From Parabacteroides sp. Marseille-P3160 (lineage in GTDB: Bacteria > Bacteroidota > Bacteroidia > Bacteroidales > Tannerellaceae): a DNA stretch of 64,000 nt. The translations under genes were made by a program, and so were the position numbers. Shown in pieces: positions 1-64,000 of this stretch (its first letter is position 1; every line of letters starts with the position of its first letter). The DNA lies in contig NZ_LT799418.1 in the NCBI RefSeq assembly GCF_900162725.1, forward strand, positions 70,549-134,548. Reading direction: 5' to 3'. The notes below the pieces were generated by a model, which saw only the letters and a list, made by a program, of their open reading frames with translations, did not search any database and had not been told where the DNA came from.

Positions 1-25
1 ATTACGAACCTTAAATCGAATCAAT

Positions 26-1201
26 ATGAAAAGAGTGAATGTAATTTGGGCGCTTATCCCGTTTATAATGGCAGGATGCGGACAAAGACAAGAAGGCAAC
101 GATGATTTCATCACAGTTGATGTCACAAAAACGGATTATCCCAAGAAAGAACTGATCCTTCAGGACTTCATGGATGTGGAGTATCTTGCTTTGGAGACAA
201 AGGATGATTTTCTTTGTCAGGGTTTTGTCCAGGATATAGGTGAGAAAATTATATTAGTAACAAACCGACAAATCAACGACGGGGATATTTTTGTCTACAA
301 TAGGAACGGAAAGGCCTTACGAAAGATAAATCGTAAGGGACAAGGAGGTGAAGAATATACATATATTACTAATATTATCTTAGATGAAGATAAAGATGAA
401 ATGTATGTCCATGACCATCAGATAAAAAAAATTCAGGTGTATAATTTGTCAGGTGTTTTTAAAAGGAGTCTACCATACAAGGAAAACACGAATGGGATGC
501 TATATACCGATATAGACAATTATGACAGAAATAATCTGATTTGTTTTGATGAATATAGTAAAGGGAGAGCTTTTGTTCTTATGTCCAAACGGGATGGACG
601 CATTACCCAAAAGATAGGAATCCCGGTTAAAGAGACGAAGTTTTTGATAAAATTCTCAATAGATGAAGCGAATAATAGAATGCTCTCTATGGGTCCCGAT
701 CCTTATCCTACAATAATTCCTTTCAATGGCAATAAGATACTCTTAGAGCTTTCTTCCGATACCATATACACCTTTTCACCCGATTACAGCCTGCATCCCT
801 TTATAGTAAGGACTCCTTCTGTTCAATCCATGGAGCCGGAAGTTATGTTGATTTTGAGGTTGTTATCCGAACGTTATTATTTCATGGAAACAATAAGAAA
901 TGAATATGACTTTGATACAAAAAAAGGATTCTCGAAAACTTATTTTATGTACGACAAGCAGGAAAAATCATTTGGAAGATATATTGTTTATAATGGTGAC
1001 TATATAATTCAAAAGGAAATATACATGAGTCTATTAAGACCTGTTGATTATGAAAACGAATCATGGCAATCTTTAGACGCTTCAAAATTGGTTGAATCAT
1101 ATGCTAACGGGGAACTGAAAGACGGCAAGTTAAAAGAAATTGCTGCTACACTGGACGAAGAATCGAATCCGGTGATTATGTTGATAAAGCATAAGAAATA
1201 A
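26..1201 (+). CDS. 6-bladed beta-propeller lipoprotein (copy 1)
   Basis: This is a predicted surface or periplasmic lipoprotein of 391 residues. The signal peptide ends in a lipobox (MAGC, Cys18), and the rest reads as repeated beta-blade segments (for example FVYNRNGKALRKINRKGQGG and IQVYNLSGVFKRS), as in the Bacteroidales family annotated as 6-bladed beta-propeller (DUF5128/BF3164-like). No catalytic residues are recognisable; the family's ligand is unknown to me. It is followed after 7 bp by a paralogue, so the two are probably co-transcribed. The 25 bases before the ATG nearly match those before the third copy at 2529, and the last 40 or so residues are almost identical to copy 2, which shows recent tandem duplication. 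The promoter would lie off the left edge of the window. Confidence 0.85.
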   Translation: MKRVNVIWALIPFIMAGCGQRQEGNDDFITVDVTKTDYPKKELILQDFMDVEYLALETKDDFLCQGFVQDIGEKIILVTNRQINDGDIFVYNRNGKALRKINRKGQGGEEYTYITNIILDEDKDEMYVHDHQIKKIQVYNLSGVFKRSLPYKENTNGMLYTDIDNYDRNNLICFDEYSKGRAFVLMSKRDGRITQKIGIPVKETKFLIKFSIDEANNRMLSMGPDPYPTIIPFNGNKILLELSSDTIYTFSPDYSLHPFIVRTPSVQSMEPEVMLILRLLSERYYFMETIRNEYDFDTKKGFSKTYFMYDKQEKSFGRYIVYNGDYIIQKEIYMSLLRPVDYENESWQSLDASKLVESYANGELKDGKLKEIAATLDEESNPVIMLIKHKK

Positions 1202-1208
1202 AAATCGT

Positions 1209-2393
1209 ATGAAAGGAGTATTTACAAATCTCATAATTATCCTGTTTGTGATAATAGGAACTGTAGGATGTAAGCCTGTAGATATCCAAAGTGATGATTT
1301 TATCACAGTTGATGTTACGAAAAGTTATTCTCCCAAGAAAGAACTGATCCTTCAGGACTTTATGGAGGTGGAATATATTGCGTTGGAAACAAAAGAGGGT
1401 TTTCTTAATCAAGGTTTTGTAATGGATATTGGTAAGGAAATCATATTAGTAAGAAACTATAACCAGGACGGGGAGATTTTTATTTATGATAGAACAGGGA
1501 AAGCATTAAGAAAGATCAACCATAAAGGGCAAGGCGGCGATGAATACATAAATCTTTCCGCTGGGATCATCCTTGATGAAGACAACAATGAAATGTTTAT
1601 TAACGATATTTTTGCACGTAAAATTCTCGTATATGACTTATACGGAAATTTTAAACGAAGTTTTAAACATAAGGAAGGCTCCGGATCTATTTTTTATACT
1701 GAAATGTTCAATTATGACAAAGAGAATTTGATTTGCTATGATCGTTTCAATGAAAAAATTTCATTTATCCTTATATCCAAACAGGATGGGAGTATTACCC
1801 AAGAGATTAAAATTCCATTTAAAGAGAAGAAGTTATTACAGCAAAATAAAAGAGATGAAGCAAATAATATTATTGCTAGAGTAACGACTGGCCCTTACCG
1901 TCCAATAACCCCTTTCAAAAACAATTGGATCCTTTTGGAAATTTCATCTGACACGGTGTATACGCTTTTGCCTGATTACAGCCTGTACCCTCTTATTGTA
2001 AGAACTCCCTCTATCCAATCCATGAATCCGGAAGAGTTTTTGATTTTGAGATTGTTATCTGATCGTTATATTTTCATGGAAACCATAAAAAATGTATATG
2101 ACTGGAATATAGGTTCAGGATTCCCAAAAACTTATATGATGTATGATAATAAGGAAAGAGCTATGTTCAATTATACTGTGTACAATGGTGATTTCTCAAC
2201 CCAAAAGGAAATCTATATGAGCCTAACAAGGCCTGTCAATCACGAAATCGAATCATGGTATCCCTTAGAAGCTCACCAGCTTGTTGAATCTTATGAAAAG
2301 GGGGAACTGAAAGACGGCAAGTTAAAAGAAATTGCTGCTACATTGGACGAAGAATCCAACCCTGTTATTATGTTGATAAAGCACAAGAAATGA
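1209..2393 (+). CDS. 6-bladed beta-propeller lipoprotein (copy 2)
   Basis: A 394-residue paralogue of the preceding gene. It has a hydrophobic signal peptide with Cys21 in a weak lipobox (GTVGC), then the same opening (DDFITVDVTK, then PKKELILQDFMEVEYIALET) and the same blade pattern. The C-terminal stretch from about residue 370 (GELKDGKLKEIAATLDEES) is shared almost base for base with copy 1, so that end has been duplicated or gene-converted recently, while the middle has diverged. It starts 7 bp after the stop of copy 1 with no promoter between, which indicates one operon. Function unknown; binding of a peptide or glycan at the cell surface is only a guess from the fold. Confidence 0.85.
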   Translation: MKGVFTNLIIILFVIIGTVGCKPVDIQSDDFITVDVTKSYSPKKELILQDFMEVEYIALETKEGFLNQGFVMDIGKEIILVRNYNQDGEIFIYDRTGKALRKINHKGQGGDEYINLSAGIILDEDNNEMFINDIFARKILVYDLYGNFKRSFKHKEGSGSIFYTEMFNYDKENLICYDRFNEKISFILISKQDGSITQEIKIPFKEKKLLQQNKRDEANNIIARVTTGPYRPITPFKNNWILLEISSDTVYTLLPDYSLYPLIVRTPSIQSMNPEEFLILRLLSDRYIFMETIKNVYDWNIGSGFPKTYMMYDNKERAMFNYTVYNGDFSTQKEIYMSLTRPVNHEIESWYPLEAHQLVESYEKGELKDGKLKEIAATLDEESNPVIMLIKHKK

Positions 2394-2492
2394 AAAAGGC
2401 CCTGCCGAAAATTTTAGAACATTGAATAGTTACAAAAATATAATGCTATTAATAAAACGTCATGCATTAGCTTACAGTTTCATAATAAGGTG

Positions 2493-2500
2493 TAATTTTG
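2493..2500 (+). promoter_or_regulatory. Bacteroidetes -7 box upstream of copy 3
   Basis: TAATTTTG fits the TAnnTTTG -7 consensus and sits 28 bp before the ATG of the third beta-propeller gene. No clean -33 TTTG is visible at the usual distance, so this is a moderate call. Confidence 0.5.
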
Positions 2501-2528
2501 CCTATTACGAACTTTAAATAGGACTAAT

Positions 2529-3719
2529 ATGAAAAAACTCAATCTAATTTGGACAATGATCCTGTTAGTAATGGCAGGATGCGGAGGAGGAAACAAACAA
2601 TCAACCGATGCTTTCCTCACGGTTGATGTTACGGCAAATTATCCGAAGAAGGAACTGATCCTTCAGGACTTTTTGGATGTGGAATATATCCCTTTAGAAA
2701 CGAATGACGAGTTTATTACTTCGGCTAATATACAGTCCATTGGCAAGGAAATCATGATCTTTAGAAATATGAACAGAGGGGCCAATGATATATTTATCTT
2801 TGACCGAAATGGGAAAGGCTTGAGAAAAATCAATCGTTTTGGTCAAAGCGGCGAGGAATATACAAATGTATTAGGAATAACTCTTGACGAAGAGAACGGT
2901 GAAATGTTTGTTAATAACCATTATGCAGGTAAAGTCTTAGTGTATGACCTCTTTGGAGATTTCAAACGGAGTTTCAAACAGAGAAAAGACTTTTTCTATG
3001 ATCAAATAGGTAATTTCGACCGGAATCATTTAATCTGCCATGATGGCTATGTAGAATATGAAAAGAAAGATACAAAGAGGAACTTTTTTTTGATTGTATC
3101 CAAACAGGATGGAAGCATCAAAGAAATTTCAATTCCTTATAAGGAGAAGAAATCGCCGCTAATAGTATTAAGAAATGCAAATGGTAAAATAGTTAATGAT
3201 AGATCTATTTTTAATAGAGAATTAATCCCTTTCCAGGACAGTTGGATACTTGCAGAATTATCCGCCGATACCATCTATCGTTATTCACAGGATCGTAAAT
3301 TGACGCCTTTTATTGTAAGGACTCCGTCTGCCCAGACCATGACTCCGGAAGTGTTTCTTTTCCCGGGCGTTCTTACCGACCGTTATTACTTCATGCAGGT
3401 CGTAAAGAAAGAGTATGACTTCAAGGCGGATAATGGATTTCCAAGGACTGATTTAGTGTACGACCGACAAGAGAAAGCCATCTTCGAATGTACCGTATAT
3501 AATGAGGATTTCGCAAATAAACCGATGAGCTTGGTGTATGAAATACCGATGTTCACGATGATAAGTAAGAATGAAATCGCATTTATGAAAAGATTAGAAG
3601 CCTACGAGCTTGTCGAGGCTTATGGGAAAGGCTTATTGAAAGGCAAGCTGAAAGAAATAGCGGCGACATTGAATGAAGACTCCAATGCGGTGATTATGTT
3701 GGCAAAGTATAAAAAATAA
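2529..3719 (+). CDS. 6-bladed beta-propeller lipoprotein (copy 3)
   Basis: The third paralogue, 396 residues, with a clear lipobox (VMAGC, Cys18) followed by a Gly-Gly-Gly linker. It keeps the family opening (FLTVDVTANYPKKELILQDF) and the C-terminal KGKLKEIAATLNEDSNAVIM block, but is more diverged from copies 1 and 2 than they are from each other. It lies 135 bp after copy 2 and seems to have its own promoter. The leader bases TATTACGAACTTTAAAT closely resemble the leader of copy 1, so the duplication unit included the 5' region. It is followed by a convergent S41 protease fragment. Function unknown. Confidence 0.85.
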   Translation: MKKLNLIWTMILLVMAGCGGGNKQSTDAFLTVDVTANYPKKELILQDFLDVEYIPLETNDEFITSANIQSIGKEIMIFRNMNRGANDIFIFDRNGKGLRKINRFGQSGEEYTNVLGITLDEENGEMFVNNHYAGKVLVYDLFGDFKRSFKQRKDFFYDQIGNFDRNHLICHDGYVEYEKKDTKRNFFLIVSKQDGSIKEISIPYKEKKSPLIVLRNANGKIVNDRSIFNRELIPFQDSWILAELSADTIYRYSQDRKLTPFIVRTPSAQTMTPEVFLFPGVLTDRYYFMQVVKKEYDFKADNGFPRTDLVYDRQEKAIFECTVYNEDFANKPMSLVYEIPMFTMISKNEIAFMKRLEAYELVEAYGKGLLKGKLKEIAATLNEDSNAVIMLAKYKK

Positions 3720-3800
3720 AAAGTGCCAAATAATAGCTATTTATCAATGGCTTTGCCCTTTTCCATCCGATAATGAAGCCGCCATTGGGTGTCACATCAT

Positions 3801-4406
3801 TTACTCCTGCTTTGCCACTTCCAGCGCCTTTTCCAGGTATTCATCCCTTCCTTCTCTAATGGCTTGGATGGTTCTTTTTACCGGATAGTCGGGTTCGAAT
3901 CCTTTCAGATAAAGTTGGCTACCATCGTGTTTCAATACTTTCATGCCTGTCCACATAACCCTATAGCCGCATGGCAGGATAATATTATTTACATTGCCGT
4001 TACAACCGGCTGTCGGCTCTCCTACGGTGGTAGCCAAATTGTAATGATCGATAATTCCCATCATCGTTTCGCCCGCACTTACCACAGACGGTACATTGAT
4101 AATGATCGACTTGGACTTGAAAAACGGTTGTTTGGGTTGCATACTCCATTTTGATTTATGAAATTGCACGTCTTTCCGATCAGGATAAACAGTTTGAGAA
4201 ACGTTCCACCATGTAGAAGTTACCGGTTTTTCAATCAAGTAGGGTACGATTTGAAAAAAATTCAACCTGCCACCACCTCTTTGGTCATAAATTACAGCTT
4301 TTGCATTAGCCAATGCCTCTTTTTTTTGTTCAAATTCTTTTTCCGTACAATTGGCCATGTTGATATAATATATTCCGGGTTCTATTTCAACAATTGTATT
4401 GTACAA
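3801..4406 (-). pseudogene. S41 family peptidase, C-terminal fragment
   Basis: About 200 residues equal to the last third of a Bacteroidales S41 (C-terminal processing-type) serine protease. Visible landmarks are the strand IEPGIYYINM, the linker AKAVIYDQRGGG, and the block SVVSAGETMMGIIDHY that carries the catalytic Ser region, then GEPTAGCNGNVNNIILPCGY and a typical C-terminal helix. Full proteins of this type have an N-terminal region and PDZ-like part, making 450-700 residues. Here the reading frame can only open from a TTG at 4406 and an in-frame TGA sits just upstream, so the N-terminal two thirds are missing. It is probably inactive. Such proteases often lie beside beta-propeller lipoproteins and peptide exporters in this group. 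Confidence 0.75.
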
Positions 4407-4645
4407 GTATTTTCTTCAATAAACGTATTGTTATTGCATGACATTATATATGCTAATCTTTATGACGGGAAGTATCCTGACCACCTTTTTCTCTTTTTTC
4501 AATTTAAACAGGTTCTTAATTTTTAATCGTTTACTTTTTAGTAGACAGTAATGATTCAACAGGATAAATGATTTTACACGATACACTTCTTAAAATATTA
4601 TTAGTTCATATTTAAGTGAAGTTATAGCTATATTTTATTTAATAT
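4407..4645. other. AT-rich intergenic stretch
   Basis: Very AT-rich sequence between the truncated protease and the hipB promoter. It should once have held the missing 5' part of the S41 gene, but I cannot recognise protease coding sequence here, so that part was deleted rather than only mutated. Confidence 0.5.
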
Positions 4646-4676
4646 TTTGTTGTAATTATAGATTTATCTATATTTG
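4646..4676 (+). promoter_or_regulatory. Promoter of the hipBA-like operon
   Basis: TTTG at 4646-4649 and TATATTTG at 4669-4676 are separated by 19 bp, an exact fit to the Bacteroidetes -33/-7 promoter. Transcription should begin near 4682, only about 6 bases before the hipB ATG at 4688, so the message has almost no leader. The HTH antitoxin probably autoregulates from here. Confidence 0.75.
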
Positions 4677-4687
4677 CAATAAGCAAG

Positions 4688-4987
4688 ATGAGCGATATGT
4701 ATAGCGAATTATATGAGAAATCCGGAAGTGATATAATCCGGGAGCTGGGAAAACGGTATAGTGACTACCGGAAGCGGATGGGGTACACACAAAAAGAAGT
4801 TGCCGGGAAATCCGGATTAAGTATATTTACCATAAGTTCTTTTGAGAATGGTTCTTCCACAGGGATCACATTGGCCTCATTTGTAAAATTGCTTCGGGCA
4901 ATTGATAGTCTGGACGAAATGGAGAAGCTGTTACCGAAATTGCCGGAAAGTCCACGGGCATTATTCAAGAAACAAAGTAAAGAATAG
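4688..4987 (+). CDS. hipB: HipB-like XRE-family antitoxin/transcriptional regulator
   Basis: A 99-residue DNA-binding protein. Residues about 22-75 form an HTH_3/XRE domain (YRKRMGYTQKEVAGKSGLS, then FENGSSTGITLASFVKLLRAI). In HipBA systems the HipB dimer binds operator DNA, neutralises the HipA kinase and represses the operon. The C-terminus is short and polar. The gene ends 3 bp before the kinase gene, which fits a coupled antitoxin-toxin pair. The ATG follows the predicted transcription start by only a few bases. The antitoxin role is inferred from family and neighbour. Confidence 0.85.
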   Translation: MSDMYSELYEKSGSDIIRELGKRYSDYRKRMGYTQKEVAGKSGLSIFTISSFENGSSTGITLASFVKLLRAIDSLDEMEKLLPKLPESPRALFKKQSKE

Positions 4988-4990
4988 TCT

Positions 4991-6244
4991 ATGGAAACAA
5001 ATGTTGTGAAAATAAAACTGTGGGGGATAGATGTAGGCTATCTTTCATGGGATAAGAAATTGGGGGTTGCCATTTTCGAATATGAGCCTTCATTCCTGGA
5101 ACATGGATTGGATATTGCGCCGTTGACTATGCCCATAGATTCACCTCGCAGCCAGAAACAACTGCCGTGGACGGGAAATAAAGATAAACTCTACCATGGG
5201 CTTCCACCTATGATTGCAGACTCTTTGCCTGACAAATGGGGAAATTCTCTCTTTAAAGCATGGCTGCGGGATAATAATATCCCTGCAAAGAAAACAACTC
5301 CTGTTGACCATCTTTCGTTTATCGGTAGCCGGGCAATGGGTGCATTGCAGTACGATCCTGCACAAAAACTCGGAGATAATTCTGCTTTTTCGGTCGATGT
5401 GCAAAGATTATACGAGTTTGCCAAACAAGTATTGAATGAACGAAAAACAACCGTACTAAATCAGGAAAACTCTGTTTTATGGCAGGATTTAATCAAGATA
5501 AGCTCATCACCGGGAGGAAAACGACCGAAAGTGATTCTTGCCTTAAATAAGGCAACGGGAGAGGTTATTTCCGGTCAGGGATTAATACCCGAAGGATTTC
5601 AGCATTATATCCTTAAATATGATGATAACTCAGCTTATCCTTTTTCCAAACTGGAATATATTTATTACCGGATGGCATTGGATGCCGGCATTAATATGAT
5701 GCCATCGGAGTTAAGGGCATACGAAGGAGTAACGCATTTTCTTACCCAACGGTTTGACCGTAACAGGAACGAAAAAATACATATGCAAACATTGGCTGCA
5801 ATGTCGCCGGAAAGTGATAGTTATGAAGACATCTTTGCCGTAATCCGGCGGCTTAACCTGCCCTATGAAGACAGTAAGCAACAATATTTGCGTATGGTAT
5901 TTAATGTTATAGCCCGGAACGTGGATGACCATTCCAAAAACTTCTCATTCTGTATGAATCGGGACGGTATTTGGCGATTATCTCCTGCATACGATTTAAC
6001 TTACAGTGTGGATTTGAGCGCTCCAGCTTATGCCAACAGGCATTCTTTGACCGTGAATGGAAAGAACGAAGATATAATCCGTGAAGATTTGGAAATAATC
6101 GGTCTGAATAACGATATACAGGATTATAAAGCCTTAATCGATACGGTCGCTAATGCAGTTGTCAACTTTGAGGTTTATGCAAAGGAATTGGGTCTTGATG
6201 AAAAATTGATCGAGAGTATTAAGGCTGATTTTGTAATGATGTAA
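4991..6244 (+). CDS. hipA: HipA-like serine/threonine kinase toxin
   Basis: A 417-residue HipA-domain kinase with an N-terminal HipA couple domain (residues about 10-110) and a C-terminal kinase core. The Gly- and Ser-rich activation loop SSSPGGKRPK (171-180) carries candidate autophosphorylation serines. The catalytic loop is NVDDHSKN (310-317), and PAYDL (332-336) supplies the metal-binding Asp. All key residues are intact. E. coli HipA phosphorylates glutamyl-tRNA synthetase and induces persistence; the target here is not known. The gene lies 3 bp behind the HTH antitoxin. Both flanks (truncated S41 protease, decayed exporter) are degenerate, yet this pair is whole, as expected of an addictive module in decaying DNA. 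Confidence 0.88.
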   Translation: METNVVKIKLWGIDVGYLSWDKKLGVAIFEYEPSFLEHGLDIAPLTMPIDSPRSQKQLPWTGNKDKLYHGLPPMIADSLPDKWGNSLFKAWLRDNNIPAKKTTPVDHLSFIGSRAMGALQYDPAQKLGDNSAFSVDVQRLYEFAKQVLNERKTTVLNQENSVLWQDLIKISSSPGGKRPKVILALNKATGEVISGQGLIPEGFQHYILKYDDNSAYPFSKLEYIYYRMALDAGINMMPSELRAYEGVTHFLTQRFDRNRNEKIHMQTLAAMSPESDSYEDIFAVIRRLNLPYEDSKQQYLRMVFNVIARNVDDHSKNFSFCMNRDGIWRLSPAYDLTYSVDLSAPAYANRHSLTVNGKNEDIIREDLEIIGLNNDIQDYKALIDTVANAVVNFEVYAKELGLDEKLIESIKADFVMM

Positions 6245-6263
6245 TATTGTGTATATAATATAA

Positions 6264-6612
6264 AATCATTATAAGAACTTTCCTCTTTATACCCAATTAG
6301 ATTCTATGGACTGCGATCCTATGCGTTTACGCATGATTGCCAAATACTATGGCCGTAATTATACTTTACAGGCATTGCGGGAGTGCTCATTTATCACCCG
6401 TGAGGATGTTTCCATGCTGGTAATCCTACCTCTGATTTTTATGCCATAGAAGACGATAAAGAAAAGCAGGAAAAGAATTTTAGTTATTTCCGGATATATC
6501 CCACCCGTACAAAAGTCAGCTTGTTCAGTTAATAGTGGATTTGCTGATAGGTAACGTTTTTTCACTCATCTTCCAAGGCAAACTCGCATTTACCCATTTG
6601 TCCAGAGTATCC
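6264..6612 (+). pseudogene. Decayed C39-peptidase ABC exporter (N-terminal remnant)
   Basis: Reading across frames from 6264 gives the start of a Bacteroidetes peptidase-containing ABC transporter. First comes KNFPLYTQLDSMDCDP then RLRMIAKYYGRNYTLQALRE, the C39 peptidase opening with its catalytic Cys in MDC. After a frameshift near 6420 comes NPTSDFYAIEDDKEKQEKNF, and after another YKSQLVQLIVDLLIGNVFSL, the first transmembrane helix of the exporter. The catalytic His region, most membrane helices and the ATPase are absent, and there are several frameshifts and stops. In intact form this family cleaves double-glycine leaders and exports bacteriocin-like peptides. Confidence 0.75.
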
Positions 6613-6760
6613 TCATCCCGTCGTGTTGGAAGCAAGGTTCCAGCTTTGCCGACCCTTAAAAAAGGATAATCATTGCAAGGCGGGAGCCTCGCTTTTATCG
6701 CCGACGGAAGCTGGAACTTACGCTGAACCGGACATAACAGGAGTTTAAAGAGAGTTTACC

Positions 6761-7021
6761 CTGACGCTGATATCTATACCGCCCAAAGATCTTCAATTAG
6801 GGAACCTGCAATTCATTGATTCTACCTTCTATATTACCTTATTTGAATATGCTGAATATAAGCGATTAAGGTATTATCCACAAAAGATTGAATCTCTCAA
6901 GGAGCGGATGGCTCAATACGAGATGCAATACAAGAATACCCTCCTCCGCCAGAAGAAAATTGTAGAAGTCCAATTAGCAATTACGTTCTCACATAATCCT
7001 GAAACGTGTTTGCCAAAATGA
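6761..7021 (+). pseudogene. Decayed HlyD-family secretion adaptor (internal remnant)
   Basis: An 87-codon open stretch without a start codon reads LTLISIPPKDLQLGNLQFID, later EYKRLRYYPQKIESLKERMA and LLRQKKIVEVQLAI. This matches the region before and within the coiled coil of HlyD-family membrane fusion proteins that partner C39-ABC exporters in Bacteroidetes. The preceding 6620-6760 contains further broken pieces in other frames. The outer portion of the protein is lost. Together with the exporter remnant this was one secretion operon, now inactive. Confidence 0.65.
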
Positions 7022-7170
7022 GATAAATAAGAGTTGTATCCGAGGATATTGTTAATATATAATAAATCTTTAGGAGCTGTTGTTTTTATATACCTCTTGG
7101 ATATCGGTTGATATTTAACGAATTAAGTTGTCGGAAGGATTCTTTTTTAACAAAAAAACAGGACTGTTGA

Positions 7171-7290
7171 AAAAAGCTCTGAGGACGACGTAAAAAGTGG
7201 TGTAAAAATGGAGAAATCGCCATTGTATAGGCTTACAGAAGGGGATACAATCTTCTTTAGGCCTTTTTTACGTCGTCCTCAGAGCTTTTT
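7171..7290. repeat. Perfect 26-bp inverted repeat around 68-bp spacer
   Basis: The left arm 7171-7196 and right arm 7265-7290 are perfect reverse complements (core GAGGACGACGT and ACGTCGTCCTC flanked by A5 and T5 runs). The 68-bp spacer has smaller inverted repeats (AATGG/CCATT and TTGTAT/ATACAA). The right arm runs into the -33 region of the DNABII gene promoter. No target-site duplication is visible outside the arms. Confidence 0.8.
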
Positions 7291-7316
7291 GCCTTTTTCC
7301 ACGCAGGGTATCTTTG
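7288..7316 (+). promoter_or_regulatory. Promoter of the DNABII gene
   Basis: TTTG at 7288-7291 and TATCTTTG at 7309-7316 (17-bp gap) precede the gene at 7374 and leave a leader of about 50 bases. The -33 element overlaps the right arm of the 26-bp inverted repeat, so a protein bound to that repeat, or its inversion, could affect transcription. Confidence 0.6.
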
Positions 7317-7373
7317 TGGCGTACCGGTACAACAAACATTTATTATCAATTTATTTATTAAAAATTTAAAACT

Positions 7374-7805
7374 ATGGCACAATTAGTAACGTTAAAAAAG
7401 ACACTGGCTAAACCAGGGGTAAAGGATTCAGGATTCAAGTATGGGGCATGTACCGTAAACCAGGGAAAAACCGATTTATCGACCTTATGCCAACTGATTG
7501 CCGCGCGAAGTTCCATCTCCAGTGCGGATGTGAGAGCGGTATTGGATTCACTTAATTTTATTGTGGATTTCGAATTGAAACAGGGACGTATCGTTCAGTT
7601 GGATACATTCGGGAGTTTCCGCATGACGGTTGGAAGCGACCGGGTAGACGATAAAAAAGACTTCACCACATCGATGATCCGCCAGCCGAAGATTGTTTTC
7701 ACTCCGTATGCCGCTTTGAGGGAAACCCGGAAAACGATCAAGTTCTCTGTGAAGAAAGAGGAAGGAACGGAACCGGAGGAAGGCGGCGAAATGCCGGAAC
7801 TCTGA
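7374..7805 (+). CDS. HU-like DNABII DNA-binding protein (HU-CCDC81 type)
   Basis: A 143-residue member of the Bacteroidetes HU/IHF-related family. The N-terminal segment MAQLVTLKKTLAKPGVKDSG is typical of its extended form. The DNABII core (about 30-125) includes DLSTLCQLIAARSSISSADV, VQLDTFGSFRMTVGS and the arm region. The tail is acidic (EEGTEPEEGGEMPEL). Such proteins bind and bend DNA; the genome usually encodes many paralogues. It has its own promoter and a strong terminator, so it is monocistronic. Confidence 0.85.
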   Translation: MAQLVTLKKTLAKPGVKDSGFKYGACTVNQGKTDLSTLCQLIAARSSISSADVRAVLDSLNFIVDFELKQGRIVQLDTFGSFRMTVGSDRVDDKKDFTTSMIRQPKIVFTPYAALRETRKTIKFSVKKEEGTEPEEGGEMPEL

Positions 7806-7843
7806 AAATGAAGGATTGAAACGGGTGAAGATCCGTAAGTAAG

Positions 7844-7875
7844 GGCCGCGCTGCTTTATGTAGCGCGGCCTTATT
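7844..7875 (+). terminator. Intrinsic terminator after the DNABII gene
   Basis: A perfect 9-bp stem (GGCCGCGCT/AGCGCGGCC) with a 9-base loop followed by TTATT, 39 bp after the stop codon. Confidence 0.8.
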
Positions 7876-8192
7876 GCTGTTCCGGTTAATCATCGACAGG
7901 CCGGAGAAACATTTTCCAAGCCGGACGGATGCGGATGGTCTTACCGAATTCGATAACCTTGCTTTTGGGGACACATTGTAATAACCGGTATCGATTTTTT
8001 TGAACCGGCAATATTCACAGAACGATAGGAGAAATTGCCATTCCATCGCCTCTGCCGGGAAAAGCGGAGAATCCGGTATAACAAATAATAGCTTTTCCGG
8101 TTGTTTTGATGTATTTTTGTACGTAGAAAAGTTCTTTTTTACGATGAATAATTCTGGTTAGGCAAAATCCTAATCTGCCAAGTAGAATTAAA
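7876..8192. promoter_or_regulatory. Intergenic region with promoter for the beta-helix gene
   Basis: A 317-bp gap. The -7 box TATTTTTG lies at 8112-8119, about 75 bp before the ATG at 8193. The rest (7880-8050) is GC-richer and reads weakly as coding on the minus strand, but with no start, ribosome site or recognisable family, so I do not call a gene there. Confidence 0.5.
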
Positions 8193-10079
8193 ATGAAAAA
8201 CAAATTTAAACAAACCGATATATTCCTACTAATGATACTAGTCATTCTATTATCAGGATGGGTTGATAGGGGTCTTATTTTCAAAGAAGAAGCAGAAAGT
8301 CCGTTTCCGAAAGGGATTGATTATGTAACGCTGACTGATTTTGAAAAGGATGTAAAAGACAATGATTGGGCCTTGGCTCTTGAAAAAGCATTTTCCATGT
8401 CTGATAGAGTATGGGTACCACAGGGCAAATATATATGTTCCAGAATAAAAGTTCCAAGCGGCAAAAGCATCCTTGGGGCTGGGGAACAGACTGTATTTAT
8501 ACCCAAAGATGAAAAATTGTTTATTGTAGAAGGCTCTATTGGAAAAGAGATCAGCATAGAAAAAGATATTTCAGACTTTTCCAATACTATTTGCTTGAAT
8601 CATCAGGGGAAAATCAAAAAGGGAGATAATGTGCTCATTCGGGGGCAGCGTAATTCGATGATCAGAGAAGGCATTGAAGGTGTTAACTATAATACTGCAT
8701 GGGTATTAGGGCGTACGCGCAAATCAAGCTGTTTCTTCGGAGAAATGGATGTGGTTAAATCTGTAGATAAACATATGATCACCACCCGACAGAATCGTAT
8801 TTTCCCTGCATATCATAAAGATAATTCAAGGGAACCTAATCCTTCCATAGTCGGGAAAGGTTTTTTATTTCGGAAAGCCACAACGATAAGTGTTATGAAC
8901 ATGGTTGAAAATGTATTGTTGAGTAATTTCTCTATCGAGGGAAACTCCAAATGTTGGATGCCTATCAAACTCTCCTATTGCAAAAATTGCATCGTAGACA
9001 GAATATCATTCTATACTTCTGCCGAATCATATAAACCAAGTGGCGATGCGGACCTATCGCTGGTTTATGGCCTTTATGCATGGAACACTTGTGTTAGAGA
9101 ATTCAAAGCCATTCTATCTCCATCCTTATTGAAAATACTTGATAGCAAAGCAAAGGAGTATAAAAATTACTCCAATTATAATCTTTTCAAAATGGTTTCT
9201 TGCGTGAATTCAGGTTTTGAAGACTGTTATTCCAATGGAGGAACTCATTCATTCAATATTACTCGTTCTGCTTCAGCAAAAGGACGGGGAGGGATACCTT
9301 CTGTTAACTGCTACATAAAGAACTGCGTTGCTTTAAACAATATCTGGTCGGGAGTGACGGTTCAACAAGGTTGTTATAATACGGAATTATTAGGAAATAC
9401 CGTACTTAACGGCGGTCAGGGAATTATCAGTGGAGGACGCAATACGCATATTAGAAATAACAAGGTAGAAACAAATCTGCCATATGAAACGAATTATTAT
9501 TATACACTTATTTCCAGAGGGGGGACTACCGGCATAGGTCTTATAGAAGGATACGCTTGTGGTTCTGTTGTTTCAGATAACGAAATATCCGGGTTTTATT
9601 CAGGAATACAAATCTTGGATGGTTATGAAGATAAGAATTGTTTTGAGGAAGGGAACATTATTATTGAAAGAAATAAGGTGACTGATTGTATCAGAGGATT
9701 TGCTATTTATAAAAACCCTTACAATCTATTGCTTGGGCACAAAGACTTGAACGTTCGTGTCGATAATAACACATTTAAAAGGGACACCCCTCCAACGCTT
9801 TTAATCAATGAGAAACAGACAGACACTTATGGGATATACTTGCCCCAATATACGAAGGGGGTGAAAGTAACTGCTAATTCTTTTGAGAATCTTATATATG
9901 GCATTTGGATGGATAGCTTTGTTGACTCCCTTACTTTTACAGATAACAGAATGAAATCTTTGGAGGTCGCTTTCTTCTTAAATCAATCATCCGGAAATAA
10001 GTTGAATTATAATCCGCATATTAAAAAGAAAAATAATTATCTACAAGAAGTAAAAATAGATAGCCGTAGAATTAATTAA
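8193..10079 (+). CDS. Right-handed parallel beta-helix protein
   Basis: A 628-residue exported protein with an N-terminal hydrophobic segment (residues about 9-22, LLMILVILLSGW) lacking a lipobox Cys, so a signal anchor or uncleaved signal. Residues about 60-110 resemble the opening of pectate-lyase-like proteins (VWVPQGKYICSRIKVPSGKS, then LGAGEQTVFIP). From about 250 on there are repeating coils rich in Asn (CYIKNCVALNNIWSGVTVQQ; LLGNTVLNGGQGIISGGRNT), the pattern of a right-handed beta-helix. This fold covers polysaccharide lyases and hydrolases, but I cannot place the catalytic residues or a CAZy family. It is AT-rich compared with the PUL genes that follow and has its own promoter. Confidence 0.7.
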   Translation: MKNKFKQTDIFLLMILVILLSGWVDRGLIFKEEAESPFPKGIDYVTLTDFEKDVKDNDWALALEKAFSMSDRVWVPQGKYICSRIKVPSGKSILGAGEQTVFIPKDEKLFIVEGSIGKEISIEKDISDFSNTICLNHQGKIKKGDNVLIRGQRNSMIREGIEGVNYNTAWVLGRTRKSSCFFGEMDVVKSVDKHMITTRQNRIFPAYHKDNSREPNPSIVGKGFLFRKATTISVMNMVENVLLSNFSIEGNSKCWMPIKLSYCKNCIVDRISFYTSAESYKPSGDADLSLVYGLYAWNTCVREFKAILSPSLLKILDSKAKEYKNYSNYNLFKMVSCVNSGFEDCYSNGGTHSFNITRSASAKGRGGIPSVNCYIKNCVALNNIWSGVTVQQGCYNTELLGNTVLNGGQGIISGGRNTHIRNNKVETNLPYETNYYYTLISRGGTTGIGLIEGYACGSVVSDNEISGFYSGIQILDGYEDKNCFEEGNIIIERNKVTDCIRGFAIYKNPYNLLLGHKDLNVRVDNNTFKRDTPPTLLINEKQTDTYGIYLPQYTKGVKVTANSFENLIYGIWMDSFVDSLTFTDNRMKSLEVAFFLNQSSGNKLNYNPHIKKKNNYLQEVKIDSRRIN

Positions 10080-10393
10080 GGTCATTTTTTTAAATACTAC
10101 AAATCAGGGTCGAGGTTTTTATACAGAATCTAAATAGGGGGTTATCATGATATATTATACTTTATTTTTCAGACATAAATGTCAGTTAAATAAAGTCAAT
10201 CGATTGGTTCTGGGTATAATCCCATTTTATCCAATACCAAAGGAATAAGGTTCTTATTCCTGAAAGTCAACATATATGCAGAATAATTTATTAGGGGCAG
10301 GACGTTTAGAAAGGAAAAATACCCGACACATATAGGGCATAATGTCGCCAGGATTTGTTATTTTTGGGCAAACTAAAAAATAAATAACCTTAT
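10080..10393. promoter_or_regulatory. Intergenic region with promoter of the PUL regulator
   Basis: A 314-bp gap. TATTTTTG at 10359-10366 fits the -7 box and lies 27 bp before the ATG of the regulator. No coding potential was seen in the remainder. Confidence 0.55.
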
Positions 10394-13231
10394 ATGATTT
10401 TTATGAGGCTATCATTCCGGAATTCTTTACTGTTCTTTCTGATGCTAGGGGCTCTTCCGGTTTTTTCCAACAAACCTCATGTTGTGAATATCTACCGGGA
10501 AACGTATCATGCCGATAATAAAAACTGGGCGGTTGGGCAAGACGAACGGGGAGTAATGTATTTCGGAAATGATATCGGGCTGTTGGAATTCGACGGGGTT
10601 GAATGGACGTTGAACAGTGTGCCGAATTCAGTAACGGCCCGTTCGATCGCGGTACTATCCCATCAAACGGTTTTTACCGGCAGCTATGAAGAGTTCGGGC
10701 GCTGGGATCGCGATCTTTCCGGGAAACTGGCCTACACTTCACTCAGCGCTTCCTTAGGTGAAAATGAACTGAGGAATGATGACTTCTGGAAGATCTGGAT
10801 TGCCGGAGACCAGGTTTATTTCCAGTCTTTCAGTTCTATTTTTATTTATGACTACCATACCGTCCGCCGCCTTCCGGCGGAACATGGATTCCTCTTTCTG
10901 AGCAAAGTGAGGGATGAATTTCTGGTACAGCAGATGGCCGGCTCTTTACTCCGTCTCCGGGAGAACCGGTTGGAAAAGATCGGAGGAAGCGATTTCCTGA
11001 AAAATACGGATGTGCGTGTCATACTGCCCTACGGTGAAAAAGATTATTTGATCGGGACGAGCACGATGGGGATTTATCTCTATGACGGACAAACCTTCCG
11101 GGACTGGCAGCCGCCCCTTTCCCGGTTGATGAAGAGTAAGGAACTGAATTGCGGGTTATTATCTTCGCGGGGTACTTATTTATTCGGAACAATATTAGAC
11201 GGCATTTATGAAACAGATACCCGGGGGCAGATAATTAATCATATCTCATCGGAGAATTATTTGCAAAATAATACGGTTTTATCGCTTTACGAAGATCAGC
11301 TAAATCATTTATGGGCCGGATTGGATCGGGGAATTGCTTTTATCCAATATGTGGATAAAATAGATTCCTACACGGATCCAGGGGGGAAAACCGGAGCCGT
11401 TTATAGTGCAGTAGAATGGAATAACCGCTTGTTTATCGGAACCAACCAAGGCGTTTTCTTTTTGGAAAAGGAAGAAAGGAAAAAAGCCGATGCTTTGTCG
11501 CACCTGAAGCTGATTGACGGTACGCAAGGACAGGTCTGGTCTTTTCAAGTCGTGGATGACAAGCTCTATTGCTGTCATAACAAAGGGTTGAAGGAGATTG
11601 GGAAGGACCTGAACGTAAAAGATGCTTTCTCTATCGGAACCGGCGTTTATAAACTTTCGGAAGGACGGATAAGAAACCGGGATTATCTACTTCTCTCCAC
11701 GTACCAGTCGATCCGGTTGATCGACAAGCAAACCCGAAGAGTTTATACTTTCGAACAACTTCAAGAACCGGTAAAGGATATTGAGATCGACCATATAGGG
11801 AATATCTGGATAGAACATTTTAATCGCGGAGTTTACCGCTGCAAACTGGAGGATGATTTGAGCGGCTTCCGCAGCATTACTTATTATGGAGGAAATAGCG
11901 GGGACGGATTACCTTACAAGTTGAAACTGTTCAAAGTGGGCGGCAGAGTCGTATTATTGGGTGATAACCATTTCTATACATATGATGATATTAAAAACAA
12001 TATCATTCCTAATGCAATACTTGATACTTGTTTCGTTAACATAAGGCATATCCGGCAAATCGTTCCGATCCGGGACAATCGTTTTTGGGCGTTGGGCCGT
12101 TCCGGCATTTATCAGTTTTCTTATGATGGTTACGAAGCATCTATCTTGGATTATTATAATCTGAGAATGAATTTATCATTGGTTTATAACTATGAGAATA
12201 TATCCGTATTGAACGATTCGCTAAGTTTAGTCTGCCTGGATAACGGGTTTCTACTGTATAACCATAAGCAATCCGACTCGGCGCCGGATATCGCCAAAGC
12301 GCCCGATGCCCCGTTTATTGAATCGATACAAACAAAGAATGTCGCTGATAAGAAGAAATATCTGGACCCACTTCGGCAAGGAGAAGCCGCCTATAATTTC
12401 AACACGGTTACACTCCGTTTTCTGGCAGCCAATTCTTTTGTATCGGACTTGTCTTTTCAATATAAACTGGAGAATGTCGATTCGGACTGGTCGCTTCCCC
12501 AGAAAATCAATCAGGTGTCTTATGCCCGTCTACCGCAAGGGGCGTATGTTTTCCATGTACGTACGGCCGATAGTCTAGGGAATCACTCGAAAACGGTCTC
12601 ATTCCATTTCAACGTGCTTCCTCCCTGGTACTATACCTATTGGGCTTATATGCTTTATATCCTGGCGGCATTCTTGATCTGCTATATGATTTGGCTCCTG
12701 ATCTTGAAACGTTACCGGAATATTCATCTTCAGAAGATCAGAGCCCGGGAAGCAAAACGCCTTAGGGCATTGGCCGGTAAACTTCAAAACGAAGTAGAGC
12801 GGAAAAATGCCGAACTGCTGACGCAAACTTCTTTTATTATTCAGAAAAACGAGTTGATATTAAAGATAAAAGGCGTGGTGGATGAGTTTTATGCTCAAAA
12901 CAGAAGTAAAGTTCTTGAGCCTTTATACCGGAAGATCAATATGCTGCTACAGAATAACCTGGATACGGAAGAGGATTGGAAAACCTTCCTTTTTAAGTTT
13001 CAGGAGAAGCATACCGGTTTTTTCAAGGAACTGAAACAGCGCTATCCTCAGTTGACAAACAGCGACTTGCGGTTATGCGCATGCCTTAAATTAAATTTAG
13101 AGACAAAGGAAATTGCATCCTTGATGAATTTATCCATCCGGGCGGTTGAAAACAGTCGTTACCGCTTACGTAAAAGGTTAAAACTTCAACCTTCCCAAAA
13201 CCTGAACGATTTTTTCCTTACGATTGATTAG
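10394..13231 (+). CDS. SusR-like membrane sensor/regulator (propeller, Y_Y_Y, LuxR-type HTH)
   Basis: A 945-residue one-protein signalling system. A signal peptide is followed by a large periplasmic sensor of two seven-bladed propeller halves (Reg_prop-like blades such as LSLYEDQLNHLWAGLDRGIA and IDHIGNIWIEHFNRGVYRCK), then a Y_Y_Y domain (about 688-735), one membrane helix (about 746-772, WAYMLYILAAFLICYMIW), a cytoplasmic coiled coil, and a C-terminal LuxR/GerE-type HTH (about 887-931, LKLNLETKEIASLMNLSI). There is no histidine kinase or receiver domain, so it is not a hybrid two-component system; it resembles SusR-type regulators. It sits directly upstream of susC/susD and probably senses an oligosaccharide of the same PUL. 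The start is supported by the promoter and signal peptide. Confidence 0.88.
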   Translation: MIFMRLSFRNSLLFFLMLGALPVFSNKPHVVNIYRETYHADNKNWAVGQDERGVMYFGNDIGLLEFDGVEWTLNSVPNSVTARSIAVLSHQTVFTGSYEEFGRWDRDLSGKLAYTSLSASLGENELRNDDFWKIWIAGDQVYFQSFSSIFIYDYHTVRRLPAEHGFLFLSKVRDEFLVQQMAGSLLRLRENRLEKIGGSDFLKNTDVRVILPYGEKDYLIGTSTMGIYLYDGQTFRDWQPPLSRLMKSKELNCGLLSSRGTYLFGTILDGIYETDTRGQIINHISSENYLQNNTVLSLYEDQLNHLWAGLDRGIAFIQYVDKIDSYTDPGGKTGAVYSAVEWNNRLFIGTNQGVFFLEKEERKKADALSHLKLIDGTQGQVWSFQVVDDKLYCCHNKGLKEIGKDLNVKDAFSIGTGVYKLSEGRIRNRDYLLLSTYQSIRLIDKQTRRVYTFEQLQEPVKDIEIDHIGNIWIEHFNRGVYRCKLEDDLSGFRSITYYGGNSGDGLPYKLKLFKVGGRVVLLGDNHFYTYDDIKNNIIPNAILDTCFVNIRHIRQIVPIRDNRFWALGRSGIYQFSYDGYEASILDYYNLRMNLSLVYNYENISVLNDSLSLVCLDNGFLLYNHKQSDSAPDIAKAPDAPFIESIQTKNVADKKKYLDPLRQGEAAYNFNTVTLRFLAANSFVSDLSFQYKLENVDSDWSLPQKINQVSYARLPQGAYVFHVRTADSLGNHSKTVSFHFNVLPPWYYTYWAYMLYILAAFLICYMIWLLILKRYRNIHLQKIRAREAKRLRALAGKLQNEVERKNAELLTQTSFIIQKNELILKIKGVVDEFYAQNRSKVLEPLYRKINMLLQNNLDTEEDWKTFLFKFQEKHTGFFKELKQRYPQLTNSDLRLCACLKLNLETKEIASLMNLSIRAVENSRYRLRKRLKLQPSQNLNDFFLTID

Positions 13232-13594
13232 CAGATCCAAAGGCCGGTTTGCAAGGAAAAAGGATCTGCTGCCTCAAAACTGCACTAAGAGAATTTATCG
13301 TAAAAACAAAATAACATTATATTATTATTAATTAGCATATTACTATTATTTGAGTAGTAAAAATGAGTTGGTAGTACTGTTAAAAAACAGAGAGAAGTAT
13401 AGGGAATGTATTCACTTTTCATAACGTTTGATTCGGATTCCATACATTTGATTCATTAGAAATCATCGTTCCCAAGAAGGACATTCCATCTTTTGTTTTG
13501 GAGATAGAATATGAATGAAGGTTTTTAAACCGGAAAACGAAAGTGTGTTATTTTAAAGAATATATCTGTTAACTTAAAAAGAGAAATCAAGATT
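13232..13594. promoter_or_regulatory. Leader/intergenic region upstream of susC
   Basis: A 363-bp gap. Just after the regulator's stop, GCAGATCC (13231-13238) and GGATCTGC (13262-13269) form an 8-bp stem without a T-run. The rest is AT-rich and should hold the regulated promoter of the PUL operon; I see no convincing TAnnTTTG box, consistent with an activator-dependent promoter. No antisense terminator like that of the second PUL is visible here. Confidence 0.45.
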
Positions 13595-16500
13595 ATGCCT
13601 AGAAAAACATTTATTACACGAAGTTCGGGAACTCTTATCCTGAAAAGTCTGTTGCTCCTTGCTTATTTCTCATTTGCAAGCAGTATGAGCCTTTTTGCTC
13701 AAACAAAGACAATTTCCGGGACAGTCTCGGATGCTTCAAAAGAATTATTGATTGGTGTTAGCGTACGGATCCCGGGGACTACTTCCGGGACGATAACGAA
13801 TATCGACGGCGCATATTCGATTGCAGCCAAGCCGGGTGATGCCCTGGAATTCTCTTATGTCGGGATGAAAACCCAGACTGTGAAGGTCGGTGCGGAGACG
13901 ACTATTAATATTGTCATGGAAGAAGACGTGCAGATGTTGAGCGAGGCCGTGGTAATCGGTTACGGTACGGCAAAGAAACGGGATTTAACCGGTTCGATTG
14001 CCAGCATCAAAGCCTCGGATATTGCGAATCGCCCTACGACCAACCCCCTGTCATCTTTGCAAGGGAAAGTAGCCGGTGTGCAGGTGGTCAATAGTGGCAT
14101 TGCCGGAAAAGACCCGGAAATCCGTATCCGGGGAACAAACTCCATTAACGGATACAAACCCCTTTATATCGTCGATGGGTTGTTTAATGACAATATCAAC
14201 TTCCTGAATCCGGCGGATATCGAATCCATGGAAATATTGAAAGACCCTTCTTCTCTGGCTATCTTCGGAGTACGGGGCGCCAATGGTGTGATTATCATTA
14301 CAACGAAAAAGGCGAAAGAGGGGCAGACTTTGGTCAATCTGAATACGTCGGTCGGTTTCAAAACGGTGGCCGATAAGATTAAGCTGACCAATGCAGCCCA
14401 GTTCAAGGAGCTTTATAACGAGCAACGCACCAATATGGGAGTGGCTCCTTATGATTTCAGCGCCTGGACAGCCGATACGGATTGGCAGGATGAAATCTTT
14501 CAGACGGGTTTCATTACCAACAATAATATCAGCATCACTTCCTCTTCCGAGAAAAATAAATTCTATCTGGGAGTAGGGTATACTTCCGAAGACGGAAGCA
14601 TGAAACATGAAAATTATAGCAAGATTACAATCAATCTGAGCAGTGATTACAACATTACGAAAGACCTGAAAGTCGGCTTCCAGTTTAATGGCGCCAGAGC
14701 GACTCCATTGAATACGGACGGCGCCATTTACACTTCCGGCCTGAAGAGCGCCTTGTACGCTTCCCCGGTAGCTCCGGCCTTTAACGAGGAATATCAGCTT
14801 TATACGGCGCTTCCCGATTTCCAGAAGAATGAGGTCGCCAATCCATTGACCTATATCGAGCTGCGGGAAAACACCAACAAGGTGCTCGATTACCGCGGGT
14901 CGGGGAATGTTTACGGGGAATATAATTTCCTGGAACATTTCAACTTTAAAGTGATGTATTCTCTGGATTACAAATCGTACGACCGCCGGACTTATACACC
15001 TAAAATAACGATTTACGACCAGGCGGTAGACGGTCCTGTGGTCACGGGAGACGGAAAGACGGCGGTCGAGCAATATAAATTGAATGAGACGAAAGTCCAG
15101 AGCGATTACCTGCTTACCTATACGAACAGCTTCAATGACCATAACATCACGGCGACCGCCGGCTTTACGACATACTACAATAACCTGTCCAGCCTTACGG
15201 CAACCCGTAAGGAGGGTAATGGTTTGCCTATCGCGAATGATCCCGATAAATGGTTTGTCAGCATTGGGGATGCGGATGCCTCCACGAACGGCAGTACCCA
15301 ATGGGAACGTTCTACGGTTTCTTTCCTCGGCCGCGTCCTTTATAATTATAAGAACAAATATTTGCTGAACGGATCTTTCCGCCGGGACGGTTCTTCCGCT
15401 TTCTTCTATACGGGAAATGAATGGCAGAACTTCTATTCGGTCGGTGGCGGCTGGATTATGACGGAGGAAGATTTCATGAAAGATATTACGTTCCTGGACT
15501 ATTTGAAACTGAAAGGCTCTTGGGGAACATTGGGGAACCAGAATATGGACCGGGTTTATCCGGCCGAACCTATCTTGAATAATTCGACTTCCGCCGTTTT
15601 CGGCGATAATATCATCCCCGGATATTCCAAAGCCTATTTACCGGATCCGAACTTGAAATGGGAAAGGGTAATAGCCTGGGAAGCCGGCCTGGAATCTTAT
15701 TTCCTGGAAAACCGGTTGAGCTTTGAAGGCGTTTATTATAAAAAGAATACGAAAGATTTGTTGGCGGAAGTACCGGGAATTACCGGAACAACGCCCGGGC
15801 TGAGTAATTTGGGAGAGCTGCAAAACCAAGGAGTGGAACTGGCTCTTTCGTGGTCGGATAAGATTGGCGGAGATTGGAACTACGGGATCAGCGCTAACTT
15901 AACGACTATTAAGAATAAAGTGATTTCCCTTGTACAGGAAGGATATACGATTATCGACGGTACTTCCGGCGCTATTCTGAATTCTTATACGCAGGCCGGC
16001 TATCCAATCGGTTATTTCTATGGCTATAAGCTGGATGGAATTTACCAATCGGCCTCGGATATCGCTAATTCGCCTGAGAATACGTTGACAACGGTGAATC
16101 CGGGAGATCTCCGCTTTAAAGATGTCAATGGGGACGGAAAAATTACGCCGGACGACCGGACGATGATCGGAAACCCGACTCCCGACTTCACTTACGGCTT
16201 TACAGTGAACCTGGGATATAAGGATTTTGACCTGTCCGTCGATATGATGGGCGTACAGGGCAACGAAATCTACCGGGTATGGAATACCTATGATTGGTCC
16301 CAGTTCAATTATCTGGAAGAGCGCATGGGGCGTTGGAACGGAGAAGGTACTTCTACGACCGAACCGATCCTAAGCACATCACGTTCAATCAACCGGAAAG
16401 ATTATCCGTCGGAATATTTTATGGAAGACGGCAGTTTCTTCCGGATCCGGAACATCCAGTTAGGCTATACTTTCGGAACCGATTTATTGAAAAAATTGCG

Positions 16501-16666
16501 TATGAAGGCCTTGCGGGTCTATGTTAATGCCCAGAATCCGAAAACCTGGAAGAACAATACCGGATATACCCCGGAAATAGGAGGAACAGCCACGGCTTTC
16601 GGCATTGATAATAATCCTTATCCGATGCCTGCCGTTTATACTTTTGGATTGAATCTTACCTTTTAA
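13595..16666 (+). CDS. susC: SusC/RagA-family TonB-dependent outer membrane transporter
   Basis: A 1023-residue outer membrane glycan importer. Signal peptide (about 1-35), CarboxypepD_reg-like domain (about 38-120, ISGTVSDASKELLIGVSVRI), then the SusC-family plug (LSSLQGKVAGVQVVNSGIAG, then IRIRGTNSINGYKPLYIVDG) and a 22-strand barrel ending in an aromatic terminal strand (FGLNLTF). There is no STN domain, so it does not signal to a FecR protein, in line with the adjacent SusR-like regulator. It pairs with the SusD lipoprotein 20 bp downstream. From the enzymes behind it the cargo is inferred to be beta-1,2-glucan oligosaccharides. Confidence 0.95.
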   Translation: MPRKTFITRSSGTLILKSLLLLAYFSFASSMSLFAQTKTISGTVSDASKELLIGVSVRIPGTTSGTITNIDGAYSIAAKPGDALEFSYVGMKTQTVKVGAETTINIVMEEDVQMLSEAVVIGYGTAKKRDLTGSIASIKASDIANRPTTNPLSSLQGKVAGVQVVNSGIAGKDPEIRIRGTNSINGYKPLYIVDGLFNDNINFLNPADIESMEILKDPSSLAIFGVRGANGVIIITTKKAKEGQTLVNLNTSVGFKTVADKIKLTNAAQFKELYNEQRTNMGVAPYDFSAWTADTDWQDEIFQTGFITNNNISITSSSEKNKFYLGVGYTSEDGSMKHENYSKITINLSSDYNITKDLKVGFQFNGARATPLNTDGAIYTSGLKSALYASPVAPAFNEEYQLYTALPDFQKNEVANPLTYIELRENTNKVLDYRGSGNVYGEYNFLEHFNFKVMYSLDYKSYDRRTYTPKITIYDQAVDGPVVTGDGKTAVEQYKLNETKVQSDYLLTYTNSFNDHNITATAGFTTYYNNLSSLTATRKEGNGLPIANDPDKWFVSIGDADASTNGSTQWERSTVSFLGRVLYNYKNKYLLNGSFRRDGSSAFFYTGNEWQNFYSVGGGWIMTEEDFMKDITFLDYLKLKGSWGTLGNQNMDRVYPAEPILNNSTSAVFGDNIIPGYSKAYLPDPNLKWERVIAWEAGLESYFLENRLSFEGVYYKKNTKDLLAEVPGITGTTPGLSNLGELQNQGVELALSWSDKIGGDWNYGISANLTTIKNKVISLVQEGYTIIDGTSGAILNSYTQAGYPIGYFYGYKLDGIYQSASDIANSPENTLTTVNPGDLRFKDVNGDGKITPDDRTMIGNPTPDFTYGFTVNLGYKDFDLSVDMMGVQGNEIYRVWNTYDWSQFNYLEERMGRWNGEGTSTTEPILSTSRSINRKDYPSEYFMEDGSFFRIRNIQLGYTFGTDLLKKLRMKALRVYVNAQNPKTWKNNTGYTPEIGGTATAFGIDNNPYPMPAVYTFGLNLTF

Positions 16667-16686
16667 CCGTTAAAAAAGAGAATGCT

Positions 16687-18201
16687 ATGAAACGAATAAA
16701 TAAATATATCTATATACTGATTGCCGCTTTGTCTTTCTCACTGGCAGGTTGCGACGATTTTTTGGACAAGAGCCCGCAGGGTAGTTTTACCGAAGACGAC
16801 GATACGAGCGGCGGGGCGGAAGCTAAAATCTTCTCCCTCTATTCCTTGCTAAGAAGCTATAATATCACGGCCGGTATTCCTGCCTTCTGTATCCACAACT
16901 TCCGTTCGGAAGATTCTGAGAAAGGAAGTACGGCGACCGACGGAACCGATGTCGCTTCGTTTTTTGACGATTTCAATTATAACGCGACGCATTACATTCT
17001 GGGAACTTACTGGAATCATAATTATACCATCATTCATCAGGCCAATACTATCATCGAAGAGATCGAGAACTCCGAAAATCCGGAGGAGTCGGCCTCTTTG
17101 GAAGCCGAAGCGAAATTCTTCCGGGCCTATTGCTATTTCAATCTGGTTCGCGCTTACGGGGAAGTGCCTAAAATTGACTTTGCAATAGTGAACGCTTCCG
17201 AAGCCAATATCCCGAAGAGTACGGTCGCAGAGATCTACGCCTTGATTGACGCCGATTTGGCATTTGCCGCTTCCCATCTACCTACGGTTTGGGAGTCCAA
17301 ATATGTGGGACGGTTGACTTGGGGAGCTGCCCGCTCCCTGCAAGCCCGTACGTATATGATGCGAAGCGACTGGGCTAATATGTATGCCGCAGCGACAGAG
17401 GTCATCAATTCGGGAATTTACAACCTGAATACAGCCGTCGACCAGGTATTTACGGATGCCGGTGAGAATTGCGGGGAATCGATCTTCGAATTGCAATGTA
17501 CGGCTACTGCCGCCAAGCCGGGGAGTACGGATATCGGAAGCCAGTTTTGCCAGGTGCAGGGTGTCCGGGGGGCCGACCAGTGGAACCTTGGCTGGGGATG
17601 GCATATGGGTACCAAAGAATTAGGCGCTGCCTTTGAAGAAGGAGATCCGCGCCGGGATGCTTCCCTGCTGTACTTCCGGAAACCGGGAGAGGCGATTACC
17701 CCTGAAAATACGAACAAACCTTATGGCGAATCGCCTGAATCCCTGGCGGACGGAGCATTCTTTAATAAGAAAGCTTATACCAATCCGGCCATGCGAGAAA
17801 GATATACTAAAGAAGGTTTCTGGGTGAATATCCGTTTGATCCGTCTTCCGGACGTGATTCTGATGGCAGCCGAAGCAGCTAATGAATTGGGAAATACAGC
17901 GTCGGCATTGACTTATCTCGAACAGGTACGTGCCCATGCGCGTGGTGCCGACCAGACGATCTTACCGCAGGTTACAACCACCGACCAGGTAGAATTACGG
18001 ACAGCGATCCGCCATGAACGCCGGGTTGAACTGGCTTTGGAGCCGGATCGTTTCTATGATCTGGTACGTTGGGGAATTGCGTCCGAGGTATTACATGCTG
18101 CCGGCAAAACAAACTACCAGGAGAAGCATCGTTATTTACCGATTCCACAGACTGAAATAGACAAGTCTAACGGAGTACTGGTGCAGAATCCTAATTATTA
18201 A
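16687..18201 (+). CDS. susD: SusD/RagB-family glycan-binding lipoprotein
   Basis: A 504-residue surface lipoprotein with lipobox SLAGC (Cys22) followed by DDFLDKSPQG, the usual SusD opening. The TPR-like helices of SusD follow (AEAKFFRAYCYFNLVRAYGE; RLTWGAARSLQARTYMMRSD), and the C-terminal half ends with the family motif RHERRVELALEPDRFYDLVR. It caps the SusC barrel and binds the incoming oligosaccharide. It is separated by 20 bp from susC and by a strong hairpin from the GH3 gene, so the operon probably makes more SusCD than enzyme. Confidence 0.95.
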   Translation: MKRINKYIYILIAALSFSLAGCDDFLDKSPQGSFTEDDDTSGGAEAKIFSLYSLLRSYNITAGIPAFCIHNFRSEDSEKGSTATDGTDVASFFDDFNYNATHYILGTYWNHNYTIIHQANTIIEEIENSENPEESASLEAEAKFFRAYCYFNLVRAYGEVPKIDFAIVNASEANIPKSTVAEIYALIDADLAFAASHLPTVWESKYVGRLTWGAARSLQARTYMMRSDWANMYAAATEVINSGIYNLNTAVDQVFTDAGENCGESIFELQCTATAAKPGSTDIGSQFCQVQGVRGADQWNLGWGWHMGTKELGAAFEEGDPRRDASLLYFRKPGEAITPENTNKPYGESPESLADGAFFNKKAYTNPAMRERYTKEGFWVNIRLIRLPDVILMAAEAANELGNTASALTYLEQVRAHARGADQTILPQVTTTDQVELRTAIRHERRVELALEPDRFYDLVRWGIASEVLHAAGKTNYQEKHRYLPIPQTEIDKSNGVLVQNPNY

Positions 18202-18224
18202 TAAAATATTTCAATAGGTTATCC

Positions 18225-18264
18225 GGCATAGGCCACCTCCGGGTGGAGTGGCCTATGCCTTATT
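18225..18264 (+). terminator. Strong hairpin between susD and the GH3 gene
   Basis: GGCATAGGCCAC pairs with GTGGCCTATGCC around a small inner stem, followed by TTATTTA. The weak T-run suggests partial termination or mRNA 3'-end protection inside the operon rather than a full stop. Confidence 0.65.
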
Positions 18265-18293
18265 TATGATCCGAAAAAGAGTAGATAATATAA

Positions 18294-20600
18294 ATGGATA
18301 TGAAGATGAAAAAGAGATGGCTTTTAATATTGGCCTGCGCTTTTGTGCTTAACGATGGACAAGCTCAAAGTAAAGACCCGAAAATGGATCAGTTTGTCAA
18401 CCATCTCCTGAAGCAAATGACTCTGGAAGAAAAACTGGGGCAATTGAACCTTCCCAGTTCCGGGGACATTACGACCGGACAGGCGCAAAGCAGCAATATT
18501 GCAGAGAAGATAAAGCAGGGGCAGGTCGGAGGGCTTTTCAACATTAAAGGAGTAGAAAAGATCCGGGATGTACAGCGTATCGCCGTGGAAGAAAGCCGCC
18601 TGAAGATCCCGTTGCTCTTTGGGATGGATGTAATTCATGGGTATGAAACCGTTTTCCCGATCCCTTTGGGAATGGCGGCTACCTGGGACCTACAGTCGAT
18701 CGAACAAGCGGCCCGGGTAGCTGCGGTGGAGGCCAGCGCCGACGGCATCTGCTGGACTTTCAGCCCAATGGTGGATATTAGCCGGGATCCCCGTTGGGGA
18801 CGTATCTCCGAAGGAAGCGGGGAAGATCCTTTTCTCGGCGGAGCCATCGCTAAGGCAATGATATATGGTTATCAGGGAAGAGGAGCCCAGCAATATGCGA
18901 GCAATACGAATATTATGGCCTGTGTCAAGCATTACGCCTTGTATGGAGCTGCAGAGGCCGGCCGGGATTATAATACCGTCGATATGAGCCGGCTGCGCAT
19001 GTTCAATGAATATATGTACCCATATCAGGCTGCGGTAGAAGCAGGCGTCGGCAGTGTAATGAGCTCGTTCAATGAGGTCGACGGCATTCCTGCGACAGCC
19101 AACCGTTGGTTGATGACCGATGTTCTGCGGAACCAATGGGGATTCGAAGGATTTGTCGTAACCGACTATACAGGCATACAAGAAATGGTGGCGCATGGCA
19201 TTGGCGATCTACAGACGGTTTCCGCCCGGGCGTTGAAAGCCGGCATCGATATGGACATGGTCAGCGAAGGACTGCCCGGAACTTTAAAGAAATCGCTGGA
19301 AGAGGGAAAGGTAACGCAAGCACAGATAGACCTTGCCTGCCGCCGGATCCTGGAAGCAAAATACAAACTGGGACTGTTTGCCGATCCGTATAAGTATTGC
19401 GATGCCAAGCGGGTGAAGAAAGATATCTATACGACACAACACCGGGCTTTGGCGCGCAAGATTGCGGCCGAAAGTTTTGTTTTGCTGAAAAACGATAACC
19501 GGACGTTACCCTTAAAGAAAAAAGGGACCGTTGCCGTAGTCGGTCCTTTAGCCAACACGGCTTCCAATATGCCCGGCACTTGGAGCGTTGCCGTCGATTT
19601 GGAAAAACCGGCCACGCTGGTCGAGGGATTAAAAGCGGTCGCGGGAGATAACGTGCAAATCCTTTATGCAAAAGGAAGCCATCTGACGGCAGACAGCGCT
19701 TACGAGGCCCGTGCAACCCTATTCGGACGTTCCCTGCATCGTGAGCAGGAAAAACGAACGAATGAAGAGATGCTTCGTGAAGCCCTGGACGTTGCCGGTC
19801 GTGCCGATATAATCGTTGCGGCTTTGGGGGAATCTTCCGAGATGAGCGGAGAATCGAGCAGCCGGACCGAGTTAGGCATCCCGGATGTACAGCAGGAGCT
19901 TTTAAAAGAATTACTGGAAACGGGAAAGCCTGTCGTTTTAGTCCTTTTTACCGGACGCCCGCTGACGTTGCCTTGGGAAGAGGAACACGTACCGGCCATT
20001 CTGAACGTATGGTTCGGCGGAACTGAAGCAGCTTATGCCATCGGGGATGTCTTGTTCGGCGCAGTCAATCCGGGCGGAAAGCTGCCCGCTTCTTTCCCGC
20101 AACGGGTCGGGCAGGTGCCTTTGTTTTATAACCATAAGAATACGGGACGGCCGCTGGGCGAAGGAAAGTGGTTTGAGAAATTCCGCAGCAACTACCTGGA
20201 TGTAACCAATGAACCGCTTTATCCGTTCGGATACGGATTGAGTTATACGCAATTTTCCTATGGCGATATTACCCTCAGTTCTTCTTCATTGAATGAGTCC
20301 GGTTCCCTGACGGCCAGCATCACGGTCACCAATCAGGGAAATGTTGACGGAGCCGAGGTAGTACAGCTATACATCCGGGATCTGGTCGGAAGCATTACGC
20401 GTCCGGTTAAAGAGTTGAAAGGGTTTGAAAAGGTCTTTCTCAAAGCCGGCGAATCCCGGACTATTCGTTTCAATATAACACCGGAGCTGCTGAAATTCTA
20501 TAACTACGATCTCAAATATGACTTTGAGGCGGGCGAGTTTGACGTCATGATCGGAGGAAACAGCCGGGATGTAAAGACAGCACGCTTTACCCTGAATTAA
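18294..20600 (+). CDS. bglX: GH3 beta-glucosidase (BglX type)
   Basis: A 768-residue periplasmic exo-glucosidase. Signal peptide (ending near AQS, residue about 26), GH3 N-terminal TIM-barrel (about 40-370) with the conserved WTFSPMVDISRDPRWGRISE segment and nucleophile Asp291 in VVTDYTGI, the GH3 C-terminal domain (about 400-620, acid/base region GESSEMSGESSSRTELG), and a C-terminal fibronectin-like domain (about 665-755). Length is normal for BglX. In this PUL it would cleave glucose from sophoro-oligosaccharides; a Bacteroides GH3 enzyme from a similar locus is known to prefer beta-1,2-linked glucose. Three in-frame ATGs (18294, 18300, 18306) compete for the start. Confidence 0.92.
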   Translation: MDMKMKKRWLLILACAFVLNDGQAQSKDPKMDQFVNHLLKQMTLEEKLGQLNLPSSGDITTGQAQSSNIAEKIKQGQVGGLFNIKGVEKIRDVQRIAVEESRLKIPLLFGMDVIHGYETVFPIPLGMAATWDLQSIEQAARVAAVEASADGICWTFSPMVDISRDPRWGRISEGSGEDPFLGGAIAKAMIYGYQGRGAQQYASNTNIMACVKHYALYGAAEAGRDYNTVDMSRLRMFNEYMYPYQAAVEAGVGSVMSSFNEVDGIPATANRWLMTDVLRNQWGFEGFVVTDYTGIQEMVAHGIGDLQTVSARALKAGIDMDMVSEGLPGTLKKSLEEGKVTQAQIDLACRRILEAKYKLGLFADPYKYCDAKRVKKDIYTTQHRALARKIAAESFVLLKNDNRTLPLKKKGTVAVVGPLANTASNMPGTWSVAVDLEKPATLVEGLKAVAGDNVQILYAKGSHLTADSAYEARATLFGRSLHREQEKRTNEEMLREALDVAGRADIIVAALGESSEMSGESSSRTELGIPDVQQELLKELLETGKPVVLVLFTGRPLTLPWEEEHVPAILNVWFGGTEAAYAIGDVLFGAVNPGGKLPASFPQRVGQVPLFYNHKNTGRPLGEGKWFEKFRSNYLDVTNEPLYPFGYGLSYTQFSYGDITLSSSSLNESGSLTASITVTNQGNVDGAEVVQLYIRDLVGSITRPVKELKGFEKVFLKAGESRTIRFNITPELLKFYNYDLKYDFEAGEFDVMIGGNSRDVKTARFTLN

Positions 20601-20626
20601 GCTACAAATCATTAGAACCGTATAAA

Positions 20627-21976
20627 ATGAATAAAATAAAACTATTCCTGTTTTTGCCTGTTTTCCTTTTCGGGACGTGGGCCTGCAAGCAGAATACCTC
20701 CAGTCAATCGGAAGAAGAGAACGGCAAAATTTCCGATGAAGCGCTTCTTGACAGCGTACAATACCGGACTTTCCAATATTTCTGGGAAGGAGCCGAACCG
20801 GCGAGCGGCATGGCGCGTGAACGCTTTCATGTGGACGGAGTCTATCCTGAAAATGACCGGAATGTAGTGACTTCCGGAGGTAGCGGTTTCGGAATTATGG
20901 CGCTTATTGCCGGAATGGAGCGGGGCTTTATTACGAGAGCCGACGGATTGGAGCATATGGCGCGGATCGTCCGTTTCCTGGAAACGGCCGATTCTTTCCA
21001 TGGCGTTTTCCCTCATTGGTGGTATGGGGAAACGGGAAAAGTGAAAGGATTCAGCGATCGGGATAACGGAGGTGATTTGGTGGAGACCTCATTTCTTTTG
21101 CAGGGATTGCTGGCGCTCCATCAATATTATGTAAACGGAACGGAAGAAGAACAGGCGCTTGCCGCCCGTATCGATACCCTTTGGCGGGATGTCGACTGGA
21201 ACTGGCACCGTAACAATCAAAATGTATTGTATTGGCATTGGAGCCCGGAGTATTCCTGGGAGATGAATTTTGCCATCCGCGGATACAATGAATGTCTGAT
21301 TACCTATATACTGGCTGCCTGTTCGCCTACCCATGGGACACTGCCCGAAGTATACCACCAAGGCTGGGCGGAAGGCGGGGCCATTTCCTCTCCGCACACG
21401 GTCGAAGGTTATCCTTTGGCTTTACGCTACCAGGGAACGGCAGCCGGCCCGCTGTTTTGGGCGCATTACTCTTTCCTCGGGTTAAATCCGACCGGATTGA
21501 AAGACCGTTATGCAGATTATTTTCAGGAGATGAAGAATTATACATTGATCAATCGCGCTTATTGCCTTCGCAATCCCAAAGGATATAAGGGTTATGGCGA
21601 AGACGCCTGGGGGCTGACTGCCAGCTATTCCGTGAACGGTTATTCGGCGCATGAACCTTCCGAGAGAGGGGATTTGGGAGTTATTTCACCGACTGCCGCC
21701 CTTTCCTCTATTGTTTATACACCGGAAGAGTCGATGAAGGTGCTACGCAATCTGTATCGAAAGGGGGAAAAAGTTTGGGGACCATACGGTTTTTATGACG
21801 CTTACAGCGAAACGGATAATTGGTATCCGCAACGGTATCTGGCGATAGACCAAGGACCGATTGTGGTAATGATTGAGAATTATCGGTCGGGATTATTGTG
21901 GAAATTGTTTATGAGCCATCCGGATGTGCAGAACGGATTAAAAAAGTTGGGATTCGAATCACCGGAGTTGAAATAA
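20627..21976 (+). CDS. GH144-type (glucoamylase-family) beta-1,2-glucan hydrolase
   Basis: A 449-residue lipoprotein (Cys20 in GTWAC) with the alpha/alpha-barrel of the family long annotated as glucoamylase (COG5368) and now including CAZy GH144. Recognisable blocks are RTFQYFWEGAEPASGMARER, TSGGSGFGIMALIAG, HWWYGETGKVKGFSDRDNGG, then LVETSFLLQGLLAL and the C-terminal GPYGFYDAYSETDNWYPQRY with DQGPIVVMIENYRSG. GH144 was founded on an endo-beta-1,2-glucanase of Chitinophaga, and a Parabacteroides distasonis member is reported to release sophorose. With the GH3 enzyme 26 bp upstream this makes a two-step route: polymer to sophorose to glucose. Substrate is inferred, not shown. Confidence 0.85.
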   Translation: MNKIKLFLFLPVFLFGTWACKQNTSSQSEEENGKISDEALLDSVQYRTFQYFWEGAEPASGMARERFHVDGVYPENDRNVVTSGGSGFGIMALIAGMERGFITRADGLEHMARIVRFLETADSFHGVFPHWWYGETGKVKGFSDRDNGGDLVETSFLLQGLLALHQYYVNGTEEEQALAARIDTLWRDVDWNWHRNNQNVLYWHWSPEYSWEMNFAIRGYNECLITYILAACSPTHGTLPEVYHQGWAEGGAISSPHTVEGYPLALRYQGTAAGPLFWAHYSFLGLNPTGLKDRYADYFQEMKNYTLINRAYCLRNPKGYKGYGEDAWGLTASYSVNGYSAHEPSERGDLGVISPTAALSSIVYTPEESMKVLRNLYRKGEKVWGPYGFYDAYSETDNWYPQRYLAIDQGPIVVMIENYRSGLLWKLFMSHPDVQNGLKKLGFESPELK

Positions 21977-22046
21977 AAGTTTTTTCTTTGCATATACTTT
22001 ATTTCCTTGCGAAAGCGTATCGAATTCCTTTTTTAATCTAAATCAT

Positions 22047-22820
22047 ATGGATATGAAAAAAACAATCATCCTTTCTTTTCTCTTTCTGGTATGTGTTGCG
22101 TTCGCAAGCCGGGCCCAGTTTCAACCGGCTTCTTTTACCGTTAACGGTTTTACCCTGCCCTATCAGGTACTGTTCCCTCAAGGCTATGACGAATCGAAGG
22201 CTTACCCCTTGGTTCTCTTCCTGCATGGAGCCGGTGAGCGGGGAGATGACAATCAAAAGCAATTGGCGAACGGAAAAGACTTTTTAGTGAATCATTTCTC
22301 GTCCGAATATCCGGCGATTGTGATCGTCCCGCAATGTCCTTCCGGAAGTTATTGGGCGGATGTTATTCGCCATCAGGTCGGCAGCCGGATGAGTTTTGGC
22401 TTCGGGATAGGGGAACCTACGGCGCCAATGCGTACTTTAATGCTTCTGGTACAGGATTGGCTCTCTTCCGGCAAGGTAGACATCCGCCGCGTTTATGTCG
22501 GCGGCCTCTCGATGGGCGGTATGGGGACCCTGGAGATTCTGTGGCGGATGCCTCAGGTATTTGCTGCGGCCTTTCCCATCTGTGGAGGCGGTGAGACAAA
22601 CCGTTTGCCTGCTTATGCCAAACATACCGCTGTCTGGCTTTTCCATGGTGCAGATGATTCGGTGGTTCCGGTTCGTTTTTCCAGGGAGATCGCTGCGAAG
22701 CTGAAAGAATTGGGAGGAGAAGTCAAATATACCGAATATCCGGGTATCGACCATAATAGTTGGGATCAGGCCTTTTTGGAAAAAGACCTCGTTCCCTGGT
22801 TATTCAAGCATACATTGTAA
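22047..22820 (+). CDS. Secreted alpha/beta-hydrolase (carboxylesterase/PHB-depolymerase type)
   Basis: A 257-residue exported hydrolase. Signal peptide ends near RAQ (residue about 24). The alpha/beta fold shows the oxyanion region VLFLHGAGERGDDN, nucleophile elbow GGLSMGG with Ser155, acid in HGADDSVVP and catalytic His in GIDHNSW, so the triad is complete. Members of this family are esterases; within the PUL it may remove acyl groups (acetyl or succinyl) from substituted beta-1,2-glucans, which fits because natural cyclic beta-1,2-glucans can be succinylated. That role is inference. It is 70 bp after the GH144 gene and is the last gene of the PUL. Confidence 0.85.
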   Translation: MDMKKTIILSFLFLVCVAFASRAQFQPASFTVNGFTLPYQVLFPQGYDESKAYPLVLFLHGAGERGDDNQKQLANGKDFLVNHFSSEYPAIVIVPQCPSGSYWADVIRHQVGSRMSFGFGIGEPTAPMRTLMLLVQDWLSSGKVDIRRVYVGGLSMGGMGTLEILWRMPQVFAAAFPICGGGETNRLPAYAKHTAVWLFHGADDSVVPVRFSREIAAKLKELGGEVKYTEYPGIDHNSWDQAFLEKDLVPWLFKHTL

Positions 22821-22855
22821 AGGGAACCTCAAGATCTCATTATCCTTTCTCCATC

Positions 22856-22899
22856 GTGTGGAAAATCCACGGTTTTAGTGTGGAACTTTTCCACACTTC
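22856..22899. repeat. 22-bp-period palindromic repeat upstream of a sigma-54 promoter
   Basis: GTGTGGAA occurs at 22856 and again at 22878, exactly 22 bp apart. The first copy forms GTGGA-AAA-TCCAC and the second the palindrome AGTGTGGAA-CTT-TTCCACACT (22877-22897). It lies 36 bp after the esterase stop and about 95-140 bp before a -24/-12 promoter, so it could be an upstream activator site, or a 3'-end repeat of the class also seen at 30455 and 58804. Confidence 0.6.
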
Positions 22900-22992
22900 T
22901 ACACTTCCTTGGCTTTTGGCACAGAATGTCTTATCTAGATAATACACAACATACCAAACATTTATACTCCTCGTGCTTCACTTTCCTTTTTT

Positions 22993-23008
22993 TGGCATCG
23001 CTCTTGCA
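22993..23008 (+). promoter_or_regulatory. Sigma-54 (-24/-12) promoter
   Basis: TTGGCATCGCTCTTGCA places GG at 22994-22995 and GC at 23006-23007 with the required 10 bases between, matching the YTGGCACG-N4-TTGCW consensus. Transcription would start near 23018 and give a leader of about 60 bases before the ATG at 23080. No TAnnTTTG box is seen at a comparable place. Confidence 0.7.
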
Positions 23009-23079
23009 TTATAGATAGCAGATGGGATGATCTAAAGAAGAACAACATCTTATTAGTAACAATAAAAAAAAGTGAAGTT

Positions 23080-23505
23080 ATGAAAGCAATTATTTTATCA
23101 GCCGCTCTTTTGATGAGCGCAGGCATTTTTGCAAGTGAAAAGATGTCTAACAATTTACCGGAAAGCAATGTAGTACCTGAAGTACAGGCGATCGCTCAGT
23201 CAGCCGACGGATTTGTCCCTGTAAAAGTTGAGGATTTGAATGAGAAAGTGGTAGGCGCTTTGAAGGTTTATGCCGAAACAAATGATATTACGGCTCTTTC
23301 CTACAACGCTGAAAAGAAATTGACGAAGGTTGACCTGAGTGCGAAAGCAGACGGTAGTACCAAGACCATTATCCTTGACGATGAAGGTAAGGAAACGACA
23401 GCAGACGCCGCTGCTCCAGCAGAATCTACTCAGCCGACAGAACCGACCGAACCGGATCAACCGACTGAACCGGAAGGAACTATTCCTCCAACAGAAGTCC
23501 TATAA
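23080..23505 (+). CDS. Small secreted acidic protein with Pro-Thr-Glu tail
   Basis: A 141-residue protein of unknown family. A signal peptide (MKAIILSAALLMSAGIFAS) is followed by a compact domain of about 65 residues (DGFVPVKVEDLNEKVVGALK, then AETNDITALSYNAEKKLTKV) resembling small PepSY-like periplasmic domains of Bacteroidetes in pattern only, then a linker of TEPTEP-type repeats (residues about 117-141) likely disordered. No Cys, no lipobox. It stands alone, behind a sigma-54-type promoter and before a strong terminator, so it is a dedicated regulated unit. Function unknown. Confidence 0.75.
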   Translation: MKAIILSAALLMSAGIFASEKMSNNLPESNVVPEVQAIAQSADGFVPVKVEDLNEKVVGALKVYAETNDITALSYNAEKKLTKVDLSAKADGSTKTIILDDEGKETTADAAAPAESTQPTEPTEPDQPTEPEGTIPPTEVL

Positions 23506-23562
23506 AAATAGATTTTCCTAGTTTTTGATATGATAATAGGTAGTAGGTGCAATTGTTGACTC

Positions 23563-23602
23563 AAGCCTGTAGGAAAGCGTTCCTGCAGGCTTTGTCTTTT
23601 TA
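23563..23602 (+). terminator. Intrinsic terminator of the secreted-protein gene
   Basis: AAGCCTGTAGGA pairs with TCCTGCAGGCTT (one G-T pair) around a 6-base loop, followed by TTTGTCTTTTT. Confidence 0.85.
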
Positions 23603-23689
23603 GGATTGATCCAAAAGAACCCACTTCTTTCCACTTGCGGAAATCGCCCAGTAAATAAATGTTGCTGTAGACATAACACTTTCTGGGAT

Positions 23690-23733
23690 CCAAAGAAAAA
23701 GCCTCTCTTCACAGGGAGGCTTTTTTCTTTGGG
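23690..23733 (-). terminator. Terminator of the leftward small transcription unit
   Basis: CCAAAGAAAAAGCCTC on the left and GAGGCTTTTTTCTTTGG on the right form a long stem with a short loop. In the leftward direction the stem is followed by a T-run, ending transcription that begins near 23841. The stem also works rightward. Confidence 0.7.
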
Positions 23734-23819
23734 GAATAACCAATAAACAAAATCCCCACATACGGTTTAGTCATCTTTTTACTTACATAATTAGCGTAAG
23801 GTCTTGGTTTAAGCATCAT
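23709..23819 (-). CDS. Possible 36-residue basic small protein (or small RNA unit)
   Basis: A short frame from tandem ATGs at 23819 and 23816 reads MMLKPRPYANYVSKKMTKPY then VGILFIGYSPKKKASL and ends inside the terminator stem. It is basic (about nine Lys/Arg) and rich in aromatic residues. It has a promoter (TATCTTTG at 23848-23855) about 22-30 bases upstream of the ATG and a terminator, so a discrete transcript of about 150 bases is likely. Whether the product is the peptide or the RNA itself cannot be decided. I do not recognise a family. Confidence 0.4.
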   Translation of the reverse strand: MMLKPRPYANYVSKKMTKPYVGILFIGYSPKKKASL

Positions 23820-23847
23820 ACTAATAGTGTTACCAAATCTTCTGATG

Positions 23848-23878
23848 CAAAGATAGGGGCGTCCGGAAAGATGCGCAA
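23848..23878 (-). promoter_or_regulatory. Promoter of the leftward small unit
   Basis: On the minus strand TATCTTTG (23855-23848) is an exact -7 box, with TTG at 23878-23876 about 20 bp upstream as a partial -33 element. Confidence 0.6.
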
Positions 23879-24133
23879 TACCTACAATCGGGTATAATGA
23901 GGATAGACTTACCTATTTATGGTTACTAATCATCACTTTTGTTTGAACTTTCGTTATCTTTTATAAAAAAGCAAATGCCGGAAGCGGGTAAGATTCATTC
24001 TTTCGGTAATTCTGCGTACCTTTGACCGTTTTCAACAAAAAATGCGAGTTTTCAACAAACCCCTATGGTTTTTGGAAAACTGAATTATCGTTCGGCATAG
24101 AATGTTTAGTTTTGCCTACAAATTAAATTAGGT
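23879..24133 (+). promoter_or_regulatory. parAB control region with two promoters and direct repeats
   Basis: Two -7 boxes precede parA: TACCTTTG (24017-24024) and TAGTTTTG (24107-24114). Between them lie two copies of GTTTTCAACAAA at 24028-24039 and 24048-24059, 20 bp apart, placed where a bound protein would block the first promoter. They are candidate operators for ParA or another regulator. Confidence 0.5.
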
Positions 24134-24898
24134 ATGGGAAAGATTATTGCTTTAGCAAATCAGAAGGGAGGCGTGGGAAAAACGACAACCACCATCAATC
24201 TGGCAGCCTCTTTGGCTGTATTGGAAAAGAAAGTATTGGTGGTCGACGCGGACCCGCAGGCAAATGCCTCTTCCGGATTAGGTATCGATATCCGGAATAT
24301 CAAACTATCCATTTATGAATGCCTGATCAACGGAGAAGATGCTCAAAGCGCCATTTCCCCTACGGAAGTGGAAGGACTGGACATCATCCCCTCGCACATC
24401 GACCTGGTCGGAGCGGAAATCGAAATGCTCAACCTGGAGGACAGGGAAAAAATATTGAAGAAGGTATTGACGCCTCTAAAAGATAAATACGACTATCTGT
24501 TGATCGACTGCTCCCCCTCGCTCGGGTTGATTACGGTCAATGCGCTGACGGCTGCTGATTCGGTGATTATCCCCGTCCAATGTGAATATTTCGCCTTGGA
24601 AGGCATTAGCAAACTATTGAATACGATCAAAATAATCAAATCGAAACTCAATCCCCAGTTGGAAATCGAAGGTTTCCTGATCACCATGTACGATTCACGC
24701 CTTCGCGTAGCGAACCAGATTTACGAAGAAGTGAAACGTCCTTTCCAGGACTTAGTCTTCACGACCGTCATACAGCGGAACATCAAACTGGTGGAAGCCT
24801 CCAGCCATGGGAAACCGGTACTTCTTTACGATGCGGAATCAAAAGGAGCCGTCAACCACATCCAATTGGCTCAAGAACTTATAGAGAAAAATAAATAA
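24134..24898 (+). CDS. parA: ParA/Soj chromosome-partitioning ATPase
   Basis: A 254-residue Walker-type ATPase that works with ParB in chromosome segregation. The deviant Walker A motif KGGVGKTTT is at residues 11-19, Walker A' DADPQANASSGLG at about 40-52, and Walker B YLLIDCSPSLG at about 120-130. It lacks an N-terminal HTH, as in chromosomal Soj. The stop is 20 bp before parB. The order parA-parB-DUF5683-lytic transglycosylase-relA is conserved in Bacteroidales. Confidence 0.95.
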   Translation: MGKIIALANQKGGVGKTTTTINLAASLAVLEKKVLVVDADPQANASSGLGIDIRNIKLSIYECLINGEDAQSAISPTEVEGLDIIPSHIDLVGAEIEMLNLEDREKILKKVLTPLKDKYDYLLIDCSPSLGLITVNALTAADSVIIPVQCEYFALEGISKLLNTIKIIKSKLNPQLEIEGFLITMYDSRLRVANQIYEEVKRPFQDLVFTTVIQRNIKLVEASSHGKPVLLYDAESKGAVNHIQLAQELIEKNK

Positions 24899-24918
24899 CA
24901 GAAGGAAGGAAGTTTATT

Positions 24919-25800
24919 ATGGCACAAGCAAAGAGACCGGCATTAGGCCGGGGATTGGATGCACTCATCACGATGGATGACCTGAAAACCGGCGGTTCGT
25001 CTTCTATCAATGAAATAGAGATCAGTAAAATCCAGCCCAATCCGGATCAACCTCGCAGTGTGTTCGAAGAAGAGAGCCTGGAAGAACTGGCAACCTCTAT
25101 CCGTGCGTTAGGCGTCATCCAACCGATTACCCTGAAGGAGATCGCTCCGGACAAATATATGATCATCTCGGGCGAACGCCGGTATCGCGCTTCCCTGAAA
25201 GCAGGGCTCGAACGAATACCTGCCTATATCCGGACGGCTGCCGACGAGAATGTCGTCGAGATGGCCCTGATCGAAAACATCCAGCGGGAAGACCTGAATG
25301 CAATTGAAATCGCGCTCGCCTATCAGAACCTGATCGACCACTACGGCCTGACACAGGAAAAACTGAGCGAACGGGTCGGAAAGAAACGGACAACCATTGC
25401 AAACTACCTGCGTTTATTGAAGTTGCCCGCTGAAATACAGGTAGGGCTGAAAGATAAAAAGATCGACATGGGACATGCCCGCGCCCTGATTCCGGTGGAG
25501 GACCCGGAGGTACAGTTGGCGATCTACGAACAGATCCTTTCATCCGGCCTCTCCGTACGGAACGTAGAGGAATTGGTACGCAGCGCAGGAGAAGTTCCGG
25601 CGGGCGGGCCGGAAAAACCGGGGAAAAGGAAGACAAAACTCCCGGAAGAGTATAAAATATTAAAAAATCATTTGTCATCCTTCTTCCGGACAAAGGTGCA
25701 ATTATCTTATGACGAAAACGGGAAAGGCAAGATCACCATTCCATTTGCTTCCGAGGAAGAACTGGAAAAACTGGTCGGCCTTCTGGACAAAATGAAATAA
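24919..25800 (+). CDS. parB: ParB/Spo0J centromere-binding CTPase
   Basis: A 293-residue ParB. The N-terminal ParA-interacting patch contains RPALGRGLDALI (residues about 6-17). The ParB/Srx CTPase domain (about 35-125) has the motifs IQPNPDQPR, GERRYRAS and ENIQREDLN. The HTH (about 135-185) includes LSERVGKKRTTIANYLRLLK and GHARAL. A C-terminal dimer domain follows. It would load at parS sites and slide as a clamp. I found no convincing parS inside this window. Confidence 0.95.
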   Translation: MAQAKRPALGRGLDALITMDDLKTGGSSSINEIEISKIQPNPDQPRSVFEEESLEELATSIRALGVIQPITLKEIAPDKYMIISGERRYRASLKAGLERIPAYIRTAADENVVEMALIENIQREDLNAIEIALAYQNLIDHYGLTQEKLSERVGKKRTTIANYLRLLKLPAEIQVGLKDKKIDMGHARALIPVEDPEVQLAIYEQILSSGLSVRNVEELVRSAGEVPAGGPEKPGKRKTKLPEEYKILKNHLSSFFRTKVQLSYDENGKGKITIPFASEEELEKLVGLLDKMK

Positions 25801-25810
25801 GTGAGCCATA

Positions 25811-26551
25811 GTGAAGATTGTTTTAAGTAAATACCGGGGGCTTCTTCTTTTTCTCTTTTGTTGCAGCCTGACGATTGCAGGGGAAGCACAGGAAGAAAAA
25901 CAAGGAATGAAAGAAGATACCCTTCACGTGGAGACATCCGATTCGGCGGTAGTCTCCATGTTGGCATCGGCTGATTCGATCCGGTTCCCATCCATGCGGA
26001 AAGAAGCATTCAAGCCGGACCCTAAAAAGGCGGTTCTCTATGCTTTAATTCCCGGGATGGGACAGATTTACAACCGTAAATACTGGAAATTGCCATTAGT
26101 GTACGGCGGTTTTATGGGATGCACCTATGCCATTACCTGGAACAATAAGAACTACCAGGATTATAGAAGCGGATATATCGATCTGATGAATGATTACAGC
26201 GAATATCTCAATCATCCTGATTATATGGAAGGGAAAGATGAAAACTACTGGAAACAAAGGGGTTGGTACAGCTTTATCCCCGGGAATTCTACACCGGAAG
26301 AATATCTGAAAAACTCCAATAACCAGAGTAATCTAAAACGGGGGAAAGATTATTACCGCCGTTACCGGGATTTAAGCATCATCATTACGGTCGGGCTTTA
26401 CGCCATCTGGATGATCGATGCCTACGTGGACGCCCAGCTATTCGATTTCGATATTTCTCCCGACCTGAGCTTCCACTTCGAACCCGCGATGACACAGAAG
26501 ACAGCATTTAGTTCAAGAACCTATGGCTTTAATTGCAGCCTGAAATTCTAA
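25811..26551 (+). CDS. DUF5683 domain membrane-associated protein
   Basis: A 246-residue protein that starts with GTG; the upstream frame is closed and the hydrophobic leader (LLLFLFCCSLTIAGEA) begins directly after it, which supports this start. The DUF5683 core (about 65-200) starts with DPKKAVLYALIPGMGQIYNR, the signature of the family, and contains membrane segments near 98-115 and 195-210. It is probably an envelope protein; the biochemical role is unknown. It is 10 bp after parB and 4 bp before the transglycosylase, in one operon. Confidence 0.85.
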   Translation: MKIVLSKYRGLLLFLFCCSLTIAGEAQEEKQGMKEDTLHVETSDSAVVSMLASADSIRFPSMRKEAFKPDPKKAVLYALIPGMGQIYNRKYWKLPLVYGGFMGCTYAITWNNKNYQDYRSGYIDLMNDYSEYLNHPDYMEGKDENYWKQRGWYSFIPGNSTPEEYLKNSNNQSNLKRGKDYYRRYRDLSIIITVGLYAIWMIDAYVDAQLFDFDISPDLSFHFEPAMTQKTAFSSRTYGFNCSLKF

Positions 26552-26555
26552 TAAT

Positions 26556-28070
26556 ATGAAACGATACATCCTTATTCTATTCAGTTTTCTTTTGGCTATG
26601 CCGGGATTCTCACAAGAGAACACGGAGCGGGAAACGCCAATCGATTTACTACCTGAGAGCCTGGATGCCAATGTCGACAGCCTCCTACACTCCTGGCATG
26701 TACAGTACTTTACCCAAGCGGAGGACTTTTGTCACGACGACGAAGAAGACGTGATTATACCCGATTCTGTCTATGCGCTACGCCTGACAAGGTTGCCCTG
26801 CGTCATTCCGATGCAATATAACGACGTCGTCCGCCAATGTATCGACCTGTATACGGTTCGCAAGCGCAACCTGGTCCGGTATATTCTGGGCATGGCCGAC
26901 CATTACTTCCCCATCATCGAACAGATCCTCGATGAATACGACATGCCGTTGGAATTGAAGTACCTGGCAATTGTGGAAAGTGCTCTTAATCCCAAGGCGC
27001 AGTCCCATGCCGGAGCCTACGGCCTTTGGCAGTTCATGCTGCCGACAGCCAAAAGCTACGGGCTGGAAATCAACAGCCTGGTCGATGAGCGGTTGGACGT
27101 TGTCAAAGCGACACGGGCCGCCTGCCAATACTTCAAGGACATGTATGCCATTTATGGCGACTGGAACCTGGTCATGGCCTCCTACAACTGTGGGCCCGGA
27201 AACGTCAACAAGGCCATCCGCCGCTCGGGAGGAAAGACAAATTTCTGGGAAATCTATCCTTATCTTCCAAGAGAGACCCGGATGTATGTCCCACTGTTCA
27301 TTGCGGCCAATTATATGATGAATTATCATTGCGAACACAATCTCTGCCCGATCCGGACCAATCTTCCGCTGGCCACCGATACGGTAATGATCACAAATGT
27401 ACTGCATCTGCAGCAAGTAGCGGAAGCCACCAAGCTGGACATAGAGCAACTCCGCGCGCTCAACCCCCAATACAAAAGGGACATTATTCCGGGAAATACC
27501 AAGCCCTCGGTCTTGAAACTTCCGGCCGCTACAGCTTACGCTTTCGTCGACCACGGGGATACGCTCTATACATCCCAACGCCTCGGGGAATTGCTGGCCG
27601 GCTGCACAGCATTGACTCCGGTGGAATCACGACCTTCCTCCCCCGGCCGCAAAGAATGCATCACGCACGTGGTCGAATCAGGAGAGAACATACATACCCT
27701 TTCGAACCGTTACGGCGTTTCCACCCAGGAGATCCGAAAATGGAACGGACTTCGCTCCAACCAATTGAAAAGAGGGAGCAAATTGCGACTTTATATCGAT
27801 AACGGAGGCGTCACCTATATGGCAACCAAAGCGGACGAAGGAGCTATAGACTCGGAGAACTTAACTGCCGAAACAAAGGAAAAGCCGGTGCTGGAAAAAC
27901 AAGCGAAGGCTCCGAAAAAATTTATTACCTATAAAGTGAAAAACGGAGATTCGCTATATTCCATCTCACTGAAGTTTCCGGGAGTCACTTCCTCCGTCCT
28001 CCAGAAGACGAACGGGCTGAAAGGAACAGGCATCTTCCCGGGCCAGGTTTTAAAAATTCCGAATGTGTAA
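26556..28070 (+). CDS. mltD: MltD-like lytic transglycosylase with LysM domains
   Basis: A 504-residue peptidoglycan-cleaving enzyme. Signal peptide (about 1-20), SLT domain (about 125-245) with catalytic Glu141 in AIVESALNP and the motifs GAYGLWQFM and MASYNCGPGNV, a weak LysM-like segment (about 285-315, LHLQQVAEATKLDIEQLRAL), and two clear C-terminal LysM repeats (about 370-412, VVESGENIHTLSNRYGVS; about 458-502, YKVKNGDSLYSISLKFPG) that bind glycan strands. It cuts the MurNAc-GlcNAc bond with formation of 1,6-anhydroMurNAc during wall remodelling. Confidence 0.92.
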   Translation: MKRYILILFSFLLAMPGFSQENTERETPIDLLPESLDANVDSLLHSWHVQYFTQAEDFCHDDEEDVIIPDSVYALRLTRLPCVIPMQYNDVVRQCIDLYTVRKRNLVRYILGMADHYFPIIEQILDEYDMPLELKYLAIVESALNPKAQSHAGAYGLWQFMLPTAKSYGLEINSLVDERLDVVKATRAACQYFKDMYAIYGDWNLVMASYNCGPGNVNKAIRRSGGKTNFWEIYPYLPRETRMYVPLFIAANYMMNYHCEHNLCPIRTNLPLATDTVMITNVLHLQQVAEATKLDIEQLRALNPQYKRDIIPGNTKPSVLKLPAATAYAFVDHGDTLYTSQRLGELLAGCTALTPVESRPSSPGRKECITHVVESGENIHTLSNRYGVSTQEIRKWNGLRSNQLKRGSKLRLYIDNGGVTYMATKADEGAIDSENLTAETKEKPVLEKQAKAPKKFITYKVKNGDSLYSISLKFPGVTSSVLQKTNGLKGTGIFPGQVLKIPNV

Positions 28071-28114
28071 TCCGGCATTTTACAGAATACGCTTTCGATT
28101 GTTGCAAATATTTG

Positions 28115-28122
28115 TATATTTG
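28115..28122 (+). promoter_or_regulatory. -7 box of relA/spoT
   Basis: TATATTTG at 28115-28122, 23 bp before the ATG. It gives the alarmone synthetase its own promoter behind the mltD-like gene. Confidence 0.6.
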
Positions 28123-28145
28123 TTCCTACAGATAGGAACTAAAGG

Positions 28146-30404
28146 ATGGAACGGATGAATGAGCTTACAGAGATAATTTCCCCGGATGAACAAATGATTA
28201 AGGATGAGTTTAATGCATTATTAAACGACTACCTGAACTCGAATCACCGGAGAAAAGTAGAGCGGATAACCAAAGCATTCAATTTTGCCAATCAGGCACA
28301 TGCGGGTGTCAAACGCCGCTCCGGGGAGCCGTATATCATGCATCCGTTAGCAGTCGCCCGTATTGTCTGTCGCGAAATGGGACTGGGATCCACCTCCATT
28401 TGTTCCGCCTTGCTTCATGATGTGGTGGAAGATACGGAATACACCGTTGAAGACATCCGGAATATGTTCGACGATAAGATCGCCCAGATTGTAGATGGGC
28501 TGACCAAGATCTCCGGCGGAATTTTCGGAGAACAGGCCTCCACTCAGGCGGAAAACTTCCGCAAACTTCTGCTGACGATGAGCAGCGATATCCGCGTCAT
28601 CCTGATCAAGATTGCAGACCGGCTGCACAATATGCGTACCTTAGGTTCGATGCTGCCGGCCAAACAATTCAAGATTGCCGGTGAAACGCTTTACCTCTAC
28701 GCCCCATTAGCCCACCGGCTGGGGCTTTTCAGTATTAAAACAGAGCTGGAAGACCTGAGCTTCAAGTACGAACATCCCGAAGAATACAAACATATCAAGG
28801 AGAAACTCGCCGCGACGGAAGCCTCCCGCCAAACCCTCTTCGAACACTTTGCCAAACCGCTGAACAAAAAACTGGAGGAAATGGGGTTGGACTTCGAGAT
28901 GCGTGCCCGTGTCAAGTCGATCTATTCCATTTGGAACAAGATGCAGACCAAGGGAGTCGCTTTCGAAGACATCTACGATATCTTTGCCGTCCGCATCATC
29001 TTCGAACCAAAAGCCGGAGTGGACGAAAAAAACCTTTGCTGGGACATCTACTCCGCCATCACGGATATCTACCGGATCCGACCGGACCGGATACGCGACT
29101 GGGTAAGCCGCCCGAAAGCCAACGGATACCAGGCGCTGCACCTTACCGTCATGGGCCCTGACGGGCAATGGATCGAAATACAGATCCGGAGCCACCGGAT
29201 GGACGATATAGCGGAAAAAGGATTCGCCGCCCATTGGAAATACAAGGAAAAGCACGTAGAAGAGGATACCGAACTGGATAAATGGTTGGAGACCATCACT
29301 GAAATATTGGAAAGCCCCGACCCTGACGCCCTGGACTTTCTGGACACAATCAAACTGAATCTGTTTACTTCGGAAATCTTCGTCTTTACTCCTAAAGGAG
29401 ATATCAAGACCCTGCCGCAAGGCGCCACTGCGCTGGATTTCGCCTATGCCCTGCATTCCAATATCGGGAACAAGTGCATCGGAGCCAAGGTAAACCACCG
29501 CCTTGTTCCCCTAAGCCACCCTCTCTCCAGCGGAGACCAGGTGGAGATTCTGACTTCCCGTTCCCAGAAACCGCAGGCCGAATGGCTCAATTTCGTGACC
29601 ACCGCCCGAGCGCGAAGCAAGATCGATGCCGTATTGAAACGCAACCGGAAAGAACAGGCGAAGGAAGGCGAAATCAAAGTCGTCAATGCATTAAAAAAGG
29701 CAGGAATCGACCCGAACATCGCCAACATCGAAAAACTGTCGATTTATTTCGGATTCAGCAAGAGGGAAGAATTCTTTTATTCGGTTGAAAAGAACGACAT
29801 CATCCTCCCGGAAAACCTGAAAAAGATACTCAGGGAAAAGACGGACAACGCCTTATTCAAATATGTCAGACAGGCTCTGGGCGTTAAGCAAAAGGAATTG
29901 CCGGCGTCCACAGAACCGGAAATAAAGAAAGAGTCGCCCAAATTCGACCGTTCGAAGCCTTATGTCTTGCGGGAAGAAGCCTTTGAACGCAATTATGTCA
30001 TCGCCAGTTGTTGCAAACCGATACCCGGAGACGATGCGCTCGGCTTCATCAACGACGACGGTAATGTCGTGGTACACAAACGCTCCTGTCCCATCGCCAT
30101 GCGGCTCAAAAGCAGTTTCGGCGAACGGATCCTTTCAACCGTCTGGAGTAGCCATAAAAATGCCTCTTTCGAAGCTACGCTCGAGATCAAAGGCATCGAC
30201 TCCATCGGTGTGCTGAACATCATCACCAAAACCATTTCCGAAGATTTCAACGTCAATATCCAGCGGTTGCTGATCGAGGCAAAGGACGGAGTTTTCGAAG
30301 GAAAAGTACGCATTTGGGTTCATGACGTCGAAGACATCCAAAAGATGTGCGTCTCCCTTTCCAAAATCAAAAACATCAAATCGGTCGGCCGTATTGCCGA
30401 ATAA
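28146..30404 (+). CDS. relA: Bifunctional (p)ppGpp synthetase/hydrolase (RelA/SpoT, Rsh)
   Basis: A 752-residue long RSH protein. The hydrolase HD domain (about 50-200) keeps His91-Asp92 and VVEDTEYT, so it should be active. The synthetase domain (about 255-370) has RPKANGYQALHLTV and EIQIRSHRMD with Glu344 of the EXQIR motif. The TGS domain (about 405-470) has VFTPKGDIKTLPQGATALDF, then a helical part, the Cys-rich motif ASCCKPIPGDDALGF with VHKRSCP, and a C-terminal ACT domain. It sets the stringent response. Both active sites look intact, which is the usual single-RSH arrangement of Bacteroidetes. Confidence 0.95.
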   Translation: MERMNELTEIISPDEQMIKDEFNALLNDYLNSNHRRKVERITKAFNFANQAHAGVKRRSGEPYIMHPLAVARIVCREMGLGSTSICSALLHDVVEDTEYTVEDIRNMFDDKIAQIVDGLTKISGGIFGEQASTQAENFRKLLLTMSSDIRVILIKIADRLHNMRTLGSMLPAKQFKIAGETLYLYAPLAHRLGLFSIKTELEDLSFKYEHPEEYKHIKEKLAATEASRQTLFEHFAKPLNKKLEEMGLDFEMRARVKSIYSIWNKMQTKGVAFEDIYDIFAVRIIFEPKAGVDEKNLCWDIYSAITDIYRIRPDRIRDWVSRPKANGYQALHLTVMGPDGQWIEIQIRSHRMDDIAEKGFAAHWKYKEKHVEEDTELDKWLETITEILESPDPDALDFLDTIKLNLFTSEIFVFTPKGDIKTLPQGATALDFAYALHSNIGNKCIGAKVNHRLVPLSHPLSSGDQVEILTSRSQKPQAEWLNFVTTARARSKIDAVLKRNRKEQAKEGEIKVVNALKKAGIDPNIANIEKLSIYFGFSKREEFFYSVEKNDIILPENLKKILREKTDNALFKYVRQALGVKQKELPASTEPEIKKESPKFDRSKPYVLREEAFERNYVIASCCKPIPGDDALGFINDDGNVVVHKRSCPIAMRLKSSFGERILSTVWSSHKNASFEATLEIKGIDSIGVLNIITKTISEDFNVNIQRLLIEAKDGVFEGKVRIWVHDVEDIQKMCVSLSKIKNIKSVGRIAE

Positions 30405-30430
30405 ATCGCAGGTTCATTGCCCTTCAAAAA

Positions 30431-30527
30431 TTCATAACTATGAATGTGCGGATCCATAGTTATGACCGCATCCATTCATAGTTATGACCGAGTTCATTCA
30501 TAGTTATCAATTTTTAAGTTGATAAAC
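30431..30527. repeat. 22-bp tandem repeat between convergent genes
   Basis: CATAGTTATGACCG begins at 30455 and 30477 and CATAGTTATC at 30499, an exact 22-bp period. An inverted copy (TTCATAACTATGAA) lies at 30431-30444. The last unit runs into a 7-bp stem (TTATCAA/TTGATAA, near 30503-30525). The repeat sits between the ends of relA and the convergent DUF3127 gene, where both transcripts must end. Confidence 0.75.
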
Positions 30528-30574
30528 GATGACTTTTGAGGCCCACTTCTCTTTGTATATTCCGCTTTTTCAGC

Positions 30575-30961
30575 TTAGAAAGGCAAATCGTCAGCCGGAT
30601 TGGGAGAAGGGAAATCCGGTGGAGCCGGCGCTGCAAATCCGGACGAAGCCGCTTCTTGCGCATCCGGGATTCCTCCATTTATCCCGGAAGCTTCCGGTCT
30701 TTCCACTTTCCAGGCACTGATATTGGTATACCAACGTCCCTGATATTCCCGGCTGTCTATATCGAAATAAACCCGAACCTCTTCACCCGGTTGGATGCCG
30801 GCCTGCTGGATCTTGTCCGCTCCGAAAATCTGGAAACAAACTTTCTTAGGGTATTGGTCATGCGTTTCCAATACATACTCCTGCTTCTTCCATTCATTTC
30901 CCATCTTGCTCGTACCTCCCTGTTCCGGTAGTACGGTGATAATTTTTCCACTGATATCCAT
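30575..30961 (-). CDS. DUF3127 OB-fold protein with SSB-like acidic tip
   Basis: A 128-residue protein. Residues 1-85 (MDISGKIITVLPEQ, KKQEYVLETHDQYPKKVCFQ, EVRVYFDIDSREYQGRWYTN) fit DUF3127, a predicted OB-fold family of Bacteroidetes. A Pro/Ala-rich linker follows and the chain ends DDLPF, very like the DDDIPF tip of bacterial SSB that recruits repair and replication enzymes. A single-strand nucleic-acid binding role is therefore plausible but not shown. It is 15 bp downstream of the merR gene and co-directional. Confidence 0.8.
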   Translation of the reverse strand: MDISGKIITVLPEQGGTSKMGNEWKKQEYVLETHDQYPKKVCFQIFGADKIQQAGIQPGEEVRVYFDIDSREYQGRWYTNISAWKVERPEASGINGGIPDAQEAASSGFAAPAPPDFPSPNPADDLPF

Positions 30962-30976
30962 TTCTCTTTTTATTTT

Positions 30977-31342
30977 TTATTTTTCCGACGTTCCTCCCTG
31001 TATAGCATCCAATGCCTCTATGATAGAGAGCAGTTCCGTCCGTATTCCTTTGAGACGGTGGACGATTTCTCCCTGGCGGATGGCGTCTTCCTTGTTTTCT
31101 TTCAGTTTCCGTTTTGCTCCGTACAGCGTCATTCCGCGCTCCTTTACCAAATGGAAGACCAGGCGTACCGCCTCGACATCTTCGTCTTTGTAATAGCGGG
31201 TTCCTTTCTCCGTCTTACGGGGCCGGATGATATCGAACTCCTTTTCCCAAAAGCGAAGCGTAGACTCGTTGAGGCCAAATTGACGGGCAACTTCACCGAT
31301 CGAATAGTACAACTTTGTCTTTTTATCCTTTTGGGTTTCCAT
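30977..31342 (-). CDS. MerR-family transcriptional regulator
   Basis: A helix-turn-helix regulator of about 121 residues. The MerR HTH opens with YYSIGEVARQFGLNESTLRF and WEKEFDIIRPRKTEKGTRYY (residues about 12-52), then an effector/dimer helix region with coiled coil. No Cys cluster for metal sensing is present. I chose the ATG at 31342; an ATG 15 bp further upstream (31357) directly abuts the stop of the M23 peptidase gene and is also possible. It lies in an operon M23-merR-DUF3127 seen in many Bacteroidales. Confidence 0.85.
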   Translation of the reverse strand: METQKDKKTKLYYSIGEVARQFGLNESTLRFWEKEFDIIRPRKTEKGTRYYKDEDVEAVRLVFHLVKERGMTLYGAKRKLKENKEDAIRQGEIVHRLKGIRTELLSIIEALDAIQGGTSEK

Positions 31343-31357
31343 GCGGTAAAGGTACAA

Positions 31358-32341
31358 TTAATCCATCACCTGTCCATGATTTTCGGCAATCTGCAACATT
31401 TGGTCGTATTCCTCCGGCGTCAAATCCATATAATAATATTTCGATGGATTGTCCGGACGACCTTTGACAAGCACTTCATAATGCAGGTGGGGGCCGGTCG
31501 ATTTGCCCGTATTCCCTACATAACCGATCACTTCCCCACGGGTAACCACCTGCCCCACTTTCGCCTTGAAATGGCTTAGATGGCCGTATAATGTCTGGAA
31601 TCCATACCCATGGTCGATGACGATACAATTCCCGTTGCTTTGTTTCCAGGAAGCGAAAATGACTTTCCCGTTTCCCGTTGCATAAATATCCGTTCCGACA
31701 GGCGCGGAAAAGTCCATGCCGGAATGAAAACGGAGCGTACGGTAAATCGGGTCGAGCCGCATCCCGTAGCCGGAAGCGGTCTGCCGTAAATCCTTATTGG
31801 ATACCGGTTGGATAGCCGGGATGCATTTATTCCGTTCTTCCATATTTTTTCCCAGCCCGATGAGTTCCTCAAAAGAATTGGATTGGATGTAGAGCTGCTT
31901 CCGGAGCATATCTATTTTTTTCGTGGTTGCGATGACCAGTTCGGCATGGGAAAGGGTCATCAAGTGTTCATACCGGTTGCTTCCACCGAAACCGGACTTA
32001 CGAACAGATTCGGGAATGGATTCCGTTTGGAAAATGGCCCGGTAAAGGTTTTCGTCCCTTTGCTGGATATCATCCAATATCTGCAAGGCATCGTCCAAGC
32101 GCCGGGAAAGGATTTCATATTGTGTTTCGAGCAGCTTGTTTTCTTTTCTCAACAGCGCCTCCATCGGCGAATCAAAGGCGTACATGAACAGGATAAAGAC
32201 GCCGATCCCAATGACAATCCCGATGCTCAAATGTCGTAAGACAACGAAAAAACGGTCTTTTGCGGATGGATAGACACGTTCGTAATTCAGGGTATTGGGA
32301 TTATAGAGGTAGTAGATTTTTCTTGATTTAAATAATCTCAT
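31358..32341 (-). CDS. M23 metallopeptidase (LytM type) with N-terminal membrane anchor
   Basis: A 327-residue envelope endopeptidase. The N-terminus is cytoplasmic (MRLFKSRKIYYLYNPNTLNY), one membrane helix spans about 37-54, a coiled coil lies at about 60-165, and the C-terminal M23 domain (about 200-305) holds the zinc motifs HSGMDFSAPVG (HxxxD) and GPHLHYE (HxH). All ligands are intact, so it is probably an active peptidoglycan endopeptidase rather than an EnvC-like activator. It is divergent from alaS. Confidence 0.9.
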   Translation of the reverse strand: MRLFKSRKIYYLYNPNTLNYERVYPSAKDRFFVVLRHLSIGIVIGIGVFILFMYAFDSPMEALLRKENKLLETQYEILSRRLDDALQILDDIQQRDENLYRAIFQTESIPESVRKSGFGGSNRYEHLMTLSHAELVIATTKKIDMLRKQLYIQSNSFEELIGLGKNMEERNKCIPAIQPVSNKDLRQTASGYGMRLDPIYRTLRFHSGMDFSAPVGTDIYATGNGKVIFASWKQSNGNCIVIDHGYGFQTLYGHLSHFKAKVGQVVTRGEVIGYVGNTGKSTGPHLHYEVLVKGRPDNPSKYYYMDLTPEEYDQMLQIAENHGQVMD

Positions 32342-32361
32342 AGAATATTTCTGTTGGATAA

Positions 32362-32394
32362 TTGTGACAAAATTAATAATTTGCGATACTTTTG
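32362..32394 (+). promoter_or_regulatory. Promoter of alaS
   Basis: TACTTTTG at 32387-32394 matches the -7 box; TTG at 32362-32364 is a loose -33 element. The alaS ATG follows 44 bp later. Confidence 0.55.
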
Positions 32395-32438
32395 CAAATT
32401 GTTTTTGAGAATATTAACGAGCGCCTTATATACAAATT

Positions 32439-35063
32439 ATGTTGACAGCTAAAGAAATACGAGAATCTTTCAAGGCTTTTTTCGCCTCCAAGGACCATTT
32501 CATTGTTCCTTCCGCCCCTATGGTGGTCAAAGGGGACCCGACTTTGATGTTTACAAATGCGGGCATGAACCAGTTTAAAGACATTATCCTGGGAAATGTA
32601 CCGATTACGCATCCGCGGGTTGCCGATTCACAGAAATGCCTGCGGGTCAGCGGTAAACATAATGACTTGGAAGAAGTGGGGCATGATACCTACCATCACA
32701 CGATGTTCGAGATGCTGGGCAACTGGTCTTTCGGCGATTATTTCAAAAAAGAAGCGATCGGATGGGCATGGGAATACTTAGTAGAGGTATTGAAAATTGA
32801 CCCGGAACGCTTATACGCAACCGTATTCGAAGGTAGCAAAGCGGACGGACTGGAGCGCGACAATGAAGCCGCCAGCTATTGGGAACAGTTCCTTCCGAAA
32901 GAACGGATCCTGAACGGAAACAAAAAAGATAATTTCTGGGAAATGGGCGAAACGGGACCTTGCGGTCCTTGCTCCGAAATCCATATCGATATCCGTCCGG
33001 AGGAAGAACGGAAACGGATTCCCGGCGGAGAGCTGATCAATAGGGATCATCCGCAGGTAATCGAGATATGGAACCTGGTCTTTATGCAGTTCAATCATAA
33101 GGCCGACGGTTCCCTCGAGCCGCTTCCCAACCATGTCATCGATACGGGGATGGGATTCGAACGGCTTTGTATGGCCATACAGGGTAAGACATCCAACTAC
33201 GACACCGATGTCTTCCAACCGATTATCCAGGCGATCGCCAAACTGACTGGATTCACCTACGGAAGTGATGCACAAAAGGATGTGGCGATGCGCGTAATCG
33301 CCGACCATATCCGTACGATCGCCTTTTCGATCACAGACGGGCAACTACCCTCCAACGCAAAAGCGGGCTATGTGATCCGCCGTATCCTGCGCCGGGCCGT
33401 ACGTTATGGGTACACTTTCCTGGACCAGCGGGAAGCATTCTTATATAAGCTGCTGCCGGCGCTTATCTTCACCATGGGCGAAGCTTATCCCGAGCTGATC
33501 GCACAAAAGACATTGATAGAGAAAGTGATGAAGGAAGAAGAAGACTCCTTCCTCCGCACATTGGAGAATGGCATCCGCCTCCTCGACCGAAAGATCGAAG
33601 AAGCAAAAGTAAAAGGAGAAACGGTCCTGAGCGGAGCCGATGCGTTCGCTCTGTATGATACATTCGGCTTTCCTTTAGACCTGACCGAACTGATCCTGCG
33701 CGAAAACGGAATGACAGAGGATGTGAAAGGCTTCGATGCGGAGATGCAAAAGCAAAAGCAACGGGCCCGGAATGCGGCCGCAATCGAAACGGGAGATTGG
33801 ATCATCCTTAAAGAAGGGGAAAGCCAGTTCGTCGGCTATGACCTTTTCGAATGTGATGCCGTGATTCTCCGCTACCGGAAGATCAAGCAAAAAAATAAGG
33901 AACTCTACCAGATCGTACTGGATCGGACGCCTTTCTATGCCGAAATGGGAGGCCAAGTGGGCGATTCCGGGTGGCTGATTTCGGACGGCGACCGCGTGGA
34001 AATAATCGATACCAAAAGGGAAAATAACCTGGCGGTTCACCTCGTCACCCATTTGCCGAAAGAAGTGACGGCCGAGTTCACCGCTAAAATAGACATTGAA
34101 AAGCGTATCCAGTGCGAGTGCAACCATACGGCGACCCACTTGCTGCACGAAGCTTTGCGCCAGGTTTTAGGCAACCATGTCGAGCAAAAAGGCTCTTTCG
34201 TCTCTCCTACTTCGCTTCGTTTCGACTTTTCGCATTTTCAGAAGGTAACAGATGAAGAAATACGCGAAGTGGAGCGCCTTGTAAATAAGCAAATCCGTGC
34301 GGATCTGCCTTTGGAAGAACAACGCGCCGTTCCGATTGCCGAAGCGAAGAAGATGGGCGCCATGGCATTATTCGGGGAAAAGTACGGAGAAGAAGTACGT
34401 GTCGTGAAATACGGTTCTTCCGTCGAGCTTTGCGGGGGTACGCATATCCCTTCTACTGGCCGGATAGGAAGCCTGAGGATAATCGGCGAGAGTTCGATTG
34501 CCGCCGGGGTAAGGCGCATCGAAGCCGTCACGGCCGAGCGGGCGGAAGATTTTATAAATGCCCAGCTGGATACAATGCGCGAAATACGCTCACTTTTACA
34601 TAATAGTCCCAATGTCATTCAGGGATTGAAGAAATATATCGAGGAGAATGCCGAGTTGAAGAAAGGCATCGAGGCCTTTATCCGGGAAAAGGTTGCCCTA
34701 CTGAAGGCAGAGATCATCCAACGGGCCGAAGAATACAAGGGTGTCAAAATAATGACCTTCCATGGGGAAAGCATGCCGGATGCCATTAAAGATCTGGCTT
34801 TCCAGATCCAACAGCAGGTACAGGGTCATTTCATCTTTGTGGGTGGAGTGATCGACGAAGGGAAATGTTCCCTGATGGTGATGCTTAGCGAAGACTTGGT
34901 TGCCGAAGGCTGGAGCGCCAATAAGCTAGTGAAAGAGGCGGCCAGGCATATTCAGGGCGGCGGCGGCGGACAAGCGCATTTCGCCATGGCAGGCGGAAAG
35001 AATCCCGACGGTTTGGGGATTGCAATCCGTTCGATTCTCGACGTCTTTAAACAGGGGATTTAA
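32439..35063 (+). CDS. alaS: Alanyl-tRNA synthetase
   Basis: An 874-residue class II synthetase that charges tRNA-Ala. The catalytic domain begins [19 protein letters not shown] and has [15 protein letters not shown] and the [10 protein letters not shown] segment. The editing domain shows the zinc-type motifs HTATH (563-567) and CGGTH (665-669), followed by the C-Ala domain with the [15 protein letters not shown] segment near the end. Length and all motifs are normal, so editing should be intact. Confidence 0.97.
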
Positions 35064-35096
35064 TATCCTTACTCAACTGAAACAGAATAAATAATA

Positions 35097-36158
35097 ATGG
35101 CGAACCAGGTAGTTATTTGTAAAGAACTGAAAAGCGAATTAGAAACGTTTTTGTCCGGTTGTTCATATGACAAGCTTTTTGTATTAACCGATGCGAATAC
35201 GCAGGAAAAATGTTTTCCTCTAATTCAAGACGTTCCGCAACTGAAAGGAGCGCCGGTCATCACGATACCGGCCGGGGATACGCATAAAGATATAGAGCAG
35301 CTAAGCGTGATTTGGACGGCTTTATCGACTCAAGGCGCTTCCCGCCATTCGTTACTCCTCAACTTAGGGGGAGGAATGATTACCGATATCGGCGGTTTTG
35401 CCGGAGCGACATTCAAACGGGGCATCCGGACGGTAAATATTCCAACGACGCTCATGGCGTCGGTTGATGCGGCTGTCGGCGGAAAGACCGGGATCAACTT
35501 TAACGGGCTCAAGAATGAAATCGGAGCTTTTTATCCCCCGCTCTGCGTCTTCATCGACTGCGAATTCTTACGTACGCTGGATCGGGGAAATTTGCTTTCC
35601 GGCTATGCCGAAATGATCAAACACGGGCTGATCAGCTCACGGGAGATCTACCGCCATGTCCTCTCATTCGATCTGGACCAGACGCCGGACTATGCCGCCC
35701 TCAACCAATTAGTGGCGGAATCCGTAGCGGTCAAAGAGCGTATTGTCGAAGAAGATCCCAAGGAACAAGGAATACGGAAGGCGTTGAATCTGGGACATAC
35801 CATTGGACACGCTTTTGAAAGCCTGTCATTCACCCGGCAACGTCCCTTGCTCCACGGACACGCTGTTGCCGCCGGATTGGTTGCCGAGTTATATCTCTCG
35901 TATAAAGAAACCGGCTTTCCGATGCATACATTGACGCAGGCGGTATCCTTCATCAAGGAATATTATCCTGTGTTCCAATTCGGATGCAACGACTATGATG
36001 CGCTTTATGAATTAATGACGCATGATAAAAAGAATGAGAACGGCATAATCAACTTCACCCTGCTTTCCGACATCGGTGAAGTCCGGATCAATCAGTCCGT
36101 ATCCAAAGAAAGAGTCCTCGAATCCCTCGACTTTTATCGGGATCGTTTTGGAATCTGA
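35097..36158 (+). CDS. aroB: 3-dehydroquinate synthase
   Basis: A 353-residue NAD- and metal-dependent enzyme of the shikimate pathway, converting DAHP to 3-dehydroquinate. Visible motifs are LLNLGGGMITDIGGFAGATF (NAD-binding glycine-rich region), PTTLMASVDAAVGGKTGINF, and the metal-binding residues in EMIKHG, LNLGHTIGHAFE and LLHGHAVAAG. It starts 33 bp after alaS and is probably partly co-transcribed with it. Length is usual. Confidence 0.96.
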   Translation: MANQVVICKELKSELETFLSGCSYDKLFVLTDANTQEKCFPLIQDVPQLKGAPVITIPAGDTHKDIEQLSVIWTALSTQGASRHSLLLNLGGGMITDIGGFAGATFKRGIRTVNIPTTLMASVDAAVGGKTGINFNGLKNEIGAFYPPLCVFIDCEFLRTLDRGNLLSGYAEMIKHGLISSREIYRHVLSFDLDQTPDYAALNQLVAESVAVKERIVEEDPKEQGIRKALNLGHTIGHAFESLSFTRQRPLLHGHAVAAGLVAELYLSYKETGFPMHTLTQAVSFIKEYYPVFQFGCNDYDALYELMTHDKKNENGIINFTLLSDIGEVRINQSVSKERVLESLDFYRDRFGI

Positions 36159-36192
36159 CAAAAAAGCGCTACTTTTGCAGCGCAATTAAAAG

Positions 36193-36266
36193 CGGGATGT
36201 AGCTCAGCCCGGTAGAGTACGCGTCTGGGGGGCGTGTGGTCGCAGGTTCAAATCCTGTCATCCCGA
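36193..36266 (+). tRNA. tRNA-Pro (anticodon GGG)
   Basis: The acceptor stem CGGGATG pairs with CATCCCG. The D arm is GCTC/GAGT, the anticodon arm CGCGT-CTGGGGG-GCGTG with GGG at the anticodon, and the T arm has GGTTCAAATCC. The discriminator base is A and CCA is not encoded, as is common in Bacteroidetes. Confidence 0.93.
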
Positions 36267-36273
36267 CAGAATG

Positions 36274-36307
36274 AAAAGGGAGTCGAAAAAATCGACTCCC
36301 TTTTTTA
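36274..36307 (+). terminator. Intrinsic terminator after tRNA-Pro
   Basis: GGGAGTCGA/TCGACTCCC is a perfect 9-bp stem with a 5-base loop and a T-run of six. The A-run on the left side makes it usable for the convergent metE transcript as well. Confidence 0.9.
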
Positions 36308-36330
36308 TTTCTTTCCTTGATTCTTTCCCC

Positions 36331-38625
36331 TTAATACTCCTGCCGCAGGATACGGGCGGCTTCGACCATGCGGATAAGCGATTCCTTCGTTTCCGCCCAA
36401 CCGCGGGTCTTCAGGCCGCAGTCGGGGTTGACCCATAATTGGGCGGGAGGAATGACTTTGGCGGCCTTCTTTAAGAGATTCACCATCTCCATAACACTTG
36501 GAATGCGTGGTGAATGGATATCATAGACACCGGGCCCGATTTCGTTCGGATACTTGAACTCGACAAAGGCATTAAGCAGTTCCATCTGCGAACGGGAGCA
36601 TTCAATGGTAATCACATCGGCATCCATCCGGGCGATATGCTCGATAATATCATTGAATTCGGAATAACACATGTGCGTATGTATCTGGGTGCTGTCTTCC
36701 ACTCCACCGGAGGATATGCAGAAACCGGCAACCGCCCAATCCAGATAGGTTTTCCAATCCTCTTTCCGCAAAGGCAACCCTTCCCGGATCGCCGGTTCAT
36801 CAATCTGAATTACTTTGATCCCAGCCTTTTCCAAGCCCAGCACCTCATCGCGGATAGCCAGAGCAATCTGCTTGCAGGTCTCCGAACGCGGTTGGTCGTT
36901 GCGTACAAAAGACCATTGGAGAATTGTGACAGGACCGGTCAGCATCCCCTTAACCGGCTTGGAAGATAGAGATTGCGCATAGGAAATCCAATCGACCGTC
37001 ATCGCCGCCGGACGTGAAACATCTCCGAAGATCACAGGCGGCTTCACACATCTCGAACCGTAACTCTGCACCCATCCGTTCTGAGTGAAAGTGAATCCGT
37101 CCAACTGTTCCCCAAAATACTCCACCATATCGTTCCGTTCGAACTCGCCATGCACCAAAACATCTAATCCGATTTTTTCCTGCCACTTTATCGCCTTCTC
37201 AATCTCTCCTTTTAGTAACCGGTCATATTCTTCCCGGATGAGTTCCCCTTTCTTGTATTTGGCCCGCCATGACCGAACTTCTTTGGTCTGGGGAAAGGAG
37301 CCGATCGTTGTGGTAGGGAATAAGGGCTGGTTAAGCAATGAATGCTGAATCCTTTTCCGGACGGCAAATGGACTTTTCCGGTGGCGATCTTTCTCCAGGA
37401 CGGCCTTTGCCCTCGCTTTTACCTCTCCGTTATGAATCAACGCCGAAGTCTCCTTCCGGCAAATCGCTTGCCGATTCTCTTCCAAGGCCCTGAAGGTTTT
37501 GTCCGGAGGATTCCCGCCGGCCAATTCCTTCAGGACAGCCAGTTCCTCTACTTTTTGCTCTGCAAAAGCAAGCCATTGTTTGATTTCGGGCGTTAGCCTG
37601 CTTTCATCCGTCTCCGTCTTTAAATCATAAGGGACATGAAGGAAGGACGAAGAGGCCCCAATCAGTATCCGATCTTCACCTAACGCTACCGTCGCTTTAC
37701 GAATCACTTCCAGCGAATGCCCGAAGTCGTTCTTCCATATATTACGTCCTTCGACGATTCCCAGCGAAAGGACTTTGGAAGCGGGAAACAGGCGAATGAC
37801 CTCATCCAGCTGGCCGGGAGCGCGCACCAGGTCGATATGCAACGCCTCTGTCGGCAAATTAACCGCCAACTCCGTATTATTCCTCAACCCTTCGAAATAG
37901 GTCGTCAAGATGATCTTCAATTTCGGACAAGCATCTTTCAACGATTGATAAACCTTTTGATAGAGAATCTTCGCTTTTTCGTCGATATCGAGTGCAAGAA
38001 AGGGCTCATCCAATTGGATCCAAGTCGCGCCGGCATCCTCCAATTCTTTCAACAGCCGGATATAAACCGGAAGCAGGCGATCAATCAGATCCAGCCGATC
38101 GAATTCCGCCTCTTTTTCTTTTCCCAACAAAAGATAACTGATAGGTCCTATCAGAACCGGCTTTGTCTCGACTCCCAACGCCTTGGCCTCTTCATATTCT
38201 TCCAGAGCTTTGTTATAAGACAAGGAGAAAGACTGATCCTTCACAAATTCCGGAACAATATAATGATAGTTCGTATCGAACCACTTGGTCATTTCCATCG
38301 CGATAATGTCCTGCCCTTCCTTCTGATAACCGCGAGCCATTGCAAAATAGAGCTCGGTTTTGTTTTTTAGTAAAAACGCATAGCGTTGGGGTATAGCGCC
38401 CAACGACAAGGTTAAGTCCAATACCTGATCATAAAAAGAGAAATCATTAGAAGGTATCAGATCGATCCCCCACTCTTTCTGGAGCAGCCAATTGGAAGTC
38501 CGGATCTGATTCCCTTCTTCATAAAGCTGGGATTCCGGAATTTTACCGGCCCAGTAATTTTCGCAAGCCTTTTTTAATTCCCGATGACGCCCAATCCGTG
38601 GAAAACCAAGAATGTTTGTATACAT
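36331..38625 (-). CDS. metE: Cobalamin-independent methionine synthase
   Basis: A 764-residue enzyme that transfers a methyl group from 5-methyltetrahydropteroyltri-glutamate to homocysteine. The N-terminal half begins with the family pattern NILGFPRIGRHRELKKA. The catalytic C-terminal barrel shows TTIGSFPQTKEVRSWRAKYK, GMLTGPVTILQWSF, VIQIDEPAIREGLPL, and the zinc ligands in HTHMCYSEF (about 645-653) plus the Cys in NPDCGLKTR. Full length. It is divergent from an Lrp-type regulator that may control it. Confidence 0.96.
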   Translation of the reverse strand: MYTNILGFPRIGRHRELKKACENYWAGKIPESQLYEEGNQIRTSNWLLQKEWGIDLIPSNDFSFYDQVLDLTLSLGAIPQRYAFLLKNKTELYFAMARGYQKEGQDIIAMEMTKWFDTNYHYIVPEFVKDQSFSLSYNKALEEYEEAKALGVETKPVLIGPISYLLLGKEKEAEFDRLDLIDRLLPVYIRLLKELEDAGATWIQLDEPFLALDIDEKAKILYQKVYQSLKDACPKLKIILTTYFEGLRNNTELAVNLPTEALHIDLVRAPGQLDEVIRLFPASKVLSLGIVEGRNIWKNDFGHSLEVIRKATVALGEDRILIGASSSFLHVPYDLKTETDESRLTPEIKQWLAFAEQKVEELAVLKELAGGNPPDKTFRALEENRQAICRKETSALIHNGEVKARAKAVLEKDRHRKSPFAVRKRIQHSLLNQPLFPTTTIGSFPQTKEVRSWRAKYKKGELIREEYDRLLKGEIEKAIKWQEKIGLDVLVHGEFERNDMVEYFGEQLDGFTFTQNGWVQSYGSRCVKPPVIFGDVSRPAAMTVDWISYAQSLSSKPVKGMLTGPVTILQWSFVRNDQPRSETCKQIALAIRDEVLGLEKAGIKVIQIDEPAIREGLPLRKEDWKTYLDWAVAGFCISSGGVEDSTQIHTHMCYSEFNDIIEHIARMDADVITIECSRSQMELLNAFVEFKYPNEIGPGVYDIHSPRIPSVMEMVNLLKKAAKVIPPAQLWVNPDCGLKTRGWAETKESLIRMVEAARILRQEY

Positions 38626-38847
38626 AATATTTATTTTTTTACGTGTTTAAATATGGATCTGAAGCTCCTGCCTTGAAGCGGGATCGGAGTTATTCCGCAA
38701 CACAAATATTCTTTGCAAAGATATATTTTACAAATATATTATCTATAAAATAAAATATAATAAGATAATTATTCTACCTTTGGTCCCAATCTAAGATTTC
38801 AATAGAATATTATTTTAAAAAGAACAGGCTTTAAAGAAATTTTCACC
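38626..38847. promoter_or_regulatory. Divergent metE/lrp control region
   Basis: The metE side has TATCTTTG on the minus strand (38723-38716), giving a leader of about 85 bases; I recognise no known SAM or cobalamin riboswitch in it. The lrp side has TACCTTTG at 38775-38782. Between them lies very AT-rich DNA (38724-38775), the type of sequence Lrp proteins bind. Confidence 0.6.
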
Positions 38848-39330
38848 ATGGAGAAGCTGGACGCTACTGACATTCAGATTTTAAAGGTATTGCAGAATAA
38901 TGCAAAACTTACAACAAAAGAACTCGCGGAGAAGGTCAATTTATCCCCGACCCCCGTCTTTGAACGCCAAAAAAGGCTGGAACGCGAGGGCTATATCAGA
39001 CGATATACGGCGGAGTTGGATTATGAGAAGTTAGGCTGCAACTTCATCGTTTTCTGTAATGTAAGGTTGAAACAGCATACGCGGGCATATGGCCTTCTGT
39101 TCATGGAAGCGATTAATAAAATCGAAGCGATTACCAATTGTTATAATATTTCCGGGGATTATGATTTTATGATGAAGATCTATGTCCGTGACATGAAGCA
39201 TTACCAGGATTTTGTTCTGAATATCTTAGGGGAAATAGACAGTATCGGAAGCCTACACAGCATCTTTGTTATTGGTGAAGCAAAGAATTCGAGGTCGATC
39301 CCAATCTACCGGGACGACCCTTCATTTTGA
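38848..39330 (+). CDS. Lrp/AsnC-family transcriptional regulator
   Basis: A 160-residue feast/famine regulator. The N-terminal winged HTH reads DATDIQILKVLQNNAKLTTK and ELAEKVNLSPTPVFERQKRL; the C-terminal RAM/AsnC ligand domain (about 68-145) includes GDYDFMMKIYVRDM. Divergent position next to metE suggests control by methionine or another amino acid, by analogy to other Lrp pairs. The 3' end is 7 bp from the convergent GH43 gene, with no terminator between. Confidence 0.92.
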   Translation: MEKLDATDIQILKVLQNNAKLTTKELAEKVNLSPTPVFERQKRLEREGYIRRYTAELDYEKLGCNFIVFCNVRLKQHTRAYGLLFMEAINKIEAITNCYNISGDYDFMMKIYVRDMKHYQDFVLNILGEIDSIGSLHSIFVIGEAKNSRSIPIYRDDPSF

Positions 39331-39337
39331 GAAAATC

Positions 39338-40342
39338 CTACAGTTCATTCTTCAACAATAGTGTATCTCCCGCATCCTCCAGTTCGTAGATGTGCGCCCT
39401 TTCCGCACCGGAGGGAGAGTTCGGGCCGTGGAAGGTGATATACAATTTTCCGTCGAACGATTTGAAAATCATCCCATGCCCCCCATTTTTGGAAAACAGA
39501 GGAGTTTTATGCTGTTTCCAAGGGCCTCTTACCTTATTTGTTACCGACTCGGCTATGCCGATCGCATACTCGCCGTTCATAAAACTGGACCATATCATAA
39601 GCAGTTTGCCTGTTTTTGTTTGGTAAAGAAAACATCCGTCCGTGACGTATGATGTGGGCAGGGGAGCGGGATGTGCGGACCCGGTGGACCAGTCCGCCGC
39701 CGAAGCACAAAAGAGGGTTTGCGAATTTCCAACCGGAACCGACAAATCCGGAGCCAGTTGCACCAGCTCCATCGTCCCGTCAGCCACCTGGACCCATTCG
39801 TGACAATAAATCATATAAGGCGTCCCGTCTTCCACCCAAAGCGTTCCGTCGAGCGCCATACGGTCCATCGGAGTATGAGGGGTCTGGTCGAACGGCAAAA
39901 AAGGTCCTTCCGGTGAATCCGAATGAAAAATCTGCGTTCCCCTGAAGCTATAATCCGCCCATCCGTTTTGCTTCTTTTTCCATTGGATATCGCTGTTCAA
40001 TGTAGCGAACAGATAGTATTTCCCTTTATAGGCATGAACTTCAGGAGCCCAGACAGTCCCGGTAATCCAGTTGTTTTCAGGAACCGTAAAGACACGTACC
40101 GGACCTTCCCAAGTCTTCAGGTCTTTACTTTTGAGAACCTCCACCCCGCCGAGCATCTTTCCTTCATTGTTTCGCATGCCTGCGGAACGATACATATAAT
40201 AAGTTTTCGTCTTTGCGTCCGCAAGAATGTAAGGATCACGTATGTGAATCTCTGAAATAGGTTTATGTACGGTTGGGCTTTGGCTTCCTACGGGTTGGCT
40301 GCAATAAATGATACATAAAAATGCAAACAGAAATGTTTTCAT
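39338..40342 (-). CDS. GH43-like secreted glycosidase
   Basis: A 334-residue enzyme with a signal peptide (about 1-19). The five-bladed propeller of GH43 is seen from IHIRDPYILADAKTKTYYMY (catalytic base Asp), through WAPEVHAYKGKYYLFATL, to LDGTLWVEDGTPYMIYCHEW (Asp/Glu region) and GGHGMIFKSFDGKLYITFHG. GH43 members act on arabinose, xylose or galactose substituents; the subfamily is not clear to me. It is the last gene of the leftward CAZyme run. Confidence 0.85.
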   Translation of the reverse strand: MKTFLFAFLCIIYCSQPVGSQSPTVHKPISEIHIRDPYILADAKTKTYYMYRSAGMRNNEGKMLGGVEVLKSKDLKTWEGPVRVFTVPENNWITGTVWAPEVHAYKGKYYLFATLNSDIQWKKKQNGWADYSFRGTQIFHSDSPEGPFLPFDQTPHTPMDRMALDGTLWVEDGTPYMIYCHEWVQVADGTMELVQLAPDLSVPVGNSQTLFCASAADWSTGSAHPAPLPTSYVTDGCFLYQTKTGKLLMIWSSFMNGEYAIGIAESVTNKVRGPWKQHKTPLFSKNGGHGMIFKSFDGKLYITFHGPNSPSGAERAHIYELEDAGDTLLLKNEL

Positions 40343-40488
40343 GCTTTCCAGTATGTTATGAGTTTATTATTCATCATCAAAGCAGGGTTCTCTTCTTTGG
40401 GCTTGCAATTTAAGTACTTTTTTCAACTCCGCCAAATCGGATTCTACTTTCACTCAATTCTTCCGCCTGCCGGATTTTATAAAAAGAA

Positions 40489-41874
40489 TCAAAGCACACG
40501 GTTATACCGTTTCTTCTCTTCCGGTTGAAGGGTCGTCAGGTCTGCTATCCGGACCGGCTCCTTGCCGAAGATACTGTTGCGGGCGGCAATACCTATCAAA
40601 CAAGCTAAAGCTCCGTCCCGTATCCCGGCGCATTGTTTGAACGGATCAGGCGTATTCGGGATGAAGATCTGGTCTTTCAACAAGGCGTCGCCCCCTCCGT
40701 GTCCCGACGTACCGAAAGGTATCTGGATGTATTCGCGCCGCCCGAAATTCTTAAAAACGACGATTTCATCGTAATTTACATCGCTGATCGGCTTCGATTC
40801 CTGTATCCAGGCATCCAGCCGCCCTTTGGTTCCGTTGAAGGCGATCCGGTATCCTTCGTAAGGAGAATAGGCCGTTAGTGAATAGGAAACCTGAACGCCG
40901 TTCTTGTACCGGATGGTAGCCGCCATCTTATCGAAAATATTGACATCCTCCTTGAAAACACAACCGTCCCGCAGATAGCCGTCGTATTTTTCATTCTCGA
41001 CATAAAGTTGCCGGTAGTAATCGTTTTTAGTCACGTCCCAATAAAACTTGCAGGAACGGGTATGAGGACACGTACGACAATTTTCCGCCCGGACACTTCC
41101 GTTCTTCCCGTAAAAGTCAAGCGCTCCCAAGGCATAGACCGATTCCGGATCACTATCGATCCACCAGTTCAGTAAGTCGAAATGATGGCTGGCCTTGTGT
41201 ACCCATAACGATCCGCTTTTCTCCACCAATCGATGCCAACGCCGGAAGTAATCGGCCCCGTGGGAAGTGTCCAGATACCAGTGGAAGTCGACGGATGTGA
41301 TATCCCCGATTTCTCCGGAACGGAGAATCTCCCAGATCTTTGCCCGGTGGGGAGAGTAACGGTAGTTAAAGGTTACCCGGCAGGTCTTGCCCGTACGCTT
41401 CTCGGCATCCAGTATGAGTTGGATTTTCTTTTCGTCGACCGTCATCGGTTTTTCGGTAAGCACATCGACGCCTAATTCCATGGCGCGGACAATAAACGTG
41501 TGATGAGTTGCATCGACGGTCGTCACAATAAGTAGGTCCGGCTTTGTTTCGGCCATCATTTTCTCAAAGTCGGTAAATGTCGGGCAGGTAGTGCCAATAT
41601 ACTTCTGAGCAAATTCGAGTCGCCCCGGGTTACTATCACACAGGCCGACAAACTCCAGCCGATCGGGATAAGCCTTGACTAAATCACGTCCCCACATATC
41701 GCATCCACGTGATCCGGTTCCAATCATTGCTATCCGTAACTTTTTTGTTTCATAATGTAAAGAAGATTTGGGAGCAGCCTGTACTGCATTCAAGTCTTTA
41801 ACTAAAGCACCTCCTGCCAATATACCGGTCGCTGCAATAAAATTCCTTCTGGACATCTGTTTAGGCTCTTTCAT
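40489..41874 (-). CDS. Gfo/Idh/MocA-family oxidoreductase with twin-arginine signal
   Basis: A 461-residue NAD(P)-dependent sugar oxidoreductase-type protein. The leader MSRRNFIAATGILAGGALV has the twin-arginine motif, so it is exported folded with its cofactor. The Rossmann motif is IAMIGTGSRGCDMWG, and TEKPMTVDEKK holds the conserved EKP. The substrate domain has a Cys cluster CRTCPHTRSC that may bind metal. Related exported proteins include GH109 glycosidases, which use NAD; I cannot tell whether this is a hydrolase or an oxidoreductase. It is in the CAZyme run between GH29 and GH43. Confidence 0.85.
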   Translation of the reverse strand: MKEPKQMSRRNFIAATGILAGGALVKDLNAVQAAPKSSLHYETKKLRIAMIGTGSRGCDMWGRDLVKAYPDRLEFVGLCDSNPGRLEFAQKYIGTTCPTFTDFEKMMAETKPDLLIVTTVDATHHTFIVRAMELGVDVLTEKPMTVDEKKIQLILDAEKRTGKTCRVTFNYRYSPHRAKIWEILRSGEIGDITSVDFHWYLDTSHGADYFRRWHRLVEKSGSLWVHKASHHFDLLNWWIDSDPESVYALGALDFYGKNGSVRAENCRTCPHTRSCKFYWDVTKNDYYRQLYVENEKYDGYLRDGCVFKEDVNIFDKMAATIRYKNGVQVSYSLTAYSPYEGYRIAFNGTKGRLDAWIQESKPISDVNYDEIVVFKNFGRREYIQIPFGTSGHGGGDALLKDQIFIPNTPDPFKQCAGIRDGALACLIGIAARNSIFGKEPVRIADLTTLQPEEKKRYNRVL

Positions 41875-41970
41875 GTTTTTCTGAATTATATTGGTTTATT
41901 TGTAAAAGATTTCTATTGGTAACAATTGATAGACAAGACTCTATCCTTTTAAATAATGATGCCTCATACT

Positions 41971-43347
41971 TTAAAAAGCATTCTCTACTTTAAAGGCCCA
42001 GGCATATTCACAAGGCAAATCGTTCGGGAAAATATTCGTTACGTCAAGAGTCAACTTCCCACCGCTGAAATTAGCCCTGATCTTTTTGTCCGTTCCGAGT
42101 AATTTGACATTCTTTCCTTTTACGACTCCTTCGATTTGCAATTTCCTGTCGGGCCATTTGGTACAAAGGATATACAAATCATTCCCTTTCCGTGTAAAAG
42201 CGACTCCATCCTTGAGTGCAGGACTTTCCCGCCAAGCCGAAGTCCCGTAAATGGCCTCCCCGTTTACCTTGAGCCATTTACCGATATCGAGCAAACGTTC
42301 CTGCATCACAACCGGAATAAGTCCATCGGCATTAGGACCGATATTCAACAGCAAATTCCCGCCGTTGCTCACCTTGTCGATCAATAAATGGATCAATTGC
42401 CTGGAAGAAAGGTAATCTTTGGTCGTCTCGAAACGGTTATATCCGTAGGAACCACCGATTCCCCGGCTCTCTTCCCAGGGATGATCGGCCGCTTCACCGA
42501 TTCCGACGGCATTATGTACCAAATCATATTCCGTGGTGTAATAACCACCGTGCAAACTACGGGTCTCTTTTCCCCAACGGTCATTGACGACCACCGTTTC
42601 CTTGACGGGTGATTCATTGTATAGCCAGGCGAGGAATTTTTCCGATTGAAGGGTCTTGCTGTCGTAATCCCATTCGCCGTCCGAAAAAATAATTTCAGGC
42701 TTATAAGTCGTAACCAACTCTTTCATCTGAGGAATCATCAGTTCCTCCACCCATCGGTTGATTGTTGATTTACTGTATAAAGGATGAGCCCATTCCAAAA
42801 GCGAATAATAATACCCCATCCTTAATCCTACAGCCCTGACAGAATCGGTCAATTCGCCCAATAAATCCCGGTGAGCGCCAATCTCCTTGCTATTCCACCT
42901 CGGAGCAAACCGGCTCGGCCACAGGCAAAAACCGTCATGATGCTTAGACGTTAGGACCACGTATTGGGCGCCGGCCTTCTTAAAAAGCGCCGCCCAATCT
43001 CCGGCATTAAAATATTCCGCCTTGAATTGAGGGGCAAAATCGGCGTAGGCAAAGTTTTCTCCAAAAAACTTTTTGTGATGCTCCACAAATTTTTGATTAC
43101 CACTCAGCAAACGGCTTTCATAATGTTCTGAATACTTGGCGTATACATTCGCTTCATCCGTAGGGGCATAAGCCGGTACGGAATAAACGCCCCAATGGAT
43201 AAAGATGCCGAACTTGGCATCCGTCCACCATTCGGGAACCGACCTTTTATCCAAAGAGTTCCAATCTGGCTGATATGACTGGGCTATACTTTGCCCCCCA
43301 GAAATAAGAAAGAAAAACGAGACCAATAAGATAACAAAGCGTTTCAT
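41971..43347 (-). CDS. GH29 alpha-L-fucosidase
   Basis: A 458-residue secreted retaining fucosidase. After the signal peptide (to about residue 22) the catalytic barrel shows WWTDAKFGIFIHWGVYSVPA, YVVLTSKHHDGFCLWPS and the nucleophile Asp in EIIFSDGEWDYDS (about residue 222), followed by a C-terminal beta-sandwich. Substrate would be a terminal fucose on a host or plant glycan. The mix with GH92 suggests a complex fucosylated, mannose-bearing substrate. Confidence 0.92.
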   Translation of the reverse strand: MKRFVILLVSFFFLISGGQSIAQSYQPDWNSLDKRSVPEWWTDAKFGIFIHWGVYSVPAYAPTDEANVYAKYSEHYESRLLSGNQKFVEHHKKFFGENFAYADFAPQFKAEYFNAGDWAALFKKAGAQYVVLTSKHHDGFCLWPSRFAPRWNSKEIGAHRDLLGELTDSVRAVGLRMGYYYSLLEWAHPLYSKSTINRWVEELMIPQMKELVTTYKPEIIFSDGEWDYDSKTLQSEKFLAWLYNESPVKETVVVNDRWGKETRSLHGGYYTTEYDLVHNAVGIGEAADHPWEESRGIGGSYGYNRFETTKDYLSSRQLIHLLIDKVSNGGNLLLNIGPNADGLIPVVMQERLLDIGKWLKVNGEAIYGTSAWRESPALKDGVAFTRKGNDLYILCTKWPDRKLQIEGVVKGKNVKLLGTDKKIRANFSGGKLTLDVTNIFPNDLPCEYAWAFKVENAF

Positions 43348-43462
43348 AAAATAAGATTAATGTTCGACGTAATTTCCCTTTAAAGCTCTAAGATAACGAT
43401 CTGTAAATATGCCAATTTATCAGCAAAACCGGGACTAAGGACCAGGAAATATCCGTAATCCC

Positions 43463-45634
43463 TTATAATTTATCTGTCATGACAAAGACGAGTTCGCCTC
43501 CTTTCATAATATCGCTATGTTTGATCCTGAAATCTTTGATAATATGCCCGTTCAGTTCGACCGAACTTACATATTTGTTGGCTTCAGATAGATTTTTTGC
43601 TTTTACAACGAATTGTTTTTGCCCAGGCAAGTGGATGGTCACCTGATCTGTTTGCGGAGCGCCGATGATGTATTCCCCGCCACAGGGATTCACCGGATAG
43701 AAGCCCATGGCTGAAAAGAGATACCATGCCGACATCTGGCCGCAATCGTCATTGCCGCATAGTCCGTCCGGCTTGGGAAGGTAAAAACGGTCGAAGATCT
43801 CCCTGATTAGCGATTGCGTTTTAGAGGGCTGCCCGGCATACATATACAAATAGGCAACATGGTGGCTCGGCTCGTTCCCGTGCGCGTATTGGCCGATCAG
43901 ACCGGTTACATCACTTACAAACCCGCTATTCTTAGCCGTGGATTCGAGAAAGAAGAGGGAGTCCAGCTTGGTTGCAAACGCTTCCTTTCCTCCCATCAAC
44001 CGGATCAGGCCTTCCACATCATGTTGTACATGCCAGGTATATTGCCAGGCATTGCCCTCCGTATAGTCTCCTCCCGCTGTACCGGCATGCGATAATAAGA
44101 ACGTATTGAAAGGGGTCCGCCAATGACCTTTGGAATCTTTTCCTCTCATTAGCTTTGTTCCGGGATCAAAAAGATTCTTATAATAATTCGCCCGTTTCAT
44201 AAAATAGGCATAATCTTCGTCCTTTCCCAGTTTCTTTGCCATCAAGGCGATGCAGTAATCATCATAAGCGGATTCGAGTGTCCTGGAAACAGATTCGACA
44301 GTGATGATATCAAAAGGATAATACCCATATTTATCATAAGTTGTCCAGTCGGAGTTCCGATGATTCTGTGTAGACGACATCTTTACAGCCCGGTAAGCTT
44401 CTTCCGCATCAAATCCGTTAAATCCTTTCAGAAAAGCATCGGCAATAACGGGAATCGAATGATTCCCAATCATACAATAGTTCTCCTTTCCGCATAAAGT
44501 CCAGATCGGAAGAAAGCCTTGGGCTTTATAGTGAGAAAGCATGCTTTGTATAAAGCCGTCCACCTTTTCGGGAGATAGGATGGTATAAAGCGGATGGGCT
44601 GCACGATAAGTATCCCAGAGGGAGAACGTGGAATAATAGGCTCCGGAAGGAGAAGTATATACCTTATCGTCTACTCCTCTATATTTTCCATCGATGTCGG
44701 CGATATTGTTCGGCTGAATATACAAATGATAGAGGGAAGTATAAAAATTCGTTTTCTGTTCGTTCGTTCCTTCCACATCGACTTTTGATAAAAGATTATT
44801 CCACGTTGAATAAGCTTCATCCTTTATCTTAGCAAAGTCCCAGCCTGAGTTCTCCTTTTTAAGCGCCATGGCCGCTCCTTCCTTACTAACGGAAGATAAG
44901 GCGATTTTCACCTGAAGGGTCCTACTTTTTTGAAGGTCAAACTCCAAAATAAATCTCTTGGCATGCTCTTGATTCGCCACAAGTTCTTCACGGAGAATTC
45001 GATAAGGAGCGTCAAATTCAATAGAATAAAAGACCTGCCGTTCAACCCAGGCTCTTGCCTTATAATGACCCGCAAGCTTTTGGTGATCGGTGGTATCGAT
45101 CTCCGAATAAAGGATTTTCGGATCTCCGATCCCGCTTTGGGGTTCTATCAGCAGTCTGGCAGGAGCATTTCCCTTAAAAGTATATTTATGAAAAGCCGTT
45201 CGCTCGGTGGCGGTCAATTCCACATCCACATTGGAATCGGAAAGTTTCACGGCATAATATCCTGGAACGGCTTTTTCTGTCTCCTTAGAGAAAGAGCTTT
45301 TATAATTCGTGCCATCTCCGGTAAAGGGAAATAGTAGAATATCTCCCAGATCAGGGCATCCTGTCCCGTTGATATGTGTCTGTGCAAAACCCACGATCGA
45401 ATCATCTTCATAGTTATAACCCGAACAATAACGCCAGCCGGAACGTCCTGTTTCAGGGCTTGCCTGTATCAATCCGAACGGAATAGTGGCTCCCGGAAAG
45501 GTGTGCCCGTTATCTGCACATCCGATAAAAGGATTTACGTACCTGCAGTAATCTTTTTCCCGATCTGTCCCTTCTGCCGCCGTATAAAAGTAAGAGGAGA
45601 ATAATAGGGCCAATACAATCCATGTTTTTTTCAT
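43463..45634 (-). CDS. GH92 family glycosidase (alpha-mannosidase type)
   Basis: A 723-residue calcium-dependent exo-mannosidase family member. Signal peptide, then YVNPFIGCADNGHTFPGATI, GWRYCSGYNYEDDSIVGFAQ and HINGTGCPDLGDILLFP, all GH92 signatures. The catalytic (alpha/alpha) domain includes SLWDTYRAAHPLYTILSPE, TEGNAWQYTWHVQHDVEGL and GNEPSHHVAYLY. Length and motifs are complete. GH92 enzymes remove alpha-mannose from N-glycans or mannans and also act on mannose in other polysaccharides. Confidence 0.93.
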   Translation of the reverse strand: MKKTWIVLALLFSSYFYTAAEGTDREKDYCRYVNPFIGCADNGHTFPGATIPFGLIQASPETGRSGWRYCSGYNYEDDSIVGFAQTHINGTGCPDLGDILLFPFTGDGTNYKSSFSKETEKAVPGYYAVKLSDSNVDVELTATERTAFHKYTFKGNAPARLLIEPQSGIGDPKILYSEIDTTDHQKLAGHYKARAWVERQVFYSIEFDAPYRILREELVANQEHAKRFILEFDLQKSRTLQVKIALSSVSKEGAAMALKKENSGWDFAKIKDEAYSTWNNLLSKVDVEGTNEQKTNFYTSLYHLYIQPNNIADIDGKYRGVDDKVYTSPSGAYYSTFSLWDTYRAAHPLYTILSPEKVDGFIQSMLSHYKAQGFLPIWTLCGKENYCMIGNHSIPVIADAFLKGFNGFDAEEAYRAVKMSSTQNHRNSDWTTYDKYGYYPFDIITVESVSRTLESAYDDYCIALMAKKLGKDEDYAYFMKRANYYKNLFDPGTKLMRGKDSKGHWRTPFNTFLLSHAGTAGGDYTEGNAWQYTWHVQHDVEGLIRLMGGKEAFATKLDSLFFLESTAKNSGFVSDVTGLIGQYAHGNEPSHHVAYLYMYAGQPSKTQSLIREIFDRFYLPKPDGLCGNDDCGQMSAWYLFSAMGFYPVNPCGGEYIIGAPQTDQVTIHLPGQKQFVVKAKNLSEANKYVSSVELNGHIIKDFRIKHSDIMKGGELVFVMTDKL

Positions 45635-45659
45635 ATTCAGTATGAATTTAAGATATTTG

Positions 45660-46769
45660 TTAATTCACTTTCTCCAGCAGAGCGAAAGCACACCACAGGT
45701 AGGGAGCTTGGCCATGATAGTCGCCGGTAATGCGGGGACGATCATAATAATATTGTTTATCGTTCTTTTTGCCGGTACCTACGCAAACTTCCGTGACGTC
45801 ACCTTCCTCATTAATATAAGGAATCATGGCCAACCATGCTTTCCGGGCGGCAGGAGCATATTCCTCCGCATCCAGCCAGCCGTGCTTCACTCCCGTAATG
45901 AAAGCGTAGGTAAACATAGCCGACCCGGAAGTCTCCACCCACCAATCCGGTTCATCGATCAATTGGTTCCACATGCCATTCGGAGACTGGAAGCCCTTCA
46001 ATGATTTCATCATCGATAGGTAACCTTCCAGGATACGAGGACGATCCTTATGATCCTTGGGTAAATAACGCAGCAGTTCCGTCATGCCGACCGCCATCCA
46101 TCCATTTCCCCGTCCCCAATAATAGGGAACATCCGGTGCATGGTAAAAAAGTCCGTTCGGCTTTTGCAACTCATCTAAATAGAGCACCATCTCTTTAGCT
46201 GCCCTTTCGATATATTTCAAGTCTCCGGTCACTTGGTAAGCCAGTGCCTGAACAATGGTGATCATGTACATATCATCGATCCACAAACGCGTTTGCCAGG
46301 AAAAACCTTTTTCCGCCCAGGCTTTTTCTTCCGGCTTGGCATCTTCCGGCACTTCCCATTGCGTATCGGCATAAGGGAGCCCCAGCTCCAAATAGCGTTT
46401 ATCTTTCATCACCTGATATAATTCCAGCGGAAGACATCCGAACATGTTCAGGTCGACATGATTTTTAATCGGTAAAAGCTGCTTTTCCGTGGAAAAGAAA
46501 GGTTCGAACTTCTTCCGTAGAAGTTGAATTAATTCCTTATCCCCGGCAATTTCTGCATATTTCAGCGCTCCGTACCAGGTACAGACTTCCGCATAATGAA
46601 TCCATTTGCCCCCATATAGGAGATGTTTGCCAGAAATAAAATGACGTCCCAGCCGCGAACCAACTTCCTCCGGAGTAGAACCCTCCGGCATGTTTTCAAG
46701 TGAAGATAGTTGTGCATTGGCCGCGCCAATAATCAAGAGAAAAAATAGAATAAATACATACTTTTTCAT
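45660..46769 (-). CDS. GH88/GH105 unsaturated uronyl hydrolase
   Basis: About 369 residues from the ATG at 46769, where a signal peptide starts (MKKYVFILFFLLIIGAANAQ); the upstream ATG at 46790 lies inside the end of the GH5 gene and is less likely. The (alpha/alpha)6 barrel has WIDDMYMITIVQALAYQVTG with the catalytic Asp, PDVPYYWGRGNGWMAVGMTE, and a C-terminal AFALLEKVN. These enzymes hydrate the unsaturated uronic acid left by a polysaccharide lyase. No lyase of a known family is in this cluster, so its substrate supplier is elsewhere or is unrecognised. Confidence 0.88.
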   Translation of the reverse strand: MKKYVFILFFLLIIGAANAQLSSLENMPEGSTPEEVGSRLGRHFISGKHLLYGGKWIHYAEVCTWYGALKYAEIAGDKELIQLLRKKFEPFFSTEKQLLPIKNHVDLNMFGCLPLELYQVMKDKRYLELGLPYADTQWEVPEDAKPEEKAWAEKGFSWQTRLWIDDMYMITIVQALAYQVTGDLKYIERAAKEMVLYLDELQKPNGLFYHAPDVPYYWGRGNGWMAVGMTELLRYLPKDHKDRPRILEGYLSMMKSLKGFQSPNGMWNQLIDEPDWWVETSGSAMFTYAFITGVKHGWLDAEEYAPAARKAWLAMIPYINEEGDVTEVCVGTGKKNDKQYYYDRPRITGDYHGQAPYLWCAFALLEKVN

Positions 46770-46779
46770 AATCGCTGAT

Positions 46780-47889
46780 TTAATAAACAATAGATGATGG
46801 TTCCAATAGTGTTCTTATTAGTTCATTATTGGGGCTGCCGTCATTATTAATCAATCCAAACTGATCACTTTTGTAATTCCAATTGGCTGACGCAATATTT
46901 AACTCCTCAAAAATGGATATTAAGTCCCGATACCATCTTAACCGATCCTTTTCCGGAGCGCCGGTTAAAACTCCATACTCTCCACAATATAATTGCAACC
47001 CCAGTTCTTTCGCTTTTGCGATGGGTTTAGCCATCATCTTTGTCATGATCTCCTTATCAAAAGGCCGATTCATAAACCTACGTACTTCATTTTTCTGTGA
47101 TTCGGGGACAGCAATGAATTCTTCTTCTGAGAGGGCAATACCCGGATAATGAACCGGTCCGGAATAGTCTCGCAATCCAGTCCACGAAGCATGGTAATGG
47201 GTCAGAATAAACGGTTCATAAAAATGGAAACTTAAGATAATACGCTGGTCATCCGGCACTTTCAACGTATCGAATGTGTCAGCCGATTGCCAACGATTAG
47301 AGCCGATTACGATAAACCTTCCGGGTTCAACCTTGCGTAGGTCTGAGAAACACCGGGCGATCAATCTGTTCCAATCCTCCGGATCATCGGCAACCGCTTC
47401 ATTCATCAGTTCATAAGCGACCATGGAATCAGGATAATGTTTTAATGCGGCAGAGAGGTCGAGCCAAAGATTACAGAATCGGTCTTGCTCTTTGGGGTCG
47501 GTCCATAAGGGCTTTTCTTTTGCGTTAAAATGATGCGATCGGAGGATATGCAGGTCGACAACGACCCGGAGATTATTTTTAATGCTCCAATCGATGCAAT
47601 TAAACAGAAGACGAAAAGCATCTTCATGACGATTTCCCTTTTCATCCCACATTTGTTCCTCGTCAATAGGCAGGCGAACGTGTTGAAAACCCATGCCGGA
47701 AATAAATTCAATATCCTTCTCTTGAATAAATTCCCCACGATCTATTCCCCGGCGTTGACTTTGTGACAGCCAATGAGCCAAATTTGTTCCCTTCCCCAAA
47801 GTAAATTTAGGATAAGCCTCAGCTTGTGCATGGATAGAAAAGCTGTAAAATATCAGAAATAAGGCTAGAAAGATGTTTGTGAGCTTCAT
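46780..47889 (-). CDS. GH5 family endo-glycanase
   Basis: About 369 residues from the ATG at 47889, which opens a signal peptide (MKLTNIFLALFLIFYSFSIH). GH5 motifs are GTNLAHWLSQSQRRGID, the strand GFQHVRLPIDEEQMWDE, the acid/base Glu in VAYELMNEAVADDPEDW and the nucleophile Glu in LQLYCGEYGVLTG. It could be an endo-acting glucanase or mannanase; the subfamily is not clear. It is 10 bp upstream of the GH88/105 start. A 199-bp piece of a very similar gene is found at 50263-50461. Confidence 0.88.
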   Translation of the reverse strand: MKLTNIFLALFLIFYSFSIHAQAEAYPKFTLGKGTNLAHWLSQSQRRGIDRGEFIQEKDIEFISGMGFQHVRLPIDEEQMWDEKGNRHEDAFRLLFNCIDWSIKNNLRVVVDLHILRSHHFNAKEKPLWTDPKEQDRFCNLWLDLSAALKHYPDSMVAYELMNEAVADDPEDWNRLIARCFSDLRKVEPGRFIVIGSNRWQSADTFDTLKVPDDQRIILSFHFYEPFILTHYHASWTGLRDYSGPVHYPGIALSEEEFIAVPESQKNEVRRFMNRPFDKEIMTKMMAKPIAKAKELGLQLYCGEYGVLTGAPEKDRLRWYRDLISIFEELNIASANWNYKSDQFGLINNDGSPNNELIRTLLEPSSIVY

Positions 47890-48087
47890 AATGATTGTTC
47901 TAAAAGATTCCCATAAAGATATTAATTTCTTTTGTTTCCAAAAACCAACTATGTTTATAACTTTCAATAATTCCGATGCTTCAACTCTCTAAAAATTTAA
48001 GCTAACAGTTTGTAAATATAGATTTATTCATCATATTATTATTTCTTTTAATCTAATAGATTTCATTTCATATTAAAAAAGTCTATT

Positions 48088-49629
48088 TCAATCCTTTCCG
48101 TATATACTTTTAAAGAATGAAAATTCAGCCGGTGCCAAATGTTCTCCTATATGGATTAACCCAAAACGGGGAACCCTATCCCAACGGGTTAGATATTGCG
48201 AATCGAAAGACGATATTTCAATCCTCTCCCAGTCTATGCCATTCATACTTTGATAAAAACTCAGGAAACATCCCCTTTCAACGTTTATCTTCAGATATAT
48301 ATTATTAGAAGAATACGAATGATTATAAAGGACGGATGATTCTCCATCTTTCACCGATTGTAATATCACATTATTGCCTGAAACACCCCATGCTATAAGA
48401 TTTTTATCATCACCATACATCGTCAAGCCTTTAAAGCTTTCGTTTTTATTAATAACTTCTGTCTGATATGAATAATCCGACACTTGTGGACGCAAGCATA
48501 ATGCCGTACCAAAAAGATTATTATTTATAGGAGTCCCGCTCAAAATTAATTTGTTATTTCCAACTATAATGTCAATATTGGCATATGGATAATTCCATGA
48601 CCAATCCTTTTTCAGAACCGAATCCGTAAAATTATCCTTAAAACTTTCGGCAAACGTCTGTTCTGTTCCTTTATAGGGTATTGATTGCTTACGTAAAGCT
48701 ATATTTCCGGTTTTGAAATGTAGCCAGTTATCATCACCTACAAATACTTCCTGCAAGATAGGCTGGCGTCCGGCATAGAAACCATCTCCTTTCAGATAGG
48801 CATGGCACATATAAAATAGGCGTCCCTCCTTAGTTGTAACAACCGTTCCGTGCCCACACGAAATATAATCACCTTCTCCCCCCTGTAACACAGGATTCTT
48901 CTCATACTTTTCATAAGGCCCTTTAAAATTCTTCGAACGGGCTACATATACATCATAATCGCTACGAGGGCCACAGCATCCATGCGCGGCATATATAATA
49001 TAATAATAATCACCATATTTGAAATGACACTGTCCTTCCATTCCTATGCCTTCATTATCCTTTAACAAGGAAAAAGATTCTCCTTCCAAATGTAAGCCGT
49101 CGGCAGATAATTTACTACCCAGTAATTCAATAGGACGTTTGTCAAGCCCATATGCTTTCCATGTTATATACAATTCTCCTTTATCATCATATACAAATGC
49201 ATCTATCGCTTCAGTTCCATACTCAACAATTGGCCCATGATCCATAAATTTGCTATCCGGAGAGTCAGCCGATGCCACTCCTATATAGGAGATACCGTCT
49301 GTTTTCCGGCGGGCTGTATAATAGCAAAAAACCTTATCATTATGATAAAACAATTCGGGCGCCCAAAAGGAGTTGGATGTCCATCCCGGCTGTTCGTTAA
49401 AAACAGCTCCGGTCTGTTTCCAGTTAACTAAATCCGTAGAGAGAAATATCGGATAAAAAGGCGCCCATTCAGAAGATGTTGCCGTGGCATAATATTTATT
49501 GCCGATTCGAATAATGGAAGGATCGGCCAAATCTCCTCGAATCACAGGATTTGTGAAATAATTTTGCTGTCCGTAAATAGCAAAAATGAAAAATACATTG
49601 AAAGTAGATAGTAAGAACAAGTTTCTCAT
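48088..49629 (-). CDS. GH43 glycosidase with C-terminal beta-sandwich
   Basis: A 513-residue secreted enzyme: signal peptide (to about 20), GH43 propeller (about 25-320) with GDLADPSIIRIGNKYYATAT (base Asp), FWAPELFYHNDKVFCYYTAR, EAIDAFVYDDKGELYITWKA and the general acid region EGQCHFKYGDYYYIIYAAHG, then a C-terminal lectin-like/DUF1349-like sandwich (about 335-510). Probable arabinofuranosidase or xylosidase-type activity. Coding DNA is AT-rich compared with the 39-46 kb genes. Confidence 0.88.
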   Translation of the reverse strand: MRNLFLLSTFNVFFIFAIYGQQNYFTNPVIRGDLADPSIIRIGNKYYATATSSEWAPFYPIFLSTDLVNWKQTGAVFNEQPGWTSNSFWAPELFYHNDKVFCYYTARRKTDGISYIGVASADSPDSKFMDHGPIVEYGTEAIDAFVYDDKGELYITWKAYGLDKRPIELLGSKLSADGLHLEGESFSLLKDNEGIGMEGQCHFKYGDYYYIIYAAHGCCGPRSDYDVYVARSKNFKGPYEKYEKNPVLQGGEGDYISCGHGTVVTTKEGRLFYMCHAYLKGDGFYAGRQPILQEVFVGDDNWLHFKTGNIALRKQSIPYKGTEQTFAESFKDNFTDSVLKKDWSWNYPYANIDIIVGNNKLILSGTPINNNLFGTALCLRPQVSDYSYQTEVINKNESFKGLTMYGDDKNLIAWGVSGNNVILQSVKDGESSVLYNHSYSSNNIYLKINVERGCFLSFYQSMNGIDWERIEISSFDSQYLTRWDRVPRFGLIHIGEHLAPAEFSFFKSIYGKD

Positions 49630-49640
49630 GTTAATTGCAT

Positions 49641-50216
49641 TTATATGGATTTAATATATCCTACCGGATTACGGGGCTTATTTAATATCTTATTTTTCGT
49701 TTGCAATTCTGCTAATGTTTCATTGATAAGCTCTATTTGCATTCGACTCTCTTCATTGATATCATTATAGTCGGCAAAGACCTCCTCAATGTATTCTTTT
49801 AATTCTTTCATTTGATCTTCCAAACGCCCGATTCTACCGACCAGAGGATTGGCTATAACTTGACGGATAGCCACAAAAGCACGCATTATATTAATATTTA
49901 CCTGTACGGCAATATCGCTATTTAATACTCCGGAAAGCATCGCTAAGCCTTGCTCTGTGAAAGCATATGGAAGTTTGCGGGTGCCACCCCAGCTTGATGT
50001 TCCATTTTGGAATATCAAGTTTACTTTCAACTCATCAAATTCCTCTTTTGTAAGTTGGAACATGAAATCAGAGGGGAAACGTTTGATATTTCTCTGAACC
50101 GCTTTGTTTAGATTACTGGTTGTCACTAGATACAACTCCGCTAAATCTTTATCAAACATCACTTTCTGACCTCGTATTTCATAAATCTTGCTTTGGATTA
50201 ACTGTAACTGGTCCAT
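49641..50216 (-). CDS. ORF6N domain DNA-binding protein
   Basis: A 191-residue protein. The ORF6N (KilA-N-related) domain covers about 8-95 ([60 protein letters not shown]). The C-terminal helical part has a coiled coil. ORF6N proteins are found in phages and in many Bacteroidetes genomes, often near mobile DNA, and are taken to bind DNA. It sits 11 bp upstream of GH43 in the same direction and just downstream of decayed glycosidase relics, which suggests it came with a rearrangement. Confidence 0.85.
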
Positions 50217-50262
50217 TTAGTATTTATATATAATATTCTTTTCCTCTGATATTTAGGAGACC
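50217..50262. other. Junction between ORF6N gene and GH5 relic
   Basis: Short AT-rich joint where similarity to the GH5 gene starts abruptly (50263). It marks a rearrangement end-point. Confidence 0.4.
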
Positions 50263-50461
50263 CCAATCGATACAATTAAACAGAATATGAAAAGCATCTT
50301 CATGACGATTTACCTTTTCATCCCACATTTGTTCCTCGTCAATAGGTAAGCGAACGCGTTGAATACCCATGCCGAAAATAAATTTAATGTCCTTCTCTTG
50401 AATAAACTTCTCGCGATCTATTCCCCGGCGTTGACTTTATGACAGCTAATGAGCCAAATTA
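50263..50461 (-). pseudogene. GH5 gene fragment (duplicate of 47587-47785)
   Basis: A 199-bp block aligning without gaps and with only scattered substitutions (about 90 percent identity by eye) to the N-terminal part of the intact GH5 gene. The relic carries an in-frame stop where the intact gene encodes Gln in WLSQSQRRG. It has no start, no end and no catalytic Glu residues. It is the leftover of a second, closely related GH5 gene. Confidence 0.85.
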
Positions 50462-50734
50462 GTTTCTTCGACCAATATAATCCTGATTTTGGTATCGAGG
50501 ACGATGGAATATATTGATTTAAATTATACTACATCACGGCAGCTGTTTCGCGCCAATAATCCTTTTCAAAAGTAATATCCATATCGTGTCATTTGATATG
50601 GTAAAAATAATACTATTTTTTAGTAATCCACAAAAAAGTGAATTTCCCAACAGAAAGAAAGCGCAACAAACTTGTTTTCGCCTTTTTTCTCAAAAGTGAA
50701 TTATTCCTCGTTATTCCCTATTTTTCATATAAGT
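50462..50734. other. Unassigned intergenic stretch between two gene relics
   Basis: 273 bp of AT-rich sequence. I see no open frame or recognisable gene piece; it is probably eroded sequence from the same lost glycosidase cluster. Confidence 0.4.
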
Positions 50735-50838
50735 AGTTAATTCACCTTCTTTCATAATATTGCTATGCTTTATTTTTACATCTTTAATCACATAGCCCGC
50801 CCAGTTCAACCGAACTTACATACCTGTATGCGTCCTTA
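50735..50838 (-). pseudogene. GH92 C-terminal fragment
   Basis: About 100 bp aligning to the 3' end of the intact GH92 gene (43488-43590), for example TTCATAATAT-GCTATG and CAGTTC-ACCGAACTTACATA, at lower identity (about 75 percent by eye) and with one indel. It comes from a different GH92 paralogue. In transcription order it precedes the GH5 relic. Confidence 0.7.
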
Positions 50839-50961
50839 ACTAAATATTGTCCAAGGCAATATTGCGGGCATGCCGGATAAAAAAGCTGATAGCTCTTAAG
50901 CATATGGGGGAAATGTCGCCCTTGTCGGGTAACCGAGTAAACACGAAGCTACTTCAACGGG

Positions 50962-51000
50962 AAAAAACAGGCACTCTATGCCCAAAAGCCTTAGAGTGCC
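50962..51000 (-). terminator. Terminator of the susCD/phosphatase operon
   Basis: GGCACTCTA/TAGAGTGCC is a perfect 9-bp stem; in leftward transcription it is followed by TGTTTTTT. It closes the operon after the 51031 gene, so the CAZyme run further left needs another promoter. Confidence 0.8.
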
Positions 51001-51030
51001 AATTCAAATAATTAAAGCCCAGTAATGAGT

Positions 51031-51948
51031 TTATTTCACACTAACCACGATCATTATCGGAAAATGATCTGAAGGTGTACGAGCAACATATTTTTGCATA
51101 GATACTTCTTTTGGAAAATTTGCATTTTGTTCTCTTTGTGAATTTCCATCTGCTTCTGAACGATAAGTATCAGTTAGAATTCCGTACTTTTCCACCTCAA
51201 ATTCTTTTGTCAGAAATAAATGATCAATACGGCTATCGGTCTTGCGATCTACATGGAAACCGTTAAATGTACCGTTTGTCGCATACCGGAAATCTGCGAT
51301 CTGATATGAGTCTCGCATGATTCCGGAATTATCTAATAATAAGTAAGATTCATTATTCTGATCTACATTAAAATCACCGGTAAGAATCGTCGGCAATCTT
51401 TCAGGAAACTCTCTTATTTTTTTTAAGATAAGCTTGGCACTCTCTGTTCTTGCTTGTACTCCAATATGGTCCATGTGTAGATTAAAAAACAAAAAAGTAA
51501 ATCCCGTTTCTCTATCACGGAATTTGCCCCAGGTACAAATACGCGGAAGAACAGCATCCCAGCCTTTATTCGGACGGTCCGTTATTGTTGATAACCAAAA
51601 ATCGCCATGATCAAGCACTTCAAATTTACCAGTACGGTAGAATATCGCTGAATGTTCTCCGCCTTGTTTCCCATCATCACGTCCTACCCCGATATAATCA
51701 TATCCCGGCATAGCTTTTTTTAGATCCTGCAGCTGATGAAACTTGCCTTCCTGAGTTCCCAAAATATCAAATCCATGAAATTGTATCAGTTGAGCAATAT
51801 ACGGATAACGTTGTCCCCAGCCATTTCCGGCAGTCGAATCTTCTTTATTCGCATACCGTAAATTGTAAGTTGCGACTACCATTGATTCTGCCTGTACAGC
51901 CAACAGGGAACAAAAAATAAACAGAAAAGAATAAAAGAACTTCTTCAT
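51031..51948 (-). CDS. Secreted endonuclease/exonuclease/phosphatase-fold hydrolase
   Basis: About 305 residues from the ATG at 51948, which opens a signal peptide (MKKFFYSFLFIFCSLLAVQA). All motifs of the metal-dependent EEP fold are present: ATYNLRYANKED, DILGTQEGK, the His in LHMDHIGVQAR, LTGDFNVDQNNESY, SRIDHLFLT and the final PSDHFPIMI. Such enzymes cleave phosphodiester or phosphomonoester bonds in nucleic acids, inositol phosphates or sphingomyelin. It directly follows susD, so it may act on a phosphate-bearing glycan or glycolipid; that is inference. Confidence 0.88.
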   Translation of the reverse strand: MKKFFYSFLFIFCSLLAVQAESMVVATYNLRYANKEDSTAGNGWGQRYPYIAQLIQFHGFDILGTQEGKFHQLQDLKKAMPGYDYIGVGRDDGKQGGEHSAIFYRTGKFEVLDHGDFWLSTITDRPNKGWDAVLPRICTWGKFRDRETGFTFLFFNLHMDHIGVQARTESAKLILKKIREFPERLPTILTGDFNVDQNNESYLLLDNSGIMRDSYQIADFRYATNGTFNGFHVDRKTDSRIDHLFLTKEFEVEKYGILTDTYRSEADGNSQREQNANFPKEVSMQKYVARTPSDHFPIMIVVSVK

Positions 51949-52018
51949 ATTACAATATTTGTTTAAAATTGATGGTAACGGAAACAACAGTCTCCGTTAC
52001 TCATATAATAGATTATAT

Positions 52019-53851
52019 TTACCAACCTGGATTTTGTTTCAGTTTAGGGTTTTTCTGAATTACGACTTCGGGTATAGGATATAAATATTGCCGGACTGGC
52101 CATTCACGGCCTACATAATTGTATTTCATCACATAACCACCACCATTAACAGCTTTTACATTTAATACATTTCCCTTGCTTGTACCTACATATACGCCGA
52201 TAGATGAATATTTGGAATCACCAATTTTATCCGTATCATAAAAATAGGCATCATATGTATTATCCCCATCCATGTCCAGTGGTGTATTCAATGCTGGGAT
52301 AAATACACCTTCCCACGGATCTTCCACCCATAGGTTGCAATAATTCCAGCGTTTCAAGTCAATCAACCGAAACCCTTCCAAGCATAATTCAATTTCTCTT
52401 TCGCGACGGATTTCCAAGATTTCAGGCTTGGTGATATTCGGATAATAAGTCGCAATATACGGTTCGATTGCCGTTGGTTTGGCCGACAACGTACCAGTCT
52501 GTGCCGTTCCGCCGGTAATGCCTGCCCGGTTACGCAGTCGCCCAATTGTCAATGCCCAATCGGCATCTGTCATAGTCCCCAATTCAGCCTTTGCCTCTGC
52601 ATAGTTCAATAATACTTCTGCAAAACGCAGAATTGGGATATCATTGTCATTAGTCGCAGCATCATCATAAGAAACATCATCCATTACAAATTTAGTAAAC
52701 TGATAGCCTGTTAATGTATGGCCTGTAAAGTTGGCGCTTGTTCTGACGTAAGTACTACTTGCGTCCTTACGCGTATAATCTGCCCCCCGGATCGTTTGGT
52801 TCAGACGCGTGTCACGATTGGTAGTTTCCTGTACAAAAGTCTTATAAGTTCCACCTTCATTCTTTTCATTGTATGGAGTTCCGTCGATATTCAAATAAGT
52901 TTTAGCAAATTTACGGCTCATACACAAATGAGGGCCGTAGGTAGATGAATTATAATACCAGTTTTGTTCTCCTAGCCCTAGCACTTTATCTGTAGCGATC
53001 GCCATCATGACCTCTGTCGTAACCGCATTATCAGCGATGAACAATTCCCTATAAGCCCCCCTTCCATTAGCATAGGTACCAGATAGATATAATTTGTACG
53101 GTCCCTTGTCGATTACTTCCTTAGCCGCATCTGCCGCTAATTGATACAATTCATCTGCGGAATAGTCGGTACAACCCGTACGGGCGATATCCAATTGGTC
53201 GTTTGCATGATATTTTCTCCAGGCTGCCTCAAATAAACAGACTCGTGATTTGAAAGCCATAGCTGTCCACTTGTTTACAAGAGTAGAATTAGTCGTTATA
53301 TCGGATTCACTGATGTTTGCATAAGCATAATCCAAATCTTCAATAATATGGCCGATAATCATATCGCGGGAGTCTTGCGGATTATACAAATCCGGATCGT
53401 CTACATTATTAAAGACTTTATCAATCCAAGGCACCTCGCCGTAAGTCACCAGTTTATCAAAGTAGAAACGTGCTCTGAACAAGCGGGCAATGCCGTTGTA
53501 ATTATTGCGGATTTTCTCGCTAAGCGTTTCATTCGTATTATTCTCTAAAAAGAAGTTGATATTTCTAAGGGCCCCCCACGACCAGCTAGTAGAAGAATTA
53601 GTTGTATAGGCTCCTACCTCCATACCGCTATTAGAGTTTTTCACTCCAAAATCAATGGTAATATTACGTTTAAACGCCTCGCTACGCGATGGCAATTCAT
53701 TATAAAAAGAATAAGCATAAGTCTGTAGTCCTTTTTCAGAGCTAAAGACCATTGCCACTGAAGCAGAAGACTGAGGCTCTTCGTCCATATTACATCTAGT
53801 AAAAAGGATGCCAACGGCCAATAATATGTATATAAATATATTCTTTTTCAT
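52019..53851 (-). CDS. susD: SusD/RagB-family lipoprotein
   Basis: About 610 residues from the ATG at 53851 (an ATG three codons earlier is also possible). Signal peptide with Cys20 after an unusual ILFTR stretch, so the lipobox has Arg just before the Cys, a poor fit. The SusD core has GIARLFRARFYFDKLVTYGE, the TPR helices, ILRFAEVLLNYAEAKAELG, and the C-terminal EILEIRREREIELCLEGFRL with DLKRWNYCNLW. It is larger than typical SusD (about 520-550). It lies 10 bp after the susC stop. Confidence 0.93.
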   Translation of the reverse strand: MKKNIFIYILLAVGILFTRCNMDEEPQSSASVAMVFSSEKGLQTYAYSFYNELPSRSEAFKRNITIDFGVKNSNSGMEVGAYTTNSSTSWSWGALRNINFFLENNTNETLSEKIRNNYNGIARLFRARFYFDKLVTYGEVPWIDKVFNNVDDPDLYNPQDSRDMIIGHIIEDLDYAYANISESDITTNSTLVNKWTAMAFKSRVCLFEAAWRKYHANDQLDIARTGCTDYSADELYQLAADAAKEVIDKGPYKLYLSGTYANGRGAYRELFIADNAVTTEVMMAIATDKVLGLGEQNWYYNSSTYGPHLCMSRKFAKTYLNIDGTPYNEKNEGGTYKTFVQETTNRDTRLNQTIRGADYTRKDASSTYVRTSANFTGHTLTGYQFTKFVMDDVSYDDAATNDNDIPILRFAEVLLNYAEAKAELGTMTDADWALTIGRLRNRAGITGGTAQTGTLSAKPTAIEPYIATYYPNITKPEILEIRREREIELCLEGFRLIDLKRWNYCNLWVEDPWEGVFIPALNTPLDMDGDNTYDAYFYDTDKIGDSKYSSIGVYVGTSKGNVLNVKAVNGGGYVMKYNYVGREWPVRQYLYPIPEVVIQKNPKLKQNPGW

Positions 53852-53870
53852 GCTGTACAAGCTTTATTAA

Positions 53871-56800
53871 TTAAAATGTAACGTTAAGGCCTAAACTGAT
53901 TGATTTCATCATCGGATAGTTATAGGCATCACCACTTCCTGTAGTCAAATCTTTATCAGATGTTCCGATATTGGAGACATTGATATCTTTTGTATATTTA
54001 TACAAGGGAGACCAGGTTACCAAGTTCTCTCCTGATAGATAAATGCTGACATTTTCCAAATGTACTTTCTTAATCCATTCGGCAGGTAAGTTATAGCCAA
54101 TCTGAATGTTTTTCAAACGAAGATAAGCCACATTCATCAAGTAACGTGTATTGGCATTGGCCGTACCTTTGTAAAATGGAGCATAGTAACCTGCGTAACG
54201 GGGCAGGAATGCACCTGGATTTTCTTCAGTCCAATAATTATTTAAGTGCCATGAAGGCATTTGATTATAAGGACGATTGTATTGACCCCAAAAAGTAGAG
54301 GCTTCATCGGATGGATACCAATCTTGTTTGCCGACGCCCTGGAAAAAGGAACTAAACCAGATATTATTCCAATCTGCCGATAATGTAAAACTATAGATGT
54401 AACGCGGTTCTTCATTACCAATAATGACACGGTCCCCCGGATCATCCACTGTATTACTTCCCCTGTCTATGTAACCGTTGCCGTTTAGATCCTCAAACTT
54501 GATATCGCCAGGATATAATTTATAAGTCTTAGAAGTCTGCATTAATGGGTTATAATATTTCTGCCCAACAGCAACAGCGCCTGCTTCGGCTGCATCAATT
54601 TCAGACTGAGTTTGCCATAATCCGTTAGATACGAATCCCCATAATTCACCTAAACGCATACCTTTGTAATAGTTATCGGCTAAAGATTGGTTACCGCTTG
54701 TGCTCAAAGAATAAGTCGAATTGTTAAATTTATCGATTACGGAATAATAATCGGCAAAAGTCCCTTTAATACTATAATTGAAGTTCTTCCCTGCTAATTT
54801 GAAGCGGTTACGCCATTCCATGGAAAGTTCATAACCGTAAGTTGACATATCTGCATAGTTGCCTTTTGGAGAGGAAGCTCCGAATACATCCGGAACGGTA
54901 GGGCCGGCGACAATCATATCCGTCGTTTTACGTACATAATAGTCACCCGTTACGCTTAAATGGTTATCAAAAAATCCTAAATCAGCACCCACATCATAAG
55001 TTTTAGATGTTTCCCAAGTCAAATCTTCAGGAAGTGCGGCAGGAGAAGACATGTAACGTTGCCTTAAACCATTCAGTATATAATTTGATGTAGACACGGA
55101 TAATGTCTGTTTATACTGGTAGTTGCTTAAACCGGAAGCATTGCCTAATGCACCGTAAGACACACGGATTTTTGCGTTGGAAACAGCTTTGGGATCAACG
55201 TTCCACCAATGTTCCTGGGAGATACGCCAGCCGGCAGATGCGGAAGGAAAGAACGCCCAGCGTTCATTATCCGGGAAACGGGAAGAGCCATCATAACGGC
55301 CGTTTATCTCGAATAAATAGCGCTCATCAAAAGCGTAATTCAAACGGAAGAATGCTCCGCCAAACTGATATGCAGACCAAGAAGAGGTGATACTCTTATT
55401 ATCAGTGCCCATCGCCAGATTAATGTTTTCCACATCGTCTGTCAATAAATCATCATTGTATGCATAAATCTGTTTGTAATTAGACTTTTCATAGTTCCAG
55501 CCAGCCATTGCTTTAAAATAATGCTTTTCATTAAAAGTATTTTCAAATTCGCTATACAAGTTCGTTGCGATATAGCGTGTATTGTCGGTTGTTTCTGCCA
55601 GATTCGAGTAAGTTCCTGTTATGTATTCAATTGTACTTGTTCCTTCTTCATTAACGGCTTTGGCGTAAGGAGAACGAACCTGCTTTTTCGTTTTTTCGTA
55701 AGAGGTCTTTTTGTAGGTAAAATCCCCGTTAATACGTAATTTGTCGTTCAGTAATTTTGCCGTAAAAGAAACGGTATTTTTAAACTCTTCGTTTTTGGTT
55801 GTGATACCACTCCGGCCATATAACAAATCACCTACGCTATATACGGAACTATAGGTCAATGTCCCGTCCGGATTGAACATAGGAGAAGACGGATGTCCCT
55901 CGTCGGCGATATTTCTCCAAATCACTCCAGAACCTTCTGAATAAGTGATCGGATTGTAATATTTATTATTGGCAAATTCAAAGTTATTATTGATTTTCAA
56001 CCAAGGATTGACCTGGTATCCTCCTTTGAAACGCATGTTATATGTTTTGAATTTATCCGTTTGTTTATCACTATCAAACAAACCGTCATATGAATAGAAA
56101 CGGCCAGAAAGATAATAATCAAATTTACCGTCCGAACCGGAAACGGACAGATTCTGGTTTTGGCTAAATACCTGGTTTTTATACATTAAGTCATAGTAGT
56201 CTGTCCCTTCAGGATAATAGACATAACGCCCCTTCGTCCCGATGGAACCGTCAGAAATTACCGTGCCGAATTCTCCTGCATCGTGGCGGCGTTTATATTC
56301 CTCCAACCAGGTTACTGAAAATTGTTGTGTCTTATTGATCCCTGAGGGATTAGAAAAATTATAATTATAATAAGATTTATAAAAATGTTCTGCCCATACG
56401 TAACCGTCAGATACAACGTCCGGCACGTTTTGCGGAGATTGCATAGAATAGTTGGAAGAATATGCTACTTTAGGTTTACCTGTTGCTGCATTTTTAGTTA
56501 TAATTAATACCACGCCGAAAGGTGCACGCGCACCGTAAATAGCAGAAGCCGCTGCATCTTTTAACACCGAGACATTTTCTATATCATTAGGATTCAGCAA
56601 AGACGGATCACCTTCTACTCCGTCAATTAACACTAAGGCGTTGCCACCATTAATGGAACCAGCGCCACGAACATTAAAATCAGCCGTGCGACCAGGTTTA
56701 CCGTCGGCTAATGAAATATTGAGGTTTGGAACTACACCTTCCATCATTTGGGTAACATTGGCTGCGGGACGACCTTTAAATACATCGCTACCTACCTGTT

Positions 56801-57512
56801 CCACCGCTCCCGTCAGGTTCACTTTCCTCTGGGAGCCGTAACCTACCACCACCACTTCGTCCAGTGATTGAAGATCCTCTTGTAAAACAACTTCGATATT
56901 CGTTTTTCCGGCTAAAGGAATTTCCTGGGAAATATATCCGATAAAAGAGACTTGTAATACTTCACCGGAAAGAATACTCAAACTAAATTTACCATCCACG
57001 TCGCTAATAGTCCCATTTGTTGTACCTTTCACTACGATATTGGCCCCGATAATAGGTTCACCATCCACCCCTTTTACTGTTCCGTTCACTTTTTTAGCGT
57101 TCTGTTGGGTCTGGAGTTGGATTGCTTCCGCTTGTTTTTTCTCTTTCATAATGACAATATGATTGCCATTCATTGTAAAAACGAACTCCTCAGATCCGAG
57201 AATTTGGGTAAGAACATCTTTTACTCTTTTGTTTCGGACAGACAATGAAACAGTCCGATTCATATCAACCTCATCGGCATCAATCCAGAAAGAGTAGCCA
57301 GTTTGTTCTTTAATCGAATGGATAACATCGTTCAGTGTCCCGTTCTTAATCTGAATAGACACTTTGGCATTCTGGGAATAACTATTCGCAGATACAGAAA
57401 AGAAACATGCAAAAAATAGGAGGACTGTGATTCTCATAATAGATAGAATTTTATTTTTGCATAGGGTTGGACATATCTGTCCTTTGCATGATGTTTTTTT
57501 ATACATTTGCAT
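53871..57512 (-). CDS. susC: SusC/RagA-family TonB-dependent transporter with STN domain
   Basis: A 1213-residue outer membrane receptor. Signal peptide (about 26-46), STN/secretin-TonB N-terminal domain (about 50-120, VSIQIKNGTLNDVIHSIKEQ) for contact with FecR, CarboxypepD_reg-like domain (about 140-215), plug (VTQMMEGVVPNLNISLADGK, IDGVEGDPSLLNPNDIENVS) and barrel ending in MMKSISLGLNVTF. The STN domain means it both transports and reports its substrate to the FecR/sigma pair 143 bp upstream. A leader antisense RNA is predicted on the other strand. The start could also be the third codon. Confidence 0.94.
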   Translation of the reverse strand: MQMYKKTSCKGQICPTLCKNKILSIMRITVLLFFACFFSVSANSYSQNAKVSIQIKNGTLNDVIHSIKEQTGYSFWIDADEVDMNRTVSLSVRNKRVKDVLTQILGSEEFVFTMNGNHIVIMKEKKQAEAIQLQTQQNAKKVNGTVKGVDGEPIIGANIVVKGTTNGTISDVDGKFSLSILSGEVLQVSFIGYISQEIPLAGKTNIEVVLQEDLQSLDEVVVVGYGSQRKVNLTGAVEQVGSDVFKGRPAANVTQMMEGVVPNLNISLADGKPGRTADFNVRGAGSINGGNALVLIDGVEGDPSLLNPNDIENVSVLKDAAASAIYGARAPFGVVLIITKNAATGKPKVAYSSNYSMQSPQNVPDVVSDGYVWAEHFYKSYYNYNFSNPSGINKTQQFSVTWLEEYKRRHDAGEFGTVISDGSIGTKGRYVYYPEGTDYYDLMYKNQVFSQNQNLSVSGSDGKFDYYLSGRFYSYDGLFDSDKQTDKFKTYNMRFKGGYQVNPWLKINNNFEFANNKYYNPITYSEGSGVIWRNIADEGHPSSPMFNPDGTLTYSSVYSVGDLLYGRSGITTKNEEFKNTVSFTAKLLNDKLRINGDFTYKKTSYEKTKKQVRSPYAKAVNEEGTSTIEYITGTYSNLAETTDNTRYIATNLYSEFENTFNEKHYFKAMAGWNYEKSNYKQIYAYNDDLLTDDVENINLAMGTDNKSITSSWSAYQFGGAFFRLNYAFDERYLFEINGRYDGSSRFPDNERWAFFPSASAGWRISQEHWWNVDPKAVSNAKIRVSYGALGNASGLSNYQYKQTLSVSTSNYILNGLRQRYMSSPAALPEDLTWETSKTYDVGADLGFFDNHLSVTGDYYVRKTTDMIVAGPTVPDVFGASSPKGNYADMSTYGYELSMEWRNRFKLAGKNFNYSIKGTFADYYSVIDKFNNSTYSLSTSGNQSLADNYYKGMRLGELWGFVSNGLWQTQSEIDAAEAGAVAVGQKYYNPLMQTSKTYKLYPGDIKFEDLNGNGYIDRGSNTVDDPGDRVIIGNEEPRYIYSFTLSADWNNIWFSSFFQGVGKQDWYPSDEASTFWGQYNRPYNQMPSWHLNNYWTEENPGAFLPRYAGYYAPFYKGTANANTRYLMNVAYLRLKNIQIGYNLPAEWIKKVHLENVSIYLSGENLVTWSPLYKYTKDINVSNIGTSDKDLTTGSGDAYNYPMMKSISLGLNVTF

Positions 57513-57597
57513 TTGTTATTAAGGTTAATAATCTAATTTTTAGGTTGTAACTTTTGACTGAATCGGAAGATGCGTCACCATTTTCCGATTCTTTTTT
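57502..57597 (+). ncRNA. Candidate DonS-like antisense RNA in the susC leader
   Basis: On the plus strand, opposite to susC, a -7 box TACATTTG (57502-57509) is followed by about 80 bases that end in GAATCGGAA/TTCCGATTC and a run of six T (stem 57560-57591). This is a full small transcription unit antisense to the 5' leader of the ECF-controlled susC. A second possible start, TATTTTTG at 57452-57459, would give about 130 bases. Bacteroides PULs with sigma/anti-sigma control carry such cis-antisense RNAs (DonS type) that repress susC. No transcript data are available here. Confidence 0.6.
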
Positions 57598-57655
57598 AAA
57601 TCAAGATCTTTTTCTCCATAGGCATTTTCGTTTTTAAGGTTAACAATTCTCTCTA

Positions 57656-58639
57656 TTAATATACGTCTATCTTGTTTCCATTGATTCGATACTTGAATTT
57701 TCCGTCAGATGCCATGACATTGAAAACTTGTTCAATAGTTTCGTTATTTTTAAAGTCTCCGATAAAATGACGTTTCCTAATGGATTGGCTGTTGATCGTG
57801 ACCTCTACGTTGAAATTCCGCTCCAATACCCGGATGATTTCCTCAAATGTTTCTCCGGTGAAAACCATCCGGTTCTGTAACCAGTCCGTGGCCCCGTCAA
57901 TATTATTATTAACGATCATTTTCCCCGTTGCGGGATTATATAAGGCGATATCATTCGGTTTCAGGAGGGTGGAAGGGTAGGCATTCGCAGATAATTGCAC
58001 CGATCCCTCCAGGAGGGCCACTTTGATGTTTTCATTGTCGGAATACGCATTTACGTTAAATTTCGTGCCCAGTACCCTGACCGACACCGCTCCGGCGTCA
58101 ACGATGAAGGGAAGCGATTTGTTTTGGGCGACCTCCAGATAGGCTTCACCGATAAGGCGGATCCGGCGCTCCTTCTTTCCGAATTTCGGATCGAAGGAAA
58201 GGCTTGTCCCCGCATTCAGCCATATTTTTGTCCCGTCTTCCAAAGTCAACTGCGTTCTGGAGCCATTTGGAACGACAATATCGGAGATCAGTACCCGTTC
58301 CTTTTCCCGGGGTGTAAAATAAGAATAAGCGAAATAGCAGAGGAAAGCAAAAGGGAGCAGTACGGCAGCATATAGCAAACTACGCCCCAAGAAGCGTTGC
58401 TTCGAACGGGTACGTTTCCTGAAGAGCCGGTAGGCTTCCTCTTTATCGAATATCTTTCCCGATTCGAGTATGCGGAGAGAGTCCCACGTCTGTTTCATCT
58501 CTTCGTAATACATAAAGTTCTCTTCCGACGCCGCAATCCAGGCATCCAATTCCTGTTTTGATTCGCCGGAAAGGTTTCCTGTCAACGAATCAATAATGAG
58601 GACGGTCCAATAGTCCTTATTTGGTATCGAGTGCATCAT
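57656..58639 (-). CDS. FecR-family anti-sigma factor
   Basis: A 327-residue inner membrane anti-sigma protein. The N-terminal cytoplasmic part (about 1-85) binds the ECF sigma factor, a membrane helix covers about 90-108 (LLYAAVLLPFAFLCYFAYSY), then the periplasmic FecR domain (about 120-215, SDIVVPNGSRTQLTLEDGTK, IRLIGEAYLEVAQNKSLPF) and a C-terminal DUF4974 domain (about 250-325) that meets the STN domain of SusC. Substrate binding to SusC is expected to release the sigma factor. Confidence 0.92.
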   Translation of the reverse strand: MMHSIPNKDYWTVLIIDSLTGNLSGESKQELDAWIAASEENFMYYEEMKQTWDSLRILESGKIFDKEEAYRLFRKRTRSKQRFLGRSLLYAAVLLPFAFLCYFAYSYFTPREKERVLISDIVVPNGSRTQLTLEDGTKIWLNAGTSLSFDPKFGKKERRIRLIGEAYLEVAQNKSLPFIVDAGAVSVRVLGTKFNVNAYSDNENIKVALLEGSVQLSANAYPSTLLKPNDIALYNPATGKMIVNNNIDGATDWLQNRMVFTGETFEEIIRVLERNFNVEVTINSQSIRKRHFIGDFKNNETIEQVFNVMASDGKFKYRINGNKIDVY

Positions 58640-58786
58640 CCTTTTTACTCTTTCTATCCATTAGACAGTTGAAAACAAAAAGAGGGTAAATGAAAGATCG
58701 TTTTTTTGAGAGATAAATTAAAACGCAGGTAGACTCTTTCCAAGTAGCCGGTATATCAATTGGTTACAAACAGTAGGAGCCTTTGG

Positions 58787-58874
58787 GTGTTTGATGGCAA
58801 TGAAACACGTGTTTGACGGCTGTCGAACACGTGTTTCACAGCCGTAGAACACGTGTTCGACAGCCGTCAAACAC
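58787..58874. repeat. 22-bp tandem repeats forming a long hairpin
   Basis: Three 22-bp units start with AACACGTGTT at 58804, 58826 and 58848, with partial units before (from 58787) and after (to 58874). Alternation of the unit ends makes 58809-58835 and 58848-58874 perfect 27-bp inverted repeats around a 12-base loop. It lies in the unusually long 393-bp gap between the sigma and anti-sigma genes. Confidence 0.85.
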
Positions 58875-58900
58875 TAAACTGTCTAGTTTAATGATTTTAG

Positions 58901-58970
58901 TTGACTACATTTTCTCTAACTTATAAGTTAGGTTGACTTGTTTATTATTTAGTTATAAATCACATTGACT
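58901..58970. repeat. 32-bp-spaced TTGACT repeats with palindrome
   Basis: TTGACT occurs at 58901, 58933 and 58965, spaced exactly 32 bp; the first two copies also share TTATAA 14 bp downstream. The first unit contains the perfect palindrome TAACTTATAAGTTA. This looks like an array of binding sites or a degenerate tandem repeat between the sigma and FecR genes. Confidence 0.55.
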
Positions 58971-59032
58971 CATTTTGTAGCCGGTGAAAGAAGCGGGTAG
59001 CACCAATGGCAAGTCATTGGGCTAAAAGGTAA

Positions 59033-59626
59033 TCAGAGAATAAAAATAAAAAAGAGGATGCCTATAAAATAATCCCTTAGTTCTTCCCTCAGGCGGGAGA
59101 GCGCTTGTTTGATATGATACTTCACCGTATCGACGGAGACGCCGGACTTCTCCGCGATCTCTTGGTATTTAAGGCCGGAAAAGCGGCTCAATTCAAAAAT
59201 TTCACGGGTGAACCCAGGTAATTTCTCAAGGCTCTCACTAATTCTCAGATCCAGTTCCTTTTCGATCAGGCGGGCTAGCGGATTCGCGGAATCCTCTTCG
59301 GAAGCCGTTTGTCTTTCTTCCCATTCCCGCCCGGCCTGCTCTTTCAGGTTTTCCCGGTTCCGCATCTCTTCCTGATAATTCAGGAAGCGGTTTTTGACTG
59401 CTTTTAGCAAGTAGCTCCGGATAGACTGGCTGATCTGTAGATCTTCCCTTTTTTGCCAGAGATTGAAGAATACATCACTCACGATTGTCTCAGCCGCAAA
59501 CCGATCCTTTACATATTGATAGGCGAAAAGACAGAGGGCGGAATAATGGAGGTCGAAAAGCTTTTTATAAGCACTCTCCTTTCCTTCTCTTAACTGATTC
59601 GACAGATACTCTTCATCCGCATTCAT
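59033..59626 (-). CDS. ECF RNA polymerase sigma factor (PUL type)
   Basis: A 197-residue sigma-70-like factor with region 2 (about 20-90, YKKLFDLHYSALCLFAYQYV, ETIVSDVFFNLWQKREDLQI) and region 4 (about 125-180, FELSRFSGLKYQEIAEKSGV, DTVKYHIKQALSRLREEL). It ends in a very hydrophobic tail (YFIGILFFIFIL), a feature of the Bacteroides expansion family of PUL sigma factors. It is held by FecR and directs transcription of susC/susD after glycan sensing. It has its own promoter. Confidence 0.92.
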   Translation of the reverse strand: MNADEEYLSNQLREGKESAYKKLFDLHYSALCLFAYQYVKDRFAAETIVSDVFFNLWQKREDLQISQSIRSYLLKAVKNRFLNYQEEMRNRENLKEQAGREWEERQTASEEDSANPLARLIEKELDLRISESLEKLPGFTREIFELSRFSGLKYQEIAEKSGVSVDTVKYHIKQALSRLREELRDYFIGILFFIFIL

Positions 59627-59683
59627 GGCTCAACGGTTTAGGACAAAATTGGCTTTCGTGATTTTCATATTCTTGTACGCTTC

Positions 59684-59691
59684 CAAATGTA
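59684..59691 (-). promoter_or_regulatory. -7 box of the ECF sigma gene
   Basis: TACATTTG on the minus strand, 57 bp upstream of the ATG at 59626, fits the housekeeping -7 consensus. The sigma gene thus looks constitutively transcribed. Confidence 0.6.
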
Positions 59692-59703
59692 GCGATAGCA
59701 AAT

Positions 59704-59743
59704 TAATAAAAAAAGAGGAACCCTTTAAAAAAGAGTCCCTCTT
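59704..59743 (-). terminator. Terminator of gdhA
   Basis: In leftward transcription AAGAGG with GACTC pairs with GGTTCCTCTT, followed by TTTTTTATT. It separates gdhA from the ECF sigma gene. Confidence 0.7.
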
Positions 59744-59768
59744 CGCAAAATCTATCTATGAGAGTTTT

Positions 59769-61103
59769 TTATAAGATGCCTTGCGCCATCATGGCTTTGG
59801 CAACCTTCATGAAGCCGGCCACGTTGGCCCCCTTGACGTAGTTCACGTAACCGTCGCTCTGCGTACCGTATTTCGTGCATTGTTCGTGGATAGACCGCAT
59901 GATGCCTTTCAGCTTCTCGTCTACCTCCTCACGGCTCCAGCTCAGCTTCATGGCGTTTTGCGTCATTTCGAGGCCGGAAACCGAAACGCCACCTGCATTG
60001 GCGGCTTTTCCCGGAGCGTAAAGGATTTTGGCCTTCAGGAATTCATCGATCGCTTCCGGAGTCGAGGGCATGTTCGCTCCCTCGGAGACGGCTATACAGC
60101 CGTTGGCCAACAATGTCTTTGCATCGTCGCCATTCAGTTCGTTTTGTGTTGCGCTGGGAAGGGCGATATCGCATTTTTCACCCCAAGGACGTCCTCCTTC
60201 TACATATTTACATCCGTAGTGTTCCGCATATTCACGGATACGGCCTCGATAAAGATTTTTAAGATCCATGATATATTGCAGCTTTTCGCTGTCGATGCCT
60301 TCCGAATCATAGATATATCCGTTGGAATCGGAAAGGGTGACCACTTTGGCACCTAATTCGATCAATTTTTCAACGGTATATTGAGCCACATTGCCGGAAC
60401 CGGAAACGGCGACCACTTTTCCTTTGATATCAATGTTCCGTGTTTCCAACATCTGCAAGAGGAAATAGACATTTCCGTAGCCGGTTGCTTCCGGGCGGAT
60501 CAAGGAGCCTCCGAACTCGATACCTTTACCGGTGAGGGTTCCTGTGTTCTCACGGGCCAACTTCTTGTACATGCCATAGAGGAAACTGACTTCACGTCCT
60601 CCTACGCCGATATCACCTGCCGGCACGTCGGTCTCCGGGCCGATATGACGCCACAATTCCAGCATGAAAGCCTGGCAGAAACGCATGATTTCAGCATTGG
60701 ATTTTCCTTTGGGGTTAAAGTCCGAGCCTCCCTTGCCTCCTCCCATCGGAAGGGTGGTCAAGGCATTTTTAAAGGTCTGTTCGAAAGCGAGGAATTTAAG
60801 AATCGATAAATTTACCGAGGCATGAAAACGAATACCGCCTTTGTACGGACCGATGGCATTGTTATGCTGGATACGATAGCCCATATTGGTATGGACTTGC
60901 CCCTTGTCATCCGTCCAAGTGACGCGGAAAGAAAAAATCCGATCGGAAATGCAAAGGCGTTCGATCAGATTGGCTTTTTCAAACTCGGGATGCTCATTAT
61001 ATGCTTCCTCGATGGTGGGTAGCACTTCCGCTACCGCTTGATGATACTCCGGTTCATTAGGGAACCGTCTTTTTAAAAGGTCTAAAATTTCATTTGCCTT
61101 CAT
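59769..61103 (-). CDS. gdhA: NADP-specific glutamate dehydrogenase
   Basis: A 444-residue hexameric GDH-I type enzyme that aminates 2-oxoglutarate to glutamate. I chose the ATG at 61103 (MKANEILDLLKRRFPNEPEY) because it gives the standard length; the frame runs 30 codons further up but that part overlaps the promoter. Motifs are NAIGPYKGGIRFH, the catalytic Lys in LPMGGGKGGSDFNPKG, PAGDIGVGGREVSF and the dinucleotide-binding VVAVSGSGNVAQY. It is the major ammonium assimilation enzyme in Bacteroidales. Confidence 0.96.
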   Translation of the reverse strand: MKANEILDLLKRRFPNEPEYHQAVAEVLPTIEEAYNEHPEFEKANLIERLCISDRIFSFRVTWTDDKGQVHTNMGYRIQHNNAIGPYKGGIRFHASVNLSILKFLAFEQTFKNALTTLPMGGGKGGSDFNPKGKSNAEIMRFCQAFMLELWRHIGPETDVPAGDIGVGGREVSFLYGMYKKLARENTGTLTGKGIEFGGSLIRPEATGYGNVYFLLQMLETRNIDIKGKVVAVSGSGNVAQYTVEKLIELGAKVVTLSDSNGYIYDSEGIDSEKLQYIMDLKNLYRGRIREYAEHYGCKYVEGGRPWGEKCDIALPSATQNELNGDDAKTLLANGCIAVSEGANMPSTPEAIDEFLKAKILYAPGKAANAGGVSVSGLEMTQNAMKLSWSREEVDEKLKGIMRSIHEQCTKYGTQSDGYVNYVKGANVAGFMKVAKAMMAQGIL

Positions 61104-61163
61104 AAAGGGTTTGTTTTGATTATAGAATGTTCTTTGTATTACCGCTAATACATGAAAGAGGTG

Positions 61164-61194
61164 CAAAGTTAAACAGTTTGAAATATAAAACAAA
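61164..61194 (-). promoter_or_regulatory. Promoter of gdhA
   Basis: On the minus strand TTTG (61194-61191), 19 bp, TAACTTTG (61171-61164): an exact match to the Bacteroidetes promoter model. The leader is about 55 bases. Confidence 0.8.
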
Positions 61195-61215
61195 GCATTT
61201 GTAATAATTCGACAT

Positions 61216-61253
61216 AAAAAAGGACGGAAAAGTACAGAAAAGCTTCTCCGCCC
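61216..61253 (-). terminator. Terminator of uxaC
   Basis: In leftward RNA, GGGCGGAGAAGC pairs with CTTTTCCGTCC using G-U pairs, followed by TTTTTTA. Confidence 0.75.
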
Positions 61254-61285
61254 TATCGAGGTGCGATCTTTTTCAAAACCAGAAA

Positions 61286-62689
61286 TCAGAACCGGAAGAA
61301 ATTCTTCGCATTATAATAAGAGATGTTTTCCACCATTTTTCCCAAGAAATCAATCTGTGAAGCAGGCAACAGTCCTTTTTCTACATCATTGCCAATCAGA
61401 TTACAAAGGATCCGTCGGAAATATTCGTGGCGTGGATAGGACAAGAAACTACGGGAATCCGTCAGCATCCCGACAAAACGGCTTAACAGCCCCATATTAG
61501 AGAGTGAATTCATCTGCGCTTCCATTCCGCTTTTCTGATCGAGGAACCACCATCCGGAACCGAATTGGATTTTACCGGCAACGGAACCATCCTGAAAGTT
61601 ACCGATCATCGTAGCGACCATATCGTTGTCGCGCGGATTCAGGTTATAGATAATTGTCTTTGCCAGATGATTCTCGCTGTCCAGCCGGTCGAAGAAGCGG
61701 GACATACTCCGGGCAACATCCGGATCGGCAATGGAATCGCATCCGATATCCGGCCCGAGTTGCTTGAATAGACGCGTATTATTATTACGAAGCGCTCCGT
61801 AATGGAATTGTTGTGTCCACCCTTTTTCCCAGTCCATTAAAGCGAAATCCCAGAGAATCGCCGATTTGAATTTGGAGATTTCCTCCTCCGTCAGTTCCTT
61901 CCCGCCATAAACTTTATTGAAGATGGCTGCAATTCCGGCAGAGGTATACTCCTCGGCATAGAACGTATCCAGTCCATGGTCGGAAAGCCTACAGCCGACA
62001 CTGCCAAAGAAGTCGTGGCGCTTGCGCAAAGCCGCGATCAAATCATTATAATTGCTGATCTCCACTCCCGATATGGCGGACAACTTTTCCACGTATTGCC
62101 GGTAATTGGCCGGAGATTCGACAGCCATTGCCTTATCAGGCCGCCAGGTAGGAAGCACCTTTATCTCGAATCCTTCTTTCTTCAGGGCAAGGTGATATTC
62201 CAGGGAATCGATCGGATCATCCGTTGTGCAGACCGTTTCTACCCGGTAATGCTTCATCAGTCCGCGGGCGGAAAATTCAGGGGTCTGCAATTTGGCGGTA
62301 CATTCGTCGTAGATCTCGCGCGCTGTTGTCGAATCGAGTAATTTCGTGATGCCGAAGGCGGTCTTTAACTCCAGGTGGGTCCAATGATATAGTGGGTTCC
62401 GCATAGTATAAGGCACCGTTTCGGCCCATTTCTCGAATTTCTCCCAGTCGCTGGCATCTCCGGTACAATAGCGCTCATCGACCCCATTAGTCCGCATGGC
62501 CCTCCATTTGTAATGATCACCGGCCAACCATACTTCGCCAAGGTTGGCGAATCGATGGTCTTCGGCGATTAACTGGGGATTCAAATGACAATGGTAGTCA
62601 ATAATAGGTAGTTTCCGGGCATGCTCATGATATAATTTTTGAGCCGTTTCAGTTTCGAGAACAAAGTTCTCATCTAAGAATGCTTTCAT
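61286..62689 (-). CDS. uxaC: Uronate isomerase (glucuronate/galacturonate isomerase)
   Basis: A 467-residue amidohydrolase-fold enzyme that converts glucuronate to fructuronate and galacturonate to tagaturonate. The start MKAFLDENFVLETETAQKLY and DYHCHLNPQLIAEDHRFANL hold the metal-binding His pair. Later motifs are CTTDDPIDSLEYH, FRYHDFFGSVGCRLSDHGLD-like segment (as KRHDFFGSVGCRLSDHGLD) and a C-terminal YPRHEYFRRILCNLIGNDVE. It would process uronic acid released by the GH88/105 enzyme, although it is in a separate operon. Confidence 0.95.
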   Translation of the reverse strand: MKAFLDENFVLETETAQKLYHEHARKLPIIDYHCHLNPQLIAEDHRFANLGEVWLAGDHYKWRAMRTNGVDERYCTGDASDWEKFEKWAETVPYTMRNPLYHWTHLELKTAFGITKLLDSTTAREIYDECTAKLQTPEFSARGLMKHYRVETVCTTDDPIDSLEYHLALKKEGFEIKVLPTWRPDKAMAVESPANYRQYVEKLSAISGVEISNYNDLIAALRKRHDFFGSVGCRLSDHGLDTFYAEEYTSAGIAAIFNKVYGGKELTEEEISKFKSAILWDFALMDWEKGWTQQFHYGALRNNNTRLFKQLGPDIGCDSIADPDVARSMSRFFDRLDSENHLAKTIIYNLNPRDNDMVATMIGNFQDGSVAGKIQFGSGWWFLDQKSGMEAQMNSLSNMGLLSRFVGMLTDSRSFLSYPRHEYFRRILCNLIGNDVEKGLLPASQIDFLGKMVENISYYNAKNFFRF

Positions 62690-62723
62690 GTATGTATTAT
62701 TTATTAAATAAATGCGTCATTAA

Positions 62724-62761
62724 CGATGAAGTATGAACCGTTCATTGTTCATACTTCATCG
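62724..62761. repeat. Perfect 15-bp inverted repeat at the DUF2007 3' end
   Basis: CGATGAAGTATGAAC (62724-62738) and GTTCATACTTCATCG (62747-62761) flank an 8-base loop, 7 bp after the DUF2007 stop and before uxaC. No T-run follows, so it may be an mRNA-end stabiliser or a weak terminator. Confidence 0.7.
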
Positions 62762-62767
62762 CTCTTC

Positions 62768-63157
62768 TCATCGTTTCGTTAAGTAGGAGCTGACCAGGAT
62801 CAGTATAACCAAGAGAATGGCAATGATGATAAATAATATTATGATCTGCTTTTCCAGAGAAAACCGCCTGAGAAAAGGGATATGCTTCGCCCATCCGACC
62901 ACTGTTTTTATCTCTTCGGAATACTCCCCTTCGTCAGGGACTTCATAACCGCCGGCTTTCATGGTTTCCAAAGCATGGGGTACATTGCTTTCCAACGTTT
63001 CCACGCGCACCAACTCCATCCCTACATAACCGGCCAGTACCTGGCTGCTAGCCTCATTCCGTACATAACAGTCTATTCCTTCCGATTTCAGATAGGAAAC
63101 CAGTGTTTGGGCTTCCGACAAATATTGAAACCGGGCTATTTCTACCATTCGATCCAT
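62768..63157 (-). CDS. DUF2007 domain protein with C-terminal membrane anchor
   Basis: About 129 residues from the ATG at 63157. I chose this start because AAGGAGGAAAAGG, a perfect Shine-Dalgarno site, lies just before it, while longer frames begin inside the terminator of the upstream gene. The N-terminal domain (about 4-65, VEIARFQYLSEAQTLVSYLK, DCYVRNEASSQVLAGYVGM) is DUF2007, a small ferredoxin-like fold of signalling type. A tail-anchor helix (about 104-124) ends the protein. Function unknown. Confidence 0.85.
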   Translation of the reverse strand: MDRMVEIARFQYLSEAQTLVSYLKSEGIDCYVRNEASSQVLAGYVGMELVRVETLESNVPHALETMKAGGYEVPDEGEYSEEIKTVVGWAKHIPFLRRFSLEKQIIILFIIIAILLVILILVSSYLTKR

Positions 63158-63205
63158 CCTTTTCCTCCTTTTTACAAAGGAAAGATATTTCGAGCAATAA
63201 CACAA

Positions 63206-63234
63206 TAAAAAAGGCTTCTCCAATGGAAGCCTTT
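63206..63234 (-). terminator. Terminator of the distal ECF sigma gene
   Basis: In leftward RNA GGCTTCC pairs with GAGAAGCC, followed by TTTTTTATT, 26 bp after the sigma stop. Confidence 0.8.
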
Positions 63235-63259
63235 CTTTCAAATTTTTATTTTTTAAACG

Positions 63260-63769
63260 TTACGCATCGCGGAAATCCTTCAGCATTTCTTTCAATTCCT
63301 GGCGGGCAAAAAAGATACGGCTCTTGACCGTTCCCAGAGGAACGCCTAACGTATCTGCTATTTCGTTATATTTATAACCGCTCAGGAACATTGAAAACGG
63401 TACTTTCAATTCTTCATTCAGGCTGTTGATCGCTTTCGTTATTTCCTGAATCTGATAGGAACTGTCGGGAGAATCGAAACCGGAATCGTTGACTATGTCC
63501 AGGTTATACAAATCGACCCCTTGGTCAACGACGGTCTGGGTCCGCACTACTTTGTGATAATTATTGATAAATATATTACGCATGACGGTCAGTACCCATC
63601 CCTTGAAGTTGATATTGTCAATAAATTTCTCTTGATTATCCAGAACTTTGAGTGTAGTTTCCTGCATTAAGTCTTGCGCGTCGTCCCGGTTAGCGGTGAG
63701 CATCAGAGCAAAATTCATCATATTTTCTTGCATGCTCAATAATTTTTTCTGAAATTGCAATGCATTCAT
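63260..63769 (-). CDS. ECF RNA polymerase sigma factor (RpoE-like)
   Basis: A 169-residue sigma factor with region 2 (about 10-80, NMMNFALMLTANRDDAQDLM, FKGWVLTVMRNIFINNYHKV) and region 4 (about 110-160, FSMFLSGYKYNEIADTLGVP, GTVKSRIFFARQELKEML). No anti-sigma gene is adjacent; the DUF2007 gene is behind a terminator. It belongs to the conserved Bacteroidales group involved in stress or growth control rather than to PUL sigmas. Target genes unknown. Confidence 0.92.
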   Translation of the reverse strand: MNALQFQKKLLSMQENMMNFALMLTANRDDAQDLMQETTLKVLDNQEKFIDNINFKGWVLTVMRNIFINNYHKVVRTQTVVDQGVDLYNLDIVNDSGFDSPDSSYQIQEITKAINSLNEELKVPFSMFLSGYKYNEIADTLGVPLGTVKSRIFFARQELKEMLKDFRDA

Positions 63770-64000
63770 ATCTGATCACTTTAGAGGTTATTATCTCTTG
63801 TCTTTGTTTAAGACAGTAACAAATATAATGATTTATTATTAATATATCCGGGCTTTGATGTTTTTTAATACATTATACTATCTATCAATATATCAATATT
63901 TTTTATCACTTTTGTTAGCAAAAAAGAACAATCATGGATACAATGCTAAAGAGACAGGATTATTGCCTCTTTTCAGGGAAAAGAAACACTAAAATTTAAT
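63770..64000. promoter_or_regulatory. Upstream region of the ECF sigma gene, window edge
   Basis: TATATTTG on the minus strand (63827-63820) is the -7 box of the sigma gene, giving a leader of about 45 bases. The rest is AT-rich; a 21-codon frame at 63934-63999 has no support as a gene. Confidence 0.55.

Follow-up and report, generated by a model that had tools for sequence, protein, structure and literature searches.

In Parabacteroides sp. Marseille-P3160, a small exported acidic protein appears to be made under the control of a dedicated circuit composed of a phosphorelay, an NtrC-type bEBP and sigma-54. We consider this the best explanation of the sequence evidence, with a probability of about 0.83. 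The window analyzed here, a stretch of 64,000 nucleotides of this genome, carries the target gene and the region upstream of it, in which a conserved paired repeat and a sigma-54 promoter would form a switch that is probably turned on by one sensor-kinase/activator pair.

The target gene (23080-23505) is separated from an alpha/beta-hydrolase-like gene (22047-22820) by an intergenic region at 22821-23079, and it is followed by a terminator (23563-23592); therefore, it forms a lone unit. The preliminary description had reported a lone 141-residue exported protein with an acidic Pro-Thr-Glu tail, a -24/-12 element with a 10-bp GG-to-GC spacing, and two palindromic sites 95-140 bp upstream of this promoter. 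The coding sequence with its signal peptide and terminator, the spacing of the element and both palindromes were confirmed in the window sequence. The features are as follows:

22856..22872, + strand: imperfect dyad GTGTGGAAAATCCACGG, at 22-bp spacing to the other copy; probable second activator site
22878..22896, + strand: perfect dyad GTGTGGAACTTTTCCACAC (8+8); predicted bEBP enhancer site, conserved in relatives
22897-22904, + strand: half-site TTCTACAC, directly after the perfect dyad
22993..23009, + strand: predicted sigma-54 -24/-12 promoter TGGCATCGCTCTTGCAT, conserved upstream of orthologues
23080..23505, + strand: exported-protein gene, 141 aa; signal peptide about 1-18, PepSY-like (DUF2874-type) alpha-beta unit about 44-107, acidic tail about 108-141
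23563..23592, + strand: Rho-independent terminator, closing the single-gene transcript

The promoter element combines a -24 TGGCA with a -12 TTGC, its GG (22994-22995) and GC (23006-23007) being separated by exactly 10 bases (TTTTGGCATCGCTCTTGCAT), and transcription is predicted to start at about 23019. The centres of the two dyads lie ~108 and ~131 bp upstream of -24. A genome-wide search for the -24/-12 pattern returned 19 matches versus 17 for the reversed control; therefore, a -24/-12 match by itself proves nothing. The perfect dyad was the sole match in the 4.76 Mb genome at ≤1 mismatch, and at ≤3 mismatches one match was observed in the window versus 0.16 expected. This uniqueness supports the earlier proposal that sigma-54 control is, in this genome, dedicated to one small secreted protein. 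An AT-rich near-perfect palindrome, TGTCTTATCTAGATAATACA, was also observed at 22927-22946, between the dyads and the promoter.

Canonical -24/-12 elements were found elsewhere in the same genome, just upstream of Hsp20, HtpG and Zn metallopeptidase genes (G000:C5:1140539, 3232622 and 1213995; loci L026, L038 and L027). The dyad was absent from the stretches scanned at these three sites, and the genes were therefore rejected as regulon members; they are predicted to constitute a second, chaperone-type sigma-54 group.

Seven other genomes of the family contain eight homologous genes between them, and further homologues occur across the order. Five homologues, one of which repeats a family locus, came from named genomes (Dysgonomonas capnocytophagoides, a Tannerella MAG, a Proteiniphilum MAG and two Bacteroidales MAGs). 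Upstream of most of the relatives' genes lie the dyad GTGTGGAA-N3-TTCCACAC and, at a comparable distance from it, a TGGCA...TTG[C/T/G] promoter; both elements also recur upstream of kinase-linked genes. Both elements were strongly enriched in 28 other promoters relative to dinucleotide shuffles, with a Fisher combined P of about 1e-20 for each, a value that overstates the case because the genomes are related and non-independent. Across 22 aligned promoters, TGG, A and TTG were invariant at fixed spacing, although the rows had been selected for holding GG and TG, which makes those columns invariant by construction; the base after TTG was C, T, G or, once, A. Checked at the orthologues, as had been suggested, the -24/-12 element and the palindrome were mostly kept upstream of family members, with TTGG or TTGT rather than TTGC at -12 in some and one or both elements missing in a few. 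Given this conservation across relatives, we regard the -24/-12 element and the dyads as both real.

The distance from the dyad centre to -24 had a median of 108.5 bp. Measured from the dyad start, the promoter lay about 94-127 bp away in most of the loci that encode a protein and 137-138 bp away in most of the RNA class described below. Such values approach integral numbers of helical turns and are no more than suggestive of strict helical phasing (p was 0.004 with a 10.5-bp period and 0.09 when only distinct spacings were counted). Two further dyads were noted. In G351 (L058), the homologue, a 308-aa exported protein with three PepSY-like units, has a dyad matching at 15 of 16 positions, and no clear -24/-12 was seen in the 330 bp checked. 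G228 (L100, about 7177) has an exact dyad, GTGTGGAAAAATTCCACAC, followed by a TTGGCAC element, about 0.6 kb before an outer-membrane-like protein gene; the 15 kb examined there contained no L007-type regulator (see below).

The genome encodes rpoN and, in answer to the proposed search for NtrC-type activators, six clear bEBPs, one of which, L007, is the likely activator. L007 (C5:4503149-4504495; 448 aa) is an NtrC-type regulator with REC, sigma-54 activation AAA+ and Fis HTH domains (Pfam), in which Walker A and B are intact. Convergent with it is the gene of its kinase (G000:C5:4500771-4503152), a 793-aa membrane hybrid with HisKA-HATPase-REC-Hpt architecture (Pfam), the Hpt match falling slightly under the Pfam cut-off. 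The pair lies about 346 kb from the exported-protein gene if the contig is circular, a distance that counts against the assignment, and no exported-protein gene was found beside it (C5:4500771-4504495).

When the dyad alone was used as the query, 7 of 393 Bacteroidales genomes matched, with zero control matches. The dyad lay within about 3 kb of an L007 orthologue in five of the six other matched genomes, and in two of those it occupied the gap between a divergent kinase gene and a small exported-protein gene. The order bEBP, convergent kinase, divergent exported protein was also observed in three named genomes, and L007 orthologues were located near the exported-protein gene in 14 other loci. 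Such L007-type regulators share 50-62% identity with L007 itself and ≤41% with the five other bEBPs of this genome, and they conserve the Fis recognition region GNK..AA..L.IDRKTLYNK. Across 124 genomes of the family, a top-tier regulator was present in 9, including 8/8 with the protein (P 8e-12; the tier boundary was set afterwards, where scores drop from 521 to 491 bits). The ninth genome (G123; L163 9138-9480) carries the kinase, the regulator, the dyad and the -24/-12 element at the usual spacing, with no detectable exported-protein gene before a terminator-like stretch, which would reflect either gene loss or an RNA output. The present genome and G026 have the regulator at a separate locus from the exported-protein gene, which has nevertheless retained its dyad wholly or partly. 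Taken together, conservation, the presence of rpoN and the finding of a specific activator support the original assignment of a sigma-54 promoter with NtrC-type activator sites.

The L1 loop of L007 reads GSFTSA, a non-canonical form that calls for caution. GSFTSA or GAFTSA, not GAFTGA, was found in 13 of 15 orthologues, and GSFTGA in two. Three other response-regulator bEBPs of this genome (L003, L005 and L006) carry GAFTDA instead of GAFTGA; therefore, L1 loop variants seem common in this group.

From these observations, we infer phosphotransfer, regulator binding, activation, an upstream signal and a function of the protein along the following lines. The hybrid kinase would sense an envelope signal and, via its REC and Hpt modules, pass phosphate to L007. 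Once bound to the GTGTGGAA-N3-TTCCACAC dyads, some 108 bp upstream of -24, the regulator would loop the DNA and use ATP hydrolysis to open sigma-54 polymerase at 22993-23009. The resulting mRNA would cover this one gene and encode a small, acidic, periplasmic protein containing a single PepSY-like unit. In the envelope, this protein most likely has a binding or buffering function, acts as a feedback partner for the kinase, or does both.

Several other explanations were weighed against this circuit. The sigma-54 promoter may be real and be served by a different bEBP of this genome, such as L004, which lacks a receiver and lies in the lptE operon, in which case the linkage to L007-type regulators would be coincidental. 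Five further true bEBPs in the genome speak for this, but the 8/8 co-occurrence, the physical linkage in 14 loci and the dyad-only search, which arrives at an L007-type regulator, all point to L007, and we consider the involvement of another activator unlikely. It is slightly less probable still that the -24/-12 element is a chance match, with a primary-sigma promoter driving the gene and the dyads binding a different repressor or activator. The genome count that equals the control, a sigma-70-like pair at 22916-22943 in the same intergenic region and TTGG at -12 in several relatives would fit such an arrangement. However, the TAnnTTTG box, named in the preliminary description as the contrary sign, was absent from the intergenic region 22821-23079 even with one mismatch; TGG, A and TTG hold their fixed spacing across the aligned promoters (rows selected for GG and TG); and the linked regulator is itself a sigma-54 activator. 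As for the dyads being a mobile repeat, or the "22-bp repeat class" raised earlier, the two copies do lie 22 bp apart, but this figure is just their spacing: no further copy of the perfect dyad was found in the genome at ≤1 mismatch, and its position is kept in other genera, which makes this reading highly improbable.

Within the L007 and sigma-54 circuit that we favor, the exported protein may act mainly as a negative-feedback partner of the kinase rather than as an effector. CpxP and ZraP are negative-feedback partners of their kinases, and the divergent pairing of kinase and protein genes in most relatives, together with the single small output, would suit this role. The output nevertheless differs between lineages, including unrelated acidic proteins and apparently even RNA, which would be odd for a specific kinase-binding partner; we regard a mainly feedback role as possible but somewhat doubtful.

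The 141-aa protein has a signal peptide and a mature pI of 4.2, and no lipobox, Cys or His was found in its sequence. Homologues are mostly about 105 aa in length and lack the acidic tail; two homologues have two units. The structure model is confident only for residues about 44-107, a single unit with the BLIP/PepSY-like alpha-beta fold, which aligned to individual halves of DUF2874/PepSY-like proteins, with Z 9.2 and rmsd 1.6 over 60 residues for the best, 3u1w_C, and Z 8.0 for 4hbr and 4k61. Known PepSY_like/DUF2874 (PF11396) periplasmic proteins of Bacteroidales include BDI_1975 (3u1w), BVU_2987 (3due) and BT_0923 (3db7) (PMC2954215). Unlike these proteins, which have two or more units, the present protein has one unit and a long acidic Pro/Thr/Glu tail. 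It had no match to PF11396, distant relatives reached 14.8-18.8 bits versus the Pfam cut-off of 28.3, and searches of Pfam, NCBIfam and PDB sequences with the protein family gave chance-level matches only. A stress or envelope role is plausible. The suggested nitrogen-linked function found no support: no nitrogen link was detected, and a NifA-like bEBP (L002) is present in the genome without a tie to the gene.

In the ZraPSR system of Escherichia coli, the ZraS kinase and the bEBP ZraR act with sigma-54 and the periplasmic protein ZraP. The circuit described here resembles ZraPSR in architecture only, its parts being unrelated: a membrane kinase is paired with a regulator of the NtrC type, the sigma-54 promoter has sites upstream of it, and the output is a small exported protein. 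In most relatives the output gene is likewise divergent from the kinase. In contrast to the helical metal-binding chaperone of the ZraP/CpxP type, the output here has no Cys or His and is modeled as an alpha-beta PepSY-like fold. Furthermore, the kinase is a hybrid with REC and Hpt, the phylum is different, and the gene is unlinked in this genome. A DUF2874-type exported-protein gene adjoining a two-component system is also known from Porphyromonas gingivalis, where PG0717-PG0718 adjoin HaeSR (PG0719-PG0720) in a context conserved in Bacteroidales (PMC3772042, PMC3764172). However, HaeS, with 427 aa (PMC5706477), is a kinase of a different type and much shorter than the hybrid of 793 aa described here, and the literature text covered contained no sigma-54 link for PG0717-PG0718/HaeSR.

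The cassette was also found with other outputs. In several genera, the genes downstream of it encode acidic exported proteins that are unrelated and have a high content of Glu, Pro, Ser or Lys. The pI was below 4.75 in 22/22 cassette outputs checked versus a third of 24 other short exported ORFs, a control that is small and non-independent. Other genera of the same family carry a paralogous regulator with 47-54% identity, a near-match dyad at most of these loci and a TTGGCAY promoter, with GG-N10-GC or GT in many and a divergent -12 (TCGC, TCGT or TTTC) in many. Downstream of the paralogue promoter there is no gene; instead, 15 aligned genomes share a terminator-ended segment whose GTTTCTACATT core is invariant, at the following loci:

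L164 7447-7600, + strand: candidate small RNA, adjoining a paralogous bEBP
L165, L166, L171, L172, L173, L174, L177, L178, L180, L182, L184, L185, L189 and L190: further loci of the candidate small RNA

The longest ORF inside the segment comprises 27 codons. Three members folded better than their shuffles, largely through the terminator; RNAalifold returned no consensus structure for the alignment, and Rfam gave no match in the loci scanned. We therefore treat the segment as a candidate sigma-54-controlled small RNA. At L167 (G029) and L188 (G027), a 21-codon hydrophobic ORF (MKKVFVVIVVLTIVAALTIFA in L167) lies downstream of the cassette and is followed by a TTTAAGTCTGCAAAAC segment and a terminator, as in the candidate RNA. 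There is, in our estimate, an even chance that these loci constitute one Bacteroidales cassette family, in which regulator, dyad and promoter are conserved and outputs are swapped. These would be a PepSY-like acidic exported protein in the present genome, unrelated exported proteins of low complexity and acidic composition in other genera and, where the paralogous regulator is found, an RNA of roughly 90-170 nt that ends in a terminator and contains the GTTTCTACATT core.

The preliminary description held that sigma-54 control is rarely described in gut Bacteroidales. This is roughly right for experiments, but such control has been reported or predicted in the phylum: in Flavobacterium psychrophilum, sigma-54 is reported to govern genes for chaperones and envelope stress along with exported proteins whose function is unknown (PMC9723704), and sigma-54 control of chaperones has been predicted in Bacteroidia (PMC12316311). 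Whereas activators were not matched to promoters in the passages of the F. psychrophilum study covered (PMC9723704), regulator, dyad and output are linked here. Similar to the quorum regulatory RNA of Vibrio fischeri, a sigma-54-driven small RNA of Proteobacteria (PMC10162802), a short RNA seems to be driven by a bEBP and sigma-54 in the relatives; unlike it, the candidate is unrelated in sequence and belongs to a different phylum. No earlier description of this kinase-bEBP-sigma-54 circuit was found in open-access text.

Few sites or targets have been assigned to Bacteroidales sigma-54 activators in the searchable literature. Here, comparative evidence links one regulator, its DNA site, a promoter and a single output, and this link is directly testable. 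If the cassette family is real, its terminator-ended RNA would be a sigma-54-controlled small RNA of Bacteroidota. The exchange of outputs, candidate small RNA included, would be unusual for such a circuit and may help to reveal what small exported PepSY-like proteins do.
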